Part shown: in pieces, positions 1 through 64,000 of the stretch
Layout of the letters: each line of letters starts with the position of its first letter
Numbering within the stretch: position 1 is the stretch's first letter
Assembly (NCBI GenBank): GCA_905233685.1
Contig: CAJOEZ010000006.1
Span: 1-64,000 of the forward strand
DNA length: 64,000 nucleotides
Direction: 5' to 3'
Source of the DNA: an uncultured Bacteroidales bacterium
GTDB lineage: Bacteria > Bacteroidota > Bacteroidia > Bacteroidales > F082
Made by a program: the position numbers and the translations under genes
Notes under the pieces: model-generated
Databases searched by the model: none
The model's input: the letters and a program-made list of their open reading frames with translations, nothing else
Told to the model about the DNA's origin: nothing

Positions 1-96
1 CTTGGCAGTGGCATAGGCTTCTGTATCTCCAATCCTTACTTGGGCTTGGAGTTGGAAGGCAAAAGACAGCAATGCTATGACGAGAAACTTTTTCAT
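1..96 (-). CDS. Secreted protein, N-terminal fragment
   Basis: This is the first 32 codons of a minus-strand gene that runs off the left edge. The start is the ATG read from 96. The visible residues are a typical signal peptide: a lysine pair, then a hydrophobic stretch ending in QLQAQ, followed by a short mature start (VRIGDTEAYA). It is probably exported through Sec. Too little is present to name a family. Confidence 0.6.
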   Translation of the reverse strand, partial: MKKFLVIALLSFAFQLQAQVRIGDTEAYATAK

Positions 97-156
97 GGTG
101 CGGTTGAATTTGACCGCAAAGATAGTGATTCTCAATGAAAATAGCAACAAAACAAG

Positions 157-1335
157 CTATTTTTTCACTTCTTGGTATGTTTCAAAAATCTGCTTCCCAA
201 TGTTTTGGGCGGCAAAACTCTTGATGGCATAGTCCCGAATGGCCTCGCGGTCGTATTCGTGGCAATGGTCGAGCAATTGGTTCATGCCTTGCAGCAAGGC
301 ATTTTCGTCGCCTTGTGGAATAAGGATGCCGCGCTCAGGCGAGAGGATTTCGGCGATGCCGCCCACGGCGGTGGAAAGGACGGGAACGCCGCTCGCAAAA
401 GCCTCAACGATGACGCAGGGCAGATTCTCGAAGTTGGAGAAGAGTACGAAAAAGTCGGCATTTTGGTAGGCTTCCGCGACTTCGGCAGAGGTCTTTTTGC
501 CATGGAAAATGACGCAATCCGAAAGGTTGTGGTCTTTCACAAATGTCTTAAATTCAGGGGCTTCGTAGTCGTGGATGACGTGGAGCTCGAAATCGTCGCG
601 TTGTTGGCGAAGTCGCTCAATAGTGCGCAAAATGCCGCTGAAGTTTTTGGCTTCGTCGCGCAAGGTGGAGATGTGAAGGATGTGCTTTTTCTGGCCGTGC
701 ATGTCATTCCTGCCGAGGCATGTGCGCCGATTGGAATCTATGCACGGCCTCAGCTTAAACATATCCGTATTCACCAAATTGTAAATCACGCGGAAACGAT
801 TATGAACCCCATGACCTTCCATACAATGCTGTAAGTCAAGGCTGACAGGCATGATAAGTTCGGCATTGTTGGCAATCTTGACGATTTTCCGCTTCAGTTT
901 CCCAACCAAAACATTTTGGTTCTGAGGCTGATAGATGGTCCAATGCTCAGTAAGGACGTATTTGTAGCCAAAAAGTTTTTTCCATAGCAAAGCCACTTGT
1001 CCGAGTGGGTAGGTGACATGCAAATGAATCAAGTCAGGCTCGAAGAAACGCTTTTTGATGTAGCTGAGGCCATATTGGTACATCCGCAGCATCTTCAACT
1101 TGCGCAGGGCATTGATCCTTGGCGGTCGGATGTAAATCTGCACATGAGTATGGCGCGCTCCCGCAATCTCCTTGACCTCGAAAGACTTCGTCATGTTCTT
1201 GCCGTCGCAGACAGAGAGAATGACAGAATGGCAATCCTCGGGCAGTGCGTCAATCATGCGGACGCAGAAGTTGCCCAAAGTGGGGTCGTCGGGGGTGGGG
1301 AACCAACTCAGAAGGTGCAGGATGTTCATATTCAT
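157..1335 (-). CDS. Glycosyltransferase family 4 protein
   Basis: A 392-residue GT-B fold glycosyltransferase, expected to transfer a nucleotide-activated sugar during capsule or O-antigen type polysaccharide synthesis on the cytoplasmic side of the inner membrane. The N-terminus (ILHLLSWFPTPDDPTLGNF) matches the acceptor-side domain of GT4 enzymes. The C-terminal half has the nucleotide-sugar signature around FSNFENLPCVIVEAFASG, with the two glutamates of the E-x7-E motif. Full length for the family. A second ATG lies two codons in (1329). It is the last of three co-directional genes with a methyltransferase and a flippase upstream, which supports an envelope polysaccharide role. Donor and acceptor sugars cannot be deduced. 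Confidence 0.88.
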   Translation of the reverse strand: MNMNILHLLSWFPTPDDPTLGNFCVRMIDALPEDCHSVILSVCDGKNMTKSFEVKEIAGARHTHVQIYIRPPRINALRKLKMLRMYQYGLSYIKKRFFEPDLIHLHVTYPLGQVALLWKKLFGYKYVLTEHWTIYQPQNQNVLVGKLKRKIVKIANNAELIMPVSLDLQHCMEGHGVHNRFRVIYNLVNTDMFKLRPCIDSNRRTCLGRNDMHGQKKHILHISTLRDEAKNFSGILRTIERLRQQRDDFELHVIHDYEAPEFKTFVKDHNLSDCVIFHGKKTSAEVAEAYQNADFFVLFSNFENLPCVIVEAFASGVPVLSTAVGGIAEILSPERGILIPQGDENALLQGMNQLLDHCHEYDREAIRDYAIKSFAAQNIGKQIFETYQEVKK

Positions 1336-1343
1336 TTATTCGT

Positions 1344-1368
1344 AGGGGCAGGCTCGTATGTCTGCCCT
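1344..1368. repeat. REP-like intergenic hairpin
   Basis: A short inverted repeat with arms GGGCAG (1346-1351) and CTGCCC (1362-1367) sits between the glycosyltransferase and methyltransferase genes. It resembles small dispersed palindromes elsewhere in this window and could act as an mRNA-stabilising or weak terminator hairpin. Confidence 0.5.
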
Positions 1369-2181
1369 TTAATTATTCAATCTATGCGTTTTAATATTGA
1401 TTTCAAAATATTTATGCGGCGTTTCGTATGGCACGAGTTTGTGGGTGGGGAAGTCCTCGGGCAGATAGACGGCGCACAAGGTGTTGGAAACGTGGTAGAT
1501 ATGCTTGCGTTTTTCGGCGGGTGCACCGTCCAAGATGGCTCCCATCACATCCCAGCGGATGGTCTCGGGGTCGAGGGTGTAATCGTGCCAAACGATGATG
1601 CTGCGGTCGCCTTTCAGCAACTTAAAGGCGGTTTCGGTGTCCTTTCTCACGCTCTCGTAATGGTGGTCGCCGTCCACGAAAACCATGTCGTATTGGCCGA
1701 AATGGGGCGCAAAGTCAAAGGTCTGGGAGTCGCCGTAGAGTTGCTCGACATTATTCAAATTTTTGCTGAAAAAACTGTGTAAGTCGGCATATAACGGGTT
1801 GTCGGTCAGTTTGATAATGTCCTCTTTCGGAAGGTTGAAGGTGACGCAATGCTCAGCCACCTCGGCCAAATTGGCCACACTCTCGCCGCGCCATGTGCCG
1901 ATTTCAAAGTAGTCCTTCACCGCATAGCGTTTGGTCAAGGCCCGCAGCAAAGCAATGTCAATGGGCATGGTGGCACCCGAAAGGTAGGCGTAGGGTTTGG
2001 CAACTTCCTCAAAATCAGGGAAAAATTCGTTGATTTCGATGACGGGCAGACCATCTTTGAGGCCGTATTTTTGGATGACCTCCTCCTTGTTGCTGCCTTC
2101 ATCTTGCAGGACAAGGTTGAGCAGGTAAGGATGGCGGATGATGCGCCCGATGGCTTTGGTGAGTTTATTCAGTTTGTTCAT
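1369..2181 (-). CDS. Class I SAM-dependent methyltransferase
   Basis: 270 residues. A Rossmann-type SAM-binding region starts at the motif FEIGTWRGESVANLAE, and the second half of the fold shows FVDGDHHYESVRKD followed by IIVWHDY, the pattern of the Methyltransf_24 type (O-methyltransferase of sugars or small molecules). The ATG at 2181 is chosen because the longer frame would start with TTG. Its start overlaps the 3' end of the flippase gene by 17 bp, so the two are translationally linked. Given the glycosyltransferase downstream and flippase upstream, it probably decorates a surface polysaccharide or its precursor. The substrate is unknown. Confidence 0.8.
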   Translation of the reverse strand: MNKLNKLTKAIGRIIRHPYLLNLVLQDEGSNKEEVIQKYGLKDGLPVIEINEFFPDFEEVAKPYAYLSGATMPIDIALLRALTKRYAVKDYFEIGTWRGESVANLAEVAEHCVTFNLPKEDIIKLTDNPLYADLHSFFSKNLNNVEQLYGDSQTFDFAPHFGQYDMVFVDGDHHYESVRKDTETAFKLLKGDRSIIVWHDYTLDPETIRWDVMGAILDGAPAEKRKHIYHVSNTLCAVYLPEDFPTHKLVPYETPHKYFEINIKTHRLNN

Positions 2182-3469
2182 TTTCAACAGGTTGTTTCAA
2201 GAATTGTTGTTTCAGTCCGGCGATGTAGTTCTGTATCTCGCTTTTGGTCAGGAGGAAATCGCGACCCTTGAAGCGCGACTCCTTGACGAAAAACACGAAC
2301 AAGAACACCGCATTGACCGTATAAGACACCGCCGAGGTGATAGCCGCGCCGGTGACGTCATACTTGGGAATCAGCGTGAAGCCGCAGACGAAGGTGGCTA
2401 CCAATCCGCAGAGGGCGGCGAAAGTGTTCATCTGATAACGTCCGATGCCCGAATAATAGTGTCCGAGGATGAGAAAAACGCAATAGAACAGGATGCCCGG
2501 TGCGAGGATGCGGATGAGATGAGCCATCTCGCCAAAGTCTGGGCCGAAGACAAAAGTGTAAACCGTTGGCGGCAGCAGGCACAGCACCAAAATGGCAGTA
2601 GCCGAGACGAGCAGGCAGATTTTGCTCAAATCCAAGGTGAGTTTTTGGGAATAACTGCGGTCGTCAGCATTGGCGATGCGGGCATATTGCACCAAGGCGA
2701 TGCTGTTGCTGATGATCCAGATGGCTTCGGCGAGTGAGACAGCGTTGGAAAACACGCCCACGCGCCCGACATTGATGTAACGCGCCAAAAGGTAGTAACT
2801 CAGTCGCAGGTTGAAGAACTGCACGAAGTGTCCGGTTTGGTTGAGGAAGCCGTATTTGAACAGGTCTTTCAGAACAGGCCCGTACGCTTTGTCTTTGTCG
2901 TTGCGCAGATTGGCGTATTCCTCGCGTAACATCCACACACCCAACAGGAAAGTGCCTCCGTATGCCGCGTAAAGCCCGATGACATAGCCATAGATGTCAG
3001 TTCTCTTCAACAAGATATAGTAGATAACTAGTGTCAAACTCAACAGTACGGGCTGGAGCAGGGTGTTGTAGTTGGCCTTCTTGATTTCCTCCTTGCCGAC
3101 CAAAAAGCGGAAGTTGATGTTGCTGAGTGAGGAAATGAACGACAAAATAGCCACATGTGCGACCAAATCAGGCGGCAGTTTCGGATAGAACAGCCAGATG
3201 GCGAAGCCCATCACCACGGCAATGAAGGCTGCCCAAACCATTGAAGCCACCAGAATCTTCTTGAACGAATGGCGTGGGGCGAGGTAGATGATACTCGCGC
3301 CGCAGACGATGTCGGAGAAGATGAGGATGAACGAAATGGTGGTTAGGAGTAGCGCTTGAGTGCCTTTGCCCGTGTCGCCCAGTGTCCGAGAGATGATAAT
3401 GGCAATGAGGAAGTTGAGCGCGGCGGCCAACATCTTCGTTCCGAAAGTATTTAGGATTTTTTTGAACAC
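2165..3469 (-). CDS. Polysaccharide flippase (Wzx/MATE-like)
   Basis: A multi-spanning membrane protein of about 434 residues with the N-terminal pattern of oligosaccharide flippases (LNTFGTK, then FLIAIIISRTLGDTGKG). It would move lipid-linked oligosaccharide across the inner membrane. An upstream ATG at 3568 is in frame, but a good minus-strand -7 box (TAATTTTG, 3497-3504) lies inside that extension. The GTG at 3469, about 20 nt after the expected transcription start and exactly at the family's usual N-terminus (FKKILNTFG), is therefore preferred. It heads a three-gene polysaccharide unit with the methyltransferase and GT4 enzyme. Confidence 0.75.
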   Translation of the reverse strand: MFKKILNTFGTKMLAAALNFLIAIIISRTLGDTGKGTQALLLTTISFILIFSDIVCGASIIYLAPRHSFKKILVASMVWAAFIAVVMGFAIWLFYPKLPPDLVAHVAILSFISSLSNINFRFLVGKEEIKKANYNTLLQPVLLSLTLVIYYILLKRTDIYGYVIGLYAAYGGTFLLGVWMLREEYANLRNDKDKAYGPVLKDLFKYGFLNQTGHFVQFFNLRLSYYLLARYINVGRVGVFSNAVSLAEAIWIISNSIALVQYARIANADDRSYSQKLTLDLSKICLLVSATAILVLCLLPPTVYTFVFGPDFGEMAHLIRILAPGILFYCVFLILGHYYSGIGRYQMNTFAALCGLVATFVCGFTLIPKYDVTGAAITSAVSYTVNAVFLFVFFVKESRFKGRDFLLTKSEIQNYIAGLKQQFLKQPVENEQTE

Positions 3470-3496
3470 GGGGCGACTAATATGTGTAATAAACGA

Positions 3497-3504
3497 CAAA
3501 ATTA
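3497..3504 (-). promoter_or_regulatory. -7 promoter box for the polysaccharide genes
   Basis: TAATTTTG on the minus strand fits the Bacteroidetes -7 consensus TAnnTTTG. It lies about 28 nt upstream of the GTG at 3469 and helps decide that start. No clear -33 TTG was seen. Confidence 0.45.
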
Positions 3505-3567
3505 CAACATTATTCGTTTTCAGCCGCTTTTTATGGCAAAAACTTCCATGACCATAAAACCAAGCCA

Positions 3568-3606
3568 CCCCCAGCGTCCCATTTTTTTCGGGGGCTGAGG
3601 GTGACC
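3568..3606 (-). terminator. Hairpin downstream of the C10 protease gene
   Basis: On the minus strand CACCCTCAGC pairs with GCTGGGGGTG (10 pairs, one G-T) around an A-rich loop, starting about 32 nt after the protease stop codon. It lacks a clear T tract, so it may be an mRNA-stabilising hairpin rather than an intrinsic terminator. Confidence 0.4.
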
Positions 3607-3638
3607 ACGTTGATGGTTTGCAACGGTGTGCTACAATG

Positions 3639-6600
3639 TCATTCCGCCACTACAAATCGCGAATACCCAATCTTGCCGTCGGTGTATTCCACTTTCAAGA
3701 TGTAAGTGCCTATGATAAAGCCGTTTGTGTTGATTGTGGTGTGACTGTCGTTCACTTCCTGGCTTGCCATTTGCACGCCCAACAAGTTAAACACGGCAAC
3801 CCGTTTCATATCTTCACCTTCAACAACAAGGCTCTCTTTGGCGGGATTCGGATAGACCTTCAGGTTCGCGTTGAGGTTTTCATCCACACCGACACCGCTG
3901 AACTGAACATAAATGGAATGGTTGCTGTTCACGCTGCGGAATGTGTAGGACTCCACAGGGCCAATGTCCACGCCGTCCACAATGACTCTTCCGACACGGC
4001 AACCGCTGTTGGGTATCATGGCGAAAGTCTTGTCTGCGCCAGGCTCGACAAACACATCCCCTTCGGGCGAAATGGTTCCATTACCACTGGCTGAGGCAGT
4101 GATGGTAAAGAACTGCCCTTGCGAGAACACCGCCACAAAGCTCCGGTTGCTATTCACCGTGAAGGAATAAGTGGGATTTGTGGAAACTATAACGCCGTTC
4201 TCCGTCCAATTCACAAAGGAATAGGTGGGATTGGCCGTGGCGGTCAAAGTGCATGTGGCACCTTCTTGGTATGTCCCAGTGCCTGACACCGAGCCTGCGG
4301 CGGCAGGCTCAACGCTTGCCGCAACCGTATAATGATTGATAATCCGCTCAAAATGAGCTGTGTAGACGGCATTGCTGGTAACTGTAAAGCTGAACGAAGG
4401 CTCCGTTGAGACTTGGCTTCCGTTCAAAGTCCATTTGACGAACTCATAGCCGACAGCGGCAATGGCATTGAGGGTGCAGGTGGTGCCCATCTCGTAGGTG
4501 CCGCTGCCCGAAATGGCACCGCCTTCAACGGGAGCAGCTATGGCAGTGATGGTGAAATGATTGGCATCTTGGGTGAAATGCGCCACAATCTCGACGTTGT
4601 CGTTCACGACGAAGCTGTAGCTTGGATCTGTCGAGACCACGAAGCTGCCCCTGGTCCAGTTTTCGAACACATAGCCCTCGTTAGGCATGGCCGTTAAAAC
4701 GCAGGTAGAGCCTGCGGGATAGATTCCCGCTCCCGAAACCGCTCCTCCTTGAGCTGGTTCGGCAACTGCTGTGATGGTGTATTCTTGGGGGATTTCACTA
4801 AAGTGTGCCACATAGCTGGCGTTGCTCGTCACCGTGAAACTGTAATCTGGATTCGTTGAAACCTGTGTGCCGTTCTTTGTCCATTTCTCAAATGAATAGC
4901 CGCTGTTGGGCGTAGCGTGCAGCGTGCAGGTGCTTCCCGAAGCATAGGTGCCATCCCCACTGACTGAGCCACCGTTAGCTGGTTCTGCGCTTGCCGTGAT
5001 GGTGTAATAGATGGTGCTAAGATCAAAGACCGCCACCAAATTACGGTTGCCGGTTACCGTGAAAGAGTAGGTGGGATTTGTTGAAACAGGAACGCCGTTT
5101 TCTAACCAATTCACAAATGTGTAGCCACTGTTAGGCCAAGCTTGTAAGGTACAAGTGCTCCCCGAGGCATAAGTACCTGTGCCAGTGACTGTTCCGCTGT
5201 TGCTGGGATTGACCGTGGCAGTGATGGTGTAGTTGGTCGTGCTTTGCTGAAAGTGCGCCACGTATGAAGCATCGCTAGCAACAGTAAAGCTGTAATTCGG
5301 ATTGGTAGAAACTTGCGAACCATCCTTTGTCCATTTCTCAAACGAATAACCACTATTCGGATAAGCATTTAAATAGCAAGTGCTGCCTTGGGCATAGGTG
5401 CCTTCGCCGCTTACCGTACCGCCGTAATCAGGGTTGGCAATGACAGTAATGTAATAATTTACACCCGTAGACGAGTAATACACACGCAGGTAGAACTGAT
5501 TATTGTCGTGAATCCAGCTGGCAGGAGCCGACTCGCAATCTAGGTCTTCGTAATGGGCATAAAGCTTGTAGTAATACCAAGTACCGTCAACGTTGGCCGT
5601 GTTGTCAGTATAACTAGTAGCATTGGCACCAAGCAGCTTGATTCTGATATACTCTGTGTCGTCAGTTCTTCTGAAGAGATAGTAGCCAGAAAGTCCGTCG
5701 GAGGGTTCCGGCCTTTCCCAAAGGAGTTTAATCTTGTTGTTACCCGTGTACTCATAGTCAAAGTTGCGTGGGGCATAACACTCGCCCGAAGAGGCGCACG
5801 ACTCGTTGGAGTAGTGGCCATTTTCGCCACCGTCGCTGAGGAAGCTCACGTAGTAGCAGTGGCCGCCCATAGCGACATTTTCGTCGACGAAGGAAGTGGC
5901 ATTGGGAATAAGACGATACATTAAATTGTCGCGGTACACCACATAGCCGTAACCTGAATCGTTGACGCCGTCCCATGAGACATTGATGTTACGGTTGTTT
6001 TCCGAGTCGACCATAGCGAAGAGATTGGAAGGCACTCCAGCACCAGGTTGTCCACCGCAACTGTTGTTAGTGGTGAAGAAAACACCTTCTGGCATGTCAG
6101 CAGAAGAGCCTGCATAGGTATAGACCGTACTATTTTGCGAATTCTTGATGGTGAAGGCCATAGTGAAGGATTCACCATTGGTTTGCGCCGTCCAGCCGAA
6201 AGAAACGTGACCCAGCGGAACGTCAATTGGAAAGGATTGGATGCTGGAGTTGGTGGTCGTCATTTGGGCAACTTCGGTGCCGGCGGAATTGTAAACATGG
6301 ATGGCACCACCACGGAATCCTTGGTAGGAAGCTTGTGTGACATTGATGATCCAGCCACATGTGGGACCGAAATTGACTTTATTCAGGTAGGCAATCTGAC
6401 CGTGGTTTCCGCCTCCACAAATGGCATACACCGTATAGTCAAAGGCATCAAAGCGTGGCACGCTGTTGTCGGCGATGGTCATGTTGGCACCAGGGGTCAC
6501 ATTATTTTCCGTATAGATGATTTCGCCGTTGCGGCACACAACAATCTGATCAATGGTGGTTAGGTTGCTGTTGTTCAGGGCCTTGGAAGGATTGGTCCAC

Positions 6601-7724
6601 GACACAGTTGCCGACAAACCATAGTTTGGGGCGGGCGTTACCGTGAGGTTGGTGGGTGCTTGGGCAGTGGAGTTGTAGACATAGGTGGGGACGAAGTTGA
6701 AAATAGCACCGTCACTGCTGTTGTAGTCGATGTTGTCGAAGTCGAAGTAGTTGTCTCCGCTGCCGCCCCAGCCCCAGTTGAAGTGGAACAAACCATTTTC
6801 GTCATAGCCGTCGCAAATGAAAGCGTGGCCACCTTGAGAACTTTGGCCGGAATAATATAGCGGCCAGCCCATGTCTAACGATTCCTTCATCATGTTGGCC
6901 CAGTTCTCATAGGTGTAGTTGTCTCTGCTTCTGGAAACGGCTTGGTTGGTGTAGCTGAAATACTGGTAGATTCTGCTCGGCACGTCCTGCGAATAAGCAC
7001 CGCTACCACCGATGGCATAGTGCATGTCAACGGCAATGCCGCAGTGGTATATTAACGTGGCCACGGCGTCAATTTGCACTTGGGGAGAGTTGGCGTTGAT
7101 GGAGTTGGGCATATTGTCCCAGTCGTAAGTGGTTTCGCCGAAGTTGGCGGTTAGCGGGCCAAAGCCGGAGTTGTAGTCTGTGTGACTGCCCGTGCCTTGC
7201 AATGGATGGTTCCAATACTTCATCATCTGACTCATGGCGGTGGCGACGCAACCAGCATCAACATGTCCACCAGGGCCACCAGGGGCCTCTGGGCAATAGT
7301 AGTTGTAAGGATAGTTCTTATCCCACTTGGTCTGCACGAGATAGAACTTTGTGCGATTGCCGTTGCGGGAAACCAGCTTACCAGTGATCATCACGTTCTG
7401 CCATTCAGCAGCGACTTTGGGCGTAGGCTCGCCCGTGAATTTGTCGCTACGGCTCTCAATCACCCTGTTGAGCATGTAGCCCAGGTTGGGGTTAATGTTT
7501 TGGGCATCGAAAATGCCTTCGTCGGAGTAGCCCAAAATGGGACGATAGAAGTCATCAGCTGACACCATGACATAACCTTCGTTGCCGACGTTGCGCGACT
7601 GGTCGAAATTGGCTTGGACAAACTGCTGTCCGACATACTTGGCCTGGCTCACGCCGACCGGGTTGGCTTGCGCCATCCCGATGCAAAGTGCCAACGCAAT
7701 CATACTTATCAGGTATCTTTTCAT
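3639..7724 (-). CDS. C10-family (streptopain-like) cysteine protease with InlB-type repeats and T9SS sorting domain
   Basis: 1361 residues, predicted to be secreted by the type IX system and surface-anchored or released. Order: signal peptide (1-20), Spi-like propeptide, and a C10 peptidase domain with catalytic Cys159 in DAGCVATAMSQ and His300 in QGGHAFICDGYDENG, followed by HFNWGWGG. Then come fibronectin-like segments and six full (plus one divergent) repeats of about 70 residues with the GYSFEKWTKDG...YSFTV pattern of the InlB-B/Listeria-Bacteroides repeat. A type A T9SS C-terminal domain (NLKVYPNPAKESLVV to the end) closes the protein. Both catalytic residues are present, so it is probably active. 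The repeats may mediate adhesion or act as a stalk. PorU/PorV/GldJ encoded 6-15 kb away would handle its export. Confidence 0.92.
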   Translation of the reverse strand: MKRYLISMIALALCIGMAQANPVGVSQAKYVGQQFVQANFDQSRNVGNEGYVMVSADDFYRPILGYSDEGIFDAQNINPNLGYMLNRVIESRSDKFTGEPTPKVAAEWQNVMITGKLVSRNGNRTKFYLVQTKWDKNYPYNYYCPEAPGGPGGHVDAGCVATAMSQMMKYWNHPLQGTGSHTDYNSGFGPLTANFGETTYDWDNMPNSINANSPQVQIDAVATLIYHCGIAVDMHYAIGGSGAYSQDVPSRIYQYFSYTNQAVSRSRDNYTYENWANMMKESLDMGWPLYYSGQSSQGGHAFICDGYDENGLFHFNWGWGGSGDNYFDFDNIDYNSSDGAIFNFVPTYVYNSTAQAPTNLTVTPAPNYGLSATVSWTNPSKALNNSNLTTIDQIVVCRNGEIIYTENNVTPGANMTIADNSVPRFDAFDYTVYAICGGGNHGQIAYLNKVNFGPTCGWIINVTQASYQGFRGGAIHVYNSAGTEVAQMTTTNSSIQSFPIDVPLGHVSFGWTAQTNGESFTMAFTIKNSQNSTVYTYAGSSADMPEGVFFTTNNSCGGQPGAGVPSNLFAMVDSENNRNINVSWDGVNDSGYGYVVYRDNLMYRLIPNATSFVDENVAMGGHCYYVSFLSDGGENGHYSNESCASSGECYAPRNFDYEYTGNNKIKLLWERPEPSDGLSGYYLFRRTDDTEYIRIKLLGANATSYTDNTANVDGTWYYYKLYAHYEDLDCESAPASWIHDNNQFYLRVYYSSTGVNYYITVIANPDYGGTVSGEGTYAQGSTCYLNAYPNSGYSFEKWTKDGSQVSTNPNYSFTVASDASYVAHFQQSTTNYTITATVNPSNSGTVTGTGTYASGSTCTLQAWPNSGYTFVNWLENGVPVSTNPTYSFTVTGNRNLVAVFDLSTIYYTITASAEPANGGSVSGDGTYASGSTCTLHATPNSGYSFEKWTKNGTQVSTNPDYSFTVTSNASYVAHFSEIPQEYTITAVAEPAQGGAVSGAGIYPAGSTCVLTAMPNEGYVFENWTRGSFVVSTDPSYSFVVNDNVEIVAHFTQDANHFTITAIAAPVEGGAISGSGTYEMGTTCTLNAIAAVGYEFVKWTLNGSQVSTEPSFSFTVTSNAVYTAHFERIINHYTVAASVEPAAAGSVSGTGTYQEGATCTLTATANPTYSFVNWTENGVIVSTNPTYSFTVNSNRSFVAVFSQGQFFTITASASGNGTISPEGDVFVEPGADKTFAMIPNSGCRVGRVIVDGVDIGPVESYTFRSVNSNHSIYVQFSGVGVDENLNANLKVYPNPAKESLVVEGEDMKRVAVFNLLGVQMASQEVNDSHTTINTNGFIIGTYILKVEYTDGKIGYSRFVVAE

Positions 7725-7789
7725 TTGTTTGTTGTTTAGTTATGTAAATCATATACTGCTAAAAGCATAGAGATAGCCGTCTTGTTTGG

Positions 7790-9814
7790 TTATTCCGTTT
7801 CACAAACCAACCGAACGCTTTGCCCATAATATCGGAAATCGTTCTGATAAGGGCTGAGTGAGGTGCCATTAAAGCTTAATAGGCAGGCGTATTGGTCATT
7901 GTAACAGGAAGACGACCAATAATAGCCACTTGCATCTGTACCGCTCACGGATGTCCCAGCTCGGCTGCCAGCAGCGGGCAAGAATACAGCCCCCGCCGTC
8001 TGCAAAGTGTTCCAAGCGGAAGCCGAAATCACGTTGCTGCTGAAGGATGCGGTGCCGTCATTGAAGTTGTGAAGCGTGTAGGTGGAGCTATTCCAATAGT
8101 CAGGCAGTAGGATCACGCCGTTTTTGCCCGCCACCTCGGCCTTGGCGAAGCGCATTCCTGTGGAAGTGGGTCGCGTGAGTAGCAGATAGGCCCATTCGTC
8201 CTTGGTCAGCGTGCGCCAAACGCGGGTTTGGTTGCCGCCGTTGCTGATGGCGTTCGCACCCCAGTCGGCCAAGCCTGTTTGGTCATACAAATTGTTAGAC
8301 TTGGAGCCATATGCATAGTAATCGCCATAAGATTGGCTTGTCGAATAGGGCTGGTAGCAGGTTGCGCCGTGGGCGAAATCGCTTGTGCCCCAGCCGAACA
8401 AGTCAATCCAGCCGCTATTGTATTGGCCAATGCTGTTGTTGGCGTTTCCAATGTAATCATACTGGTTCTCGGCAAAACGCCAAGTGCTGGTAGCAGCTTG
8501 ATACTGAAGATTGCCTTGCGAGAAATACACCTTTTGTGATGCACTTACAGAAAACTTCCCGTTGATGTGTCCGACAGGGGTGTTATTGCTCCCGCCTCCA
8601 CCATTTCCGCCTCCGTTTCCACCGCCATTTCCGTTACCGCTGGAACTAACCAGGGTCTCAACGAAACGAGTGGCGGCATTCTTCATCGCATCAAAGTCAG
8701 AACCTAAAGAAGTCGTGCAGTCTAATACCAACATAATCAAGGCACTGCTTCTGTTCTCTGTTATTTCACTCGAACTATCAGGAGTAAACTCCGAATCTTT
8801 TTGCCACACGGCACCTTGCTTTTTCCATAGTTGTAGATAATTGATTTCACTTTGCGAAATGGGGGTGTCATTGGACAGATTCAAGTTTTCAAACTCAAAC
8901 CAATGGAAAGTGCCAGTCTCGGTTTGGGAGACGGATGCCACAGAAGACGCGCCATCTTTGAATCCGTGATAGCTGATGTTTTCCAAGCGCCTTCCGTTAT
9001 TCGCTGTGCGCTTGTAGGTGGCTTGTATGTATTTGGTTGAGTTGTCTCCATTGGATGTGTTGTCGAACGTGAATCGAATCACCAATCCGTCATCAAGGCC
9101 TCCGGGCAATTTCAATTTCAGATTAACCGTAGTCGTTTGTGAATACAAGGTATTGGCGATAAACTCAAATTGTTGCAATGCCACAGACATGTTGTCTGCT
9201 TCAAACACGTTGTTTGGACTACTTGCGAGCATGTTGAGATTTGTCCGAAACTCTGCCAAATTGTTGAGCACATCGGTTCCTTTCAAACCAATTGTATAGG
9301 CTTGTACGAAGTGTCCGTATACTTTTTCGCTCATAATCATATTGTGCAAAGCGGCACGATAGTTTGATGTACTGCTATAACCTTCCGGGTTCATGATATC
9401 ATTGCTGGTGGACAAGTTGTCAAGGCCATCAGTAAAAGTCACCAAGGCCACCTGCGTCAAAGTGGGTGGTTCGAGATTGGCTTGAAGCTTTTTCAAGCCC
9501 GTGTAGTCCGCATAATACAAAGCTGTGCCATCAGCAGTATTCAAGCCGCCGATAAACGAGGTAAAGTTTTGTTTTGTGGAACTGTTCAACAGACTGATGT
9601 CCTTTTGGTACAGTTGCTCGTTGAACCCGATGATGCCGAGGTACATTCCTTCTACAGTGGGCGTGGAGCCACCACCGCCATTTCCGCCGCCGTTGTTTCC
9701 ACCTCCGCCCCCGTTATTCGGGTTGTTTGGTTCTTCGGGTTTCTTGCATCCAGCGGCACAAACGACCGCCACAATTAGCATTAGGGCTGCTAAGACTTTC
9801 GCAAATTTCTTCAT
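7790..9814 (-). CDS. Lipoprotein with vWA-like domain and FISUMP domain
   Basis: 674 residues. The signal peptide ends in a lipobox (VCAAGC, Cys23), so the protein should be lipid-anchored. A Gly/Asn-rich linker (about residues 35-50) precedes a von Willebrand factor A-like region (LTQVALVTFTDGLDNLS, later LIMLVLDCTTSLGSDF). A second Gly-rich linker follows. The C-terminal FISUMP-type domain has the conserved sequence landmarks VYFSQGNLQYQ, WRFAENQYDYIG, WIDLFGWGTS, WRTLTKDEWAYLL and ending SVRLVCE. The same domain recurs in the gene at 57343. The function is not known; surface display and ligand binding are inferences. The gene has an unusually long, potentially structured leader. Confidence 0.8.
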   Translation of the reverse strand: MKKFAKVLAALMLIVAVVCAAGCKKPEEPNNPNNGGGGGNNGGGNGGGGSTPTVEGMYLGIIGFNEQLYQKDISLLNSSTKQNFTSFIGGLNTADGTALYYADYTGLKKLQANLEPPTLTQVALVTFTDGLDNLSTSNDIMNPEGYSSTSNYRAALHNMIMSEKVYGHFVQAYTIGLKGTDVLNNLAEFRTNLNMLASSPNNVFEADNMSVALQQFEFIANTLYSQTTTVNLKLKLPGGLDDGLVIRFTFDNTSNGDNSTKYIQATYKRTANNGRRLENISYHGFKDGASSVASVSQTETGTFHWFEFENLNLSNDTPISQSEINYLQLWKKQGAVWQKDSEFTPDSSSEITENRSSALIMLVLDCTTSLGSDFDAMKNAATRFVETLVSSSGNGNGGGNGGGNGGGGSNNTPVGHINGKFSVSASQKVYFSQGNLQYQAATSTWRFAENQYDYIGNANNSIGQYNSGWIDLFGWGTSDFAHGATCYQPYSTSQSYGDYYAYGSKSNNLYDQTGLADWGANAISNGGNQTRVWRTLTKDEWAYLLLTRPTSTGMRFAKAEVAGKNGVILLPDYWNSSTYTLHNFNDGTASFSSNVISASAWNTLQTAGAVFLPAAGSRAGTSVSGTDASGYYWSSSCYNDQYACLLSFNGTSLSPYQNDFRYYGQSVRLVCETE

Positions 9815-10174
9815 ATCTGATAAATTTAAAGTTAGTTTCTTTTGTCTTTTCTTTTCCTTCGGCGGACTCCCTGTGCCGAATTTTCAATAATTCAATTCCG
9901 AAAAACACAAAAGAAAAGCGCGGGAGTCTGAAACGATTGCTTATCCCACCGCTTAGGCTCTCGCATTGCCCATCTATCGAGGATAAACAATGCCGATGCC
10001 CACGCTTCGAATATACTTGTCATCAGTATAAACGAAACCATGAACGTCAAACATTGTCTTACCGTGCGATAGATATGAATTTGCGAGATTCAAGCGGTCG
10101 CAGATAAAACGTCAGTTCAACGTCTTTCCATTATGTCTGCCACCCAAACCATTATGGATGACGAGGCAAAAATA
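9815..10174 (-). promoter_or_regulatory. Long leader with possible pseudoknot upstream of the vWA/FISUMP lipoprotein
   Basis: About 480 bp here lack a convincing gene. A minus-strand -7 box (TATTTTTG, 10167-10174) would start a transcript near 10160, giving a leader of roughly 345 nt. Near its 3' end GACUCCC (9928-9922) can pair with GGGAGUC (9871-9865) while CUUUUCUUUU (9918-9909) can pair with AAAAGAAAAG (9855-9846). The two stems cross, the geometry of an H-type pseudoknot. A 26-codon ORF (MFDVHGFVYT...) is also open in the leader. The remaining 10175-10299 shows nothing definite. Confidence 0.4.
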
Positions 10175-10299
10175 AGAAGATTTTGGATAGGGTGGATGCC
10201 TTTGGAGGATTTTTTTGGAATTATTGGCTAAGGCTTCCGGATTTTCCCAATACAACTTTTACAATTTGCGGATAATTAAAAGTTGCTTCTTGTGCCTTT

Positions 10300-11637
10300 T
10301 TATTCGCCCAAAAACAGTGTCATATATACTGGCAGCAGCAGCGTTTCTTTGTCTTTTTTCAGGTCTTTGGTGTAAATCAAATAACGGCGTTCGATGATAT
10401 GAGAGAACTTCTCGCAGAACGCATCGAGCGACTTGTGGGAGTTGTAGCCAGAGGACTTCACCTCAATAGGATGAAGCTTGGCTCCGCGTGAGAGAAGAAA
10501 ATCAATCTCGTAGTTGTGGGTTTCGTCCTTCGGCCAAGTGTAATAGAAAAGGCTGTTGCCCGATGTGGCCAGCATTTGCGCTATCATGTTTTCATAGACA
10601 TAGCCGAGATTGGTACTGAGTTTGTCGTTCAATAGTTTCTGATAGATGACATTTTCGGTATAATCCTTGTCCCAAAAGGCAAGGGTGACGAACAACCCTG
10701 TATCGGCACAGAAAATCTTGAACTTTGAAATATCCTTTGTTAGCGACATGCCCACATTGGGGTCGTTGGAATGGTACGAGAAAAGGGTTGTTTTGCTGTC
10801 TTCAAGGTCTTTCAGAAACTCCATCAGCTTGTCTTCTTCTACTTTGCCGAGAACGGAGAAGGGTTTGTAGCGGTTACTTGTCTGGCTCAGTTGGGAAGGA
10901 ATGTTTATGAAGAGGGTTTCTAAACGTCCCGACGAGTCAAGCTTTTGGAAGTCATCCTGATAGATTCTGATGATGCCCCGTTTGGCACGATCCACCATGC
11001 TGAAATTGTTGGTTTCCAAATAGGCTTCGACCGCTTGGGGCATACCGCCTACCAGCATGTAAAGACGGAAATCGCGCATTTTTTCTCTGTGGGCTTTGTC
11101 GAGGGGAAGCCGCTGTTCATAGAAAGTGCGAAGCAAAGGAACGGTGACTTCGTCGCCCATAGCCCATCGGAACTCCTCGTAATCCATCGGGTAAAGCGTG
11201 ACGCGCTCCTCCTCGCTGGGAAGCGTGATGTTCTTCGTGTTCTTCTTGATGCTGATGAGCGAGCCTGTTTCGATATAGTCGTAGCGGCCATCTTTAACCA
11301 AATATTTGATGGCTTGACGTGCTTGGGGACAATTCTGTACTTCGTCGAAAATGATGACGGACTTGCGATTTTTCAGGACCACATTATAAATAGATTGGAG
11401 TTGCAGAAAGATGTAGTCCTTGTTCATTAGGTTGTTGAACAAAGACTTCACCTCTTCGGATGCCTCGTTGAAGTCGATGAGTATGTACGACTCGTACTCG
11501 TTTTTGGCAAATTGTTCTACAAGCGTTGACTTGCCGACACGTCGTGCGCCTTCTATCAAAATGGCGGTTTTGCCGTTCTGGATGCGCTTCCATTCGAGAA
11601 GCTGGTCATATAGTTTACGCTTGAAAATCCTTCCCAT
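10300..11637 (-). CDS. AAA ATPase with DUF4143 domain
   Basis: 445 residues. Walker A is GARRVGKST (residues 30-38) and Walker B is VIIFDE (94-99), followed by the sensor-like ETGSL. The C-terminal DUF4143 part has a PD-(D/E)xK-like pattern (EIDFLL, then PIEVKSSG). Proteins of this AAA_14/DUF4143 type are common in Bacteroidales, often in multiple copies, and their role is unsettled. It is a distant paralogue of the ATPase at 42109. The gene stands alone, with its own -7 box at 11668-11675 and a 33-bp direct repeat array further upstream. No signal peptide or membrane segment, so cytoplasmic. Confidence 0.85.
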   Translation of the reverse strand: MGRIFKRKLYDQLLEWKRIQNGKTAILIEGARRVGKSTLVEQFAKNEYESYILIDFNEASEEVKSLFNNLMNKDYIFLQLQSIYNVVLKNRKSVIIFDEVQNCPQARQAIKYLVKDGRYDYIETGSLISIKKNTKNITLPSEEERVTLYPMDYEEFRWAMGDEVTVPLLRTFYEQRLPLDKAHREKMRDFRLYMLVGGMPQAVEAYLETNNFSMVDRAKRGIIRIYQDDFQKLDSSGRLETLFINIPSQLSQTSNRYKPFSVLGKVEEDKLMEFLKDLEDSKTTLFSYHSNDPNVGMSLTKDISKFKIFCADTGLFVTLAFWDKDYTENVIYQKLLNDKLSTNLGYVYENMIAQMLATSGNSLFYYTWPKDETHNYEIDFLLSRGAKLHPIEVKSSGYNSHKSLDAFCEKFSHIIERRYLIYTKDLKKDKETLLLPVYMTLFLGE

Positions 11638-11667
11638 TTTCTATATTTTATTGTCTGATTTCGAGTG

Positions 11668-11675
11668 CAAAATTA
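11668..11675 (-). promoter_or_regulatory. -7 promoter box of the AAA ATPase gene
   Basis: TAATTTTG on the minus strand, 31 nt upstream of the ATG at 11637, matches TAnnTTTG. The 33-bp repeats begin about 37 bp further upstream. Confidence 0.5.
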
Positions 11676-11711
11676 GGCTTTTTGTTTGATTTACGCAAAT
11701 TTTTATACATA

Positions 11712-11803
11712 ATTTATGGAAAAATACCGAAATGTTTTCTTGATATTTATGGAAAAATACCGAAATGTTTTATATTGATTTATCCAAAAATACGCAATTT
11801 TTT
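11712..11803. repeat. Three direct repeats, 33-bp period, upstream of the ATPase
   Basis: Units start at 11712, 11745 and 11778. The first two share a 27-bp core (beginning ATTTATGGAAAAATACCG) exactly. The third is a diverged copy (ATTTATCCAAAAATACGC) that reaches to just before the anmK stop codon. On the transcribed strand of the ATPase each unit contains GTATTTTT, close to the -7 consensus. A regulator binding array is the likeliest reading. Confidence 0.75.
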
Positions 11804-11809
11804 GGTGAG

Positions 11810-12859
11810 TTACCTCCAAATCCTCCCGCTGCAACTATCACTTCCAGCCCCAGTAACGGAAGCCAAAACATTAGTCTTTCCCTCCAATCGTTGCAGGCCG
11901 AGGAAGGCGAAAACAAGCGCTTCCTTGTAGTCGATAATCATTTTTTCAGGGACGACTACCTCGTGCTTGGTGCGGGCTTGCAGACGTTCGATGAGGAACT
12001 TGTTTCTTGCGCCGCCGCCGGTGCAGAGAATCTTGCCTTTGGGCAGGAAACTGATGGGCAGGGCGATTTGCAAGGCGATGTGCTCCACGAAAGTGGCGAG
12101 CATATCAGGGACGGAAAGGCCTTTCAAAAGGTCTTTCTGGTAGGTTTCAAAAAACTCGCGGCCCAAGGATTTAGGCGGGTCTTGGATGAAAAAGGGGAGG
12201 TTATTCAACTTTTTCAGCAGCGTGAAGTCCACTTCGCCGCTGCGGGCTAATTCGCCATCGCGGTCGTAGTCGAGGCCGTTCATGTTGGCTAAATAGTTCA
12301 GGGCTTGGTTGGCGATGCAGAGGTCGTAGGCGATGCGTCGGCCGTTTTCATCGTAGGAGAGGTTGGCGATGCCACCGATATTGAGGCAAATCTCGTAGTC
12401 GCTGAAGAGGAGTTTGTCGCCAATCGGCACAAGCGGCGCACCCTGCCCGCCCTTGCTCACGTCCTCGCTGCGGAAGTCGTTGATGACGGTGAAGCCGCAG
12501 GCCTTGGCCAGTTCCTGCCCGTTGCCGATTTGAAGCGTGTAATGCTCCTCGGGACGGTGGAAAATGGTGTGTCCGTGCGAGGCTACGAAGTCAGGTGAGG
12601 CGTTGTGTTTTTTGGCAAAAGCCGACACTTGCTCGCCGAGATAGCGACCGTAATCCTTATCCAACTGCACCAAGTCTTCAGGTTGCTTGTGGAAGGCCTC
12701 GGCGAGTTGCGTTTTCCAGTGGTCGGGATAGGGCAGGGTTTCGGCTTCAAGGATTTGGAAATGGTATTTTCCGTTCTCCTCGTTGAACTTGACGAGGGCG
12801 ATGTCCAAGCCGTCCAATGCACTGCCCGACATGAGGCCGATAGCTGTTGTGGTCTTCAT
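11810..12859 (-). CDS. anmK: Anhydro-N-acetylmuramic acid kinase
   Basis: 349 residues, full length. AnmK phosphorylates and opens 1,6-anhydro-MurNAc recovered from peptidoglycan turnover, giving MurNAc-6-phosphate. The N-terminal GLMSGSALDGLDIAL is the family's nucleotide-binding signature (usually GTMSGTSxDG), and SHGHTIFHRP plus NIGGIANLSY are conserved active-site segments. It overlaps the 3' end of murF by 4 bp (ATGA), so the recycling and the synthesis step are co-translated. Cytoplasmic. Confidence 0.92.
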   Translation of the reverse strand: MKTTTAIGLMSGSALDGLDIALVKFNEENGKYHFQILEAETLPYPDHWKTQLAEAFHKQPEDLVQLDKDYGRYLGEQVSAFAKKHNASPDFVASHGHTIFHRPEEHYTLQIGNGQELAKACGFTVINDFRSEDVSKGGQGAPLVPIGDKLLFSDYEICLNIGGIANLSYDENGRRIAYDLCIANQALNYLANMNGLDYDRDGELARSGEVDFTLLKKLNNLPFFIQDPPKSLGREFFETYQKDLLKGLSVPDMLATFVEHIALQIALPISFLPKGKILCTGGGARNKFLIERLQARTKHEVVVPEKMIIDYKEALVFAFLGLQRLEGKTNVLASVTGAGSDSCSGRIWR

Positions 12860-14139
12860 AGCAGGGGTAAGACTTTTTCAAGTTGAATGCTTCTTGAGCC
12901 TTTCACCAAAATATGCTTGCCTTCAATCGGATGGGTTTCAATGTATTGGTACAAGTCCTCGACCTTCGCGAAGGTTTTCCAGTCAGCATTTTCATTGTAA
13001 GTGCAGAAGCTCTGCCCAACCAGCATGGCATCTTTGTAGCTAAGTTCTTTCATCAATGCCAGAATATTTCGGTGTTCTTCCTCGGAGGCCGAGCCCAACT
13101 CGCGCATGTCGCCTAATATTAATAGGTGTTGCTCTCCGCAAATGTTGGCGAAATTAATCAAGGCGGCTCGCATGGAAGTCGGGTTGGCGTTATAAGCATC
13201 CATCACGATGCGGTTTTTCTCAGTGTCGATGACTTGCGAGCGGCTATTGGTGGGCGTGTAGGTTTCCAAAGCGGCGATGATATCGTTTTCATCGACTTTG
13301 AAATATTGTCCCACAGCGATGGCAGCGGCCACATTCTCAAAGTTGTAGCTGCCCACCAAATGAGTCTGAATGAGATATTTCTTCCAACCGACGCTCAAAT
13401 AAGGATTGCAGGCTCCCGGAATCACGGGCGCATCGGCAGCGCAATGGCGACCGTATGTGATGCGGTTTTGCCCTTCGGATTGCTCCCAAAGCAGCGGATT
13501 GCCCTGATTGACGAACACGGCCTTGCCGTGAGCCTTGATGTGTCGGTAAAGCTCCGTTTTGGTCTTGATGACACCCTCAAAGCTGCCAAAACCCTCCAAA
13601 TGGGCTTTCCCAATGTTGGTGATGAGGCCATAATCTGGGTCAGCGATATGGCAAAGGAAGTCGATTTCGCCCGGATGGCTGGCACCCATTTCCACGACGG
13701 CAATCTCGGTTTCGGGCTTGATGGTCAGTAGGGTGAGCGGCACGCCGATATGGTTGTTCAAGTTGCCCATCGTGTGGATGATGTTGTATTTCTTGTCCAA
13801 AACCGCCGAAATCAGTTCTTTGGTGGTCGTTTTGCCGTTGGTGCCGGTGATGGATAAGATGACGGCCTTGCTTTGCTGACGGTGGTAGGCAGCCAAGTTC
13901 TGCAAAGTTTTCAGTGCGTCGTCCACAACCAAAATGCGCTCGTGTTTCGGCAGGTCTTTGCGGTCGGCGACGACAAGGCTGGCTTTGCCTTCCTCGGCCA
14001 CTTGCAGGGCAAAATCGTTGGCGTCGAAATTCTCGCCTTTCAGAGCGAAGAAGACAGCATTCTGCTCTATCTTGCGGCTGTCGGTCGAGACTTTGTAGGC
14101 TTTGATGTAATGTTGGTATATCGTTTCAATCGGGTTCAT
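12856..14139 (-). CDS. murF: UDP-N-acetylmuramoyl-tripeptide--D-alanyl-D-alanine ligase
   Basis: 427 residues. It adds D-Ala-D-Ala to UDP-MurNAc-tripeptide, the last cytoplasmic step of the peptidoglycan precursor. The ATP loop SITGTNGKTTTKEL is at residues 97-109, and the Mur ligase fold continues with NLNNHIGVPLTLL, VEMGASHPGEI and DAYNANPTSM. The open frame extends to 14196, but that extension crosses the terminator hairpin of gldJ (14161-14188). The ATG at 14139, which begins with the usual N-terminal UDP-binding domain, is therefore chosen. It lies between gldJ and anmK; murF next to gldJ is a recurrent Bacteroidetes arrangement. Confidence 0.93.
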   Translation of the reverse strand: MNPIETIYQHYIKAYKVSTDSRKIEQNAVFFALKGENFDANDFALQVAEEGKASLVVADRKDLPKHERILVVDDALKTLQNLAAYHRQQSKAVILSITGTNGKTTTKELISAVLDKKYNIIHTMGNLNNHIGVPLTLLTIKPETEIAVVEMGASHPGEIDFLCHIADPDYGLITNIGKAHLEGFGSFEGVIKTKTELYRHIKAHGKAVFVNQGNPLLWEQSEGQNRITYGRHCAADAPVIPGACNPYLSVGWKKYLIQTHLVGSYNFENVAAAIAVGQYFKVDENDIIAALETYTPTNSRSQVIDTEKNRIVMDAYNANPTSMRAALINFANICGEQHLLILGDMRELGSASEEEHRNILALMKELSYKDAMLVGQSFCTYNENADWKTFAKVEDLYQYIETHPIEGKHILVKGSRSIQLEKVLPLL

Positions 14140-14154
14140 GGTATCAGGATTTAA

Positions 14155-14188
14155 TGAAAAGAAGCCGCCTGATAAATCAAACGGCTTC
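14155..14188 (-). terminator. Terminator of gldJ
   Basis: On the minus strand GAAGCCG (14188-14182) pairs with CGGCTTC (14167-14161), with an inner TGAT/ATCA pair, followed by TTTT. It starts 34 nt after the gldJ stop. Confidence 0.7.
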
Positions 14189-14221
14189 ACAAACATATGA
14201 AAACAAATCTATACAAATGAT

Positions 14222-15712
14222 TTACTTAGCAAACGAGCTGCCCACCTTGTTCATCGCGCAGCGGAAGCCGATGGTGGACGCCGACTGGTTTTGGTTGAGG
14301 TAACGACGGGTTCCAGGACTCAGGTAGTAGGGACCGTCGGCCCAAGAGCCGCCTTTGTAAACCCTCGATTCATCACTGATGAGGGTGGTACCGGCCATAT
14401 CGTTAGTGGCAAACTCGTACATGTCTCTGGTGAATTGGCTTTGGTCATCTTGCGGGTCGCTCCAGCGGTTGCGGATGGCCGACATGTAGTCACCGTCGTC
14501 ATAGTTCTTGTTGAAAGCAGTGCGGTAGTTTTGGCGCTTGGCAGCCTCTTCTTGTGGGATGGGCACCCTGCGAATGCGGCCCAAGGAGTCTTTCTGCATC
14601 AAGAAGCCTTCTTCGTCGACGGCCTTCATGGTGAACACGTTACCACGGAAGGGGCTGTAGTCGGCCACATCCTCGAAGGAGAGCGGACGATAGACGTCTT
14701 GGCACCATTCGGACACGTTGCCAGCCATGTTGTAGAGACCGTAGTCGTTAGGCCAGTAGGAGCCAACGGGGGCGGGCAGTGCTGCACCGTCGTTCAAGTG
14801 GCCAGCCACACCCATATAGTCACCAGGACCTCTCTTGAAGTTGGCCATGAAGCTACCGTAGTATTTCTTGTTGTCGGTGCGCAGTCCGTCGCCGTTCCAA
14901 GGATACACTTTGCGCTCGCTGACGATTTCGTTGCTGGTGTTGCCCACCAGTCCGACGGCGGCGTATTCCCACTCAGCTTCCGTAGGCAGGCGGTAGGAGG
15001 GCAGCATAATACCGTCTTCCATCCTTGCGTTGCGCACGCCATCACCGCCTTTCGAGAGGTCTTTCTTGCCGTTCTTCACCTTGCCGGTGTATTGGCCTGC
15101 AAGGTAAGCGTCGGTGTTGAAGTTTTCCTCATCCTGCTGCGTCGGGTCCCAATCGAGGATGCCAGCTTGCACTAGCATCAACTCATTGACACGGTCGGTG
15201 CGCCATGCGCAGTAGTCGTTGGCCTGAACCCAGGTCACACCCACCACGGGATAGTCGTTGTAGGAGGGATGGCGGAAATAAATCTCCACCATGGGTTCGT
15301 TGTACGACAAACGGTCACGCCAAACCAAGGTGTCAGGCATGGCATTGCGCACGACTTGGGGATAATTCTGGCCGTAAACACGGGTCAGCCAGTAGATGTA
15401 TTCCTGATAGTCGACGTTGCTCACCTCGGTGCGGTCCATGAGGAACGAGGGTACCGTGACTTTGCGCGGGGTGTTGTCCCACGAATAGGTGAGGTTGTCG
15501 GTGGTGGCGCCCATGACGAAGGTGCCGCCTTCGATAGCAATCAGGCCTGGGCCGATTTCCTGTTCATTGACTTGGGCCACCTCAAAACCGCCATTGTTGG
15601 CGTCATTGTAAGCCCAACCTGTTGTCCTTGAGGACTTTTGCGAGCAGGAAACGGTAAGCAGTCCTGCCAAAACCATAAGTGCTAATGTCTTGAAAACTCT
15701 TCTATTATTCAT
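14222..15712 (-). CDS. gldJ: T9SS/gliding lipoprotein GldJ
   Basis: 496 residues with a lipoprotein signal (LLTVSC, Cys23) and one formylglycine-generating-enzyme (SUMF1)-like domain. The domain is recognisable from IEGGTFVMGATTDN, FLMDRTEVSNVDYQEY, YRLPTEAEWEYAAVG, NVSEWCQDVY and the terminal GFRCAMNK. GldJ/GldK-type proteins form the periplasmic lipoprotein ring of the type IX secretion machine, and the enzyme fold is structural there. Its position beside a PorU/PorV pair is the arrangement known from Flavobacterium. It is divergently transcribed from the PorU genes across a 290-bp AT-rich region. GldK is the main alternative name, but the synteny favours GldJ. Confidence 0.87.
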   Translation of the reverse strand: MNNRRVFKTLALMVLAGLLTVSCSQKSSRTTGWAYNDANNGGFEVAQVNEQEIGPGLIAIEGGTFVMGATTDNLTYSWDNTPRKVTVPSFLMDRTEVSNVDYQEYIYWLTRVYGQNYPQVVRNAMPDTLVWRDRLSYNEPMVEIYFRHPSYNDYPVVGVTWVQANDYCAWRTDRVNELMLVQAGILDWDPTQQDEENFNTDAYLAGQYTGKVKNGKKDLSKGGDGVRNARMEDGIMLPSYRLPTEAEWEYAAVGLVGNTSNEIVSERKVYPWNGDGLRTDNKKYYGSFMANFKRGPGDYMGVAGHLNDGAALPAPVGSYWPNDYGLYNMAGNVSEWCQDVYRPLSFEDVADYSPFRGNVFTMKAVDEEGFLMQKDSLGRIRRVPIPQEEAAKRQNYRTAFNKNYDDGDYMSAIRNRWSDPQDDQSQFTRDMYEFATNDMAGTTLISDESRVYKGGSWADGPYYLSPGTRRYLNQNQSASTIGFRCAMNKVGSSFAK

Positions 15713-16004
15713 TTTTGGAACGAATTTTTTATCAATAACTCTGTTCTTTCGGTTTTATTGTTTGCTTTGCGCAATTTTTTTTCACCCCCGAAAAAGTCTG
15801 CAATTTTACGCCTTTTTTTTGAATTGGAGACTATTTTTTTTGGAAAAAAACTTTTTTTTCGGACAAATTGGGCTGCAACAATAAAAAAGCTGTATTTTCG
15901 TTCTTTGAAATACACGAGACTTCGAGACCTCGGGACGATGGGTTGTGACCACCGACTTTGACCCTTTAAATGATGAACAGTTACTGATTAATAATGAATA
16001 GCTT
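15713..16004. promoter_or_regulatory. AT-rich divergent promoter region between gldJ and the PorU genes
   Basis: 292 bp without a gene. On the plus strand a TTG at about 15866 followed after 22 nt by TATTTTCG (about 15891) is a fair -33/-7 pair for the sortase operon. On the minus strand TAAAATTG (around 15803) is a weaker match for gldJ. Long T and A runs (15820-15860) dominate the centre, and a stretch near 15910-15940 resembles the dispersed GACTTCGGGAC type repeat. Confidence 0.4.
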
Positions 16005-19000
16005 ATGAGAATGTTCCGCACGAGGCAAATCTTTCTTGTTTTAGCGTTGTTGTTGGCGAAGGCGGTTCAAGCCCAGATAACGCAGCAAATTCCGCTCAAG
16101 TTGCAATGGAACGGCATCGCTGAAACGTATTACGGAGGCGACACCTTATATTATATAGATTTGGAATCGGCGCAATATGTCGGCCCAATGCCGACCTTTG
16201 TACAGTCGCTGCCGATTTTCGACGACGCCGTGAAAGTGGCCTTCTCGCTGCAAAACGTGATTACAACGCCGCTTTCCGCAGAAGAATCAGAAATTGCCAA
16301 AAAACATGCATATAGCACTGATTTTGTGGTTGATATGAACCCCTTGCGCTCGCGCGACGAGGCTCTTCTCTGTGTGAGCGTGGTTCCATTCAGGCAAAAC
16401 GGCGGATGTTATGAGAAACTGTTGTCGGCCACACTCGCGGTGACTTTGACCCCTGATTTCGCCAAAGTGAAGGCCAATCCAACTTACGCCGATCGTTCGG
16501 CAATGGCTTCGGGCGACTGGTATAAGATTGGCTTGAGTGAAACTGGTATTTATAAGTTGACTTACAGCGATTTAAAAGATTTAGGTATCAATCTTTCGGG
16601 CTTAGACCCGCGCACGCTCCGCATTTATCACAACGGCGGCGGTGTGTTGCCTGAGATGAATGCCAAACCGCGTCACGACGACTTGGTGGAAGTGCCGATT
16701 TACGTCTCAGGCGAGGCCGACGGACGCTTTGACCAAGGCGACTACATCCTCTTTTACGGCTGTGGGCCTGTGGGCTGGGATTATGATACCACTAGGAAAG
16801 TCTACGTTCACACTCCAAATCCATACGATGACTATGCTTATGCCTTTGTCGTCACGGGATTGGGCAACGGCAAGCGCATCAGCGAAGGCATTGCACCGAC
16901 GGGTAACGCCAATGTAACCATTACGGAATTTCTTGATTATAAGGTACATGAACCGAGAGAATACTCCTTGTTTATGGTGGGGCGCACTTATTACGGCGAC
17001 ATTACAGACGGCAACGCGAGCCGCGACTATACCTTCAGTTTCCCTAATGCTGTGTCGACACGGTACCTGACATTGCACACGGAGCTGGCCGGACGAAACG
17101 CCGCCGCTGCCTCGTTTGACGTGTATGTGGACGGCAACAAGAAGGCCAATTACCCCATTGAGCCTTACGGTGATCCTGCCTATTATTACGCTAAGCCGGC
17201 GGGTGGTTGGATTATTTGCAATCCGTCGAGCGATGCGGTGAAAGTCCGGATAACACACAAGACAGCCGAGGGCTCGGCTTCGGCGGGCTATGTCGATTTC
17301 ATTTCGCTCAACGTGTGGCGCAAGTTGTCGTTTGTGGGAGCGCAGATGCCGTTCTGCAATCCTGAGGCCGACGATATTAATAAGGTGTATGAATACCATC
17401 TCACCAACGCCTCGAACCAGGTGCAGGTCTGGGATGTCAGCAATTCCGTGGCACCTTCCATAGTGAAAGGCCAATTAAGTGGCAACGGGTTCACTTTCAA
17501 GGCTAAAGGGTGCGACAACGCTTTCATTGCCTTCAACGGCAGTTCCTTTTGTGAGGCCAAGGCTTTCGGGAAAATCGAAAACCAAAACCTGCACGGCGTG
17601 CGCGACGTGGAATATGTCATTCTGACCCACCCCAATTTCTTGAGTCAGGCCGAGCGGCTGAAGGCCATTCATGCCCAATACAGCCCCGAACTGAGCGTGC
17701 TCGTCACTACTCCGGAAATGGTGTATAACGAGTTTTCCTGCGGTGCCAAAGACATTAGCGCTATCCGCGACTTCGGCCGAATGCTGTACCTCGAAAGTTC
17801 GCCGGGGCGCAAAATCAAGTACCTGCTGCTGATTGGCGACTGCACTTACGACTATAAGAACCGCACGGGCTTGGTCGACTTCGTGCCGACCTACGAGACC
17901 GTGGCTTCGCTTGACATGAACAAGGCTTATGTCACGGACGACTATTTCGGTTGCTTCGACGAGAACGAAGGCAACATTGGCGCGTCGTTGGCCGACATTG
18001 GCATAGGGCGTTTTCCTGTCAGCACCCTTGAGCAGGCTACACAGATGGTGGACAAGATTGAGCGTTATATCGTCAAGGACGAAACCACCATGCAGCCGTG
18101 GCGCAACGTCTGCACCTTCTTCACCGACGACGAGAGCGGCTTTGTGTCCACCGCCGAGCGATTAGAGCAGTATTTGAATGGTACGGGCGGCGGCAACATG
18201 GTGATTGACAAACTCTATTTGGACGCTTTTCCTCAGCAAAGCTCGCCTGGCGGAGAGATTTGCCCCGCCATGAACGAAGCCATCAACAACCGCATAGAGA
18301 GAGGCACTGGCATTTTGACCTATGTGGGGCACGGAGGCGAGGTGCAGCTGGCTGGCGAGAAAATCATGCAAAAGAAGGATGTCGATTCGTGGCGCAATGC
18401 CCCGATGTATCCGCTGATGATTACCGGCACTTGCGAATTCAGCCGTTATGACGACTACACCCGCACCTCATTGGGAGAATTTGCCTTCCTCAACCCTTAC
18501 GGCGGCATGATAGCCATGTTCACCACGTCGAGAATCACTCAAGGCCAAGATAACGAAAGGTTCATTAAAGGGGTCTTTGACCATCTGTTCAGCATCAGCG
18601 GCGGCGAGCACTACCGTTTGGGCGATGTGTACCGTATGGCCAAAACAAGCGGGGGCCTTGTCGAGAAGCGATATGTGTTCTTCGGCGACCCGGCTTTGCA
18701 CCTCAACTATCCGACCTGGACGGTGGAGACGCTCTCCATCAACGGGAGGGCACCGGAGATTAGGTACGACTCCATCCAAATCAACGATACGGTGTGGCAG
18801 CGCTACCCTGTCTACATGGACACCATCAGCGCGCTGGAGCCGACCGAGATCACGGGTGTTGTCAGGGATCTTAACGGCAACGTGGCCACAGGTTTCAATG
18901 GTGTGGTTCACGTCACTGTTTTCGACAAAGAGGCCGAACTGACCACTTTGGGGACCACTACGGCGGGTGTCATCCCGTTTAAGCTACGCAATAGCGTGAT

Positions 19001-19844
19001 ATTCAACGGAAAGACGGATGTGCGCAACGGCAGGTTCAGCATCGACTTCATCGTGCCGCGCGACATCGCCTACCGTTACGGAACGGGCATGATTAGCTAT
19101 TATGCCACCGATTACAACATCGAAGCCAACGGCAAGTGCGAGGATTTCATCATAGGTGGTTTCTATGACGGCGCCATCGTGGACAACGACCCGCCCGACA
19201 TCCAACTTTTCATCGATGACACACTTTTCGTCAGCGGCGGCATCACGGGCGAAAATCCCTTGCTGCTGGCCTTTGTGGAAGACGAGAGCGGCATCAACAC
19301 CACGGGTGCGGGTATCGGTCATGACATCATGGCTACCCTGAGTGGCGCAACCCGAAGCAGCTACAACCTTAACGACTATTTCACCGCCGACATTGACAAC
19401 CCAGGCAAGGGCCGGATTACTTTCAAGATGCACGACCTTCCCGACGGCGACTACACCCTGACGCTGAAGGTTTGGGATGTCTATAACAACTCCAACACAG
19501 CTTCCATCGACTTCACCGTGGTCAACAGTGGCGGCATGAGCCTCGACAACGTGTGCAACTTCCCCAACCCGGTCACTGACGAGACCTGCTTCGTCTTCGA
19601 CCATAACCAAGTGGGCAACAATTTGCGGGTGCAAATCGACATCTTCGACGTCATGGGGCGTTGGGTGACAAGGCTTGCCGAAACCATCGAAGGCACCTCG
19701 GCCCGTGTCAGCCCGATACGATGGAACGGGCGCAGCACCAATGGTGAGAGCCTCAAGAACGGCATCTACGTTTATCGTGTCCTGACCACTAACGACCGAG
19801 GCGAAACCGCCACAGCCGTTTCCAAACTGATTTTAAGCAAGTGA
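16005..19844 (+). CDS. porU: Type IX secretion system sortase PorU (C25 peptidase)
   Basis: 1279 residues with a signal peptide (cleavage near VQAQ). PorU is the outer-membrane sortase that removes the C-terminal signal of T9SS cargo and attaches it to lipopolysaccharide. The gingipain-like C25 domain carries the catalytic His776 in YVGHGGEV and Cys810 in TGTCEFSRYDD, followed by GGMIAMFTTSR and FFGDPALHLNYP. The C-terminus is the PorU-type domain (FPNPVTDETCFVFDHNQ, WNGRSTNGESLKNGIYVYRV). Length fits the Flavobacterium-type PorU. It is followed after 13 bp by a second gene of the same family, which is unusual. Confidence 0.88.
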   Translation: MRMFRTRQIFLVLALLLAKAVQAQITQQIPLKLQWNGIAETYYGGDTLYYIDLESAQYVGPMPTFVQSLPIFDDAVKVAFSLQNVITTPLSAEESEIAKKHAYSTDFVVDMNPLRSRDEALLCVSVVPFRQNGGCYEKLLSATLAVTLTPDFAKVKANPTYADRSAMASGDWYKIGLSETGIYKLTYSDLKDLGINLSGLDPRTLRIYHNGGGVLPEMNAKPRHDDLVEVPIYVSGEADGRFDQGDYILFYGCGPVGWDYDTTRKVYVHTPNPYDDYAYAFVVTGLGNGKRISEGIAPTGNANVTITEFLDYKVHEPREYSLFMVGRTYYGDITDGNASRDYTFSFPNAVSTRYLTLHTELAGRNAAAASFDVYVDGNKKANYPIEPYGDPAYYYAKPAGGWIICNPSSDAVKVRITHKTAEGSASAGYVDFISLNVWRKLSFVGAQMPFCNPEADDINKVYEYHLTNASNQVQVWDVSNSVAPSIVKGQLSGNGFTFKAKGCDNAFIAFNGSSFCEAKAFGKIENQNLHGVRDVEYVILTHPNFLSQAERLKAIHAQYSPELSVLVTTPEMVYNEFSCGAKDISAIRDFGRMLYLESSPGRKIKYLLLIGDCTYDYKNRTGLVDFVPTYETVASLDMNKAYVTDDYFGCFDENEGNIGASLADIGIGRFPVSTLEQATQMVDKIERYIVKDETTMQPWRNVCTFFTDDESGFVSTAERLEQYLNGTGGGNMVIDKLYLDAFPQQSSPGGEICPAMNEAINNRIERGTGILTYVGHGGEVQLAGEKIMQKKDVDSWRNAPMYPLMITGTCEFSRYDDYTRTSLGEFAFLNPYGGMIAMFTTSRITQGQDNERFIKGVFDHLFSISGGEHYRLGDVYRMAKTSGGLVEKRYVFFGDPALHLNYPTWTVETLSINGRAPEIRYDSIQINDTVWQRYPVYMDTISALEPTEITGVVRDLNGNVATGFNGVVHVTVFDKEAELTTLGTTTAGVIPFKLRNSVIFNGKTDVRNGRFSIDFIVPRDIAYRYGTGMISYYATDYNIEANGKCEDFIIGGFYDGAIVDNDPPDIQLFIDDTLFVSGGITGENPLLLAFVEDESGINTTGAGIGHDIMATLSGATRSSYNLNDYFTADIDNPGKGRITFKMHDLPDGDYTLTLKVWDVYNNSNTASIDFTVVNSGGMSLDNVCNFPNPVTDETCFVFDHNQVGNNLRVQIDIFDVMGRWVTRLAETIEGTSARVSPIRWNGRSTNGESLKNGIYVYRVLTTNDRGETATAVSKLILSK

Positions 19845-19857
19845 AAACGAGAAAGCT

Positions 19858-22800
19858 ATGAGAAATAATAAGATATTCAAAGTGCCTTTTTTACTGCTTG
19901 GGTTTCTGCTGATTGTCGGCACTGGCTTTGCGCAACAGACCCACCAAAGCGTCTTGGCTGAGCACACTTGGATTAAGATGGCGGTGGCGCAGGAAGGCAT
20001 TTACAAGCTCGACTACGCCACGCTCGCGGCCATGAATGTCGATATGGAGCGTCTCAACCCCAATGAGATACGCATTTTCGGCAACCCATCGGGGGCCTTG
20101 CCGGAGAAGAACTCCGAGGTGCGTCCCGATGATCTCACCGAGCTGGCGCTGTATGTCAGCGGAGCCGATGACGGCAGCTTTGATGAGGGCGACTTCGTGC
20201 TGTTTTACGGCCAAGAGCCGACCCGTTGGAATCTGTTGCAAAACAGCAACAAGGTATATGGGCGCGACCGCAACTATTACACCGATTCTACCTACTACTT
20301 TCTCTGCGTCGATAGTGGCGTGGCAGGCTTGCGCATCGGTAGTCAGGCTTCGATGCCCGTCGATGATGTGACGGCGGTCATCACCGAGTTTCCGGATTTC
20401 ACCTGGCACGACGAGGAGCTTTTCTCGCCTAATAATATTTGCCGCAACTGGTTTGGCGAGGCGCTGACCAATGTCGATTCGCTGCTGCGACTCGACTTCG
20501 TTTTGCCCAACTTGATCAAAGACAAGCCTGTGTACATCAAGACCGAGGTGATGGGTCATTCCATGCGAGATTCGATGCGCTACTATCTTTGGGCGAACAA
20601 CAACGTGTTGGTGAACTACGGCGGCATCGCCAAGGCGGGTGATTACACTTATGGCCAAACGTCGACTTCCGACAAGATGATCTTAAGTGAGAGTGACACA
20701 ATCCAGATGACGCTGAAGCTTTGCCCCGCCGATAACGGCCCAATCTTGTATTTGGACTATATCGAGATGTACTATTGGCGCAGGCTCATTCGCGAGGGCG
20801 CGTTTTTCCCCTTCAGGATAGCGCCGTCGCAGTTTGGGAGCGGCAACTCGGCCGTCTGGGTGCAAAATGTCAGCGCTGGATGCCAGCTTTGGGATGTCAG
20901 CGAACCGTTGCGTCCTATGGTGCAGGAAGGCATTCTTAGCGCCGACAATTTCGTGTTTGCTACCGATACGCATGCGGAGAGACGCTATGCGCTGTTCAGC
21001 CCTGCGGCGATAAGGCCGATTGACTCGTGGAAGGCCATCGCCAACCAGAACCTCCATGCCCTTGAGGGTGTTGATATGCTCATCATCACTAACTCGCTGT
21101 TTTGGGAGCAGGCCAACGAATTGGCTCGTTTCCATCAACAAGCCGACGGACTGACAAGCCACGTCGTGGACGTGAATGAGATTTACAACGAGTTTTCGAC
21201 GGGCATTCCCGACCCGACCGGCATCCGCGACTTCATCCGCATGGTGTTCTTGCGTGGCGGCCAGCTTCAATATGTCACCCTTTTCGGGAGGCCTTCGTTC
21301 GACTATTGCAGCAGGTTAGGTTTTCACAGCAATTTCGTGCCTTGTTATGAGCCGCGCAGCGGTGCCGAAACCCTAATGAGCGAAGGCACCGACGACTTCT
21401 TTGGGCTGATGGGAGCCAGCGAGGGACTCAGCTGTGTAGGCCACGTTGATATTGGCGTAGGACGCCTGCCCGTCAGCACAACCGCCGAAGCCGATGCTGT
21501 CATTCGGAAAATCAAGACTTACAATGACCTTGCGCTCACTCATGGCGATTGGAAACTCTCCTACCTGGCGCTCACCGACGATGTGGTGTGGTCTTATATC
21601 GAAACCAATGAAATCAATTGTAGCATTCTTGACACCATTTGCCCCGCTTTGAACCCAGTCAAGGTGTATTGCGGTGCTTATCCCCATGTCAGCACTTCGT
21701 CGGGCATCAGGATCCCCCAAGCCACAGATGACCTTATGGAAACGTTCAACAAGGGCATCATGTTGATGAACTATGCGGGTCACGGCGGCGTGAAGGGACT
21801 CACGGGCGACAACGTGTTCACCGTTTCCGAAATCACGGCCCTGAGGAACGGCGACAAGATGCCTTTCGTGTTCACGGCCACCTGCGAGTTTTCCAAATAT
21901 GACGATCCTTTGCTCCTTTCGGCTGGCGAGCAGATGTTTCTCTTGCCCGACAACGGCCCTGTCGCCATGCTGACGACCACCCGCCCCACGGTAGCCACGA
22001 ACAACAAAAAAATCAGCCAAGTGCTGATGAACGAGCTGTGCCGAAAGGATGAACAAGGCCGTGGACTGCGGTTTGGCGACATCGTCAGGAAGACCAAAAG
22101 CTCGGACGCATCGGGCTACAGTAATACGACGGACAAGAGCAACAACCTCAACTACGTGCTTCTTGGCGACCCCGCCTTGCGTCTCGCCCTTCCCCAAGAG
22201 GACATCGCCACGTTGAGGGTCAATGGGCGAGACCCCGCAAACAATGTAATCAGCATCCATGCCATGAGCGTGGTCACCATCGAAGGCGAAATCAGAACCT
22301 TAGACGGCCTCGTTGACCCGCTTTTCAACGGCGAGCTTTGGGTGACCATGTACGACAGGAAGTCCAACATCGCCGTGCCTTATTCCAATGGCGTGGCCAA
22401 TGTTTCCTACCACAAGGACAAACTCTACCACGGGCGCGTCAGCGTCAGTGCAGGCAAGTTTTCCATTGCCTTCCAAGTGCCCAAAGATATCAAGCCCGAC
22501 AGCGGTGAGCCGCGTTTCGCTTATTACGCTTACGACTCCATCCGCAACATCGACGCAATGGGTGTCTTCAGCAACCTTATTTTGGGCGGCACTGACCCTG
22601 CCATGCAGCCCGACAACGAAGGCCCGCAAATCAGTTTTTATTGGAATACGCCTTCTTTCCAAAACGGCGATGTGGCTGAGCGGCAAGGGGTGTTGTATGC
22701 CGATTTGTATGATGCGCAAGGCATTTATCATTACGACTTCAGCTTGGGTCGCGATATGGTGCTGAACAGCAATTTTTCGATTTATGACAACCTCATTCTG

Positions 22801-23271
22801 AACGACTTATACGAACCCGAATTGAATGATTACAGGCGAGGACGGATAGCCATCCCCGTCAGCGGCCTGACCGAAGGCACGTATGAGTTTGATTTGAAGG
22901 TGTGGGACATGCAAAACAACTCCTCAACGGCTCATCTTTGGCTCGTCGTGGGCGGTGATGTGTTCCTCGCCGGTGTGCGCAACTATCCCAACCCCTTCAA
23001 CGAAGAGACCCGCATCACCATGTCCCATGTGGGAAAGGGAGGCAGCTTCCATGTCGTTGTGGAGATGTTCGACGTGCTGGGGCGCAACGTGGCGCGATTG
23101 ACGAAGCAAGTGGTCTCGACAGGTGATGGCGAGCTTGAGCCAATAGTGTGGAATGGCCGCGACCAATGGGGCAACATGCTGCCCACGGGCATTTATTTAT
23201 ACCGCCTCACGCTAACTGATGAAGACGGCTTTTCGCGCACCGTCAGTCAGCGCCTGATGATTAGCCGATGA
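19858..23271 (+). CDS. Second PorU-like C25 sortase/peptidase
   Basis: 1137 residues, signal peptide ending near GTGFAQ. It has the same organisation as the upstream gene: N-terminal domain, C25 domain with His642 in YAGHGGV and Cys676 in TATCEFSKYDD, LLGDPALRLALP, and a C-terminal domain (YPNPFNEETRITMSHVG, WNGRDQWGNMLPTGIYLYRL). Both catalytic residues are intact. It is co-transcribed with the first copy (13-bp gap). It may be the true PorU with the upstream gene as paralogue, or the two may process different cargo. Sequence alone does not say which. Confidence 0.82.
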   Translation: MRNNKIFKVPFLLLGFLLIVGTGFAQQTHQSVLAEHTWIKMAVAQEGIYKLDYATLAAMNVDMERLNPNEIRIFGNPSGALPEKNSEVRPDDLTELALYVSGADDGSFDEGDFVLFYGQEPTRWNLLQNSNKVYGRDRNYYTDSTYYFLCVDSGVAGLRIGSQASMPVDDVTAVITEFPDFTWHDEELFSPNNICRNWFGEALTNVDSLLRLDFVLPNLIKDKPVYIKTEVMGHSMRDSMRYYLWANNNVLVNYGGIAKAGDYTYGQTSTSDKMILSESDTIQMTLKLCPADNGPILYLDYIEMYYWRRLIREGAFFPFRIAPSQFGSGNSAVWVQNVSAGCQLWDVSEPLRPMVQEGILSADNFVFATDTHAERRYALFSPAAIRPIDSWKAIANQNLHALEGVDMLIITNSLFWEQANELARFHQQADGLTSHVVDVNEIYNEFSTGIPDPTGIRDFIRMVFLRGGQLQYVTLFGRPSFDYCSRLGFHSNFVPCYEPRSGAETLMSEGTDDFFGLMGASEGLSCVGHVDIGVGRLPVSTTAEADAVIRKIKTYNDLALTHGDWKLSYLALTDDVVWSYIETNEINCSILDTICPALNPVKVYCGAYPHVSTSSGIRIPQATDDLMETFNKGIMLMNYAGHGGVKGLTGDNVFTVSEITALRNGDKMPFVFTATCEFSKYDDPLLLSAGEQMFLLPDNGPVAMLTTTRPTVATNNKKISQVLMNELCRKDEQGRGLRFGDIVRKTKSSDASGYSNTTDKSNNLNYVLLGDPALRLALPQEDIATLRVNGRDPANNVISIHAMSVVTIEGEIRTLDGLVDPLFNGELWVTMYDRKSNIAVPYSNGVANVSYHKDKLYHGRVSVSAGKFSIAFQVPKDIKPDSGEPRFAYYAYDSIRNIDAMGVFSNLILGGTDPAMQPDNEGPQISFYWNTPSFQNGDVAERQGVLYADLYDAQGIYHYDFSLGRDMVLNSNFSIYDNLILNDLYEPELNDYRRGRIAIPVSGLTEGTYEFDLKVWDMQNNSSTAHLWLVVGGDVFLAGVRNYPNPFNEETRITMSHVGKGGSFHVVVEMFDVLGRNVARLTKQVVSTGDGELEPIVWNGRDQWGNMLPTGIYLYRLTLTDEDGFSRTVSQRLMISR

Positions 23272-23323
23272 AAGTGGAAAAATTATTTTTTCAGGTTATA
23301 CAATAAGCGAATCGAATTCTCGT

Positions 23324-23331
23324 TATCTTTG
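23324..23331 (+). promoter_or_regulatory. -7 promoter box of porV
   Basis: TATCTTTG, 22 nt before the porV ATG, fits TAnnTTTG. It suggests porV can be transcribed separately from the two sortase genes, 82 bp upstream. Confidence 0.55.
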
Positions 23332-23353
23332 CATTAATTCAAACACGTAAAAT

Positions 23354-24556
23354 ATGAAAGTCAAGAGTATGCTTCTTACCGCTTTGGTTTTTGTAGCGGT
23401 TGCTTCTTATGGGCAGTATTCCGGTCAATCCTATGCGCCCAATGTCATTACCACGGCAGTTCCTTTCGTCTCCATCGCTCCCGATGCGCGTGGCGGCGCT
23501 ATGGGCGACTGCGGTGTGGCTTCCGAGCCTGACGTCTATTCCATGCATTACAATGCTGCCAAGTATGTCTATCTTCCGAGCAAGCTGAGCATTGGTCTTG
23601 CCTACAGCCCGTGGCTGAGGAATCTGGCCGACGACATGAACCTCGCTTATTTGGCTGCTGCCTATAAAATCAATGACCGTTCTTCTGTGGCGGCCTCGTT
23701 GCGCTATTTCAGCTGCGGTGACATCGAATTCCGCGATGACCACAACCAGCTGATTGGCGTATACAAACCCAATGAATGGGCTATCGACGCCACGTATTCC
23801 CGTATGCTCGGCGACTATCTGTCAGGTGCTGTGGCGGGTCGTTTCATCTACTCCGACCTGACCCAAGGCCAGGTGAACGATGCCAAGCCCGGTATTTCCG
23901 TGGCAGCCGACATCGGCGTGTTCTACAAGCGTCCGGTGGAATGGTTCAGCAGCATGGATGCCGATTTTTCTTGGGGTGTTTCCATCACCAACATCGGTAG
24001 CAAGATGAATTACAACGGCATGTCGACCAAGAAGGACTTCATTCCGACCACCTTGCGTTTGGGTCCCAGCCTGAGACTTCACCTCGACGAGTACAATACC
24101 TTGGCTTTCAATGTCGACTTCTCGAAGCTGTTAGTCCCGACTCCTCCTGCGAGAGACGTGATGACGGGCGAAATCATTGCGGGTTACGACAACAATGTCT
24201 CCACCGTGATGGGTATGATTCAGTCTTTCTATGACGCTCCGGGTATGGGCTATAACTACAACACGGGCGAATGGGAATACTACGGCAAGTTCTACGAGGA
24301 GCTTTGCGAAATCAACATCGGTGGCGGTGTGGAATACTGGTACAACAACATCTTTGCCGTGCGTGCGGGTTATTTCAATGAGACCGCATTGAAGGGCAAC
24401 CGTAAGTACATCACTGTTGGCGCCGCTTTGAGATACAACGTGTTCGGCCTTGATGTCTCTTACCTCATCCCGGTCAACACGGTGGCAGGTACGAACCCCT
24501 TGGAGAACACCCTGCGTTTCAGCCTCAGCTACAACATGGGTGCGAAGAAGGGATAA
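23354..24556 (+). CDS. porV: Type IX secretion outer-membrane shuttle protein PorV (LptO)
   Basis: 400 residues, signal peptide (ASYGQ) and a 14-stranded FadL-like barrel expected. PorV carries T9SS cargo from the SprA translocon to PorU. The N-terminal motif PFVSIAPDARGGAMGDCGVAS followed by DVYSMHYNAAKYVYL is the family signature, and the C-terminus YNVFGLDVSYLIPV...LRFSLSYNMG ends as a barrel strand. It sits directly behind the PorU-type genes, forming the sortase plus shuttle pair, and is closed by a strong terminator. Confidence 0.92.
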   Translation: MKVKSMLLTALVFVAVASYGQYSGQSYAPNVITTAVPFVSIAPDARGGAMGDCGVASEPDVYSMHYNAAKYVYLPSKLSIGLAYSPWLRNLADDMNLAYLAAAYKINDRSSVAASLRYFSCGDIEFRDDHNQLIGVYKPNEWAIDATYSRMLGDYLSGAVAGRFIYSDLTQGQVNDAKPGISVAADIGVFYKRPVEWFSSMDADFSWGVSITNIGSKMNYNGMSTKKDFIPTTLRLGPSLRLHLDEYNTLAFNVDFSKLLVPTPPARDVMTGEIIAGYDNNVSTVMGMIQSFYDAPGMGYNYNTGEWEYYGKFYEELCEINIGGGVEYWYNNIFAVRAGYFNETALKGNRKYITVGAALRYNVFGLDVSYLIPVNTVAGTNPLENTLRFSLSYNMGAKKG

Positions 24557-24577
24557 CTTAGACATTTTAGTTATAGA

Positions 24578-24603
24578 GGGCGGCTTTCGGGCCGCCTTTT
24601 TTG
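24578..24603 (+). terminator. Terminator of porV
   Basis: GGCGGC (24579-24584) pairs with GCCGCC (24591-24596), followed by a run of T. Confidence 0.85.
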
Positions 24604-24634
24604 TTGTCGTTTTTGCGCCGTTCCAAAATTATTG

Positions 24635-24642
24635 TATCTTTG
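24635..24642 (+). promoter_or_regulatory. -7 promoter box upstream of the 138-aa gene
   Basis: TATCTTTG fits the consensus. It would give a leader of about 130 nt in front of the gene at 24777. The leader contains an 8-codon ORF (MSNQSNTQ) but no clear hairpin. Confidence 0.4.
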
Positions 24643-24776
24643 CCCCCATCAATCAAAACAAATGTCTAACCAATCCAACACCCAATGACCTAATCCCCAG
24701 AATACGACATAATCATTGAAATAGCGTTAGCTTATAAAATGAGAATATTGGGTGATTTGTGTAACTTCGCAAAATA

Positions 24777-25193
24777 ATGGAAATGATACCTGAAGGCAAA
24801 ACCATCGACGACATTAAAGCCAGGGAAGCCATCATCCGCGATTTCTATCGTGAGTGGAAAGCCAAGAACCCGTCGCAGAGAAAGTACAACCTCTCGTTGA
24901 AAGACTATATCAATATCCGCATGGTCTCCATCGTAGAGACCAGCGAACACGCCGCCAAAAGCTACCTTTCGACATTGGCGGTGCTGCAACTGGATTCCAT
25001 TCTCGTGGGAGCCAAGAAAGTGTCTGTCCGGAAGCCCAAACAGGACAATAAAAACCAAAAACCTTTCGAACGGATTCTGATTATGGAGCACGAACTTGTT
25101 GGCATCGGGACAGTGAAGATGACCGTTGGCGTGAGGCGCAGTACCCATGAGAAAGTTCAGTATTGCATTACGGCCATTGACAACAAGGAATGA
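24777..25193 (+). CDS. Uncharacterised small protein (paralogue of the gene at 36243)
   Basis: 138 residues, no signal peptide or membrane segment, predicted cytoplasmic and mostly helical. I do not recognise a family. It shares a clear pattern with the 130-residue protein encoded at 36243-36635: IPxGxTxxDIKxRExxIxDFYxxW near the start, a central STLAVxQL, a basic NKNQKPFE, and the end VQYCIT. The two are therefore paralogues. The gene has its own promoter-like box and terminator and so is a stand-alone unit. Two ATG codons (1 and 3) are possible starts. Confidence 0.65.
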   Translation: MEMIPEGKTIDDIKAREAIIRDFYREWKAKNPSQRKYNLSLKDYINIRMVSIVETSEHAAKSYLSTLAVLQLDSILVGAKKVSVRKPKQDNKNQKPFERILIMEHELVGIGTVKMTVGVRRSTHEKVQYCITAIDNKE

Positions 25194-25196
25194 AAA

Positions 25197-25224
25197 AAGG
25201 CATCCAAGGATGCCTTCATTTTTG
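25197..25224 (+). terminator. Terminator of the 138-aa gene
   Basis: AAGGCATCC (25197-25205) pairs with GGATGCCTT (25208-25216), followed by a T-rich run, immediately after the stop codon. Confidence 0.75.
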
Positions 25225-25412
25225 CCCCGGAATGCGTGAGGGAGGTTTACACTCAATAAGTGTGATGCTATGCTGGCGGGGACTTCGCACTACCCATATA
25301 CATCGGCCACACACGACTTGTTTCCAACTGCAAAATTACAAACATTTTTCCATTCCGCAAGCCTTTTTGACGAAAAATTTCCATTTTTCCCTTGCCCAAT
25401 CCAATTTCTTTG

Positions 25413-25420
25413 TATTTTTG
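25413..25420 (+). promoter_or_regulatory. -7 promoter box of the secreted-protein operon
   Basis: TATTTTTG, with a TTG about 18 nt upstream (25392), fits the Bacteroidetes pattern. It would start a transcript near 25427 with a leader of about 285 nt before the ATG at 25712. Confidence 0.5.
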
Positions 25421-25446
25421 CCCTTGCCAAGCCGAGAGAAAACGGC

Positions 25447-25524
25447 ATGGCCAGAGAAAGCGCATTCTTCGCTTTGTTCCTTGATTGTGAAACTGGACAC
25501 TTCGCTAAAGATAACAAGGAATAA
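25447..25524 (+). CDS. Possible 25-residue leader peptide
   Basis: A short ORF (MARESAFFALFLD...) begins about 20 nt after the predicted transcription start and ends inside the 5' arm of the hairpin described next. It has four phenylalanines in the first half. No strong ribosome-binding site is visible. It could be a translated upstream ORF coupled to leader folding, or chance. Confidence 0.3.
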   Translation: MARESAFFALFLDCETGHFAKDNKE

Positions 25525-25647
25525 GGTTTGAATGATGCTCCTTTTGGATTATTGTCCAAGTGGAGCTGTTCACATTCCTTATTTTAGTTATCTTGGGAAG
25601 TCCAGCCCACACAGTCAAAAATAGGGCATTGGTGAAAGGCTCCACTT
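25510..25647 (+). promoter_or_regulatory. Structured leader with competing stems
   Basis: Nested pairing: GATAAC (25510-25515) with GTTATC (25587-25592), AATAAGG (25520-25526) with CCTTATT (25577-25583), and inside them an 11-bp stem with one mismatch, 25537-25547 with 25556-25566. The 3' arm of that inner stem, AAGTGGAGC (25558-25566), is also perfectly complementary to GCTCCACTT (25639-25647), so two folds exclude each other. A small GCTC/GAGC hairpin follows near 25672. No known riboswitch motif was recognised. Confidence 0.45.
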
Positions 25648-25711
25648 TCTTTGTTGTAACCAAAAGTAAAGCTCTTCGAGCCTTGGGGCAAAAACAAAAA
25701 ACTACATCATC

Positions 25712-26731
25712 ATGCGTAAGTTTTTATTCTTTGAAAGGCTGAAGCGAGCCGCCTTGCTCTCCCTGCTGGTATGTGTTGCAGGAACAGCGAAATCTCTCGC
25801 ACAGACACAAGTAGCCACCTTGCAACATGGCGAGGAAACCACCGCCTTTTACGGTGTAAACGCCTTTGTGGAAGCACACGAAGCCGCCGAATCGGGCGAC
25901 ATCATCACTCTCTCGAGCGGCAATTTCGTGCCGACCGACATCACCAAGGGTATCACCTTGCGCGGAGCGGGTGTTGCCGTTGATACCCTTGCCGGCACCC
26001 TTCCTACCGTCATTGGTGGCGACCTCTCACTTGAAATGGAAGACGAGTCTGAAATCCTCTCCATTGAGGGAATCCTTTTCACCAACATAGTGAGATATGG
26101 TTACCTTATGAACCCTACTTTTACACGGTGTAATTTTACTTCGATTGACATTGACTTTTATGGTGAATGGATGCACAACGCCCAGTTTATCAATTGCTAC
26201 ATTGATACGTTCTATCATGTACAAGCCTACAGCACTCAGTTTGTCAATTGCGTGGTTTGGAATATTTTTGATATTAATAACGTCTCCCCAGCCTCGTTTG
26301 TCAATTCGATTCTTTTTGACAATCAACCATATTCTGGCCTTTTGGCTACGAACAGCATTATAGTTGATGGTGGTTTCAATCATAGCTCAACCTGCTCTTT
26401 TATCAATTGCATAGGAATTAAATTTGGCAATGATACCGCTTTTGGCGAAGGCTATGCCGTCAACTGTGGCATGTACGATGGACTCTCCGAGGTTTTTGAG
26501 AATTACGACGAATCCACATGGAACTCGTTCGAAGAGCAGTTCCTTTTGAACGATGAGATTGCCATGGGTTTCCTCGGCACGGACGGCACGCAAGTGGGCA
26601 TACACGGTGGCCCCATCCCCTACAGTCCCTACCCGAACTACATGGTGCGCTCGAATGTCACGGTGGCTCCCCGTTCCACCATTGACGGCCAGCTGAACAT
26701 CGAAGTCGAAGTCATAGAAGAAGGTGAATAA
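25712..26731 (+). CDS. Secreted protein, probable beta-helix
   Basis: 339 residues with a signal peptide (ending near KSLAQ). The body has the short repeated ladder of parallel beta-helix proteins: TRCNFTSIDI, AQFINCYIDTF, TQFVNCVVWNIF, ASFVNSILFDN, CSFINCIGIKF. It also has a start region (FVEAHEAAESGDIITLSSGNF) common in surface polysaccharide-binding or adhesin-like helices. No T9SS tail of its own. The stop is 2 bp before the next gene's ATG, so it is co-expressed with the 1296-residue T9SS protein and may work with it at the surface. Specific function unknown. Confidence 0.7.
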   Translation: MRKFLFFERLKRAALLSLLVCVAGTAKSLAQTQVATLQHGEETTAFYGVNAFVEAHEAAESGDIITLSSGNFVPTDITKGITLRGAGVAVDTLAGTLPTVIGGDLSLEMEDESEILSIEGILFTNIVRYGYLMNPTFTRCNFTSIDIDFYGEWMHNAQFINCYIDTFYHVQAYSTQFVNCVVWNIFDINNVSPASFVNSILFDNQPYSGLLATNSIIVDGGFNHSSTCSFINCIGIKFGNDTAFGEGYAVNCGMYDGLSEVFENYDESTWNSFEEQFLLNDEIAMGFLGTDGTQVGIHGGPIPYSPYPNYMVRSNVTVAPRSTIDGQLNIEVEVIEEGE

Positions 26732-26733
26732 CT

Positions 26734-29700
26734 ATGAAACGATACCTATTAATAATCACTTTCCTGCTGGCCACCATCGGGCTTAGGGCGCAGTCGTCCT
26801 ACTCGTGCCGCTACTGGTACGACGATGACATCGCCAATGCCACGACCACAGCCTTCAGCGGCGGCAACTGGCAGGCGCAGTTAGACGTGGGCGACCTCTC
26901 CACTGGGCTTCACACGCTGCACTTCAGCCTGGCTGATGCCACGCAGCAATGGAATCCAGCAAAGAACTTTCTGTTCATGAAGCCCGAGTTTTTTGACATG
27001 GACAACTTGGTTTACCGCTGCTGGTTCGACGAAGACATGGAGTCGCAGCAAACGGCTGACTTAGGCGACGGAGTATTCTTCCTCAACGTGGACGACCTCT
27101 CCTTTGGGCTACACACCGTGCATGTCCTTTTGGAGGGTAGTGTCCTCTGTGCCACCAAAAGCTACTTGTTCTTGAAGCCGGAGATTATCGACATGGACAA
27201 TTTGACCTATCATTGCTGGTTCGACCAAGACATGGAGCATCAAGTCGTTGAATCCTTCAGCGGCGGCACCATCCTCATGGATGTTTCCGAGCTTAGTGAT
27301 GGGCTTCACACCTTGCATTTCCTCTTGGAGGGTAGTGCTTACACCACCACCAAGAGCTATCTCTTCATGAAAGTGCCCACCAATCCCGACGGCGACCTGC
27401 AATACCGTTGCTGGTTCAACCAGGACGTAGCCACGGTGCAGACAGGTGATGTGGGGAGCGGCGTTTTCCAGCTTGAGGTAAGCGCGTTGCCCATTGGGCA
27501 GCACTCCGTGACCGTGCAGTTGGACAAGGGAGCGCTTTCCTCGCCAAGGAGTTATATGTTCTATCGTGGTCCAATCATCACTGTTACCGCCAACCCCGTT
27601 GAGGGCGGAACGGCCACGGTACAAGCCGATAACAACGCTTGCACCTTGACGGCCACGCCCAACGAGGGTTACGAGTTTGTCAATTGGACAGTGAACGGCA
27701 ATGTGGTTTCCACCCAAGCCGTTTACAACTTCACGGCAACTGCTGATGCCACTTATGTGGCTAACTTTGTGCTGAAAACCTACGACATCACCGCCGAGGC
27801 CAACCCGAGTGCGGGCGGAACAGTGAACGGCACTGGCATTTACCAGCATTTCTCGACCTGTACTTTGACCGCCACTGCGAATACAGGCTATCACTTTGTG
27901 AACTGGACTTTGGATGGCGAGGTCGTTTCGACCGAGCCCGCCCATTCATTCACTGTGACGGGAGCTTCTGCTTTCGTGGCCAACTTCGAACTGAATGCCT
28001 ATGAGATTACAGCTTCGGCCAATCCCGAAGCGGGCGGCACGGTGGAAGGCGCTGGCACTTACAACCACTTCTCAACCTGCACCTTGACGGCCACGGCAAA
28101 CACGGGCTATCATTTCGTCAACTGGACGCTGGACGGGGAGGTCGTTTCGACCGAGCCCACCTATTCGTTCACCGTTACGGAAGCTTCGAATTTCGTGGCC
28201 AACTTCGAACTGAACAGCTACGAAATCACCGCCACGGCCAATCCGGAAATTGCTGGCACGGTGAGCGGCGCGGGCACTTACCAGCACTTCTCGACCTGCA
28301 CCCTGACTGCCACAGCCAATCCATACGGCGAGTTCCTGTGCTGGAAAAAGAACGGTGCTGTGGTCTCGAATGACAATCCTTACAGCTTCACCGTGACCGA
28401 AGCGGGCGGCTATGTGGCCGAATTTAATTTGACCTCCTGCATGATTACCGCTGAAGCCAACCCAGCCGAGGGCGGCACGATGACTGGTGCCGGAATGTAC
28501 ACTCCCGGCGCAACCTGCACCCTGACAGCGACGGCCAACGAGGGCTACACCTTTGTGAATTGGACAAGGAACGGAGCAGTGGTTTCGGTGGAGGCCGAAT
28601 ACAGCTTCACCGTCACCGAGGAAGCCTCGTTTACGGCCAACTTCACTTTGAACAGCTACGCCATCACTGCGATGGCCACTCCAAGTGAAGGCGGCACGGT
28701 GACGGGCAGCGGGACGTACTATCATTTCGAATCCGCCACTCTGACTGCCATCGCCAACGAGGGCTATCACTTTGTGAACTGGACCAAAGACGGCGAGGTG
28801 GTTTCGTCCGTCCAGACTTACAGCTTCGAAGTGACCGAGGCGGCTGATTTTGTGGCCAACTTCGCTGTGAACGCCTACAATGTCTTTGCCATGGCCAACC
28901 CGAGCGTGGGCGGCACGGTGAGCGGTGCAGGTGCCTATGAATTTGGTGAAACGGCCACACTAACCGCCATGCCCAACGCCAACTATGCCTTTGTCAACTG
29001 GACGGAGAACGGCGTGGAGGTTTCAACGGAGGCCATCTACAGTTTCATCGTTGAGGGCAGCCGTAGCCTTGTGGCCAACTTCAGCCACGATTATTACTGG
29101 ACTGTGAATCCCTTCGCTCACGAAAGCACCATGACCATCATCGGTATTGTGCAAATTAATGGCGAGGAGCAGCACAGCAACCTGCTTGAAGTGGGCGCAT
29201 TCAGCGGCGATGAGTGCCGTGGGCGCGAGTGGCTCACCGACCAGTATTATGTCGATTTGGGCCACTACCTCGTGTTCCTCACTGTCTATGGCGACGACGA
29301 CTCCGCCGACGAAATCACCTTCCGGCTCTACGACCACGCTGTAGGTGAGGAGATTGACAAGACTTGCGTGACGACCTTGCTTTTCGAATCCGACGCGATT
29401 TATGGCAGCTATGCCAATCCGTTTGCCATCAACTTCATTGATGCCAACGTCACCCAAACGGCCAACCTGAGCAGCGGTTGGAATTGGTGGAGCAGCTACA
29501 TCGAGTTGAGTGACAACAGTTTGGAAGCATTGCAAGACGGCCTCGGCGCGAGCGGCATGATGATCAAGTCGCAGAACGACGGCTACGCATCCTATTTGGA
29601 GGGCTTTGGATGGTACGGCTCGTTGGCCGCCATCAACAACGAAAACACCTACCAGATTCGGGCAAGCGAGGACTGCGCGGTGGGCATCGCTGGCACAACA

Positions 29701-30624
29701 GCCAATCCCGCCGAGCATCCCATCGAGCTACATTCAGGCTGGACATGGGTCGGCTATCCTGTGAATGCCAGCATGGGCGTCGAGGATGCTTTGGCAGGCA
29801 TCGAGCCCTTGTCGGGCGACATGCTGAAATCACAAAACAACGGCTTCGCTTCCTATTTGGAAGGCTTTGGTTGGTACGGTTCCCTGAGCATCCTCGATCC
29901 CGGCATGGGCTTGATGTATAAGTCGAACAACAGCAGTCCGATAACACTCGTTTATCCCAACAACGGAACAAGAAACGACCTAAAGGCCAACCAAACCGCT
30001 GACAACAACCACTGGCAACCCAACCTGAACACCTATCCCGACAACATGAGCGTGATGGCTGTGGTTGAGCTTGACGGAGAGGAGTTGGCCCTTCGACAGG
30101 CTCAGGGACCAGACAACTACGAGCTGGCCGCCTTCGCCAATGGCGAGTGCCGAGGTAGTGCGAGACTGATGTACGTTGAACCTCTGAACCGCTATATGGC
30201 CTTCTTGACCGTTGCGGGCGATGAGGCTGCTGAGCTTCGCTTTGGTCTCTACAACACTGAGACGGGTGAGGAATGCATAGACAGCGACAATGTAATCACC
30301 TATGTGACCAACGCAGTCATTGGCAGCTTCGCCGAGCCTTATGTCGTCAGTTTCCGTGGTAACACGGGCGTGGACGAATGGGCTAACAGCCTGCAAATCT
30401 TCCCGAATCCTGTGGAAAGAGGACAAAAGGTTAGCCTTGGCTTCAACGACATGGAAATGAGTGAGGTGCAAGTGGAAATCATCAATGCCCTTGGTTCCGT
30501 TGTAGAGACGCGGCGCGCCACCTCTTTACAGACCATCACCACCCCTGAAACCGCTGGCGTTTATACGCTGAGAATCACTGTGGAAGGGAAGGGGATGTGT
30601 TATAGGAAACTGATTGTGAAGTAA
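26734..30624 (+). CDS. Large T9SS-exported repeat protein
   Basis: 1296 residues. Signal peptide (LRAQ), then four repeats of about 62 residues (YRCWFDEDM...GLHTLHFLLEGS...SYLFMK). Seven InlB-B type repeats follow (ITAEANPSAGGTV...TLTATANTGYHFVNWTLDGEVVST), then two copies of a beta-rich module (GAFSGDECRGREW...FLTVYGDD and AAFANGECRGSAR...FLTVAGDE) separated by two GWNWWSSY/SGWTWVGYPV segments. A type A sorting domain closes it (LQIFPNPVERGQKVSL). It is expected to be exported by the type IX system. A dispersed-repeat sequence is inserted in frame in the second module (30089-30107). Adhesin or stalk function is an inference. Confidence 0.85.
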   Translation: MKRYLLIITFLLATIGLRAQSSYSCRYWYDDDIANATTTAFSGGNWQAQLDVGDLSTGLHTLHFSLADATQQWNPAKNFLFMKPEFFDMDNLVYRCWFDEDMESQQTADLGDGVFFLNVDDLSFGLHTVHVLLEGSVLCATKSYLFLKPEIIDMDNLTYHCWFDQDMEHQVVESFSGGTILMDVSELSDGLHTLHFLLEGSAYTTTKSYLFMKVPTNPDGDLQYRCWFNQDVATVQTGDVGSGVFQLEVSALPIGQHSVTVQLDKGALSSPRSYMFYRGPIITVTANPVEGGTATVQADNNACTLTATPNEGYEFVNWTVNGNVVSTQAVYNFTATADATYVANFVLKTYDITAEANPSAGGTVNGTGIYQHFSTCTLTATANTGYHFVNWTLDGEVVSTEPAHSFTVTGASAFVANFELNAYEITASANPEAGGTVEGAGTYNHFSTCTLTATANTGYHFVNWTLDGEVVSTEPTYSFTVTEASNFVANFELNSYEITATANPEIAGTVSGAGTYQHFSTCTLTATANPYGEFLCWKKNGAVVSNDNPYSFTVTEAGGYVAEFNLTSCMITAEANPAEGGTMTGAGMYTPGATCTLTATANEGYTFVNWTRNGAVVSVEAEYSFTVTEEASFTANFTLNSYAITAMATPSEGGTVTGSGTYYHFESATLTAIANEGYHFVNWTKDGEVVSSVQTYSFEVTEAADFVANFAVNAYNVFAMANPSVGGTVSGAGAYEFGETATLTAMPNANYAFVNWTENGVEVSTEAIYSFIVEGSRSLVANFSHDYYWTVNPFAHESTMTIIGIVQINGEEQHSNLLEVGAFSGDECRGREWLTDQYYVDLGHYLVFLTVYGDDDSADEITFRLYDHAVGEEIDKTCVTTLLFESDAIYGSYANPFAINFIDANVTQTANLSSGWNWWSSYIELSDNSLEALQDGLGASGMMIKSQNDGYASYLEGFGWYGSLAAINNENTYQIRASEDCAVGIAGTTANPAEHPIELHSGWTWVGYPVNASMGVEDALAGIEPLSGDMLKSQNNGFASYLEGFGWYGSLSILDPGMGLMYKSNNSSPITLVYPNNGTRNDLKANQTADNNHWQPNLNTYPDNMSVMAVVELDGEELALRQAQGPDNYELAAFANGECRGSARLMYVEPLNRYMAFLTVAGDEAAELRFGLYNTETGEECIDSDNVITYVTNAVIGSFAEPYVVSFRGNTGVDEWANSLQIFPNPVERGQKVSLGFNDMEMSEVQVEIINALGSVVETRRATSLQTITTPETAGVYTLRITVEGKGMCYRKLIVK
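30089..30107. repeat. REP-type sequence inserted in frame in the T9SS protein
   Basis: CCCTTCGACAGGCTCAGGG encodes LRQAQG within GEELALRQAQGPDNYELAAF. The homologous first module of the same protein reads GEEQHSNLLEVGAF, so about seven residues are extra here. The flanking reading frame is intact. Confidence 0.7.
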
Positions 30625-30657
30625 ATAGCGGCGCTTTCAAGCGTCAAGTTTAGCACG

Positions 30658-30696
30658 AAAAAGGCTCAACTGGAGATTTCCGGTTGAGCCTTTATT
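30658..30696. terminator. Bidirectional terminator
   Basis: AAAGGCTCAAC (30660-30670) pairs with GTTGAGCCTTT (30683-30693). It has A runs on the left and T runs on the right, so it can serve both the plus-strand T9SS gene and the convergent minus-strand membrane protein gene. Confidence 0.75.
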
Positions 30697-30731
30697 CGTT
30701 TTAGATTGGTGTAAGATTTGTTTCCTAAACC

Positions 30732-31973
30732 TCAGAATATCAACGCCAGCAACACATACAGCCAGTGTGCCGCGATGCCCGCGCAGAGGCCTCCGATGGT
30801 GTGTGCGCCGATGGCCTTGCCGATGAGTTTGCGGTAGCCGAGGCTGTCAAGCATGGCGGCGTGGGTGCTGAGGAAACCGCTCCAGCACATTCCGATGGCC
30901 GTGAACACGGCGATGGCGTTGTTGTCGATGATGCCTTCGGTGATGAAACGCGGCACCAAACCGATGGCGGCTCCCACCGCGCCGAGGGCGGTCATGGGGA
31001 AGGATATCAAGGCACCATCCTTGAAGCCGAAGAGCCAGTCGAAGATGAAGTTGACCTTGTTGGCTGCCCAGCTGATGACGGGTACGCCTTCGTAGGCCAC
31101 GCCTAAATATTCGCCGTTGTCGCCCGCCGCACCGAAGGTCAACATCATCACAATGGTGGAGATGCACAGCACGCCTGGGATGATGGCGAAGCCGATGCCC
31201 ACGCCGTCCTTGCCGCCGTCAAGCAGTGAGTTGAGGAAACGCATGAACACGCCGCCTTCGCTCTTGAAGGAGATTTGCTGCTCGTCGCCACCGAATCCCT
31301 CATCAACGGGTACATCCAGCTCTGGATAGGCCTTCAAGGTGGAGCGTTGCATCAGCCTTGTGGAGACGATGCTGCCGATGACCGCACCGGCCACACCGAC
31401 CAACGCGCCCTTGCCATACCCCAAGCCCGTCATAAAAGCCACCACAACCAAGCCCATGCCAAACGCCGTGCCGAAGTTGGTCAGCGAGACAAGCTGGTAC
31501 TTTTTGAAGTAGCGGTTGAAGTTCTTGTCGTGTGCCAAAGTGATGATGGCAGGGTTGTCGCTCAAGAACGTCATGATGGCACCCAAAGCGGCCACGCCAG
31601 GGAGATTGTAGAGCGGCTTCATCAAGGGGCGCAACAGGTTTTCCAACAAGCGCACCACACCAAACTCGGTGAGGAGCTTGCTGATAGCGCCCATGAGCAC
31701 ACAGATGGCCATGATGTAGAACACGGTCTCCAACAGCAGGTGGTAGGCCGTCTGCATGAAGGTGTTCAACATCTTGGGCAAGGTCATCTTGTAGGCCAGC
31801 CCGCCGAAGAAGGCGAAGAAAAAGAAGAGGAAAATAATGGCCTCAAAGCTTCTTTTGGTCGTAAACTTCAACGGCTTTTTCAGCTTTTCCTCGAACTTCT
31901 TGAAGATTTTTTCCACCCTATCGTGGTAGTTGCGGGTGTTTCGTTTGATGGTGTTGTATTTTGTCTTTGCCAT
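30732..31973 (-). CDS. Gate-domain (nucleoside-recognition/SpmA-like) membrane protein
   Basis: 413 residues with a basic N-terminus (residues 1-45) and about ten membrane segments. The arrangement, with VLMGAISKLLTEFGVVRLLENLLRPLM and FLSDNPAIITLAHD in the first half and GMCWSGFLSTHAAMLDSLGYRKL near the end, is that of Gate-domain proteins related to spore maturation and nucleoside-recognition families. The substrate is unknown. It is an inner-membrane protein. The gene lies directly downstream of a porin gene on the same strand, whose frame runs into its first codons. Confidence 0.7.
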   Translation of the reverse strand: MAKTKYNTIKRNTRNYHDRVEKIFKKFEEKLKKPLKFTTKRSFEAIIFLFFFFAFFGGLAYKMTLPKMLNTFMQTAYHLLLETVFYIMAICVLMGAISKLLTEFGVVRLLENLLRPLMKPLYNLPGVAALGAIMTFLSDNPAIITLAHDKNFNRYFKKYQLVSLTNFGTAFGMGLVVVAFMTGLGYGKGALVGVAGAVIGSIVSTRLMQRSTLKAYPELDVPVDEGFGGDEQQISFKSEGGVFMRFLNSLLDGGKDGVGIGFAIIPGVLCISTIVMMLTFGAAGDNGEYLGVAYEGVPVISWAANKVNFIFDWLFGFKDGALISFPMTALGAVGAAIGLVPRFITEGIIDNNAIAVFTAIGMCWSGFLSTHAAMLDSLGYRKLIGKAIGAHTIGGLCAGIAAHWLYVLLALIF

Positions 31974-33082
31974 AATGGGTTGTTTTTATTTGACGTAGGA
32001 CAAAGGACGTGAGACAAGCAGACGTCTCGTGCCTTATGCCTGATAGTCCTTAGTCTTTCGTCCTTAGTCTTTTGTCTTTTTTGTGAATGCGCGAAGCAGG
32101 TCAACTTTCCAATGCTGGTGTGCGAGCCGCAAAGGTGCAGGCGCAGGCTGCGGTCGCCAATGGGGTAGAACTCGAAGCCAAGGCTCTCGAAATCAACCTT
32201 TTCCTTGGGGATGTCGTTGGGGTCGTAGGCACCAATGTTGTGCAGACCGGCGGGGTTGTAGTCGTAGCCCGCCTTGGCGAACACGATCCATTTCGGCCCG
32301 ATGTCGACGCCGATGCCGTAAATGGCGGTGATTTCCTGACCGAAGAAGGGCTTTTGGTCGAAGGAAGCGCGGTGAATGATGTCCAAATACATCTCCACGC
32401 CCTTGAATTGCAGCTTGTTGCCCAAAGCGATGCAGTTGATGAACTTGCCCGGCTGGTATTCGATCATGTTGACGGAATAGGCCGTCTTGAACGCGCCATA
32501 GCTGCCGTACCACATGAGGTTGTAAGCATAGATGCTCTGCATGGCCGCATTGATGAAGGGCGAGTTGCACATCTGGACGAGCACGTGGTTCTTGCCCGAA
32601 TTGTCCTGGTAATTCAAGGACGCGCCCACCGCATAGCAGCATACGGTGTTCCAAAACTCGGTGCCGTAGTAGATGTCGATGGGGTTGGTATCGTACTCCC
32701 AGCCGCCGATAGCCACAACTTGCTTACCCGCCGAGAGGAAAAAATTGTTGGTGAAGTTCCAGTTGAGGTAAGCCCAGTCGGTGCCTTGGAAAAAGGTGTT
32801 GGCAAAGTTGATGTTGGGCGCGTTGAGGCGCTGGCGCAGGTGGTAGGAGAACTTCTTGCCGATGGTGCCGTCTAAGGCCACGACCAAGTATTTTCCGGCA
32901 AAACCGTGGTCGGTGCTAGGGGCCACCGTGTCGTGCCCTAGATGGTAGTCGAGGGTGAAGTCGGCACGGGTGTCTAAATGCAGATAGTCAAGGGTGACAA
33001 ACGGTTTCTTGTCTTGCGGAAAGGCCCGCAAGAAACAGAAAAGACCTAAAATGGTGATTAGTAACGCTTTTTTCATACGCAT
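31880..33082 (-). CDS. OprO/OprP-type porin with disrupted C-terminus
   Basis: The 400-codon frame starts with a signal peptide (LRAFPQ) and continues as a 16-strand-like barrel typical of Bacteroidales porins (FFLSAGKQVVAIGGWEYDTNPIDIYYGTEFWN in part). After RSLRLHLCGSHTS the reading frame stops resembling the family. It runs through a GACTAAGGAC-type dispersed repeat and 94 bp into the next gene. In another frame the expected ending HWKVDLL is still readable, with a stop at 32064-32066, so a small out-of-frame deletion near 32110 is likely. The last barrel strand would be lost, which may affect assembly. A second ATG lies at 33076. Confidence 0.72.
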   Translation of the reverse strand: MRMKKALLITILGLFCFLRAFPQDKKPFVTLDYLHLDTRADFTLDYHLGHDTVAPSTDHGFAGKYLVVALDGTIGKKFSYHLRQRLNAPNINFANTFFQGTDWAYLNWNFTNNFFLSAGKQVVAIGGWEYDTNPIDIYYGTEFWNTVCCYAVGASLNYQDNSGKNHVLVQMCNSPFINAAMQSIYAYNLMWYGSYGAFKTAYSVNMIEYQPGKFINCIALGNKLQFKGVEMYLDIIHRASFDQKPFFGQEITAIYGIGVDIGPKWIVFAKAGYDYNPAGLHNIGAYDPNDIPKEKVDFESLGFEFYPIGDRSLRLHLCGSHTSIGKLTCFAHSQKRQKTKDERLRTIRHKARDVCLSHVLCPTSNKNNPLWQRQNTTPSNETPATTTIGWKKSSRSSRKS

Positions 33083-33182
33083 TTAAAATCTTCAGATTGG
33101 CTACGCCGAATTAAAATTTCAACGTAGTTAATTACGCGGCAAAAGTACGAATTAAAAGCGTTAGGATTGGAATTTGGGGCAA

Positions 33183-33214
33183 CAAAAAAAACGGGGCGGA
33201 TGGCTCCGTCCCGT
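33183..33214 (-). terminator. Terminator of the Hsp20 gene
   Basis: On the minus strand ACGGG-A-CGGA pairs with TCCG-C-CCCGT around GCCA, followed by eight T. It starts about 24 nt after the stop codon. Confidence 0.8.
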
Positions 33215-33237
33215 TGTAAGGGTTGAATCTCAAAGCT

Positions 33238-33663
33238 TTAGCAGACTTCGATGGTTTGGATGGCTTGCTTTTTCTCTTCGACCGTCACCTTCGGGATGAC
33301 GATGTCCAAGATGCCGTTTTCGACCTTCGCGCTGATGTTTTCCTTGTGGATGTCGTCAGGCAGCATCACGGTCTGGCGGAAGTGTTCGACCGAGAACTCG
33401 TGGCGCAGGTAGCGCATCTCTTCATTGTTCTCTTTCTTCTCGTTCTTCATCTCCTTGACCATCTCGACGACGAGGTTGCCTTCAGCGTCGATGTTCAGTT
33501 TCACGTCTTCTTTGGTGAGACCAGGGATGCAGAGTTCGAGTTTGTAGTTGTCCTTCGTCTCCATGATGTTCATGCGAGGGGTTGAGTAAGTCGTGTCGTT
33601 CCAGTTCATCAGTTCGTTGAACAGCGTCGGCATGAAGTCTTGATTTCTTCTAGTTACTAACAT
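33238..33663 (-). CDS. Hsp20/alpha-crystallin small heat-shock protein
   Basis: 141 residues, cytoplasmic holdase chaperone. The alpha-crystallin domain spans about residues 34-130, with YKLELCIPGLTKEDVKLNI, the strand FRQTVMLPDDI and ENGILDIVIPK, followed by the C-terminal IxI-type anchor (IQTI). Length is standard. It is transcribed alone from a promoter about 130 bp upstream and closed by a strong terminator. Confidence 0.92.
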   Translation of the reverse strand: MLVTRRNQDFMPTLFNELMNWNDTTYSTPRMNIMETKDNYKLELCIPGLTKEDVKLNIDAEGNLVVEMVKEMKNEKKENNEEMRYLRHEFSVEHFRQTVMLPDDIHKENISAKVENGILDIVIPKVTVEEKKQAIQTIEVC

Positions 33664-33769
33664 GGTTTTGATCTCCTATTTTTTAGTTGTTTGTTTGATT
33701 TTGTTTGACGCCCCGACTTAGTCAAATTCTTTGCCAAGGCCAAAAACCGGTTAAAAGCATTGCTTTTAA

Positions 33770-33826
33770 TGACAAAATTTCCGATTATAGCAAAAATAGG
33801 TTGATTTTTGCTGACAAAATTTCCGA
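33770..33826. promoter_or_regulatory. hsp20 promoter framed by 15-bp direct repeats
   Basis: A minus-strand -7 box TATTTTTG (33791-33798) lies inside an inverted repeat (AGCAAAAAT 33789-33797 with ATTTTTGCT 33804-33812). Two exact copies of TGACAAAATTTCCGA at 33770-33784 and 33812-33826 flank it. This symmetrical layout over a promoter suggests a repressor or stress-regulator site for hsp20. Confidence 0.5.
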
Positions 33827-33853
33827 AACAGCCTTTTTTAAGCCTTTATTCCG

Positions 33854-33861
33854 TACTTTTG
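33854..33861 (+). promoter_or_regulatory. -7 promoter box of the MFS transporter gene
   Basis: TACTTTTG, 23 nt before the ATG at 33884, matches TAnnTTTG. Confidence 0.55.
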
Positions 33862-33883
33862 TCGCCCAAATCGAGCCGGAATC

Positions 33884-35077
33884 ATGGAAGAAAAACTGTT
33901 CAATAAGAATTACCTCTGCCTTTGTGCGGCCAACTTCTTGTTTTTCTTTTCGTTCTATCTGCTGCTGCCCGTGCTGCCTTTCTTCATTATGGAGAATTTT
34001 CAGGCTGGCAATGCGGTGATTGGAACGGTCATTTCGTGTTATACGTTAGCTACTTTGGTGGTGCGGCCTTTCTCGGGCTATATGATGGACACCTTCAAGC
34101 GCAAACCCTTGTATGTGTTGGCTTTGTCCATTTTTACAGCGGTGTTTGTGGGTTATCTTTTTGCCGCCACCATCACCTTATTAATTATCATCCGCATCGT
34201 ACACGGCTTTGCTTTTGGCCTTACCTCGGTGGGTGGCAACACCTTGGTTATTGATGTGGTGCCGTCGGAGCATAGGGGAGAGGGCATCGGTTATTATGGC
34301 GTGGCCAACAACATCGCCATGGCCGTCGGCCCGATGACAGGACTTTTTGTGTACGAGCATTTTAGCTTCAACGCCATCTTTTTGGGTTGTATGGCCTGTA
34401 GCCTGCTGGCGGTATTGTTTGCTTCTCAGATAAAACATCGCGTGCGCCCGCCCGTCAAGCGACCGCCCATTTCCTTGGACCGTTTCATCTTGATTAAGGG
34501 CTTGTTGGCGGGTATCTCGTTCACTTTGCTGGCTTTCGCCTACGGCCAGATTTCCAACTATATCGCGCTCTATGCCAAGGATATGGGCCTGACCATCAGC
34601 AGCGGTTTGTTTTTCACGGTGTATGCCGTTGGACTGATAGCCTCGCGTCTGTTTGCGGGCAAGATGGTGGACAAGGGCAAGGTGACGCAGACCATTGCTT
34701 TAGGCTTGAGTATCACTGTTTTGGCTTTGTTTGGCTTGGGCCTGTGTCACCATTGCAATGCCTTGGGCACGGAATACACGGCGGTGGCTTTTCTGTTGAT
34801 TGCCCTATGCTGTGGCTTGGGTTTCGGAGCGGCTTTTCCAGCTTTCAATGCTTTGTTCATCAATTTAGCCACCAATGCTCAGCGTGGCACGGCGACTTCC
34901 ACTTACCTCACCACTTGGGATTTGGGCCTTGGCATCGGCATTTTCTCTGGCGGCATGTTGGCCGAGCATTTCTCGTTTGCGGCGGCCTATTTGGTGGCTT
35001 CGGCTTCTGTGCTGGTCTCGCTCGTCTTTTTTGTTACCGTGGTTACGCCGCATTATCAGCGGAATAAATTGCGTTAG
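33884..35077 (+). CDS. MFS transporter
   Basis: 397 residues with twelve predicted membrane segments. The loop 2-3 signature RPFSGYMMDTFKRKPL and the second-half counterpart SRLFAGKMVDKGK are typical of drug/sugar efflux type major facilitator proteins. The inner-membrane proton-coupled transporter's substrate is not evident. It has its own promoter and stands divergent from hsp20. The next gene follows at a 45-bp gap with its own -7 box. Confidence 0.85.
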   Translation: MEEKLFNKNYLCLCAANFLFFFSFYLLLPVLPFFIMENFQAGNAVIGTVISCYTLATLVVRPFSGYMMDTFKRKPLYVLALSIFTAVFVGYLFAATITLLIIIRIVHGFAFGLTSVGGNTLVIDVVPSEHRGEGIGYYGVANNIAMAVGPMTGLFVYEHFSFNAIFLGCMACSLLAVLFASQIKHRVRPPVKRPPISLDRFILIKGLLAGISFTLLAFAYGQISNYIALYAKDMGLTISSGLFFTVYAVGLIASRLFAGKMVDKGKVTQTIALGLSITVLALFGLGLCHHCNALGTEYTAVAFLLIALCCGLGFGAAFPAFNALFINLATNAQRGTATSTYLTTWDLGLGIGIFSGGMLAEHFSFAAAYLVASASVLVSLVFFVTVVTPHYQRNKLR

Positions 35078-35093
35078 TGTAATTGTTTTTTCC

Positions 35094-35101
35094 TATTTTT
35101 G
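35094..35101 (+). promoter_or_regulatory. -7 promoter box of the EEP hydrolase gene
   Basis: TATTTTTG with a TTG 22 nt upstream. It overlaps an upstream in-frame ATG (35099), which argues that translation starts at 35123. Confidence 0.6.
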
Positions 35102-35122
35102 CGGCAACAAAACCTCAAAACG

Positions 35123-36094
35123 ATGAAAAAACTCTTACTCTTTGCCCTGTTTGTGGCTTCATTGCAACTTTCCGCGCAGCAAATGCTTGTGGGCACCTAC
35201 AACATCCGCTATAAAAACGCCAACGACAGTATCAACGGTGAAGTGTGGACCAAGCGCTGTCAGGTCATCTGCGACCAAGTGAACTTCATGGCGCCCGACA
35301 TTTTCGGCACGCAGGAAGTGCTTTATCCGCAACTCCAAGACATGAAAAAGGCCCTTGATGGCTACGACTACATCGGTATCGGGCGCGACGACGGGAAACA
35401 AGGTGGCGAGCATGAGGCCATCTTTTACAAAAAAGATAAGATTCAACTTCTCGACCATGGCGACTTCTGGCTCAGCGAGACGCCCGAAAAGCCCGGCTTG
35501 GGTTGGGACGCGGTCTGCATCCGCATCTGCACTTGGGGGAAGTTTAGCATGAAAGCTCATGACACGCATCATCATCGTAGAGGATTGTTCCATCGCGGGT
35601 CGAAACACAAGGAGAAGGTGTTCTATTTCTTCAACCTCCACATGGACCATGTCGGCGTGGTGGCGCGGCGCGAGGCAGCAAAATTGGTAGTGGCCAAAAT
35701 TCGCGAGATAGCGAATGGAGCACCCGTGTTCGTCACTGGTGACTTCAACGTGGACCAAAACGACGAAATCTATACCATCTTCACGCATTCGGGCTTGCTG
35801 AAAGATTCATACGATGCCGCGCGCATCCGTTTTGCAGAGAATGGCACTTTCAACGCCTTCAAAACCAATTACTTCACCACGAGTCGCATCGACCATGTGT
35901 TTGTGTCGCCAAGCACGACGGTGGAGGCTTACGGCGTGTTCACCAACAGCTACTGGACGCCCGACGACGACCCTAACGACAACCTCAAGGCCAACGACGC
36001 GCCGCAGCAGATTTCCTTTGACACCTATATCCGGCACAATCCTTCGGACCATTATCCAGTGTTTGTTAGGGTGAAACTGGAGCCTGTAAAATGA
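35123..36094 (+). CDS. Secreted endonuclease/exonuclease/phosphatase family protein
   Basis: 323 residues with a signal peptide (LQLSAQ). The EEP fold is marked by VGTYNIRYKNAND (metal-site Asn), FGTQEVLY (Glu ligand), FFNLHMDHVG, FVTGDFNVDQND (GDFN motif), SRIDHVFVS and PSDHYPVFV with the catalytic His. Members cleave phosphodiester or phosphomonoester bonds in nucleic acids, lipids or sugars. The histidine-rich loop DTHHHRRGLFHRG is an unusual insertion. Likely periplasmic or outer-surface. The substrate is unknown. Confidence 0.87.
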   Translation: MKKLLLFALFVASLQLSAQQMLVGTYNIRYKNANDSINGEVWTKRCQVICDQVNFMAPDIFGTQEVLYPQLQDMKKALDGYDYIGIGRDDGKQGGEHEAIFYKKDKIQLLDHGDFWLSETPEKPGLGWDAVCIRICTWGKFSMKAHDTHHHRRGLFHRGSKHKEKVFYFFNLHMDHVGVVARREAAKLVVAKIREIANGAPVFVTGDFNVDQNDEIYTIFTHSGLLKDSYDAARIRFAENGTFNAFKTNYFTTSRIDHVFVSPSTTVEAYGVFTNSYWTPDDDPNDNLKANDAPQQISFDTYIRHNPSDHYPVFVRVKLEPVK

Positions 36095-36132
36095 AAAAGT
36101 TTGAAAAAGTGGTTGTGAAAAGAAAAAAGTTG

Positions 36133-36249
36133 TATTTTTGCAGCGTCAAAAAGAGGAATTCGCAGAAAGGATGACAACCTTTATGGTCTTTTGACCGTTT
36201 CGAGCCTCAACTAACAAGCCATCGTGAAAACGGTGGCTTTGTTTATTTT
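36133..36249 (+). ncRNA. Candidate small RNA with own promoter and terminator
   Basis: A -7 box TATTTTTG (36133-36140) is followed by about 100 nt ending in a strong terminator: AAGCCATCGT (36216-36225) pairs with ACGGTGGCTT (36230-36239), then a T-rich tail. Between them are two small hairpins (AAAGG/CCTTT and GGTC/GACC) and a 7-codon ORF MTTFMVF. No plus-strand gene follows, so the transcript would be free-standing. It could be a small RNA or an orphan attenuator. The terminator overlaps the 3' end of the opposing gene. Confidence 0.45.
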
Positions 36250-36635
36250 GGAACAGTGATGCAATACTGCACTAATTCTTGATTGGAACGTTGTCTGCCG
36301 ATAGTTAGTTTGATGTTGTTGTATTGCATCATCAACAAAGCTTCGAATTGCTTTTGATTCTTTGTGTTTCGTTTGGCTGGCTTTGTATTGATTAGAATGG
36401 CATTTTCCAGAATCTCAGTTAGTTGGAATACAGCAAGTGTTGATTCGTAACTGCGCGATGCTTTTTCGTAGGTCTCGTTAATGGATAGAAATTTTACGTG
36501 GATATATTCGCTTAATCCTTTGTTCCATACCTTTTTGTCGGGATGTTCGGAAATCCATTTCGAGTAAAAGTCTTTGATTAACTTTTCACGAACCTTAATC
36601 TCTTCTTTTGTATGTCCAATGGGTATCTCTGCCAT
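36243..36635 (-). CDS. Uncharacterised small protein (paralogue of the gene at 24777)
   Basis: 130 residues, soluble and helical, no recognised family. It matches the protein at 24777 along its length (IPIGHTKEEIKVREKLIKDF; STLAVFQL; NTKNQKQFE; VQYCIT), with lower GC content than its neighbours. It has its own minus-strand -7 box (TACTTTTG, 36644-36651) close to the ATG. Two such orphan single-gene copies 11 kb apart suggest a small dispersed gene family. Confidence 0.65.
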   Translation of the reverse strand: MAEIPIGHTKEEIKVREKLIKDFYSKWISEHPDKKVWNKGLSEYIHVKFLSINETYEKASRSYESTLAVFQLTEILENAILINTKPAKRNTKNQKQFEALLMMQYNNIKLTIGRQRSNQELVQYCITVPK

Positions 36636-36643
36636 AATCGACG

Positions 36644-36651
36644 CAAAAGTA
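36644..36651 (-). promoter_or_regulatory. -7 promoter box of the 130-aa gene
   Basis: TACTTTTG on the minus strand, 8 nt from the ATG at 36635; the leader would be almost absent. Confidence 0.5.
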
Positions 36652-36657
36652 GCAAAT

Positions 36658-37551
36658 TTATGCTTTGGTTTTGTGTTTTTTCACCTCACCCAAAGTCTGT
36701 AAAACTACCGAAATGATTATCAGCGCGATACCAACAACAAACGAGAAATTCAGTTCCTTGTACTCGTTGAAAATGAACATCGAGAGGATGATGCTATAGA
36801 CGGGTTCCAAGTTGTAAGTCAGATTGACTGTGAAGGCAGGAATCCTTTGTAAGACAATAATTTGCAGCAAGCAGAGACCGATGGTGCAAACCACCACCAT
36901 GAAGGCGAGGTAGGGAATGTCCGTGCCGACGGGATAAAGTCGCCCGACGGGGATGAAATGGTTATAAATAGGTATGAGGCAGCTCAGGCCGATAAGTCCG
37001 CCGACCATTTCCCAAAGCAGCATGTTCTTGGTCTCATAATGCTTGCCGACACGCTGGTTGACAATGGCGAACAAAGCATAAAGCGCGGACGAAACCACAC
37101 CCAAAACAATGCCCAAGCGATAGCGCGAATCGAAGTGGAAAATGAGATAAATGCCGAGGATGGTGAGCAGGCTGAACAGGAACTCACGCCCGGAAAAACG
37201 GTGCTTGTTGATGATAGGCTCAAACAAGGCGGTGAAGAAGCCCACCAGCGAGAAGCACACCACGCCGATACTGACATTGGACGCCTTGATGGAGGCGTAG
37301 AAAAATACCCAATGCAGGCAAAGCAACATGCCCACGCCACCCATCTGCAAAATGTCCCTGAATTTGTATCGTTGTAGAGACGCACGGCCGTGCGTCTTGG
37401 ACACCCGCAAATAGACAAACATGATCAACGCCGCTGCGGCCATACGCCACCAGACGAGAACGGCGGAGTCGAGGGTGATGAGTCGTCCCAACACGCCCGT
37501 GAAGCCCGCGATGAACACTGAGAGATGGAGCAGCAAATAGTCCTTTTTCAT
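36658..37551 (-). CDS. EamA/DMT-family transporter
   Basis: 297 residues with ten membrane segments in two EamA halves (e.g. RLITLDSAVLVWWRMAAAALI; YNLEPVYSIILSMFIFNEYKEL). Drug/metabolite transporters of this kind export amino acids or other metabolites. The ATG at 37551 overlaps the stop of the RNA methyltransferase gene by 4 bp. The longer frame upstream is just that gene read out of frame. The cytoplasmic loop after helix 2 contains a dispersed palindrome translated as THGRASLQ, an in-frame insertion. Confidence 0.85.
   Translation of the reverse strand: MKKDYLLLHLSVFIAGFTGVLGRLITLDSAVLVWWRMAAAALIMFVYLRVSKTHGRASLQRYKFRDILQMGGVGMLLCLHWVFFYASIKASNVSIGVVCFSLVGFFTALFEPIINKHRFSGREFLFSLLTILGIYLIFHFDSRYRLGIVLGVVSSALYALFAIVNQRVGKHYETKNMLLWEMVGGLIGLSCLIPIYNHFIPVGRLYPVGTDIPYLAFMVVVCTIGLCLLQIIVLQRIPAFTVNLTYNLEPVYSIILSMFIFNEYKELNFSFVVGIALIIISVVLQTLGEVKKHKTKA
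37378..37397. repeat. Perfect 20-bp palindrome inside the EamA gene
   Basis: AGACGCACGG followed directly by its complement. It encodes THGRAS within SKTHGRASLQRYKF. The flanks (TTGTAGAG side) look like a mobile repetitive palindrome that kept the reading frame open. Confidence 0.75.
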
Positions 37552-38318
37552 GGCTTTCTCCTTTGGCGGACGGCCTCGAAAGTGACGATGGCGGTCGTGA
37601 CCGAAACGTTGAGCGAGTCGGCGATGCCATTCATGGGGATGATGATGTTTTGGTCGGCGGCCTCGACCCATTGTTGCGAAATTCCTGTGGCCTCGGTGCC
37701 CATCACCAAGGCGGAGGCTTTGCGGAAGTCGGCGTCAAGGTAGTCGATGGAGGCCTTGAGGTAGGTACAATAAACGGTTATCCCATTCTGTTTCAGCCAT
37801 TTGATGCATTCCTCAGTGGAGCAGGCATAGACGGGCACACTGAAAATGCAACCGATACTTGCCCGAATTGCATTCGGGTTGAAAAGGTCGGTGGCAGGGT
37901 CGGCGACGATGACGGCATCCACGCCTGCAGCGTCGGCGGTGCGCATCACAGCACCGAGGTTGCCGGGCTTCTCGACGGTTTCCAAAACGATAATCAGCGC
38001 GTCTTTCTTGGGTTTGAACTCGCTGAGGCTCTTGTATTTGGGTATGGCCACGGCCAACAGTCCGTCGCTGCCCTCGCGGTAGGCAATTTTGTCGAAAACC
38101 TCTTCCGTAACGGTCTCGGTGAACGTCGCCTTCACCTTGACTGGCTCGCGCAACAACGCCTCGCAAACATACAATTGCTCAATCTCAAAGCCGCAGGCCT
38201 GCGCCCGCTCGATTTCGCGCTGTCCCTCAATGAGGATGCGGTTCTGCTCGTGGCGTTTCGAAGCCTTTTGCAAGCGCACGAGGTTCTTTATTTTGGGGTT
38301 AGTTTTGCTTGTTATCAT
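37548..38318 (-). CDS. SpoU/TrmH-family RNA 2'-O-methyltransferase
   Basis: 256 residues. The N-terminal substrate-binding part (KIKNLVRLQKASKRHEQNRILIEGQREIERA) is followed by the SPOUT knot domain with ALIIVLETVEKPGNLGAVMRTADAAG (motif 1), ALVMGTEATGIS (motif 2) and IPMNGIADSLNVSVTTAI (motif 3). It methylates a ribose in rRNA or tRNA; the target is not deducible. The downstream EamA gene is translationally coupled. Confidence 0.9.
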   Translation of the reverse strand: MITSKTNPKIKNLVRLQKASKRHEQNRILIEGQREIERAQACGFEIEQLYVCEALLREPVKVKATFTETVTEEVFDKIAYREGSDGLLAVAIPKYKSLSEFKPKKDALIIVLETVEKPGNLGAVMRTADAAGVDAVIVADPATDLFNPNAIRASIGCIFSVPVYACSTEECIKWLKQNGITVYCTYLKASIDYLDADFRKASALVMGTEATGISQQWVEAADQNIIIPMNGIADSLNVSVTTAIVTFEAVRQRRKP

Positions 38319-38334
38319 TCTTGTTACTTGTTTC

Positions 38335-38409
38335 TCTGGATTGCTTCACTACGTTCGCAATGACGCAAAGCGTGGTTGTATTGTCATTGCGAGCGAAGCG
38401 TGGCAATCT
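38335..38409. repeat. Large REP-type inverted repeat
   Basis: ATTGCTTCACTACGTTCGC on the left is complementary, with a few mismatches, to GCGAGCGAAGCGTGGCAAT on the right, with GCAATGACG and GTCATTGCG as inner arms. It fills the space between the RNA methyltransferase gene and the second EamA gene. Confidence 0.7.
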
Positions 38410-39292
38410 ATTGTTTTGGTTTTATTTGAGACAGTACCAATCCAATCACGACCACCAAAATGCCAACAATTTTATTGACGGTCAGGCTTTCATGGATGAT
38501 GAAATAGCTGAAAATGGCCGTGAAAACGGGAATCAGGTTGGAATAGACATTGGCCCGCGATGCGCCTAATTTGCTGAAGGTGAAGGCCCACAAGGCGTAG
38601 GCAGCGGAACTGCAAAACACGCCGAGGCAGACCAACGGCACGATGTAACCGCCCACATTGGCGAAGTTGGACGGCTCGAAACGCTCCATGATGAGCGTCA
38701 AAGGGATGAAGTAAATCATGCCGATGATGTTTTGCATCCAAGTGATAGTCAGTGGTTTGTAGAGTCTTGTCAGTTTGATGAGCGCGATGGAATAGCCCAC
38801 GGCCACCACAACGGCTCCAAATAGGAAAAGGATGCCTTTGGGCGAGGCAGTGAACTCGAGGTTTTTGTTGAGTAGCAGCACGATAACGCCGACAAAAGAG
38901 GTGATGAATCCTACGATGTTCATTGGAGTGAGTCTCTCTTTCAGAAAGATACGTGCGGCTATGGGCGTCACCAAGGGAATCATGGCGATGATGCCCGAAC
39001 CGATGATGGGGGAGGTGTTTTTCAACCCGTAGCCTTCGAAAATGAAGTAGAGGAACGGTTCGAACATGGCCGCTAAAGCAAAAAGTCCCAAGTGTTCTTT
39101 CTTGACTTTCTCGTTGAGGCGAAACACGAAAAGTATCGCAGTGAGGAAGATGGTGGCCACCACCAAGCGAAGGAAAATGGTCGCCGTAGGATTCAGATTT
39201 TCATACACTTGCGTGGACCAAACAAACGACATCCCCCAAAAAATCATGGCAACGATGCCGGCCAAATGAACAATGTAGTTTCGGTTTTTCAT
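38408..39292 (-). CDS. EamA/DMT-family transporter
   Basis: 294 residues, ten membrane segments, two EamA repeats (MIFWGMSFVWSTQVYENLNP; LGASRANVYSNLIPVFTAIFSYFII). It is a metabolite exporter of unknown specificity. The stop codon overlaps the edge of the REP-type repeat. It is separated from the other EamA gene by the RNA methyltransferase gene, and the two EamA proteins are only distantly alike, so a recent tandem duplication is not indicated. Confidence 0.87.
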   Translation of the reverse strand: MKNRNYIVHLAGIVAMIFWGMSFVWSTQVYENLNPTATIFLRLVVATIFLTAILFVFRLNEKVKKEHLGLFALAAMFEPFLYFIFEGYGLKNTSPIIGSGIIAMIPLVTPIAARIFLKERLTPMNIVGFITSFVGVIVLLLNKNLEFTASPKGILFLFGAVVVAVGYSIALIKLTRLYKPLTITWMQNIIGMIYFIPLTLIMERFEPSNFANVGGYIVPLVCLGVFCSSAAYALWAFTFSKLGASRANVYSNLIPVFTAIFSYFIIHESLTVNKIVGILVVVIGLVLSQIKPKQ

Positions 39293-39358
39293 GCGGCAAA
39301 ATTACGTTTTTTTGAGATTGTTTTTCCGATGTGGAACATTTCGGCAAGATATTTGTAG

Positions 39359-39366
39359 TAAATTTG
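39359..39366 (+). promoter_or_regulatory. -7 promoter box of the collagen-motif lipoprotein gene
   Basis: TAAATTTG followed by GCAGCGTCAAA, the same downstream stretch as in the candidate small RNA promoter at 36133. The leader would be about 46 nt. Confidence 0.5.
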
Positions 39367-39417
39367 CAGCGTCAAATGAAAGTCAAATTTAAGTTTAATA
39401 ATTAAAAATCTCTAAAA

Positions 39418-39972
39418 ATGAAAAAGTTAAGTATTATCTGCATGACGGTTTTGGCCGTTTTCGCGATGGCCTCGTGTCGCGGCCCGATGGGTCCGCAAGG
39501 CCCCGCAGGACATGATGGCAACGCCAACGTTGCTTCTTCGACAGTAACCGTCTATCCCAATAACTGGGAATGGGATCGTCTTTTCACCGATGGCCAAGGG
39601 CATGAAAGAGGCCGTTACATTGTGACTATTGATTATCCTGCCATCAATAACAATGTTTACAATTATGGCGCAGTGCTCGTTTACATGGATGTCGAAGGCA
39701 CTTGGTCGCAAGTTCCGCTTACCTACTACTACAGCCCTGACGATGATGAGAATGGCAACCCCAACCTTTACGAGGCTTCAATTGAAGTTGCCACGCTCAA
39801 CGATGGAGGCGTGCGCATCTTCTGGACGGAAAGCGATTTCTGGAAAGTTGACCGTCCCGACACCCATAGGTTCAAGATTGTGGCCATTGAGGCTTCTGTC
39901 TATTCCAACCGAAGCGATGTGGACTACAGCAACTACGAGGCCGTGAAGACCGCCTTCCAATTGGCTGACTGA
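39418..39972 (+). CDS. Lipoprotein with short collagen-like motif
   Basis: 184 residues with a lipobox (FAMASC, Cys20) immediately followed by three GxP-type triplets (GPMGPQGPAGHDGN). The rest is a beta-rich domain (YIVTIDYPAINNNVYNYGAVLVYMD in part; DRPDTHRFKIVAIEAS). Such proteins are common in Bacteroidales as single-domain surface lipoproteins of unknown role. Own promoter and terminator, so monocistronic. Confidence 0.75.
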   Translation: MKKLSIICMTVLAVFAMASCRGPMGPQGPAGHDGNANVASSTVTVYPNNWEWDRLFTDGQGHERGRYIVTIDYPAINNNVYNYGAVLVYMDVEGTWSQVPLTYYYSPDDDENGNPNLYEASIEVATLNDGGVRIFWTESDFWKVDRPDTHRFKIVAIEASVYSNRSDVDYSNYEAVKTAFQLAD

Positions 39973-40000
39973 TTGGGAATTAAGAGAGTCAATCACATGA

Positions 40001-40028
40001 AGACTCGTCCAAAAGACGGGTCTTTTTT
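40001..40028 (+). terminator. Terminator of the collagen-motif lipoprotein gene
   Basis: AGACTCGTC pairs with GACGGGTCT (one G-T pair), followed by seven T. Confidence 0.8.
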
Positions 40029-40030
40029 TG

Positions 40031-40124
40031 TTTCACGCAGAATCCGCAGAATCCGCAGAAGCGCAAAGCGGAGTAAATTTATTGTCCGGTAGGTTTCCCA
40101 TAGTTCTGCGATTTCTGCGTGAGA
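40031..40124. repeat. Inverted repeat of the CACGCAGAA type
   Basis: TTTCACGCAGAA on the left and TTCTGCGATTTCTGCGTGA on the right form a long imperfect inverted repeat. The left arm includes a doubled AATCCGCAG. It is an intergenic dispersed repeat between convergent genes. Confidence 0.6.
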
Positions 40125-40142
40125 AAAATACTGCCTGAGATA

Positions 40143-41099
40143 TTACTGCATCATCAACGAAAACCACATGAACCCGACATAGCCTAAAGTGAGCAAAGCT
40201 CCTTCCCAGCGGGAGATTTTGCGGCCTTTGCCCGTGAAAACGAACATCAGCATAAGGATGTTGGCGGCGAAGAGAATCATCAATTGCTTGTTCATCATCG
40301 GGTCGAAAGGCAACGGCGTGATGAGCGCACTGATGCCCAACACTATGAAGATGTTCAAAATATTGGAACCCAATACATTACCGATGGCGATACCCGAGTT
40401 TTTCTTCAGCGCCGCCACAATGGAGGTGATGAGTTCGGGTAGAGAAGTGGCTGTAGCTACCACGGTCAGGCCGATGGTGCTTTCGCTCATGCCCCATTGT
40501 TTGGCCAAGATTTGCGCATTGCGGGAAACCAATTCTCCACCAATGTAAAGTCCTATAATTCCAGCAATTAGTGCAAGAATGGTTTTGCCCCACGGCATGG
40601 CTTCCTGAATGTCTTCAGTTTCCTCTTTCGGGTCGTTTTTCAGCATGGTGAGGAGCAGGTAGGCGAAGCCCACCAGCAGCAGTGCGATGCCCTCCATCCA
40701 GTTGATGGTGCGGGCAGAGCCAGTGAAGAAGTCGTTGGCCATCAGCGCGATGGCGAGTGTGGCCACGAAGCCGGCGGGGATGTCGCGGCGGATAGAGACG
40801 CGGCTCACGTCGATGGGCCAGATGAGCGAACTCACGCCCAGAATGAGCAGAATGTTCATCGTGTTGCTCCCAATGATGTTGCCGATGGCCAAGCCCGGAC
40901 TGCCTTTGGCGCAAGAAAAGATGTTGACAATCATCTCAGGCAGCGAAGTGCCGAAAGCCACGATGGTCAGCCCGATGATGAGTGGTGAAAGCTTGGCGCG
41001 GATGCCCACGCTGGTGGCCCCGTTGACGAGCCAGTTTGCGCCCAGAATCAAGGCCACGAAGCCGACGGCCAATAATAATAAAGGTAATAGCGAGTCCAT
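40143..41099 (-). CDS. Calcium/sodium antiporter (CaCA family)
   Basis: 318 residues, inner membrane, two homologous halves of five helices. The ion-binding alpha repeats are LTIVAFGTSLPEMIVN (about residues 44-59) and VVATATSLPELITS (second half). It exchanges Ca2+ for Na+ or H+. The ATG at 41099 shares one base with the stop codon of yggS (TGATG), so the pair is translationally coupled. Confidence 0.9.
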   Translation of the reverse strand: MDSLLPLLLLAVGFVALILGANWLVNGATSVGIRAKLSPLIIGLTIVAFGTSLPEMIVNIFSCAKGSPGLAIGNIIGSNTMNILLILGVSSLIWPIDVSRVSIRRDIPAGFVATLAIALMANDFFTGSARTINWMEGIALLLVGFAYLLLTMLKNDPKEETEDIQEAMPWGKTILALIAGIIGLYIGGELVSRNAQILAKQWGMSESTIGLTVVATATSLPELITSIVAALKKNSGIAIGNVLGSNILNIFIVLGISALITPLPFDPMMNKQLMILFAANILMLMFVFTGKGRKISRWEGALLTLGYVGFMWFSLMMQ

Positions 41100-41770
41100 C
41101 AAATGTTGTAGTTTCGTGCTCCAAAAATCTTACTCCCAACCCTAACCAAAGTCGCGCCTTCCTCCACGGCAATCGGATAGTCTTCCGACATTCCCATCGA
41201 AAGCTCCTTGAATTGCGGCTGGTCTGCGAAATAGTCTGCCTTGAGGGTGTCGAAAATCTCCTTCAAGTGCTTAAATTCTTTACGGACTTCGGCCTCATCG
41301 TCGGTGAAAGTGGCCATACCCATCACGCCGCATATGCGGATGTTTTGCATCTGTTTGAACGCTTCTGAATCAAGCAGTTGTCGGGCTTCTTCCATGTCAA
41401 GGCCGAATTTGGTTTCCTCTTGCGCGATGTGGAATTGAAGCAGGCAATCCACAACGCGGTCGTGCTTTTTGGCTTCCTTGTTGACGGCTTCGAGCAGGTT
41501 GGCCGAGTCGATGCTGTGGATGAGCGTGACGAAGGGGATGATGTATTTGATTTTGTTGGTCTGCAAGTGGCCGATGAAATGCCATTGGATGTCTTGCGGC
41601 AGTGCCTCATGCTTGTCGCGCATCTCAAGGGCATGGTTTTCGCCGAACACGCGCTGCCCCGCGTCGTAGGCTTCCTGCAAGTCGCTGACGGGCTTGGTCT
41701 TGCTGACGGCCACCAAAGTCACAGACTCGGGTAGCGTCTCCTTTATTTTCAATAGGTTCTCTTTAATCAT
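41099..41770 (-). CDS. YggS-family pyridoxal phosphate homeostasis protein
   Basis: 223 residues, cytoplasmic PLP-binding protein with the alanine-racemase N-terminal barrel. VTLVAVSKTKPVSDL carries the PLP lysine, and QWHFIGHLQTNKIKYI and SMGMSEDYPIAVEEGATLVRVGSKIFG are the other signatures. Members balance vitamin B6 forms and affect amino-acid metabolism. Full length. It is translationally coupled to the antiporter, with no known functional link. Confidence 0.92.
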   Translation of the reverse strand: MIKENLLKIKETLPESVTLVAVSKTKPVSDLQEAYDAGQRVFGENHALEMRDKHEALPQDIQWHFIGHLQTNKIKYIIPFVTLIHSIDSANLLEAVNKEAKKHDRVVDCLLQFHIAQEETKFGLDMEEARQLLDSEAFKQMQNIRICGVMGMATFTDDEAEVRKEFKHLKEIFDTLKADYFADQPQFKELSMGMSEDYPIAVEEGATLVRVGSKIFGARNYNI

Positions 41771-41786
41771 GATTCTTTGTTTTTTG

Positions 41787-41865
41787 ACTTCGGGACTTCG
41801 GGACGCGGGACTTCGAGACTTCCTTGTCGCTTTGCGTCACTGCGAGGCACGAAGCAGTCCATCTT
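41787..41865. repeat. Dispersed GACTTCGGGAC-type repeat block
   Basis: Three tandem copies of the motif GACTTCGGGAC or variants are followed by GCGTCACTGCGAGGCACGAAGCA, which resembles one arm of the REP at 38335. It is intergenic clutter just upstream of yggS and may be transcribed in its leader. Confidence 0.5.
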
Positions 41866-41933
41866 ATTTGAGCAGACAAAGGTACAACAATTTGATGGAA
41901 TGGCGAATTATTCTTTTGTGTTTTGAAAATTTC

Positions 41934-42044
41934 GCCAACTCGCCGAGCGGGTTTTTGCCAAGTTCCCAAACAAAAATCGGCCAAATTCCCAAATGAAATC
42001 GTGCCAAGTTCCCAAATGAAATCGTGCCAAGTTCCCAAATAAAG
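41934..42044. repeat. Iteron array, 23-bp period, upstream of the ATPase/MNT-HEPN cassette
   Basis: Five units start at 41934 (degenerate), 41957, 41980, 42003 and 42026, exactly 23 bp apart, with the core GCCAAGTTCCCAAA and a trailing ATCG. The array ends 10 bp before the -33 element of the ATPase promoter. A second, shorter copy of the same array lies at 44243-44302, beyond the cassette. Confidence 0.85.
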
Positions 42045-42053
42045 AAAGAAAAA

Positions 42054-42085
42054 TTTGTGTAATTGATTGGTTTGTATTATTTTTG
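42054..42085 (+). promoter_or_regulatory. Promoter of the second AAA/DUF4143 ATPase
   Basis: TTTG (42054-42057), 20 nt spacer, TATTTTTG (42078-42085): a near-ideal Bacteroidetes -33/-7 pair. Expected start about 42091, so the ATG at 42109 (or 42097) is used and not the TTG at 42067. Confidence 0.75.
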
Positions 42086-42108
42086 CAGCGAATTTAATGA
42101 TACTCGCC

Positions 42109-43386
42109 ATGAGCGTTTACAAGTCACGAATTGCCGATCAAATGTTGGCTGCAAGATTGAGGAGAAAAGGGGCTGTGCTGATAGAGGGTCCCAAATGGTG
42201 CGGAAAAACGACCACTGCCGAGCAGCAGGCAGCAAGTGTTCTATATATGGCAGACCCGATGCGTAAGCAGCAGAACCTACAGGCCGCAAAAATTAATGTA
42301 CAGCAACTCCTTGCTGGCGACACACCTCGGCTTATCGACGAGTGGCAGATTGCGCCGTCGCTTTGGGATAGCGTGAGGTTTGAAGTCGATCATCGTAAGG
42401 GTTGGGGGCATTTTATTCTCACGGGAAGCAGTGTGCCGCCATCGACCGATGAGATATTTCATTCTGGCACAGGCCGTTTTGCCAAATTGAAGATGCGAAC
42501 GATGTCGCTGTTTGAATCAGGCGATTCAACTGGAACGGTAAGTCTATCGGAATTGTTTGACGGAGAGAGAAAGCCTGTTTCGGGAAACAGCCATATAGAC
42601 ATCAACCGTTTGGCATATCTGATTTGCCGAGGCGGTTGGCCAGGCGCATTGGATATGGACGAAACGGATTCATTAGCCCAAGCCTTTGATTATTATGATG
42701 TTGTGTGCGACAGCGACATATCCCGTGTTGATGATGTGCAGCGCGACCCGCAAAGAGTGCGCCTGCTCATGCGCTCGTATGCCCGTCACCAAGGTACAAC
42801 GGCCACCATCGGCACCATTCTTGAAGACTTAAAGGCAAATGAGGCAAGTGGTTTGTCGGACAATACCGTGTACGATTATATCAAGGCACTCAAGAAAATT
42901 TTTGTGATTGAGGATATGCCCGCGTGGAATCCCAATCTTAGAAGCAAGACGGCGATTCGCACGAGCGACAACCATTATTTCATTGATTCGAGCATAGCGA
43001 CAACAGCATTGGGAGCTAGTCCGAACGATTTGTTGAACGACTTGGAAACCATGGGGTTGATGTTTGAAACGCTTGCCGTTCGCGACCTCAGAGTATATGC
43101 CGATGCTTTGGACGGACAAGTGTATCACTATCGCGACAAGAAAGGCTTGGAATGTGATGCCGTCGTCCATTTAAGGAACGGTTCATACGGACTGATTGAA
43201 ATAAAATTAGGTGGCGACACGCTGATTGATGAAGGCGCGAAGTCGCTCACCACATTGGCTGCCGACATTGATACCATTCGCATGAAATCTCCGTCGTTTC
43301 TGATGGTTTTGACTGGAATAGGCGATTTTTCGTATCAAAGGGATGACGGCGTTTATGTGGTGCCGGTGGGGTGCTTGAGGGATTGA
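42109..43386 (+). CDS. AAA ATPase with DUF4143 domain
   Basis: 425 residues. Walker A is GPKWCGKTT (27-35), Walker B LIDE (75-78), then the sensor ILTGSS. The DUF4143 half ends with a nuclease-like segment GLECDAVVHL...YGLIEIKLGG (D and ExK spacing of PD-(D/E)xK folds). The biochemical role of this family is unsettled. Two ATGs (42097, 42109) lie just after the promoter, and the second gives the family's usual start (YKSRIADQML). Immediately downstream is an MNT-HEPN pair with its own promoter. Confidence 0.85.
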   Translation: MSVYKSRIADQMLAARLRRKGAVLIEGPKWCGKTTTAEQQAASVLYMADPMRKQQNLQAAKINVQQLLAGDTPRLIDEWQIAPSLWDSVRFEVDHRKGWGHFILTGSSVPPSTDEIFHSGTGRFAKLKMRTMSLFESGDSTGTVSLSELFDGERKPVSGNSHIDINRLAYLICRGGWPGALDMDETDSLAQAFDYYDVVCDSDISRVDDVQRDPQRVRLLMRSYARHQGTTATIGTILEDLKANEASGLSDNTVYDYIKALKKIFVIEDMPAWNPNLRSKTAIRTSDNHYFIDSSIATTALGASPNDLLNDLETMGLMFETLAVRDLRVYADALDGQVYHYRDKKGLECDAVVHLRNGSYGLIEIKLGGDTLIDEGAKSLTTLAADIDTIRMKSPSFLMVLTGIGDFSYQRDDGVYVVPVGCLRD

Positions 43387-43432
43387 AAGGAGGAAATGAA
43401 AACCAAAAGTGGCAAGGAATCGATATTTTTTG

Positions 43433-43440
43433 TAGTTTTG
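43433..43440 (+). promoter_or_regulatory. -7 promoter box of the MNT-HEPN operon
   Basis: TAGTTTTG, 18 nt before the ATG at 43458; fits TAnnTTTG. Confidence 0.55.
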
Positions 43441-43457
43441 CACAAAATTGAAATTGT

Positions 43458-43781
43458 ATGTTATCGGAAAAAGAGACCATATTAAGTTCCATTCGTGCTT
43501 TGGGTGCCAAGGTGCTGCCCGAAGGAGCGAGGCTTATTCTGTTTGGTTCTCAAGCTCGCAACGATGCGCGTGACGATTCCGACTGGGATTTGCTCATCTT
43601 GCTCAATGACCAGCAACTACAAAAAGACACCTTTGGTGCGTATGCCTATCCTTTCGTTGAGTTAGGCTGGGGATATGGCACTTATTTCAGCCCGAAAATC
43701 TACACCTACTCGGAATGGGCAAAACGAAAAGGAACGCTTTTTTATGACAATGTTGATAGGGAAGGAGTGATATTATGCTGA
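43458..43781 (+). CDS. MNT-type nucleotidyltransferase antitoxin
   Basis: 107 residues. The minimal nucleotidyltransferase signature GSQARNDARDDSDWD (residues 30-44) has the GS and the DxD pair intact. MNT proteins paired with HEPN proteins act as antitoxins that modify the toxin, for example by adding AMP. The 3' end overlaps the HEPN gene by 7 bp, giving tight coupling in the usual order for this pair. Confidence 0.87.
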   Translation: MLSEKETILSSIRALGAKVLPEGARLILFGSQARNDARDDSDWDLLILLNDQQLQKDTFGAYAYPFVELGWGYGTYFSPKIYTYSEWAKRKGTLFYDNVDREGVILC

Positions 43782-44185
43782 CTGATGAAGAAAGAAAAGC
43801 CTTGGTGGGCAACAAGGTAAGACGCTCAAGAGAAACATGGGTTGAGACCAAGGGCATCATTGAAAGCAAGTATTGGCATGCAGCAGCAAATAGAATGTAT
43901 TATGCCTGTTATTACATGGTATCGGCCTTGTTGTTGAAAAATGGACAGAGCAGCCACACACACGGTGGCACTATCGGCCTTTTTGGATTGCATTTTATCA
44001 AAACTGGAATTGTTTCTTCGGAGTTGGGGAAATTTTACAGCGAGCTTTTTGAACTGCGGCAAACAGGAGACTATGACGATTGGAAAGTGGTTACGGAAGC
44101 AGACATCATGCCTTTGGCATCTACCGTTGAGGTCTTTCTTGATACATTGGAGGGTGTTATCAGAAAGGATGGGTATTTAGACTAA
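43775..44185 (+). CDS. HEPN-domain toxin (UPF0332 type)
   Basis: 136 residues, all helical. AAANRMYYACYYMVSALLL, THGGTIGLFGLHFIKTG and FELRQTGDYDDW are the conserved blocks of the UPF0332-like HEPN family, with Arg95 in the position of the RNase-type motif. HEPN partners of MNT proteins are RNases or growth inhibitors. The ATG has a good ribosome-binding site (AAGGAG, 6-7 nt before). It forms a two-gene toxin-antitoxin operon with the upstream MNT gene. Confidence 0.85.
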   Translation: MLTDEERKALVGNKVRRSRETWVETKGIIESKYWHAAANRMYYACYYMVSALLLKNGQSSHTHGGTIGLFGLHFIKTGIVSSELGKFYSELFELRQTGDYDDWKVVTEADIMPLASTVEVFLDTLEGVIRKDGYLD

Positions 44186-44242
44186 TCCTTCAAATATCAA
44201 ATATAGTTTTGGTGTTGTGCTTATTTTGTCAGTTCATTTTTC

Positions 44243-44350
44243 GCCAACTCGACGAATGGCATTTTGCCAAGTTCCCAAACAAAAATCGGCCAACTTCTCA
44301 AATAGGAATCGATGATTTTGTAATTGGATGATTTATATTGTTTTATAGAG
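44243..44350. repeat. Second, decayed copy of the iteron array and promoter
   Basis: Units at 44243, 44266 and 44289 keep the 23-bp period (GCCAAGTTCCCAAA at 44266). The following stretch (TTTTGTAATTGGATGATTTATATTG in parts) aligns with the promoter region at 42054-42085, but the -7 box has degenerated. No ATPase gene follows. The area up to 44387 shows nothing else. Confidence 0.75.
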
Positions 44351-44387
44351 ATGGCAATACTTTGTTGATTTTTTGAATTGCTATTCG

Positions 44388-44660
44388 TCAAAGTTGAATC
44401 AATCTATTGTAAACTTCAAACAACTTGTCATCATCAAAATACTCTGCAAAATCCTTCTTGCCATAAGCGTCTTCTAATAATAAAACATCAGGCAATTCGA
44501 GTTTGACATTGACAATTAGCCCATTGCTTGGCAATTCAACTCGTTGGTTCGCCAAGCCTTTCTGTATTAGAATTCGCTTGATTTCGGAATAAGCCAATTC
44601 CCAAAGTTTAGCCTTTTCTTCTTCAAAATCAATAAAATCGAGTTCGATGCCGTTCTTCAT
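44388..44660 (-). CDS. Small uncharacterised protein at the end of the RM operon
   Basis: 90 residues, acidic, soluble (KNGIELDFIDFEEEKAKLWELA... ending FEVYNRLIQL). I do not recognise a family. It is on the same strand and starts 53 bp after the cytosine methyltransferase stop, so it may be the last gene of the restriction-modification operon. A regulatory or accessory role is only a guess. Confidence 0.5.
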   Translation of the reverse strand: MKNGIELDFIDFEEEKAKLWELAYSEIKRILIQKGLANQRVELPSNGLIVNVKLELPDVLLLEDAYGKKDFAEYFDDDKLFEVYNRLIQL

Positions 44661-44713
44661 ATTGTCCTCAAATAGTCATGCAAAAATAGAGGAAACATGA
44701 TAAGAAAGCAAGT

Positions 44714-45982
44714 TTATTTCAGGTCGTTATTTGAAAACCGAACTGCCAATCCAATCGCTTTGCCAAGTAAAGGCGGAACAGCATTGCCTATCTGTACCAA
44801 TTGCTTGTTTTTCTTTCCTTCAAAAATGAAATCGTCAGGAAACGACTGCAGGCGAGCCATTTCGCGTGCAGTAAGAACTCTCGGCAATTTGGGATGAATG
44901 TTTACTCCACCATGATTTTCCTTGATGGTACAAGAAGCCTCGTTCCAAGGACATTTTTTCCAAGCATCAGAATATCCTTTATAAAGGCTTTGTCCTTCTT
45001 CCAGTTCAAGCATTCGTCTGGCCATTTCGGGTTTGTGCTTTGTTGGAACATGATTAAATGCCTCATCTTCAGGATGGCTCATCAAATCAGCAATGGCTTG
45101 GCCAGTAGTGACGTATTCATTTGGAGCCAGCATTGGTTTAGGGTGGTAGTTTTTCACGCCGATTCTGTTACCAATGAAAATGACACGTTCACGCTTTTGG
45201 GGAGTGTAATAATCTGCGGCACACAGAGTCGTAACATTCATTTCATAGCCAATGGCTTTGTAGTCTTGTATGATTTTCCGTTCCACGCCGCCGTTAAGCA
45301 TACTACGAAGACCTTTGACATTTTCACAAATGACAAATTCAGGACGTAGATTATTCACAATGTCAAGCATTTCAAGATACAATGAGTTTCTTGGGTCATC
45401 AACGATACGATTCCCAGCCATGCTAAAACCTTGGCAAGGAAATCCACCTGCAACTACACTCAATTGCCTTCCACCGAGTTGCTCGTTTACAGTTTTATAG
45501 AACAAATCCTTGCTTTCTTGTTGTTTGATGTCTGCATCAATAAATGGATGGTCAAAATTCCGTTTATAGGTCATACCTGCTTCCTTGAACCAATCCAATC
45601 CACAAATGCCTTGCAATCCAGCCATTTCCAAACCTTTACTCAATCCACCTGCACCACAAAACAAATCCACAAAAGTCATTTTTGATTCACTCGGATGTTC
45701 CCAGACTTTTGAAATGTCTGCCCAATTCACAATATCTGTCTTTTTTGTCACAGATGGCTTTACCTTATGCTCTACAATTTCACCAAACAAATCATACTCA
45801 ATCTTTTCCGATTCTTTCAAAATAATATCTTTGTTTTGCTCAATGTATTCTTTTTCGATTCGATAGGTATTGTTGACTTTGGTTGTGACTATTTTTCCTG
45901 AAGCCACTAATTTCCTGACGGCTTTGACCGAAAGATTCAGCATTTCGGCGACTTCATTGATTGAATATGTTTCGTTGCTCAT
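44714..45982 (-). CDS. DNA (cytosine-5) methyltransferase with N-terminal HTH
   Basis: 422 residues. Residues 5-45 (YSINEVAEMLNLSVKAVRKL, then a short wing) form an excisionase/MerR-like helix-turn-helix. The methyltransferase starts with motif I FVDLFCGAGGLSKGLE at 104, catalytic PCQ at 182-184, ENV at 220-222, QKRER at 262-266 and ends with IGNAVPPLLGKAIG. It methylates C5 of cytosine in the recognition site. An HTH fused ahead of an m5C enzyme is known in systems where the methyltransferase also represses its own operon, so autoregulation is plausible. It overlaps the HNH gene by 4 bp. Confidence 0.93.
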   Translation of the reverse strand: MSNETYSINEVAEMLNLSVKAVRKLVASGKIVTTKVNNTYRIEKEYIEQNKDIILKESEKIEYDLFGEIVEHKVKPSVTKKTDIVNWADISKVWEHPSESKMTFVDLFCGAGGLSKGLEMAGLQGICGLDWFKEAGMTYKRNFDHPFIDADIKQQESKDLFYKTVNEQLGGRQLSVVAGGFPCQGFSMAGNRIVDDPRNSLYLEMLDIVNNLRPEFVICENVKGLRSMLNGGVERKIIQDYKAIGYEMNVTTLCAADYYTPQKRERVIFIGNRIGVKNYHPKPMLAPNEYVTTGQAIADLMSHPEDEAFNHVPTKHKPEMARRMLELEEGQSLYKGYSDAWKKCPWNEASCTIKENHGGVNIHPKLPRVLTAREMARLQSFPDDFIFEGKKNKQLVQIGNAVPPLLGKAIGLAVRFSNNDLK

Positions 45983-46668
45983 TTGACCTTCTTTTTGTGG
46001 TTAGGGTAAAACTTTTCAAGGATGAAATCAGTCGTTTCTTGGCTGATTTTCAATGCGGACTGAATTCGATATTCTACAGGGTCATATTGATAGCAACCAA
46101 CACATCCTAGCTCTTCGGTATAGTTTTCATCACCTTCGTAAAAAGAGTATGGATTGCCTTCTATGTTCCTTGCATCCCATCGCAAATCGGATATTTTGCA
46201 ATTCTTGCATATTTGGCGTTTGATGTCGTTGGCTGCTTTGCAAAGAGGCTGAAAGTCTTCCAGTTGCTGCGTTGAGGGGTCTGAAACTCGCATGTCGTTC
46301 TTGCGCCCATCTTTGTGGTCAACCTCTATCGTAGTATTTTCTGACGTTCCGTTCACGCCCAACATGACACATTTACGTTTTCTTATAGCATCGCAAATAT
46401 CCTTTCGTATAGCTTGGCTAAAATGCTGTTGTTCATTAAAACCGACAAGACGAATTGCGTCTATTCGGTTTCCAGGTGTTATACTTCTATCAACCTCAAC
46501 ATTGTATTTCCTTTGTAGAGGAGAGGATGCTCTTCCCCAACTCCATCCATTTCCAAGTTCCAATGATTTGTACTTGCCAGTAAATTCGGTAACATAAACC
46601 CATCGACTTACACCATTAGCGTTAGGTTGAGCCAATTCCAGAAATAAATCAATCATTCCCATAATCAT
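45979..46668 (-). CDS. HNH restriction endonuclease
   Basis: 229 residues. A central HNH site is visible as IEVDHKDGRKND (Asp117-His118) followed by FQPLCKAANDIKRQICKNC, with zinc-type cysteines. This is the layout of type II HNH endonucleases with a DNA-reading N-terminal part. It sits between two DNA methyltransferase genes with 4-bp overlaps on both sides, the expected place for the restriction subunit. The ribosome-binding site GGAG precedes the ATG at 46668. Confidence 0.82.
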   Translation of the reverse strand: MIMGMIDLFLELAQPNANGVSRWVYVTEFTGKYKSLELGNGWSWGRASSPLQRKYNVEVDRSITPGNRIDAIRLVGFNEQQHFSQAIRKDICDAIRKRKCVMLGVNGTSENTTIEVDHKDGRKNDMRVSDPSTQQLEDFQPLCKAANDIKRQICKNCKISDLRWDARNIEGNPYSFYEGDENYTEELGCVGCYQYDPVEYRIQSALKISQETTDFILEKFYPNHKKKVK

Positions 46669-47450
46669 TTCTCCTTTCTGAAAACAAAAACATACTCGTG
46701 TTTGAATAGGAAATTACCATTGCGCAGAGCGCGATAACGCCATAATGCTTCGCTCCCGATTTTTGCTCTGTTGCCAACCATATCCTTGACAACAATTCCC
46801 TTTAGTTTGCAATCGAACTCTTTTTTGATAGCATCCATCAAGTGAAACCCTAATGGGACGACTTCACCATTTCGATAAATATCGCCTATGACTAAGACAA
46901 AATGTTTCTTTGCTTTTAGTAAATCAACTCCACTATGCATTGATGCGATGAATTTCTTCGTAAATTCATCAATATCAGTAATGTTCGATAAGTCTTCCGA
47001 TTTGTCAGTGAATTTGATAATATCCAAATAAGGAGGATGCGCAATAACAAGGTCAACTTTTTTCTTTTCATACCTTTTCAGATCTTTCTTAATTAAGTCT
47101 TGTGCGCCCTGTGTGTCGCAAATGTCGTGATTATGAATTGTGAAATGAATACTGTCGCAATCTATCATGCTATTGCCAACAAAATCTATGATTTCTGTAT
47201 TGATGTCGAAACCAATGTAATCACGATTCAGATTTTCACATTCGTAAAGTGTCGTGCCACTTCCCATAAATAAATCAAGGACAACGTCGTTTTCGTCGGT
47301 GAAGCGACGAATCATATTGTTCGGAATTTGCGGAGCAAAATTGCCATGATAAACATTGGTATGTTTGCCGCCTTTTGCCCTTGGCCCAATAATCCAAAGG
47401 CTATCAACATTGAGATCGTTATCCTTCCAGTTTTCCTTATCGAAGTTCAT
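46665..47450 (-). CDS. DNA adenine/N4-cytosine methyltransferase
   Basis: 261 residues. SAM-binding motif VVLDLFMGSGTTLYE (about 56-70) precedes the catalytic HPPY (138-141), so the target is an exocyclic amino group. The ATG at 47450 is chosen because GGAGG lies 7 nt upstream, while the longer frame begins with TTG. The start codon and its ribosome-binding site lie in a hairpin (ATGCCC 47449-47454 with GGGCAT 47470-47475). First gene of the RM operon. With the m5C enzyme it gives the system two methyltransferases, as expected for an asymmetric recognition site. Confidence 0.88.
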   Translation of the reverse strand: MNFDKENWKDNDLNVDSLWIIGPRAKGGKHTNVYHGNFAPQIPNNMIRRFTDENDVVLDLFMGSGTTLYECENLNRDYIGFDINTEIIDFVGNSMIDCDSIHFTIHNHDICDTQGAQDLIKKDLKRYEKKKVDLVIAHPPYLDIIKFTDKSEDLSNITDIDEFTKKFIASMHSGVDLLKAKKHFVLVIGDIYRNGEVVPLGFHLMDAIKKEFDCKLKGIVVKDMVGNRAKIGSEALWRYRALRNGNFLFKHEYVFVFRKEK

Positions 47451-47835
47451 GCCCACCTCCAATCTGCGAGGGCATCAGATAAGGCATAATTACAATTTGT
47501 GTAAGTAATTCGTTATTTACCATACATTGCCATGCTTTGTATAGCGTCGGGAACTTGTTCGATGACAACAGGCTGGCAAATACTGGAAAACGATGAAGCG
47601 TGAATTTCACTTACCGCATTCCGAGGTATTTGCCGAACCTGTCACACTTAATAAGTTCCGTCCACGCTTTCGCACGGACGTTTGAACTTATTCTATTGTG
47701 TGACATTTCTTCTAATGGGCAAATTTTCGGAATGTCTCGAATAAATCGCAAACGCTATGGTTTATAATATGTTAGTTGGTCTTTGTTGTTAAATCATCAA
47801 TTATTTCTGTTTGGTGGTTTATTGGCGCAAAAGTA
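47451..47835 (-). promoter_or_regulatory. Structured leader of the RM operon
   Basis: About 370 nt between a -7 box (TACTTTTG, 47828-47835, minus strand) and the first methyltransferase. Pairings: ATAGCGT (47541-47547) with ACGCTAT (47752-47758), CATTCCGA (47617-47624) with TCGGAATG (47727-47734), ATTTGCC (47628-47634) with GGCAAAT (47718-47724), and a long hairpin 47641-47704. An alternative 9-bp stem (47575-47583 with 47626-47634, extended by ACAGG/CCTGT) excludes part of these. A last hairpin covers the start codon. No known RNA family was recognised. Confidence 0.55.
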
Positions 47836-47871
47836 AGGAATATTTTGTTTAGGAAATGATTGTTGTACAGA

Positions 47872-48162
47872 AAAATCGGAAATTCCGATTTTCCACCATA
47901 GTTCTTTCCAAAATGGAAATAACTGAAAACAATGACAGTTGCAAAAATTGCAACAGTCGTCTAATGAATTGAAAAAAGTCAACCTGTCGGAAATTCCGAC
48001 AAGTTCATGCAATTGTTCCAAAGAAAAATCGGAAATCCCGATATTCTTCAGTTGTTGCAAATCTTGCAATAACTGCCGTTGAGATGGATTAGTGGTTTTT
48101 TCCAAAATGGAAATAACCACTCTATTGGGAACATTCAGTTGTCGAGAAAAACTTGATAACTG
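47872..48162. repeat. Array of eight palindromes
   Basis: Eight inverted repeats in 290 bp: 47872-47892 (10-bp arms, 1-bp centre), 47900-47924, 47934-47958, 47981-48005, 48028-48042, 48049-48075, 48092-48120 and 48136-48162. Six share one architecture: outer arm, single mismatch, inner arm, short A-rich centre, inner arm, single mismatch, outer arm, for example CAGTT-g-TTGCAA. A minus-strand frame of 137 codons (47797-48210) is open through it but begins only with TTG and lacks a ribosome-binding site. Confidence 0.85.
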
Positions 48163-48195
48163 ATACGGATATTCCTCTCGTTCATCTTTTTTTCC

Positions 48196-48203
48196 TATTT
48201 TTG
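48196..48203 (+). promoter_or_regulatory. -7 promoter box of ffh
   Basis: TATTTTTG, 20 nt before the ATG at 48223. It rules out the TTG at 48214 as a likely start. Confidence 0.6.
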
Positions 48204-48222
48204 CACCCAAATTTTGAGAATT

Positions 48223-49557
48223 ATGTTTGAAGGTTTAAGCGAAAAATTAGAACGCTCGTTCAAAGTCCTTAAAGGACAGGCCTATATCACTGAGGTGAAT
48301 GTGGCCGACACGATGAAGGAAATCCGTCGAGCCCTCTTGGATGCCGACGTCAGTTATAAGATTGCCAAGGATGTCACCAACAACATCAAGGAGAAGGCTC
48401 TCGGTCAGGAGATTCTCACTTCGGTGAAACCAGGCGAGATGATGGTCAAAATCGTCCACGACGAGTTGGCCGACCTGATGGGCGGCGATGCCGTGGACAT
48501 CAATCTGAAAGGCCAACCCGCCATCATTTTGATTGCGGGTCTGCAAGGTTCTGGTAAGACCACTTTCTCGGCCAAGTTGGCTTCCTATCTCAAACGCAAG
48601 CGCGGCAAGCAAGTGCTTTTGGTGGCGGGTGACGTTTACCGTCCCGCAGCCATTGAGCAGTTGAAGGTGTTGGGCCAACAGGTTGAGGTTGAGGTATATA
48701 GCGAGGATGGCAACAAGAATCCCGTGCAGATTGCGCAAAACGCCATCGAGTATGCCAAGCGGCAGAACAAGCATGTCGTCATCATTGATACCGCCGGTCG
48801 TTTGGCCGTTGACGAGGAGATGATGAACGAAATTGCCAACATCAAGGAAGCTGTGAAACCGCATGAGACCTTGTTTGTGGTGGATGCCATGACGGGTCAG
48901 GATGCCGTGAACACGGCCAAGGCCTTCAACGACCGCCTGGACTTTGATGGCGTGGTGCTGACCAAGCTCGACGGCGACACCCGTGGCGGTGCGGCCCTCA
49001 CCATCCGCACGGTGGTGGAGAAGCCCATCAAGTTCGTCGGTATCGGCGAAAAGATGGATGCCCTCGATGTGTTCCACCCCAAGCGCATGGCCGACCGTAT
49101 CCTCGGCATGGGCGACATCGTTTCTCTCGTGGAGCGTGCCCAAGAGCAGTTCGATGAGGAGGAAGCCCGAAAGTTGCAGAAGAAATTGGCCCAGAATGAG
49201 TTCAACTACAACGACTTCCTGAAGCAAATCCAGCAAATCAAGAAGATGGGCAACCTGAAGGAACTCGCCAGCATGATTCCCGGCATGGACAAAGCCATGA
49301 AGGGCGAGGAAATCGACGACGATGCCTTCAAGAGTATCGAGGCCATCATCTATTCGATGACGCCCGCCGAGCGCGAGAACCCGAAACTGCTGAACGGCAC
49401 GCGCCGCAAGCGCATCGCCGATGGTAGTGGCACCTCGATTGTGGAAGTGAACCGCCTCGTGAAACAATTTGAGGAGACCTCGAAGATGATGCGCATGATG
49501 ACCACGGGCGGTGGCAAGAAACTGATGCGCATGGCTGGCGCAATGAAAAGAAGATAA
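48223..49557 (+). CDS. ffh: Signal recognition particle protein Ffh
   Basis: 444 residues. SRP GTPase that binds signal sequences on ribosomes and delivers them to FtsY. N domain (FEGLSEKLERSFKVLKG), G domain with GLQGSGKTTFSAKLA, DVYRPAA, DTAGR and TKLDGDTRGGAAL, then the methionine-rich M domain (residues 300 to end, MGNLKELASMIPGM, rich C-terminal MMRMMTTGGGKKLMRM). Standard length. Own promoter; folD follows after 11 bp. Confidence 0.96.
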   Translation: MFEGLSEKLERSFKVLKGQAYITEVNVADTMKEIRRALLDADVSYKIAKDVTNNIKEKALGQEILTSVKPGEMMVKIVHDELADLMGGDAVDINLKGQPAIILIAGLQGSGKTTFSAKLASYLKRKRGKQVLLVAGDVYRPAAIEQLKVLGQQVEVEVYSEDGNKNPVQIAQNAIEYAKRQNKHVVIIDTAGRLAVDEEMMNEIANIKEAVKPHETLFVVDAMTGQDAVNTAKAFNDRLDFDGVVLTKLDGDTRGGAALTIRTVVEKPIKFVGIGEKMDALDVFHPKRMADRILGMGDIVSLVERAQEQFDEEEARKLQKKLAQNEFNYNDFLKQIQQIKKMGNLKELASMIPGMDKAMKGEEIDDDAFKSIEAIIYSMTPAERENPKLLNGTRRKRIADGSGTSIVEVNRLVKQFEETSKMMRMMTTGGGKKLMRMAGAMKRR

Positions 49558-49568
49558 ACCCTAACAAT

Positions 49569-50453
49569 ATGGATAACAAGATTATAGACGGCAAACTGAT
49601 TGCCGAACAGATTAAGAAAGAAATCGCCGCTGAGGTGGCGGATATGATTGACCATGGCATTAAAGCTCCGCATTTGGCGGCGGTTATCGTGGGCGATGAC
49701 GGTGCCAGCAAGACCTACGTGGCCTCGAAGGAGAAAGCCTGCCACTCGGTGGGTATGACCTCGTCGGTGTACCGCTTGCCTGAAAGCACGACCGAAAAGG
49801 AGATGCTCGACATGGTCGAGTTCCTCAACAACGACCCTGAAATCGACGGCTACATCATCCAACTGCCGCTGCCCAAACACATCGACGAGAACAAGGTTAT
49901 CAACGCCATCAAGCCTTCCAAAGATGTGGACGGCTTCACGAGCATCAACGCGGGACGTATGCAACTGGGTCATCCTTGCTACATTCCCGCCACGCCGAAT
50001 GGCATCATGGAACTTATCAAACGCTCTGGCATTGAGACGGTTGGCAAGAATGTGGTTGTGTTGGGCCGCTCCAACATCGTGGGTACGCCGATGGCCATCC
50101 TGATGTCGCGCAAGGGTATCGACTCGACCGTCACCTTGTGCCACAGCCGCACGCAGAATCTTCCCGAGATTTGCCGCAACGCCAACATTTTGGTCGCCGC
50201 CATCGGCAAGCAAGGCTTCGTGACTGCCGATATGGTGAAACCTGGTGCCGTGGTCATAGACGTGGGCATCCACCGCATCGACGACCCAACCAGCCCGAAG
50301 GGTTACAAAATCCTCGGCGATGTGGATTACGACGAGGTCTATAAGGTGGCCTCGAGAATCACACCTGTTCCGGGCGGCGTGGGTCCCATGACTATCGTTT
50401 CGCTGTTGCAAAACACACTGAAGGCCGCCAAGGGCGAGATGTATCCGAAATAA
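49569..50453 (+). CDS. folD: Bifunctional methylenetetrahydrofolate dehydrogenase/cyclohydrolase FolD
   Basis: 294 residues. Interconverts 5,10-methylene- and 10-formyl-THF with NADP. Signatures: YVASKEKACHSVGM (catalytic Lys region), DGYIIQLPLPKHID, DVDGFTSINAGRM and GRSNIVGTPMAILM with the Rossmann loop, ending PVPGGVGPMTIVSLLQNT. It is directly downstream of ffh (11 bp) and 4 bp upstream of the next ATG, so it is part of one operon. Confidence 0.96.
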   Translation: MDNKIIDGKLIAEQIKKEIAAEVADMIDHGIKAPHLAAVIVGDDGASKTYVASKEKACHSVGMTSSVYRLPESTTEKEMLDMVEFLNNDPEIDGYIIQLPLPKHIDENKVINAIKPSKDVDGFTSINAGRMQLGHPCYIPATPNGIMELIKRSGIETVGKNVVVLGRSNIVGTPMAILMSRKGIDSTVTLCHSRTQNLPEICRNANILVAAIGKQGFVTADMVKPGAVVIDVGIHRIDDPTSPKGYKILGDVDYDEVYKVASRITPVPGGVGPMTIVSLLQNTLKAAKGEMYPK

Positions 50454-50457
50454 GACC

Positions 50458-51375
50458 ATGAAAAAGGTTTGGATCATTGTCTCGTTGTTGTACCTTTCGC
50501 TTTTTTCCAAAGCGCAAGAGGCAGGTGATGCGGGCTTTTCGCCCCTGTTTACTCCCCAGTTCAAGGCGGAGCTGCCCGAGGAAGTGAGCGAGAGTTCAGG
50601 GGTGTTTTTCCATAATGGTCGCCTTTGGACGCACAACGACAGTGGTGGCAAACCAATTCTGTATGCCATTGATACCGTGACGTTTGAGATCGTGCAGAAA
50701 CTCATTCTTGCTAACGTGCAAAATTTGGACTGGGAGGATGTTTGTACCGATGGCGAAACGGTTTTTGTGGGCGACTGCGGCAACAACAGAGGCAGCCGCA
50801 AAGACTTAAAAATCTACACTTTCCCACTTTCATCCATCCCCGTTGAAGGCGACGCGGCGGTTGATGTGGAAGTAATCAATTTCTGCTTTGATGACCAGAC
50901 CGATTTCACGAAGCGCAAAGTACACGACTTTGATTGTGAGGCCATTTTTGCCACTAAAAATTATCTATATCTGCTTAGTAAGGGTTGGGAAACAGGCACC
51001 ACACGGCTTTATCGCCTCTCAAAAACGCCTGGACAACAAGTCGCGGAGGTGGTCAATGGCTTCGATTCACAAGGGCTAATTACAGGCGCGGACTATGACC
51101 CCAAGAGCGGGACATTGGTTGTGATTGGCTATGTGAAGTCTCTTTACAAGCCGTTTCTCTATTTGATTTACAATTTCGACGAAGCGGGAGTAAAGCTGTC
51201 GCATCGGCGTTTCGAAATGCCGCAATTGCCTGGTGCTCAGACGGAAGGCATTTGCTTTTTTGATGAAGGAAGATGCTTCATTTCGGCTGAAACCACCAAG
51301 ACTTTCACGGCTCGTGTGTTTGTGGCCGATTTCAGGAAATGGATAGATAATCAGCTGAAAAACAAGAAGAAATGA
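50458..51375 (+). CDS. Secreted beta-propeller-like protein of unknown function
   Basis: 305 residues with a signal peptide (LFSKAQ). The body has beta-strand repeats reminiscent of a propeller or esterase-like repeat protein (SGVFFHNGRLWTHNDSGGKP; DLKIYTFPLSSIPV; YDPKSGTLVVIGY). It has no sorting domain, so it is likely periplasmic. The stop overlaps the following OmpA-family gene (ATGA), so they are co-translated and may act in the same compartment. No firm family assignment. Confidence 0.7.
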   Translation: MKKVWIIVSLLYLSLFSKAQEAGDAGFSPLFTPQFKAELPEEVSESSGVFFHNGRLWTHNDSGGKPILYAIDTVTFEIVQKLILANVQNLDWEDVCTDGETVFVGDCGNNRGSRKDLKIYTFPLSSIPVEGDAAVDVEVINFCFDDQTDFTKRKVHDFDCEAIFATKNYLYLLSKGWETGTTRLYRLSKTPGQQVAEVVNGFDSQGLITGADYDPKSGTLVVIGYVKSLYKPFLYLIYNFDEAGVKLSHRRFEMPQLPGAQTEGICFFDEGRCFISAETTKTFTARVFVADFRKWIDNQLKNKKK

Positions 51376-53024
51376 AGCGGAATTTCGTCATGCTTTTTCT
51401 TTTTGCCTTGTCGTGTGTTGGTTTTGCCCAGCACCCGAAAAAGGCTGTGAAAGCTTACGAAGCTGCTGAAACTGCGATTCAAAACCGCGATTACAAGAAG
51501 GCGCACCAGCAGGCCCTGAAGGCGGTGGCGGAAGACCCGAACTATGCTGAGGCCTGGCTGCTTGAGGGCGAAGTCGGGATGGAGACCGAGGACTACGTTT
51601 TGGCCATGTTGGGTTACGAGAAGGCTTTGGCCATCGACTCAATGCTGTTTCCGCCGGCGGCCATCACTTTGGCACGGCTTTATGACCGGCAAGGCTCCTA
51701 CAAGCGAGAGATGGCTTTGCTGCGTTGGTATCAATCGAAGAAATTTGGTCATTCGGCGAACGATGTAGTCGTTGCTGAAATGCTGGATTTGGCTTCATTC
51801 CGCGATGCAGCAGTGAGTCATCCTGTGAGTTTTGAGCCTGAGTCGCTTGGAAACCAAGTGAATACTGCTGCCGATGAATATGTCAACATGCTGCAATTTG
51901 ATGGTTCCCAATTGCTTTTCACGCGTAAGGTGAATCTAGGCGAGGGCTATCAGAAGGAGTTTTTGTTTGTCTCGCAATGGGACGGCACGGCTTGGAGTGA
52001 GGCTCAGCAGCTTGCCTTCGCCGATTTTCCTGAGGACGTTGACTTGGCGGCAGCTTTCATCTCTGCTGACGGACGCAAGCTTTACATGACGGGCTGCGGC
52101 TGGCAGCGCGACAGCAGTTGCGACCTTTACGTTTCAGATTGGGACGGCAGTCGTTGGTCGATGCCACGGCAATTGAAGGGTAGTATCAATACAAATAGTT
52201 GGGAATCACAACCTTGCGTTAGCAGTGACGGACGGGAATTGTATTTTGTTTCGCGGCGAAATGGCAATGCCGACATTTATTGCTGCCAGCGCAATGCTGA
52301 CGGAACTTGGGGTGAGCCACAGAATTTGGGTGCACCTATTAATACTAAAGGCAAAGAAATGGCGCCGTTCATCCATCCTGATGGACAAACGCTGTATTTT
52401 TCCTCCGACAAGCATATTGGCATGGGTGGCTTCGACTTGTTCATGAGCCGTAGGGGAGCGGATGGACAATGGCAAGAGCCTGTCAATCTGGGCTTTCCGA
52501 TTAATACAAGCGGCGACGAAATCAACTTTTTCGTGGCCGCCGATGGCAAAACGGCCTTCATTTCCTCCGTTCGTGAAGGCAGTTACGGAGGCTATGACAT
52601 ATACACCTTCGAGCTGCCCGAGGAAATCCGCTCGGATTCAGCGAATTATCTCTCAACGGTAGTTGTAGTGGAATTGGTTGTGGGTGATGCAGTGGTCTTG
52701 CAAAACATTCAGTTTGAGTTTAATAGCTCTGCCTTAACCGCCGACTCGCAGTCGGGAATTGAGATGCTGACCGAATTTTTGAAGCGCAATCCCGAACTGA
52801 AGGTTGAACTGGCTGGTCATACCGACGACGTGGGCAATGCCCAATACAACCAGAAACTCTCCGCCGAGCGTGCTGAAACAGTACGTAAAGCGTTGATTGA
52901 TAAAGGAATCGAAGAAACCCGTTTGACATCGAAAGGTTATGGTCCATCGCAACCCTTGGTGCCCAATAACAGCGACGAGCATAGGGCATTGAACCGTCGT
53001 ACGGAAATGATTATAATTAATTGA
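51372..53024 (+). CDS. OmpA-family protein with TPR and PD40 propeller
   Basis: 550 residues: signal peptide (GFAQ), TPR region (about 25-130, KAYEAAETAIQNRDYKKAHQQA), a PD40-type beta-propeller (LFTRKVNLGEGYQKEFLFVS; GRELYFVSRRNGNADIYC; TLYFSSDKHIGMGGFDLF) and a C-terminal OmpA peptidoglycan-binding domain (ELAGHTDDVGNAQYNQKLSAERA...RALNRRTEMIIIN in parts). This TPR-propeller-OmpA order resembles PorE-type proteins that tie the type IX machine to the cell wall, although the carboxypeptidase-regulatory domain of PorE is not obvious. Periplasmic, anchored on peptidoglycan. Confidence 0.82.
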   Translation: MKRNFVMLFLFALSCVGFAQHPKKAVKAYEAAETAIQNRDYKKAHQQALKAVAEDPNYAEAWLLEGEVGMETEDYVLAMLGYEKALAIDSMLFPPAAITLARLYDRQGSYKREMALLRWYQSKKFGHSANDVVVAEMLDLASFRDAAVSHPVSFEPESLGNQVNTAADEYVNMLQFDGSQLLFTRKVNLGEGYQKEFLFVSQWDGTAWSEAQQLAFADFPEDVDLAAAFISADGRKLYMTGCGWQRDSSCDLYVSDWDGSRWSMPRQLKGSINTNSWESQPCVSSDGRELYFVSRRNGNADIYCCQRNADGTWGEPQNLGAPINTKGKEMAPFIHPDGQTLYFSSDKHIGMGGFDLFMSRRGADGQWQEPVNLGFPINTSGDEINFFVAADGKTAFISSVREGSYGGYDIYTFELPEEIRSDSANYLSTVVVVELVVGDAVVLQNIQFEFNSSALTADSQSGIEMLTEFLKRNPELKVELAGHTDDVGNAQYNQKLSAERAETVRKALIDKGIEETRLTSKGYGPSQPLVPNNSDEHRALNRRTEMIIIN

Positions 53025-53026
53025 TT

Positions 53027-53758
53027 ATGAAAAGATTAGTACCAATCATAGCTTTGTCTTTAATGATGTCGGCTTGTGTGAAACCAGACAAACCCAAGGA
53101 GATTCATTTTTCCGTTTTGGGCGATAGCTATTCCGCTTACGAGGGTTTTGTTGACCCAGAGACCAATGATGTTTATCCATACGAAAACATTGGCGTAAAG
53201 AGTGCTGAACAGATGTGGTGGCATAAGGTGGCCACTAAAACGGGTTGGAGTATGGAGAAAAACAACTCATTTTCAGGCTCTTTGGTCTGTAATTTTGACT
53301 ATGTGCATTATTACGGTTCCTATTCATTTCTGCGCCGCATGAACGATCTCGGCAGTCCTGATGTGATTTTCATTTTTGGTGCCACCAACGATGCCTGCGC
53401 TCACAATGGCGACTATGTGCCGATTGTGCCGATTGGCGATTATGTCTATGCTGACTGGACTGAAGAGCAGCTTTGCACTTTCCGTCCGGCGTTGGCGTAT
53501 CTCTTTGAATATCTGAATCAAATGTATCCGCAAGCTGAGCTTTATTTCCTGTTAGATATGGATCTCGGTTCTGGAAGCATTGATGTGGACAGGCGGGATC
53601 TTTTCATTGGGTCGATTCATCGCATTGCGAGTTATTACAAGGTGAAATGCATTGATTTGGAGGGAATTCAGAAGAGCCAGTGGCATCCCAATGTAGAGGG
53701 GCAAGAAACCATTGCGCGACAAGTGATTGAGGCGTTGCAGATTGATTTCAATGTCTGA
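53027..53758 (+). CDS. SGNH/GDSL hydrolase lipoprotein
   Basis: 243 residues, lipobox MMSAC (Cys17). Block I is VLGDSYS (Ser34), block III IFGATNDA and block V QWHPNVEG, giving a plausible Ser/Asn/His active site of an esterase or acyl hydrolase acting outside the inner membrane. The ATG at 53027 is chosen; the in-frame TTG at 53021 overlaps the upstream stop. It ends tail to tail with the rhomboid gene, overlapping by 11 bp. Confidence 0.8.
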   Translation: MKRLVPIIALSLMMSACVKPDKPKEIHFSVLGDSYSAYEGFVDPETNDVYPYENIGVKSAEQMWWHKVATKTGWSMEKNNSFSGSLVCNFDYVHYYGSYSFLRRMNDLGSPDVIFIFGATNDACAHNGDYVPIVPIGDYVYADWTEEQLCTFRPALAYLFEYLNQMYPQAELYFLLDMDLGSGSIDVDRRDLFIGSIHRIASYYKVKCIDLEGIQKSQWHPNVEGQETIARQVIEALQIDFNV

Positions 53759-54470
53759 TGTGGTATTGTACTGTCAGCTCCTCATTGGAAGGCGTAGGCA
53801 CGTCCCAATAGGGCTTTTCTTCGGACGTTGTGTCTGTCGAAACGTCGTTTTCATTCTCCGACTCTTCCTCTTCCCAATGATGTATTTCCTTTTGCGGACC
53901 TTCTTTGCGAAGCAAAAACGCCAGCACCACTCCGACAATGGCTCCGCTGAGGTGTCCTTCCCATGAAATGCTTTGTAATTCAGCAAGTTCTGGAATCATA
54001 CCCCAGATAAAACTGCCGTAAAGGAACACCATGATGAGAGAAATCACGATAAGCATTCTATTGCCTCGGATGAAGCCGCTTACGATAAGGAAGAGGTTCA
54101 GTCCGTAAACAAGGGCGCTGGCTCCGATGTGGGTGCTATTGGGGTTGCCGAGGCACCAAGTGAGCAACCCGCTGGCCAACCAGGTGATGAGCATGACGCG
54201 GTTGGCAAGGGTGGGGTAGCAATAATACAAAGCCGTGCCAAGCACAAGGATGGGTATGCTGTTGGAAATCAGGTGCTCCCAACTGCCGTGCAGGAAAGGA
54301 AGGGTGAGAATGCCGACAAGACCTTGTATCGAGTGGGGTCGCAAACCAAAACAATCCAAATTGAGGTCTAATGCCGTCTCGACAATCATCACGGCCCACA
54401 TCAATGCCACGATGCACGCGGGGATGACGAGACTCCCGAAAAACTTCTTTTTTTCTGCTTTTTCTTCCAT
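53748..54470 (-). CDS. Rhomboid-family intramembrane serine protease
   Basis: 240 residues. The L1 loop HGSWEHLISN, catalytic Ser118 in HIGASALVYG and His173 in WEGHLSGAIVG are present; the C-terminal tail after the last helix is long and acidic (HHWEEEESENEN...). It cleaves transmembrane substrates in the inner membrane. The ATG at 54470 gives the normal start. The longer frame begins with TTG and crosses the promoter of the divergent transporter. Confidence 0.88.
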   Translation of the reverse strand: MEEKAEKKKFFGSLVIPACIVALMWAVMIVETALDLNLDCFGLRPHSIQGLVGILTLPFLHGSWEHLISNSIPILVLGTALYYCYPTLANRVMLITWLASGLLTWCLGNPNSTHIGASALVYGLNLFLIVSGFIRGNRMLIVISLIMVFLYGSFIWGMIPELAELQSISWEGHLSGAIVGVVLAFLLRKEGPQKEIHHWEEEESENENDVSTDTTSEEKPYWDVPTPSNEELTVQYHIRH

Positions 54471-54562
54471 GCGATGGGGCCTATCAAGAATTGTTCCGTT
54501 GCAAAGGTCGGAAATTTTGGCAGAAAAAATAGCCCATTTTGCAAATGCAACACATTTTTCCC

Positions 54563-54570
54563 TATCTTTG
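54563..54570 (+). promoter_or_regulatory. -7 promoter box of the first POT transporter
   Basis: TATCTTTG, 48 nt before the ATG at 54618. The promoter of the broken transporter gene is therefore intact. Confidence 0.55.
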
Positions 54571-54617
54571 TCCGCCAAAGAATGGAAATCTTAATCATCA
54601 ATTAAATTCATAACACT

Positions 54618-56247
54618 ATGGTATTACTACAAACCAACGTCACAATGGTGATCTTCATCTGCATCCTTGCAGTGGTCATCCCGTTCCTGCTTTACTACCT
54701 CTCGAAGGCCAAGAAGGAACATCCTAAAGGCTTGATTGCAGCCGCTTTAAGTAACATGGGCGAGCGTTTCGGCTACTACATCATGAACGCCATTCATCTA
54801 CTCGGTGTTCTACTTTGGCATTTACGTGCTGAGTCTGGTGGGCGGTATCATCGCCGACCGCACACAAAACTACAACCGTACCATCCAATGGGGCTTGATT
54901 ATCATGGCCATTGGTTATGTCGGCATGGCTATCCCGCTGTTCAGCCAGGATGCTAACGGCATCATCGTTGACGGCAACGGAAAATGGTGGGGCATCCTCA
55001 TCTTCACGTGCTTCGCCTTGCTTTGCATCGCATTCGGTAACGGTCTGTTCAAGGGCAACCTGCAGGCTTTGGTCGGCCAGATGTACGATAACTTCGAGGC
55101 TGAGGCTGCCAAGAAAGGTCCTGAGGCCTTAGCTGTGGCCAAGGACAAGCGCGACAGCGGCTTCCAGATTTTCTACGTGTTCATCAACATCGGTGGTGTG
55201 ATTGCTCCTTTCGTGGCTCCTATGCTGCGTGAGTGGTGGCTGAAGGCACACAACTTCGTTTACAATGCCGATATGTCAGCACTCTGCCACCAGTATCTGG
55301 CCAATGGTGAGGTGACGCAAAAGTTCACTGAAACGATGGCGAACTCCGTCCTTCCCACCGCTAACTATGGCACCAACCTGACGCAGTTCTGCTCCGATTA
55401 TATTTTGACCTTCAACCAGGGCGTTCACTTCTCGTTCTTTGTCTCGGTGGCCGCCATGATGATTTCGTTGATTATCTTCTTCACGCAAAAGAGCAGATTC
55501 CCGCAACCCGCCAAGAAAATGGCTGCTGAAATTGCTGGTTATACCGCTGAGGAAAAGGCTGCCATGGCGAAGGAAATCAAGCAGCGCATGGCCGCTTTGT
55601 TCGCCGTGTTGGGCATCGCCGTGTTCTTCTGGCTGTCGTTCCACCAAAACGGCCAGTCGCTGTCGGTGTTCGCCCGCGACTTTGTGGATTCATCGAGCAT
55701 CGCTCCCGAAATCTGGCAGGCTTTGAACCCCTTGTTCGTCATTATCCTCACCCCGTTGGTCATGGGCATTTTTGCCATATTGGCTAACAAGGGCAAGGCC
55801 GTCTCGACGCCTCGCAAGATTGCCTACGGTATGGGTCTCGCTGGCTGCGCCTACCTCTTCCTGATGATTTTCTCCATCGTGAAGCACTATCCTTCAGGCG
55901 ACGAGTTCCGCGCCATGGATGCTGCCACGATGGCTGCCGCTGGTTTGGCCAAAGCCGCCCCGTGGGTGATGATTGTCACCTATTTCTTCCTGACTGTGGC
56001 TGAGTTGTTCATCTCTCCGCTGGGTCTGTCCTTCGTCTCGAAGGTGGCTCCGCGCCACATGGTGGGTCTCTGCCAAGGCTTGTGGTTAGGTGCCACGGCC
56101 ATCGGTAACCTCTTCATCTTCGTGGGTCCCATCATGCTCAATGCCTGGCCTATCTGGAAATGCTGGGGCGTGTTCCTCGCCATCTGCCTCGTCTCCATGA
56201 CGGTCATGTTCGGCATGGTGAAGTGGTTGGAGAGAGTGACTAAATAA
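54618..56247 (+). pseudogene. POT-family peptide transporter, broken by an internal deletion
   Basis: Two frames together make a nearly complete proton-coupled oligopeptide transporter. The first (from 54618) reads to SNMGERFGYYIMNAI. The second resumes at IYSVFYFGIYVLSLVGGIIADRTQ (54796 on) and continues to the stop at 56247. The intact paralogue at 60664 has 18 residues between the equivalent points (FVLFLQAKFGYNEAQAGH), whereas here only one base separates them, so 53 bp appear to be missing and the frame shifts by one. Helix 1-2 is lost, so a functional product is unlikely unless this is an assembly error. All downstream motifs are intact, which suggests the lesion is recent. Confidence 0.8.
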
Positions 56248-56269
56248 ACATCAGATATTGATAAGAATG

Positions 56270-56303
56270 TAGGGCTGTCACATCGTGGCAGCCCTAATTT
56301 TTT
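56270..56303 (+). terminator. Terminator of the broken POT gene
   Basis: TAGGGCTG (56270-56277) pairs with CAGCCCTA (56289-56296), plus an inner CA/TG, followed by TTTTTT. Confidence 0.85.
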
Positions 56304-56345
56304 GAACATTTTTCATAAAAAACGATTCCTATCTGAAATTTTTTG

Positions 56346-56641
56346 TACATTTGCCATCGATTGTTCGGGGAGACATCCGAATGATTGAAGGCAATTTGTG
56401 CTTGTATCTTGATATGTAAATCTGGAAAATTTAGTAGGTAAGATACAGACAGCGAGTTAGCCAGCCCAGATTTGTTATCAATCAACTATTGATAATAAAC
56501 ACAGGCTAGGTTACCGCGTCTATTTTTATCTACGAGGTATTCCAGAGCCTACATATCGGAAATAGGTGCGAACAAGTTTCCTAGCCTTCTTATGTACGAA
56601 TCTGAAAACCTGCCGAATCGGGGAAGCAATAGGCAAAAGAA
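56346..56641 (+). ncRNA. Structured RNA element, copy A
   Basis: Starts with a -7 box TACATTTG (56346-56353), so transcription should begin near 56359. The following 280 nt match copy B (62497-62780) in long conserved blocks (e.g. GGCAATTTGTGCTTGTATC, AGAGCCT, CCTGCCGAATCGGGGAA) separated by variable segments that keep pairing. Stems: GTATCTT (56404-56410) with AAGATAC (56440-56446), TTATCAAT (56475-56482) with ATTGATAA (56488-56495), GCG (56452-56454) with CGC (56515-56517), and AGGCTAGG (56503-56510) with CCTAGCCT (56580-56587). It lies between the POT terminator and the gene at 56676, with no terminator of its own, so it may be a leader or an independent RNA. Confidence 0.75.
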
Positions 56642-56675
56642 GTTGCACCCGATTAACGTACTTAGGGCAAAACAG

Positions 56676-57332
56676 ATGGATATTACCAAAGATTACAAAC
56701 CAATCAAACCGGCAAAAGTTTTGTTAATTGGCCATGATCCAACATTGCGAAATACGGAAACGCAAGCAGAGTACGCTTTTTTCGCAGACTATTATTTCAA
56801 AGAAGAACCAAAGCAAAAAAGCGAAAAACGCAAGTTCATGTTAGCCAAAAGAACCTTTGACCAAATCCTTGATGTTACGGTTGGAAAATTTGATGCTGAT
56901 GAGATTTATATCACGAATTTATGCAACAAAACACTTCCACATGCCAAAGGAGTTGTAAAAATTCCCCAAAATGAGGCTGCTGAAGGTGTGATAAGAATAA
57001 AAGAAATCCTAAAAAGCAATCCGACAATCTTGTATGTTTTTCCTATGTCTCTTCAGGTGAATTACTGGCTCCAAGAACTTGGACTATATAACTCGCATGA
57101 TAGTTTCCTTGATGATACAAGACCTAAGGAAAGCGAGAAAGACACGCAAGGTTTCAAGCCCAAAAAAGGAAGAACTTTTTTACAAATATGCGGAAAACAA
57201 TTTAAAATCGATGGTTTTAATAAACAAATACTCATACCCATTTTACATACAAAACAGTATCCTTTGACTGGAAGAATGACCGCTTATGAGGATTCGTATA
57301 GACACATTCGTGATTATTTCAAACAACAATAA
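56676..57332 (+). CDS. Uracil-DNA glycosylase-superfamily-like protein
   Basis: 218 residues, clearly lower GC than the surrounding core genes. KVLLIGHDPTLRN (residues 14-26), the central YITNLCNKTLPH and the late ILIPILHTKQYPLTGRM recall the three motif positions of the UDG superfamily (water-activating loop, uracil pocket Asn, His loop), but the match is loose. The ATG at 56676 is used; a longer frame from 56592 reads through the conserved RNA element and is unlikely to be translated. 10 bp before the next gene. Probably a horizontally acquired pair. Confidence 0.45.
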   Translation: MDITKDYKPIKPAKVLLIGHDPTLRNTETQAEYAFFADYYFKEEPKQKSEKRKFMLAKRTFDQILDVTVGKFDADEIYITNLCNKTLPHAKGVVKIPQNEAAEGVIRIKEILKSNPTILYVFPMSLQVNYWLQELGLYNSHDSFLDDTRPKESEKDTQGFKPKKGRTFLQICGKQFKIDGFNKQILIPILHTKQYPLTGRMTAYEDSYRHIRDYFKQQ

Positions 57333-57342
57333 TAATAAAGCC

Positions 57343-59151
57343 ATGAAAAAACAATTATTCTTACTTGTTTTGGTTTGCACAATTATGTGTAAACCCATCC
57401 TATCACAGGAATTTCTCAGATTGTCTTTTACGGGGCAAATTGGCGATGGTTACTATCAAAAAATGGAGAGCATTGGCATAAAAAATGTCACTCGTGATTG
57501 GATTGAAGTCATTCATTATCCCGACACTACCATAACAATCGATTTAACTACCAGTATTCAAAACATTGAAAGCGGGAACACTATTAGTGTGGCTCCAAAT
57601 CCGTTTTACGGTGAATCCAATATTTTCTTTGAAATAAAAGAAACGTCCCATGTTGTCATTACAGCACATAATTTAAGTGGAGATTTATGTACAAAACACG
57701 AAACAGATTTGTTTGCTGGAAACTACACTTTCAAAATGTGTCTAAGCAAAACCCAGATATATATCATATCAATTCAAATTGGCAATGTTAGACATTCTCT
57801 AAAAGTGGTTAATTTGGAAAACCGTTCTACTGATTACATTGTGTTAACAGGATGGGACAATGGGGCAAAACAACCATCGGGAAAGGGATACATTGATCGC
57901 CCATTTGAATTTGGCGATATTATGGAATACGTAGGATCAGCTACAATCAACGGATCCGCCATTAGTAGCGAACATATAATTCAGAGTCAATTATTTAACG
58001 AAGACATCATCCTTCATTTTTCCGCTTTTTTGCCCACAGTTCAAACAGATAATGTTAGCAATATTGCGCAAACAACAGCGACTTGTGGTGGCGAAGTAAC
58101 CTCTGATGGATATGCATTTGTATCGAGTAGAGGTGTATGTTGGAACACGGAACCGCATCCCACTTTGGCTAACTCTCATACTACTGACCAAAACGGCATA
58201 GGACATTTCAATAGTTCTCTGACTGAACTATCTCCAAACACAACTTATTATGTTAGAGCATATGCAACAAATAGTGTAGGAACTGTATATGGAAATGAAA
58301 TCAGTTTTACGACTGAAATCGAAAGCACATGGCCCAATGGAACTTTACCAGGACTATTTTCTGTTGATCCAATTCAAAAAGTTCAATTTTCACAAGGAGT
58401 ATTACAATACAGAGCAACCACCAACACTTGGCGTTTTGCAGAAACTCAATACGAATTTATTGGGCAAGAAAACCTCAATATTTCTTCAAACTATGATGGT
58501 TACATTGATTTGTTTGGTTGGGGAACAAGTGGATACTCACATGGTGCAGTTTGTTATCAACCATGGTCAATTACCGATGTCCCTAATTTATACTATGCGT
58601 ATGGATATATGAATTATAACTTATACGATTTAACAGGCAAGGCCGATTGGGGTTACAATGCCATCATTAATGGCGGAAATCAGGAGAATTATTGGAGAAC
58701 ACTATCTTCCTCTGAATGGCAATATCTTCTTTTTGATAGAGAAACTCCATCGGGAATACGTTTCGCAAAAGTTTCTATTGGTGAAATTTCACAAGCCGGG
58801 CTTATTCTCCTTCCTGATGACTGGGATGAATCCATTTTTTACTTAATATATCCAAACGAAATAGATCCTTTTTCTTTAAACGCCCTTACACTTGAACAAT
58901 TAAATTATTTAGAGGCCAATGGCGCCGTGTTTCTTTTATACGCCGGCTTACGTCATGGAGATCTTGTCGGTCAGTTTTATTATTATGATAATTATTGTTG
59001 TTATTGGACTTCTGATCATAGTACTTCTAATAGCGAAAACGCTCTTATTCTCAGTAATAGCAGGTCTAATTTACAACTCGGAGGGCATCGTCGATGTGAG
59101 GGGCTCCCTGTTCGTTTAGCTCGCACTACCGCATTAAACAAACGAAAGTAA
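57343..59151 (+). CDS. Secreted FISUMP protein with internal sorting-like domain
   Basis: 602 residues, AT-rich codons. Signal peptide (PILSQ), an N-terminal beta domain, then at about residues 60-140 a segment shaped like a T9SS type A sorting domain (SVAPNPFYGESNIFFEI) but placed near the N-terminus. An Ig/FN3-like domain follows (TTATCGGEVTSDG...NTTYYVRAYATNSVGTVYGNEI), and the C-terminal FISUMP domain (VQFSQGVLQYRATTNTWRFAETQYEFIG; YIDLFGWGTSGYSHGA; WRTLSSSEWQYLLF). The same FISUMP domain ends the lipoprotein at 7790. Surface role inferred. The start at 57343 follows a run of Asn codons that would otherwise extend the frame. Confidence 0.75.
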   Translation: MKKQLFLLVLVCTIMCKPILSQEFLRLSFTGQIGDGYYQKMESIGIKNVTRDWIEVIHYPDTTITIDLTTSIQNIESGNTISVAPNPFYGESNIFFEIKETSHVVITAHNLSGDLCTKHETDLFAGNYTFKMCLSKTQIYIISIQIGNVRHSLKVVNLENRSTDYIVLTGWDNGAKQPSGKGYIDRPFEFGDIMEYVGSATINGSAISSEHIIQSQLFNEDIILHFSAFLPTVQTDNVSNIAQTTATCGGEVTSDGYAFVSSRGVCWNTEPHPTLANSHTTDQNGIGHFNSSLTELSPNTTYYVRAYATNSVGTVYGNEISFTTEIESTWPNGTLPGLFSVDPIQKVQFSQGVLQYRATTNTWRFAETQYEFIGQENLNISSNYDGYIDLFGWGTSGYSHGAVCYQPWSITDVPNLYYAYGYMNYNLYDLTGKADWGYNAIINGGNQENYWRTLSSSEWQYLLFDRETPSGIRFAKVSIGEISQAGLILLPDDWDESIFYLIYPNEIDPFSLNALTLEQLNYLEANGAVFLLYAGLRHGDLVGQFYYYDNYCCYWTSDHSTSNSENALILSNSRSNLQLGGHRRCEGLPVRLARTTALNKRK

Positions 59152-59188
59152 TTCTCTAAGATAGCTATACTAGATAGTGCTATTTTAT

Positions 59189-59214
59189 GCCGGCAGCAAC
59201 GTCGGCTTTTTTCA
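59189..59214 (+). terminator. Terminator of the FISUMP gene
   Basis: GCCGGC pairs with GTCGGC (one G-T pair) around AGCAAC, followed by six T. Confidence 0.7.
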
Positions 59215-59252
59215 GAAAACTGAAACAGACTGTTTCATTCCAATTTATTCCC

Positions 59253-59260
59253 TACCTTTG
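59253..59260 (+). promoter_or_regulatory. -7 promoter box of the DUF1016 gene
   Basis: TACCTTTG, 22 nt before the ATG at 59283; fits TAnnTTTG and argues against the TTG at 59271. Confidence 0.6.
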
Positions 59261-59282
59261 CACCAAATAATTGGTTTTGGAT

Positions 59283-60563
59283 ATGGAAAACAAAAAAGAT
59301 ATGGAGCAGCCCCGCATGGTCAGTTCGCACGACATCCACATAGATACAGACTATGCTGATTGGATTGCTGAAGTGAAACATCGCTATCGCTCGGCGCAGG
59401 TCAAGGCTGCTGTTAGAGTGAACGCGGAAAAACTGCTTTTCAACTGGCAACTTGGCCGCGACCTTGTGCAGAAAAAGGCTGAAGAACGCTGGGGCGCAGG
59501 TGTTGTGGAACAGATTAGCCTTGATTTGAAAAAGGAGTTTCCTGAAGATGATGGCTTTTCCACATCAAACCTTTGGTATATGAAGAAATGGTATCTTTTT
59601 TATACTAAAGAAACGGATTTGAGAATTCTCCAACGAGCCGTTGGAGAAATGCAAAATACTATAAATCAGTTGCCTAAAAAACTTTACCAAGTTGGTAAAG
59701 AATTAAGCTATGAAAAACTCCACCAAGTTGGTGGAGAAAAACTCCAACGACCCGTTGGAGAAATTTCCGATGATGAATTTGTGCAACGACCCGTTGCAGA
59801 ATTTCCACAAGTGTTTGGACTTGTTCCCTGGGGACAGCACATAGAAATAATCACATCGTGCCATGCTCTTGATGAGGCATTGTTTTACATTCGTGAAACG
59901 ATAGAAAAAGGTTTAAGCAGGCCTGCATTGCGCAATGTGATTAAAGCGAATTTATTTGAGCATCAAGGCAAAATCATCAACAACTTTTCGGAGCATCTGC
60001 CTGCGTTGCAAAGCAAACTTGTGCAGGAAGTGCTGAAGGAAAACTATGATTTCGGCTTTGCGACGGTTGGACATGAGATTTACGATGAAGCTGAGTTGGA
60101 AGACGCGCTTTCAAAGAATATCACAGACTTGCTTTTGGAAATGGGTACGGGCTTTGCCTTTATCGGTCGGCAAAAAGAAATCATTGTTGGGGGTCGCACG
60201 AGACGAATTGACCTTTTGTTCTATCATATCCGATTGAGGTGTTATATCGTCTGCGAACTGAAAGCCAAGCCTTTCGAGCCTGATTATGCCGGAAAGTTGA
60301 ACTATTATGTGAATGCGGTGGACGAATTGCTGAAAGCCGACGACGACAATCCGACCATCGGTTTGCTGATTTGTTCGGATATGAACAGTACCGATGTGCA
60401 ATGGTCGTTCAGGGGTATCAGTACGCCGCTGGGCGTGGCCACCTACAACAATATTCGAATCAAGGACGCTTTGCCTTCGCAAGAGCAGTTGAAAGAGCGG
60501 ATGGAGTTGCTGCAAAGGGAACTCCGCGAAACGAAACGCCTAATGAATAATAGAATTGAATAA
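59283..60563 (+). CDS. DUF1016 (YhcG-like) PDDEXK nuclease with palindrome-expanded linker
   Basis: 426 residues. N-terminal DUF1016 helical domain (YRSAQVKAAVRVNAEKLLFNWQLGRDLV in part; FSTSNLWYMKKWY), a variable linker (about 113-175), then the nuclease half starting at VPWGQHIEIITSCHALDEALFYI with the PD-(D/E)xK site in RRIDLLFYHIRLRCYIVCELKAK (about 304-328). YhcG-type proteins are predicted nucleases linked to mobile elements and recombination. The linker is encoded by five in-frame palindromes (59628-59798), each translated as a variant of LQRPVGE. Alone in its transcription unit. Confidence 0.85.
   Translation: MENKKDMEQPRMVSSHDIHIDTDYADWIAEVKHRYRSAQVKAAVRVNAEKLLFNWQLGRDLVQKKAEERWGAGVVEQISLDLKKEFPEDDGFSTSNLWYMKKWYLFYTKETDLRILQRAVGEMQNTINQLPKKLYQVGKELSYEKLHQVGGEKLQRPVGEISDDEFVQRPVAEFPQVFGLVPWGQHIEIITSCHALDEALFYIRETIEKGLSRPALRNVIKANLFEHQGKIINNFSEHLPALQSKLVQEVLKENYDFGFATVGHEIYDEAELEDALSKNITDLLLEMGTGFAFIGRQKEIIVGGRTRRIDLLFYHIRLRCYIVCELKAKPFEPDYAGKLNYYVNAVDELLKADDDNPTIGLLICSDMNSTDVQWSFRGISTPLGVATYNNIRIKDALPSQEQLKERMELLQRELRETKRLMNNRIE
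59628..59798. repeat. Five in-frame palindromes within the DUF1016 gene
   Basis: 59628-59646, 59682-59700, 59718-59736, 59742-59760 and 59782-59798. The arms are CTCCAACG, CTTTACCAA, CTCCACCAA, CTCCAACG and TGCAACG, each followed by its exact complement after 1 or 3 bases. All lie in the same codon phase, encoding LQRAVGE, LYQVGKE, LHQVGGE, LQRPVGE and VQRPVAE. Confidence 0.92.
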
Positions 60564-60578
60564 ATCGTTTATACACAG

Positions 60579-60591
60579 CCCCGTAGGGGCG
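60579..60591. repeat. Short REP-like palindrome GCCCCGTAGGGGC
   Basis: Arms GCCCC and GGGGC with three central bases, between the DUF1016 gene and the second POT transporter. The following 70 bases carry no other clear signal. Confidence 0.6.
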
Positions 60592-60663
60592 ACATATCAA
60601 TAAGCAGGCGACGTGAGTCCCTGCACAAAACAAACCAATACTAACAATTAAAAACTCAAAAAT

Positions 60664-62346
60664 ATGTTCAAAGGACATCCCAAAGGGCTTTATGCCCTTG
60701 CATTGGCCAACACGGGAGAACGCTTCGGCTACTACACCATGCTGGCTATCTTCGTGCTCTTCCTACAAGCCAAGTTCGGCTACAACGAGGCGCAGGCGGG
60801 CCACATCTACGGCATCTTCCTCGGATGCGTCTATTTCATGCCCCTTATCGGTGGTATGCTCGCCGACCGTTTCGGTTACGGCAAGATGGTGAAGTCGGGC
60901 ATTGTGGTCATGTTCCTCGGCTACCTGCTGCTGGCGGTGCCGATGGCTACCACCACGGCCAAAGTCACCATGTTCTCAGCCTTGGCACTCATTGCTATTG
61001 GTACGGGTCTATTCAAAGGTAACCTGCAAGTGATGGTGGGCAACCTCTACGACGAGGCCAAATACAGCGCTTTCCGCGACAACGGCTTCAGCTTGTTCTA
61101 CATGGCCATCAACATCGGCTCGATGTTCGCGCCCATCACGGCTACCAAGGTCACGGATTTGTTCCTCGACAAGGCGGGCTACAGTTATGTGCCGCAGATT
61201 CCTTCCTTGGCGCACCAATACCTTGACGGCACCATCACGCCAGAAGCACTTTCTACCTTTGAGGCATTGGCTGTGCAGCAGGGTGGTAATGTAAACGACT
61301 TGGCAGGTTTCGCCAACAGTTACATTGACGCTTTGTCGGGTGCCTACAACTACGGTTTTGGCGTGGCCTGTATCTCGCTGATTCTCTCTATGGCGATTTA
61401 CCTTTGCTGCCGCAACTGGTTCAAGCACGCCGACGTGAACACCAAGCAGGCCAAGGCGATGGAAAGCACGACGGTGAATGTGGTGGAACTCTCGAAGGAG
61501 CAGACCCGCGAGCGCATCACCGCTTTGGTGATGGTCTTCGCCGTGGTCATCTTCTTCTGGATGTCGTTCCAGCAGGCCGGCCTCTGCCTGACTTACTTCG
61601 CCCGCGACTACACACAAAGCAGCGTGACGGGCTTCACCCGCATCGGCTTCAACATCTGGTCGCTGACTTTGATTGCCATTTCGGTTTATACATTGTTCGG
61701 CATCTTCCAGTCTGAGACCAAGCGCAACAAGACGATTTGCGCTATTGTGACGGTGGCGTTGTGGGCGGGAGCCATAGCATTGTATCTTGGTATGCCCGAC
61801 CCCATCAACATCCTGCCACAGCAGTTCCAACAATTCAACCCATTTTTTGTGGTTGCCCTTACACCCGTCTCGATGGCGGTCTTCGGAGCCTTGGCGAAGA
61901 AAGGCAAGGAGCCTTCCTCGCCACGCAAGATTGGCTTGGGTATGATTGTGGCCGCACTTGGTTTCCTCATCTTGGTGATTTGTTCATTCCCCTTGGCCAG
62001 TCCTGCCGAACTGAAAACTCATGGTGGCGTGAGCAGTACTTTGGTTTCCCCCAATTGGCTGATTAGCACCTATCTCGTCTTGACCTTCGCCGAACTTTTG
62101 TTAAGTCCTATCGGCATCTCTTTCGTCACCAAAGTGGCACCGCCCAAGTACAAGGGCATGATGATGGGCATGTGGTTCTGCGTGACCGCCATCGGTAACT
62201 ACCTCACTAGTGTCATCGCTCGCATTTGGGGCACAGGAATGCCGCTCTGGATGGTCTGGGGCGTGCTCGTCGTGCTCTGCCTGCTCTCCGCCGTGTTCAT
62301 CTTCTCTATCATGAAGCGGTTGGAAAGAGCTACACAGGGATGCTAG
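60664..62346 (+). CDS. POT-family proton-coupled peptide transporter
   Basis: 560 residues, intact. Inner-membrane symporter importing di- and tripeptides or related compounds. GERFGYYTMLAIFVLFLQAKFGYNE is the POT signature in helices 1-2, and GTGLFKGNLQVMVGNLYDE and NIGSMFAPITATKVTDLF follow. Fourteen membrane segments with a periplasmic domain around residues 190-240. It is a paralogue of the broken gene at 54618, and both are followed by a copy of the same structured RNA element. Confidence 0.92.
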   Translation: MFKGHPKGLYALALANTGERFGYYTMLAIFVLFLQAKFGYNEAQAGHIYGIFLGCVYFMPLIGGMLADRFGYGKMVKSGIVVMFLGYLLLAVPMATTTAKVTMFSALALIAIGTGLFKGNLQVMVGNLYDEAKYSAFRDNGFSLFYMAINIGSMFAPITATKVTDLFLDKAGYSYVPQIPSLAHQYLDGTITPEALSTFEALAVQQGGNVNDLAGFANSYIDALSGAYNYGFGVACISLILSMAIYLCCRNWFKHADVNTKQAKAMESTTVNVVELSKEQTRERITALVMVFAVVIFFWMSFQQAGLCLTYFARDYTQSSVTGFTRIGFNIWSLTLIAISVYTLFGIFQSETKRNKTICAIVTVALWAGAIALYLGMPDPINILPQQFQQFNPFFVVALTPVSMAVFGALAKKGKEPSSPRKIGLGMIVAALGFLILVICSFPLASPAELKTHGGVSSTLVSPNWLISTYLVLTFAELLLSPIGISFVTKVAPPKYKGMMMGMWFCVTAIGNYLTSVIARIWGTGMPLWMVWGVLVVLCLLSAVFIFSIMKRLERATQGC

Positions 62347-62416
62347 TTATAGTATGCCCTAAAGGGCAGAAATCGTTCAAAAATCTGATTTAAAATCATT
62401 CAAAATCAGAATGAAG

Positions 62417-62456
62417 AAATGTTGGAGTGCATTTGAAGTGCTCCAACATTTTTTTG
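62417..62456 (+). terminator. Terminator of the intact POT gene
   Basis: AAATGTTGGAG (62417-62427) pairs with CTCCAACATTT (62441-62451), followed by T residues. A smaller GCCCT/AGGGC hairpin lies upstream at 62355-62366. Confidence 0.85.
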
Positions 62457-62472
62457 AAGATTTGTGCCGAAG

Positions 62473-62780
62473 TTGTTCATCCTTTGAAAATTTTTGTACA
62501 TTTGCCGCTGATTGTTCGGGGAAAAATCCGAACGGTTGAAGGCAATTTGTGCTTGTATCTCGAAGTACGAAATCTGGATAATTTGGTAATGAGATAAATG
62601 CACGAGTTAGCCAGCCTCTATTGTATTCAACTCTATTTGATACGAAACAGGCTAGGTTACCGTGTGCTGTTTTATTACCAAGGTTATTCCAGAGCCTGTA
62701 CTTCAAGAATAGACACAAATAAGTTTCCTAGCCTTCTTATACATAAACCTGCCGAATCGGGGAAACTATAGGCAAAGGAG
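62473..62780 (+). ncRNA. Structured RNA element, copy B
   Basis: Promoter: TTG (62473-62475), 21-nt spacer, TACATTTG (62497-62504); the RNA should start near 62510. It shares the conserved blocks of copy A. Where the sequence differs, pairing is kept: TATCTC (62556-62561) with GAGATA (62591-62596) against GTATCTT/AAGATAC in A, ACG/CGT (62602-62604, 62661-62663) against GCG/CGC, and GTAT/ATAC (62623-62626, 62640-62643) against a different 8-bp stem. AGGCTAGG (62649-62656) with CCTAGCCT (62727-62734) is invariant. It ends about 50 nt before the lipoprotein gene at 62829. Confidence 0.75.
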
Positions 62781-62828
62781 TGTCCGAAAAGCCTTGAAGT
62801 GAGTAGGAAAGATTCAAATTCATTGTTT

Positions 62829-64000
62829 ATGAAACACTGTCATTTTTATTTGTTCTTTGCCCTAATCCTCTGCGTTTCAATTGCTTCTTGTTCGCAGAAC
62901 ATCACTAATCAGATGGAGAAAGCGGCTCCGTATTTCGAGAATCTGAAAAAGGTTTCCGATGCAGACAACGGCAAATTGTGGGGCAAAACGCTTTACGGCC
63001 CGACGATGTATGTCGATGTGCAAACGAGGAATCTTGTTGCCAATCAGCAAAACAAGGAAAACTCTCTTGTGCAAAAAGGAAACCTATATTTTGGGCAACT
63101 TCCTGAAGACATCATTATCGCCAACACATTGATTACTTATTGTGGCGAGAATTGGACCTGTGTGATATGGGACGGCAACCGCGATTTGCTGACCGAAACG
63201 CATATTCTGATTCACGAGAGTTGGCACCGCATCCAAGATGAAATCGGTTTGCCTGGCTGTGGGTCTTCAAACCAACATCTTGACGAAACGGAAGGCGAAC
63301 TGTTGCTGAAACTTGAATTGAGCATTTTGAAGGAGCTGCTGCAAAACGATTCCAAAGACCTAACGGAAGGCTTGCGCGATGTCATGACGGTGCGCAAATA
63401 TCGTCAATGTATGTACCCTAATAACAACGAAAACCAATTCGAATGTCACGAAGGCATGGCAGAGTATACGGCTTTCAAATTGTTGCCCTTGGACAATGAT
63501 AATGAGGCTGTTAGGAAAGGATTGGCTGCGGCTGCCATTATGAAAGAAATGGACAATAGCGGCTTCGGCAATTCGTTCGCTTATCTTACAGGTCCTGCTT
63601 ACGGACTCCTTTTGGATGAGATAGTTCTTGATTGGAGAAACAGCGTCCGTTCAGGCAAGACTATTCCTGATGTAATTTCTACGGTGGTTGCCATACCAGA
63701 TATGGTTGATAATGTTGAAATAGATAGAATATCAGCGCGTTATGATGTAACAGATTATCTCAACAAAGAAAGAATCCGCCTTGAAGCCCGCGACGAGGAA
63801 GATGCCGAATTGAGGGCTCGTTTCTCCGAATCAACATGGTTGGTGATTCCCAACGACAGTGTCAATTTCGGTTTCAATCCTGGTGAGCGGCTTGTTGCTT
63901 ACGATACCATTGGCGTGATTTACAATACAATGCTATTAAAGGGAGATTTCGGCACCATCGAGGTTGGAAACGGCATCATTCGCGCCAACAATTGGTCATA
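62829..64000 (+). CDS. Lipoprotein with HExxH metallopeptidase motif (3' end missing)
   Basis: 390 codons are visible and the frame is still open at the window edge. Lipobox SIASC (Cys21). IHESWH at residues 128-133 contains HExxH (His129, Glu130, His133), and HEGMAEY (207-213) offers Glu212 as a third zinc ligand, the pattern of gluzincin-type metallopeptidases. The later part (STWLVIPNDSVNFGFNPGERL and on) looks like a beta domain. It is likely a periplasmic or surface zinc protease of a family I do not recognise. It directly follows copy B of the structured RNA element, which may be its leader. Confidence 0.7.
   Translation, partial: MKHCHFYLFFALILCVSIASCSQNITNQMEKAAPYFENLKKVSDADNGKLWGKTLYGPTMYVDVQTRNLVANQQNKENSLVQKGNLYFGQLPEDIIIANTLITYCGENWTCVIWDGNRDLLTETHILIHESWHRIQDEIGLPGCGSSNQHLDETEGELLLKLELSILKELLQNDSKDLTEGLRDVMTVRKYRQCMYPNNNENQFECHEGMAEYTAFKLLPLDNDNEAVRKGLAAAAIMKEMDNSGFGNSFAYLTGPAYGLLLDEIVLDWRNSVRSGKTIPDVISTVVAIPDMVDNVEIDRISARYDVTDYLNKERIRLEARDEEDAELRARFSESTWLVIPNDSVNFGFNPGERLVAYDTIGVIYNTMLLKGDFGTIEVGNGIIRANNWS

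Follow-up and report, generated by a model that had tools for sequence, protein, structure and literature searches.

In the trp and his attenuators, a promoter-proximal leader adopts mutually exclusive pairings (1:2 and 3:4 versus 2:3), and the 3:4 stem abuts a U-rich tract. The HK022 put RNA and the EAR element of Bacillus, for their part, are RNAs bound to RNA polymerase, as a result of which distant terminators are ignored. The putative leader RNA described here, found as copies A and B in a 64,000-nt stretch of DNA from an uncultured Bacteroidales bacterium (the window, meaning the whole stretch analyzed), resembles the attenuators in its exclusive pairings, one of them abutting a U-rich tract, and in its closeness to a promoter, but differs from them in its length of ~200-270 nt, in having one long rod as the alternative fold, in its conserved internal-loop core, and in the mutually unrelated genes that stand behind it. 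Like put and EAR, it stands where transcription units of diverse gene content begin, viral contigs included, and a similar action on RNA polymerase is possible by analogy; it is, however, larger than the put RNA and the EAR element, and we know of no match in sequence or structure between it and either of them.

The first-pass annotation of the window had reported two copies of a structured RNA, and both were located when the window coordinates were re-read, with the TACATTTG box at the equal spacing that had been described, 4 nt 5' of hairpin P1 in A and in B (Table 1). A BLASTN search of the same genome with positions 56340-56650 as the query returned copy B at 77% identity and a third close copy at 74% identity outside the window (G000:C9:254646-254931). 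Pfam gave no match for either gene behind copy A or for the gene behind copy B. The conserved 3' element that follows the rod is missing or diverged in loci L012 and L033 of a 25-copy alignment. Genes for POT-family transporters (54618-56247 and 60664-62346) precede copies A and B, respectively, the one before A being split over two overlapping frames in the assembly. A stretch of the form GTTGCGCCCGACACG...TTAGGG lies between the 3' element and the start codon in ~10 of the 25 subfamily copies (e.g., 56640-56670), and a similar one is found behind different RNAs in L162 and L163.

Table 1. Coordinates of copies A and B, of two further members matched by family model R2, and of the associated genes and signals in the window.
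Feature	Position	Strand	Remarks
Copy A, promoter box TACATTTG	56346..56353	+	TAnnTTTG type
Copy A, 5' hairpin P1	56358..56387	+	From fold and helix 1 covariation
Copy A, rod (main fold)	56388..56588	+	AAGGC block to outer partner GCCTT; helices 2-6
Copy A, hypervariable stem P3, 5' strand	56411..56418	+	
Copy A, hypervariable stem P3, 3' strand	56550..56557	+	
Copy A, near-invariant core, 5' strand	56419..56432	+	AATCTGGAAAATTT
Copy A, near-invariant core, 3' strand	56540..56549	+	TTCCAGAGCC
Copy A, A5	56456..56467	+	5' arm of apical helix
Copy A, A3 (AGGCTAGG...)	56503..56515	+	3' arm of apical helix; partner A5 or S
Copy A, S	56576..56587	+	Distal segment GTTTCCTAGCCT, competitor of A5 for A3; in helix 2 its last bases are paired with the AAGGC block of the rod foot
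Copy A, U-rich tract	56588..56594	+	After S
Copy A, alternative terminator-like hairpin	56503..56594	+	A3...S plus U-rich tract
Copy A, conserved 3' element	56612..56634	+	GCCGAATCGGGGAAGCAATAGGC
First gene behind copy A	56676..57332	+	218 aa
Second gene behind copy A	57286..59151	+	621 aa
Terminator closing the copy A unit	59189..59212	+	GCCGGCAGCAACGTCGGCTTTTTT
Copy B, promoter box TACATTTG	62497..62504	+	
Copy B, 5' hairpin P1	62509..62538	+	
Copy B, rod	62539..62735	+	AAGGC to outer partner GCCTT
Copy B, A5	62606..62617	+	
Copy B, alternative terminator-like hairpin	62649..62741	+	A3 62649-62661; S 62723-62734; U-rich tract 62735-62741
Copy B, conserved 3' element	62751..62773	+	
DUF805b-like 5' UTR motif behind copy B	62775..62809	+	27.3 bits; gathering score 35.6
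Gene behind copy B	62829..64000	+	427 aa; continues beyond the window
Third member	9887..10127	-	R2, 44.4 bits, E 1.7e-6
Promoter box of third member	10174-10167		
Gene behind third member	7790-9814	-	674 aa
Fourth, weaker member	47567..47765	-	R2, 28.6 bits, E 0.0013
ORF behind fourth member	46665-47462	-	

Used as a DNA query against 100 relatives, copy A matched 24 genomes at an E value of 0.01, and the long matches from its own genome and from the relatives made up the 25-copy alignment (the short matches L004-L006, L026-L029, and L032 were excluded), in which all copies were alignable across nearly their full length. Covariance model R1 extended this subfamily to 43 full-length copies (192-281 bits) from one Bacteroidales genus, where 34 of 99 genomes carry them; the RNA is ~271 nt long and composed of the 5' hairpin and a rod of ~200 nt. 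A scan of contigs from named genomes returned 39 stretches, nearly all titled as Bacteroidia or Bacteroidales bins and coming, where a source was named, from rumen, other gut, or horse. Three of them belong to one bin called Candidatus Limimorpha equi, one repeats an already known locus, and two, L068 (Cytophagia) and L076 (Syntrophobacteraceae), were discarded as chance matches, judged by sequence.

Folding energies were -97.2 kcal/mol for copy A (z -7.0) and -97.6 kcal/mol for copy B (z -8.3), each compared with 200 dinucleotide shuffles. When 22 of the 25 aligned copies were folded singly, one common shape was recognized by eye, a 5' hairpin followed by a single long rod; the three left out were L009 (the same RNA as L008), L020 (an insertion), and L033 (a different 3' end). 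In L020 and L087 the loop of the 5' hairpin holds a small additional hairpin as an insertion. The paired substitutions pointed out between A and B recur throughout the subfamily: across 42 distinct copies, in an alignment fitted to the covariance model and therefore favoring structure (the single-sequence folds are independent of the alignment), 337 two-sided cells were counted compared with 109 in shuffles, none of 500 shuffles being as high. Of the 92 pairs counted, 45 show changes on both sides; pairing holds in 91.6% of cells, and the covariation score is 0.310, compared with at most 0.071 for slid versions; sliding the partner by 1-3 columns brings pairing down to 34-44%. The covariation exceeds every shuffle and every slide; the selection for RNA structure claimed from two copies is upheld.

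The individual helices behave differently within the subfamily. Helix 1 (P1) is paired in 98.6% of cells and shows two-sided changes in 9 of its 12 pairs; the 5' TTCGG lies in this helix, in agreement with the local pairing proposed for it, and the 5' TTCGG and the 3' CCGAA show no joint change by eye in the 25-copy alignment. The core helix (columns 92-96) is invariant. P3 (columns 80-86 with 242-248) is rewritten in many copies, with two-sided differences in up to 26 of the 42, and yet remains complementary apart from one non-standard cell.

The motif TAnnTTTG, which we take to be the promoter box as it is of the Bacteroidetes promoter type, closely precedes the RNA in all 39 subfamily loci counted, as compared with 8% of shuffles of the same stretch, and in none of the 39 does it occur between S and the start codon (the count covers 39 of the 40 subfamily loci, with L079, which ends without sequence behind the RNA, omitted). 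For the short-type relatives (n = 43), the motif lies upstream in 38 and between the RNA and the gene in 1. Because a TAnnTTTG box stands upstream and none separates the RNA from the gene, the subfamily RNA looks like an mRNA leader by its position, with the promoter identified by its motif alone; as in an attenuator, the leader would lie between the promoter and the gene that it controls. The start codon follows S at a median distance of 71 nt in the subfamily. The downstream genes had been called unrelated, and at the subfamily loci they are indeed of many kinds, all on the same strand, and with no common theme or common ligand among them pointing to a signal.

A similar arrangement was found in 26 class-wide loci, the untruncated ones among 29 readable loci from model R2: 25 have the first counted ORF downstream on the strand of the RNA, and in 8 of the 26 this ORF is more than 200 nt away, with a range of 200-660 nt for some copies. 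These longer distances, the RNA's own promoter box and terminator-like end, and the occurrence of several copies in some genomes could all be accommodated by a stand-alone small RNA that acts in trans and ends at the U-rich tract, with the gene behind it read through incidentally, an explanation that we consider unlikely given the same-strand gene at almost every class-wide locus and the lack of a TAnnTTTG box of its own for that gene in each of the 39 subfamily loci.

That two folds compete, with AGGCTAGG pairing either inside the rod or with the distal CCTAGCCT, had also been proposed from the two copies, and was corroborated by computed folds together with covariation. S resembles a second copy of A5, and in the fold in which it replaces A5 as the partner of A3 the remaining 3' half folds inside, with no pseudoknot. 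The A3:S closing stem has at least 7 pairs ahead of the U-rich tract in 36 of 36 subfamily members and 39 of 41 relatives (75 of 77), and in the wider family the 8 nt that follow S contain an average of 5.8 U, compared with 2.5 expected. The resulting terminator-like hairpin was computed at -30.0 kcal/mol in copy A (z -3.55, 1 of 200 shuffles as good) and at -27.7 kcal/mol in copy B (z -3.96, 0 of 200). As AGGCTAGG and CCTAGCCT are nearly invariant in the A/B subfamily, A3:S covariation comes from the wider family only, where the A3 and S segments differ and yet are complementary (e.g., GGCGUAGGC with GUCUGCGCC, GCGUGAA with UUCACGC, and GGCGCGGGG with CCCCCGCGC).

A3:S pairing surpassed that with shuffled S (p < 0.05) in 42 of 47 family rows and in every one of 39 subfamily loci. 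Of the 47 rows, 14 had also gone into building the model used to align them, R2, which contains no A3:S pairs though its sequence consensus covers S; in this test the two window rows were cut at the wrong columns. The native A3:S energy was -15.9 kcal/mol compared with -12.4 kcal/mol when S was swapped between rows (Wilcoxon p 3e-9), a value at which swapped S regions still pair fairly well. Among class loci with the CTGG/CCAG core pattern, A3:S beats 95% of shuffles in 14 of 15. The pattern is present in only 15 of the 29 class loci because CTGG/CCAG itself covaries, some loci also being truncated, and the class counts for promoter (12 of 29) and ORF (13 of 29) are low, having been made with this pattern. 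The predicted structures comprise two mutually exclusive pairings, one of them a stem followed by a U tract, as expected of an attenuator. Beside the core of the short-type relatives, CUUAUUCUC and GAGAAUAAG are complementary to each other and to later segments (for example, at A5 alignment columns 20-30 and 70-80), and through them the 5' half of these relatives may be self-folding too.

Our preferred reading, to which we assign about even odds (a probability of roughly 0.5), is that A and B are bistable promoter-proximal leader RNAs that decide between termination and readthrough into the gene. In the rod fold, A3 (AGGCTAGG) would pair with A5 and the 5' half with the 3' half, so that S (CCTAGCCT) would be unpaired from A3, its last bases being held in the A/B subfamily by the AAGGC block; in the other fold, the 3' half would pair with itself and A3 with S, forming a stem of ~8-12 bp that abuts the U-rich tract. 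The rod would act as the antiterminator and the A3:S fold would terminate, and a signal would set the balance through the conserved core (AAUCUGG / CCAGAGCC and its internal loops) or through the 5' hairpin, a switch logic like that of the 1:2/3:4 versus 2:3 attenuator. Starting from the sequences, computed structures, promoter boxes, and positions, we infer that the element is transcribed, that termination takes place and in which direction the switch works, and that a signal acts on it. The rod of copy A was computed at -75.8 kcal/mol compared with -21.7 plus -29.9 kcal/mol for its halves, and that of copy B at -73.9 compared with -27.5 plus -27.6 kcal/mol, which makes the rod more stable by ~24 and ~19 kcal/mol, respectively. 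Since the rod is far more stable at equilibrium, termination would need kinetic folding or a factor, and TCTTATG, the tract after S in the subfamily, makes a weak terminator U tract.

The position of the start codon relative to S in the subfamily and the conserved internal loops in the rod core would also suit a ligand- or protein-sensing leader acting on translation or mRNA stability instead of termination. Such a leader, which we regard as quite improbable, leaves unexplained why, throughout the family, S duplicates A5 and a U-rich tract comes after it.

By sequence comparison, A and B form one subfamily of a Bacteroidia-wide RNA family that is larger than is visible from the window alone. 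R1 also gave weak, mostly shorter matches within the genus, and 43 of the 56 examined carry a UCUGG...CCAGARCC core by pattern and a stable rod, a common core on which their dismissal as chance hairpins was rejected. These 43 lie in front of genes, including some for small helix-turn-helix-like proteins, one of which was tested and gave a sub-threshold HTH_7 match. The other 13 do not match the core pattern, and some are different rods (e.g., L138 and L145); L138, L145, L153, and L157, all weak matches to the subfamily model, have a similar 5' hairpin and a different rod core. Outside the genus, two exact-pattern matches with an unchanged layout were found among 395 class genomes.

Model R2, built from 35 relatives, matched (E ≤1e-4) 51 of 295 Bacteroidia genomes belonging to 34 of 156 genera, with several copies in some genomes, and in a phylum sample of 99 genomes it matched 11 of 24 Bacteroidia (own genome included) and 1 of 75 from other classes. 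Across 47 aligned family members 88.5% of cells pair, with 517 two-sided cells compared with 151 in shuffles and a covariation score of 0.593 compared with 0.195 in shuffles and at most 0.111 in slid versions; in some members the core helix itself is replaced by other complementary sequence. The search for covarying homologues that the first-pass annotation had suggested has produced many. In the window, R2 scores copy A at E 1.5e-7 and copy B at E 4.2e-5, and it adds the two minus-strand members of Table 1 (9887-10127 and 47567-47765), each having a promoter box and a gene behind it. Two still weaker matches lie at 15754-15842 (E 0.037) and 25453-25678 (E 0.35).

The family was also found by two pattern scans in eight viral-contig stretches (L257-L264, from IMG/VR), two of which, L257 and L261, look like the same phage. 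The subfamily pattern gave no match in viral contigs, and a plasmid search with one relative gave none either. In L258, L260, and L262, the RNA has minus-strand genes on one side and a run of small plus-strand genes on the other, and for these small genes no PHROG function was obtained; L260 has two tandem copies (4437-4619 and 4725-4914) and a phage-type integrase further upstream. The proteins near the RNA in L259 and L263, which we take by their appearance to be of a transposase family, fall in PHROGs of no known function.

This viral arrangement bears on the idea that the RNA is a processive antiterminator, in which the rod would bind RNA polymerase and later terminators would be ignored, the S hairpin being the first one passed. 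The RNA ahead of the run of small genes in the three contigs and the tandem copies in L260 would fit such a role, as would the very varied cargo with no metabolic theme and a conserved core suggestive of a fixed partner. The early-operon interpretation, however, comes from three viral contigs with small genes to which PHROGs assign no function, and the rod RNA is larger than put and structurally unlike it. We hold a processive antiterminator to be unlikely.

The claim that the RNA is absent from the known families was sustained. No Rfam 15 family reached its gathering score anywhere in the window, and none matched the rod RNA; at relaxed E-values copies A and B gave weak, chance-like Rfam matches, plus DUF805b behind B. 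No Rfam family was found at the rod in 20 subfamily loci (E up to 0.05), 15 relatives (E 0.1), 19 class loci (E 0.5), or 5 of the 8 viral loci (gathering score). Neither 6S RNA, tmRNA, RNase P, nor SRP RNA was matched by Rfam at the RNA, and ARAGORN detected neither tmRNA nor tRNA in the window.

DUF805b RNA (RF02914), a short Bacteroidia 5' UTR motif with a 35-nt model, shares the wording GGAAGC...TAGGC with the conserved 3' element. Its gathering score of 35.6 was not reached, the best scores being 27.3 bits behind copy B and 28.8 bits behind L156, and the motif lies outside the rod; none of 24 motif-centered loci shows a rod by eye. DUF805b was rejected as the parent family because folding upstream of it was near the control (mean z -0.9 compared with -0.5 over 30 loci, of which 6, L198, L199, L201, L204, L207, and L220, were off-center, weakening the result and not reversing it), and it appears to be a 5' UTR motif separate from the rod RNA. 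The DUF805b RNA is present in 86 of 149 Bacteroidia genomes, with up to 11 matches each.

In titles and abstracts of the open-access literature no description of a rod-leader family was found. PMC8040213 lists the palindromic candidates HMP2_4205, HMP2_1065, and HMP2_1032, of 80-132 bp and mostly or wholly from Bacteroidetes, as predicted intrinsic terminators; these could be pieces of such rods. Structured 5' elements of flavobacteria without an Rfam match are reported in PMC9723704, and members of the family may already stand unnamed in lists like that one.

Comparison of subfamily loci revealed a mosaic organization. Different genes stand behind one upstream site (A/L043 and L040/L095), and related genes stand behind leaders without upstream similarity (A/L048, L035/L049, and L043/L083). 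Rods that are 95-99% identical have flanks of 42-67% identity in L048/L075, L074/L095, and L046/L053, whereas L045/L046 have flanks of 86% and 93% with rods of 72%, and L034/L063 have a 3' flank of 96%, a 5' flank of 60%, and rods of 69% (the rod and flank comparison excludes the L043 rows, in which the landmark was not found). In L034/L093 and L036/L037, rod and flanks are equally conserved. Rods appear to have been exchanged between loci by recombination, and gene conversion among many leader copies is the simplest cause of the mosaics.

A near-identical terminator lies downstream of 15 of the 40 subfamily loci, behind different genes, A and B included. It occurs three times in the window's genome (59189-59212, G000:C6:64156-64179, and G000:C13:47265-47288), twice behind A and B and once behind an operon without the RNA. 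With one mismatch it was found 0-3 times per genome, and in this genus alone among 60 genomes of 25 genera, at 14 places in 10 of the 60 genomes (own included), 5 of them downstream of a subfamily RNA and 9 not; the terminator as a mark of the unit's end thus held in part. Short palindromic repeats of the GGTACACnnACTTGTGGACCACAAA type, perhaps marks of another mobile element, occur upstream in L048, L053, and L049 and downstream in L054, L083, and L087.

Shared terminators, one upstream locus with different cargo, related cargo without upstream similarity, near-identical rods with unrelated flanks, and diverged rods within conserved flanks might suggest a mobile DNA element or recombination site, the hairpin working as DNA and the RNA structure being a by-product. 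We judge this very unlikely: neither the promoter box nor the orientation varies, the distance to the gene is largely preserved as well, an informal look noticed no repeat, target duplication, or recombinase as a shared feature of the loci, the loci with equally conserved rod and flanks speak against it, and the mosaics are accounted for by homologous gene conversion among the repeated leaders.

Under the bistable-leader reading, the RNA would represent a family of genetic switches distributed across Bacteroidia and, it seems, not yet catalogued. Two of its properties are uncommon among regulatory RNAs and merit an explanation of their own: the hypervariable stem P3 almost always keeps its complementarity, and rods seem to be swapped from one locus to another. 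A more far-reaching proposal, that the rod leader, with several copies per genome ahead of unrelated genes, acts on RNA polymerase itself (by readthrough or processive antitermination) as a general RNA-based control of elongation in Bacteroidia, adopted by phages and with its rods traded among loci, is doubtful; if true, the trading of rods by recombination would bring new cargo under the same control. If the family is one of switches, a gene-control RNA absent from Rfam would be present in about one in six of the sampled Bacteroidia genomes (51 of 295).
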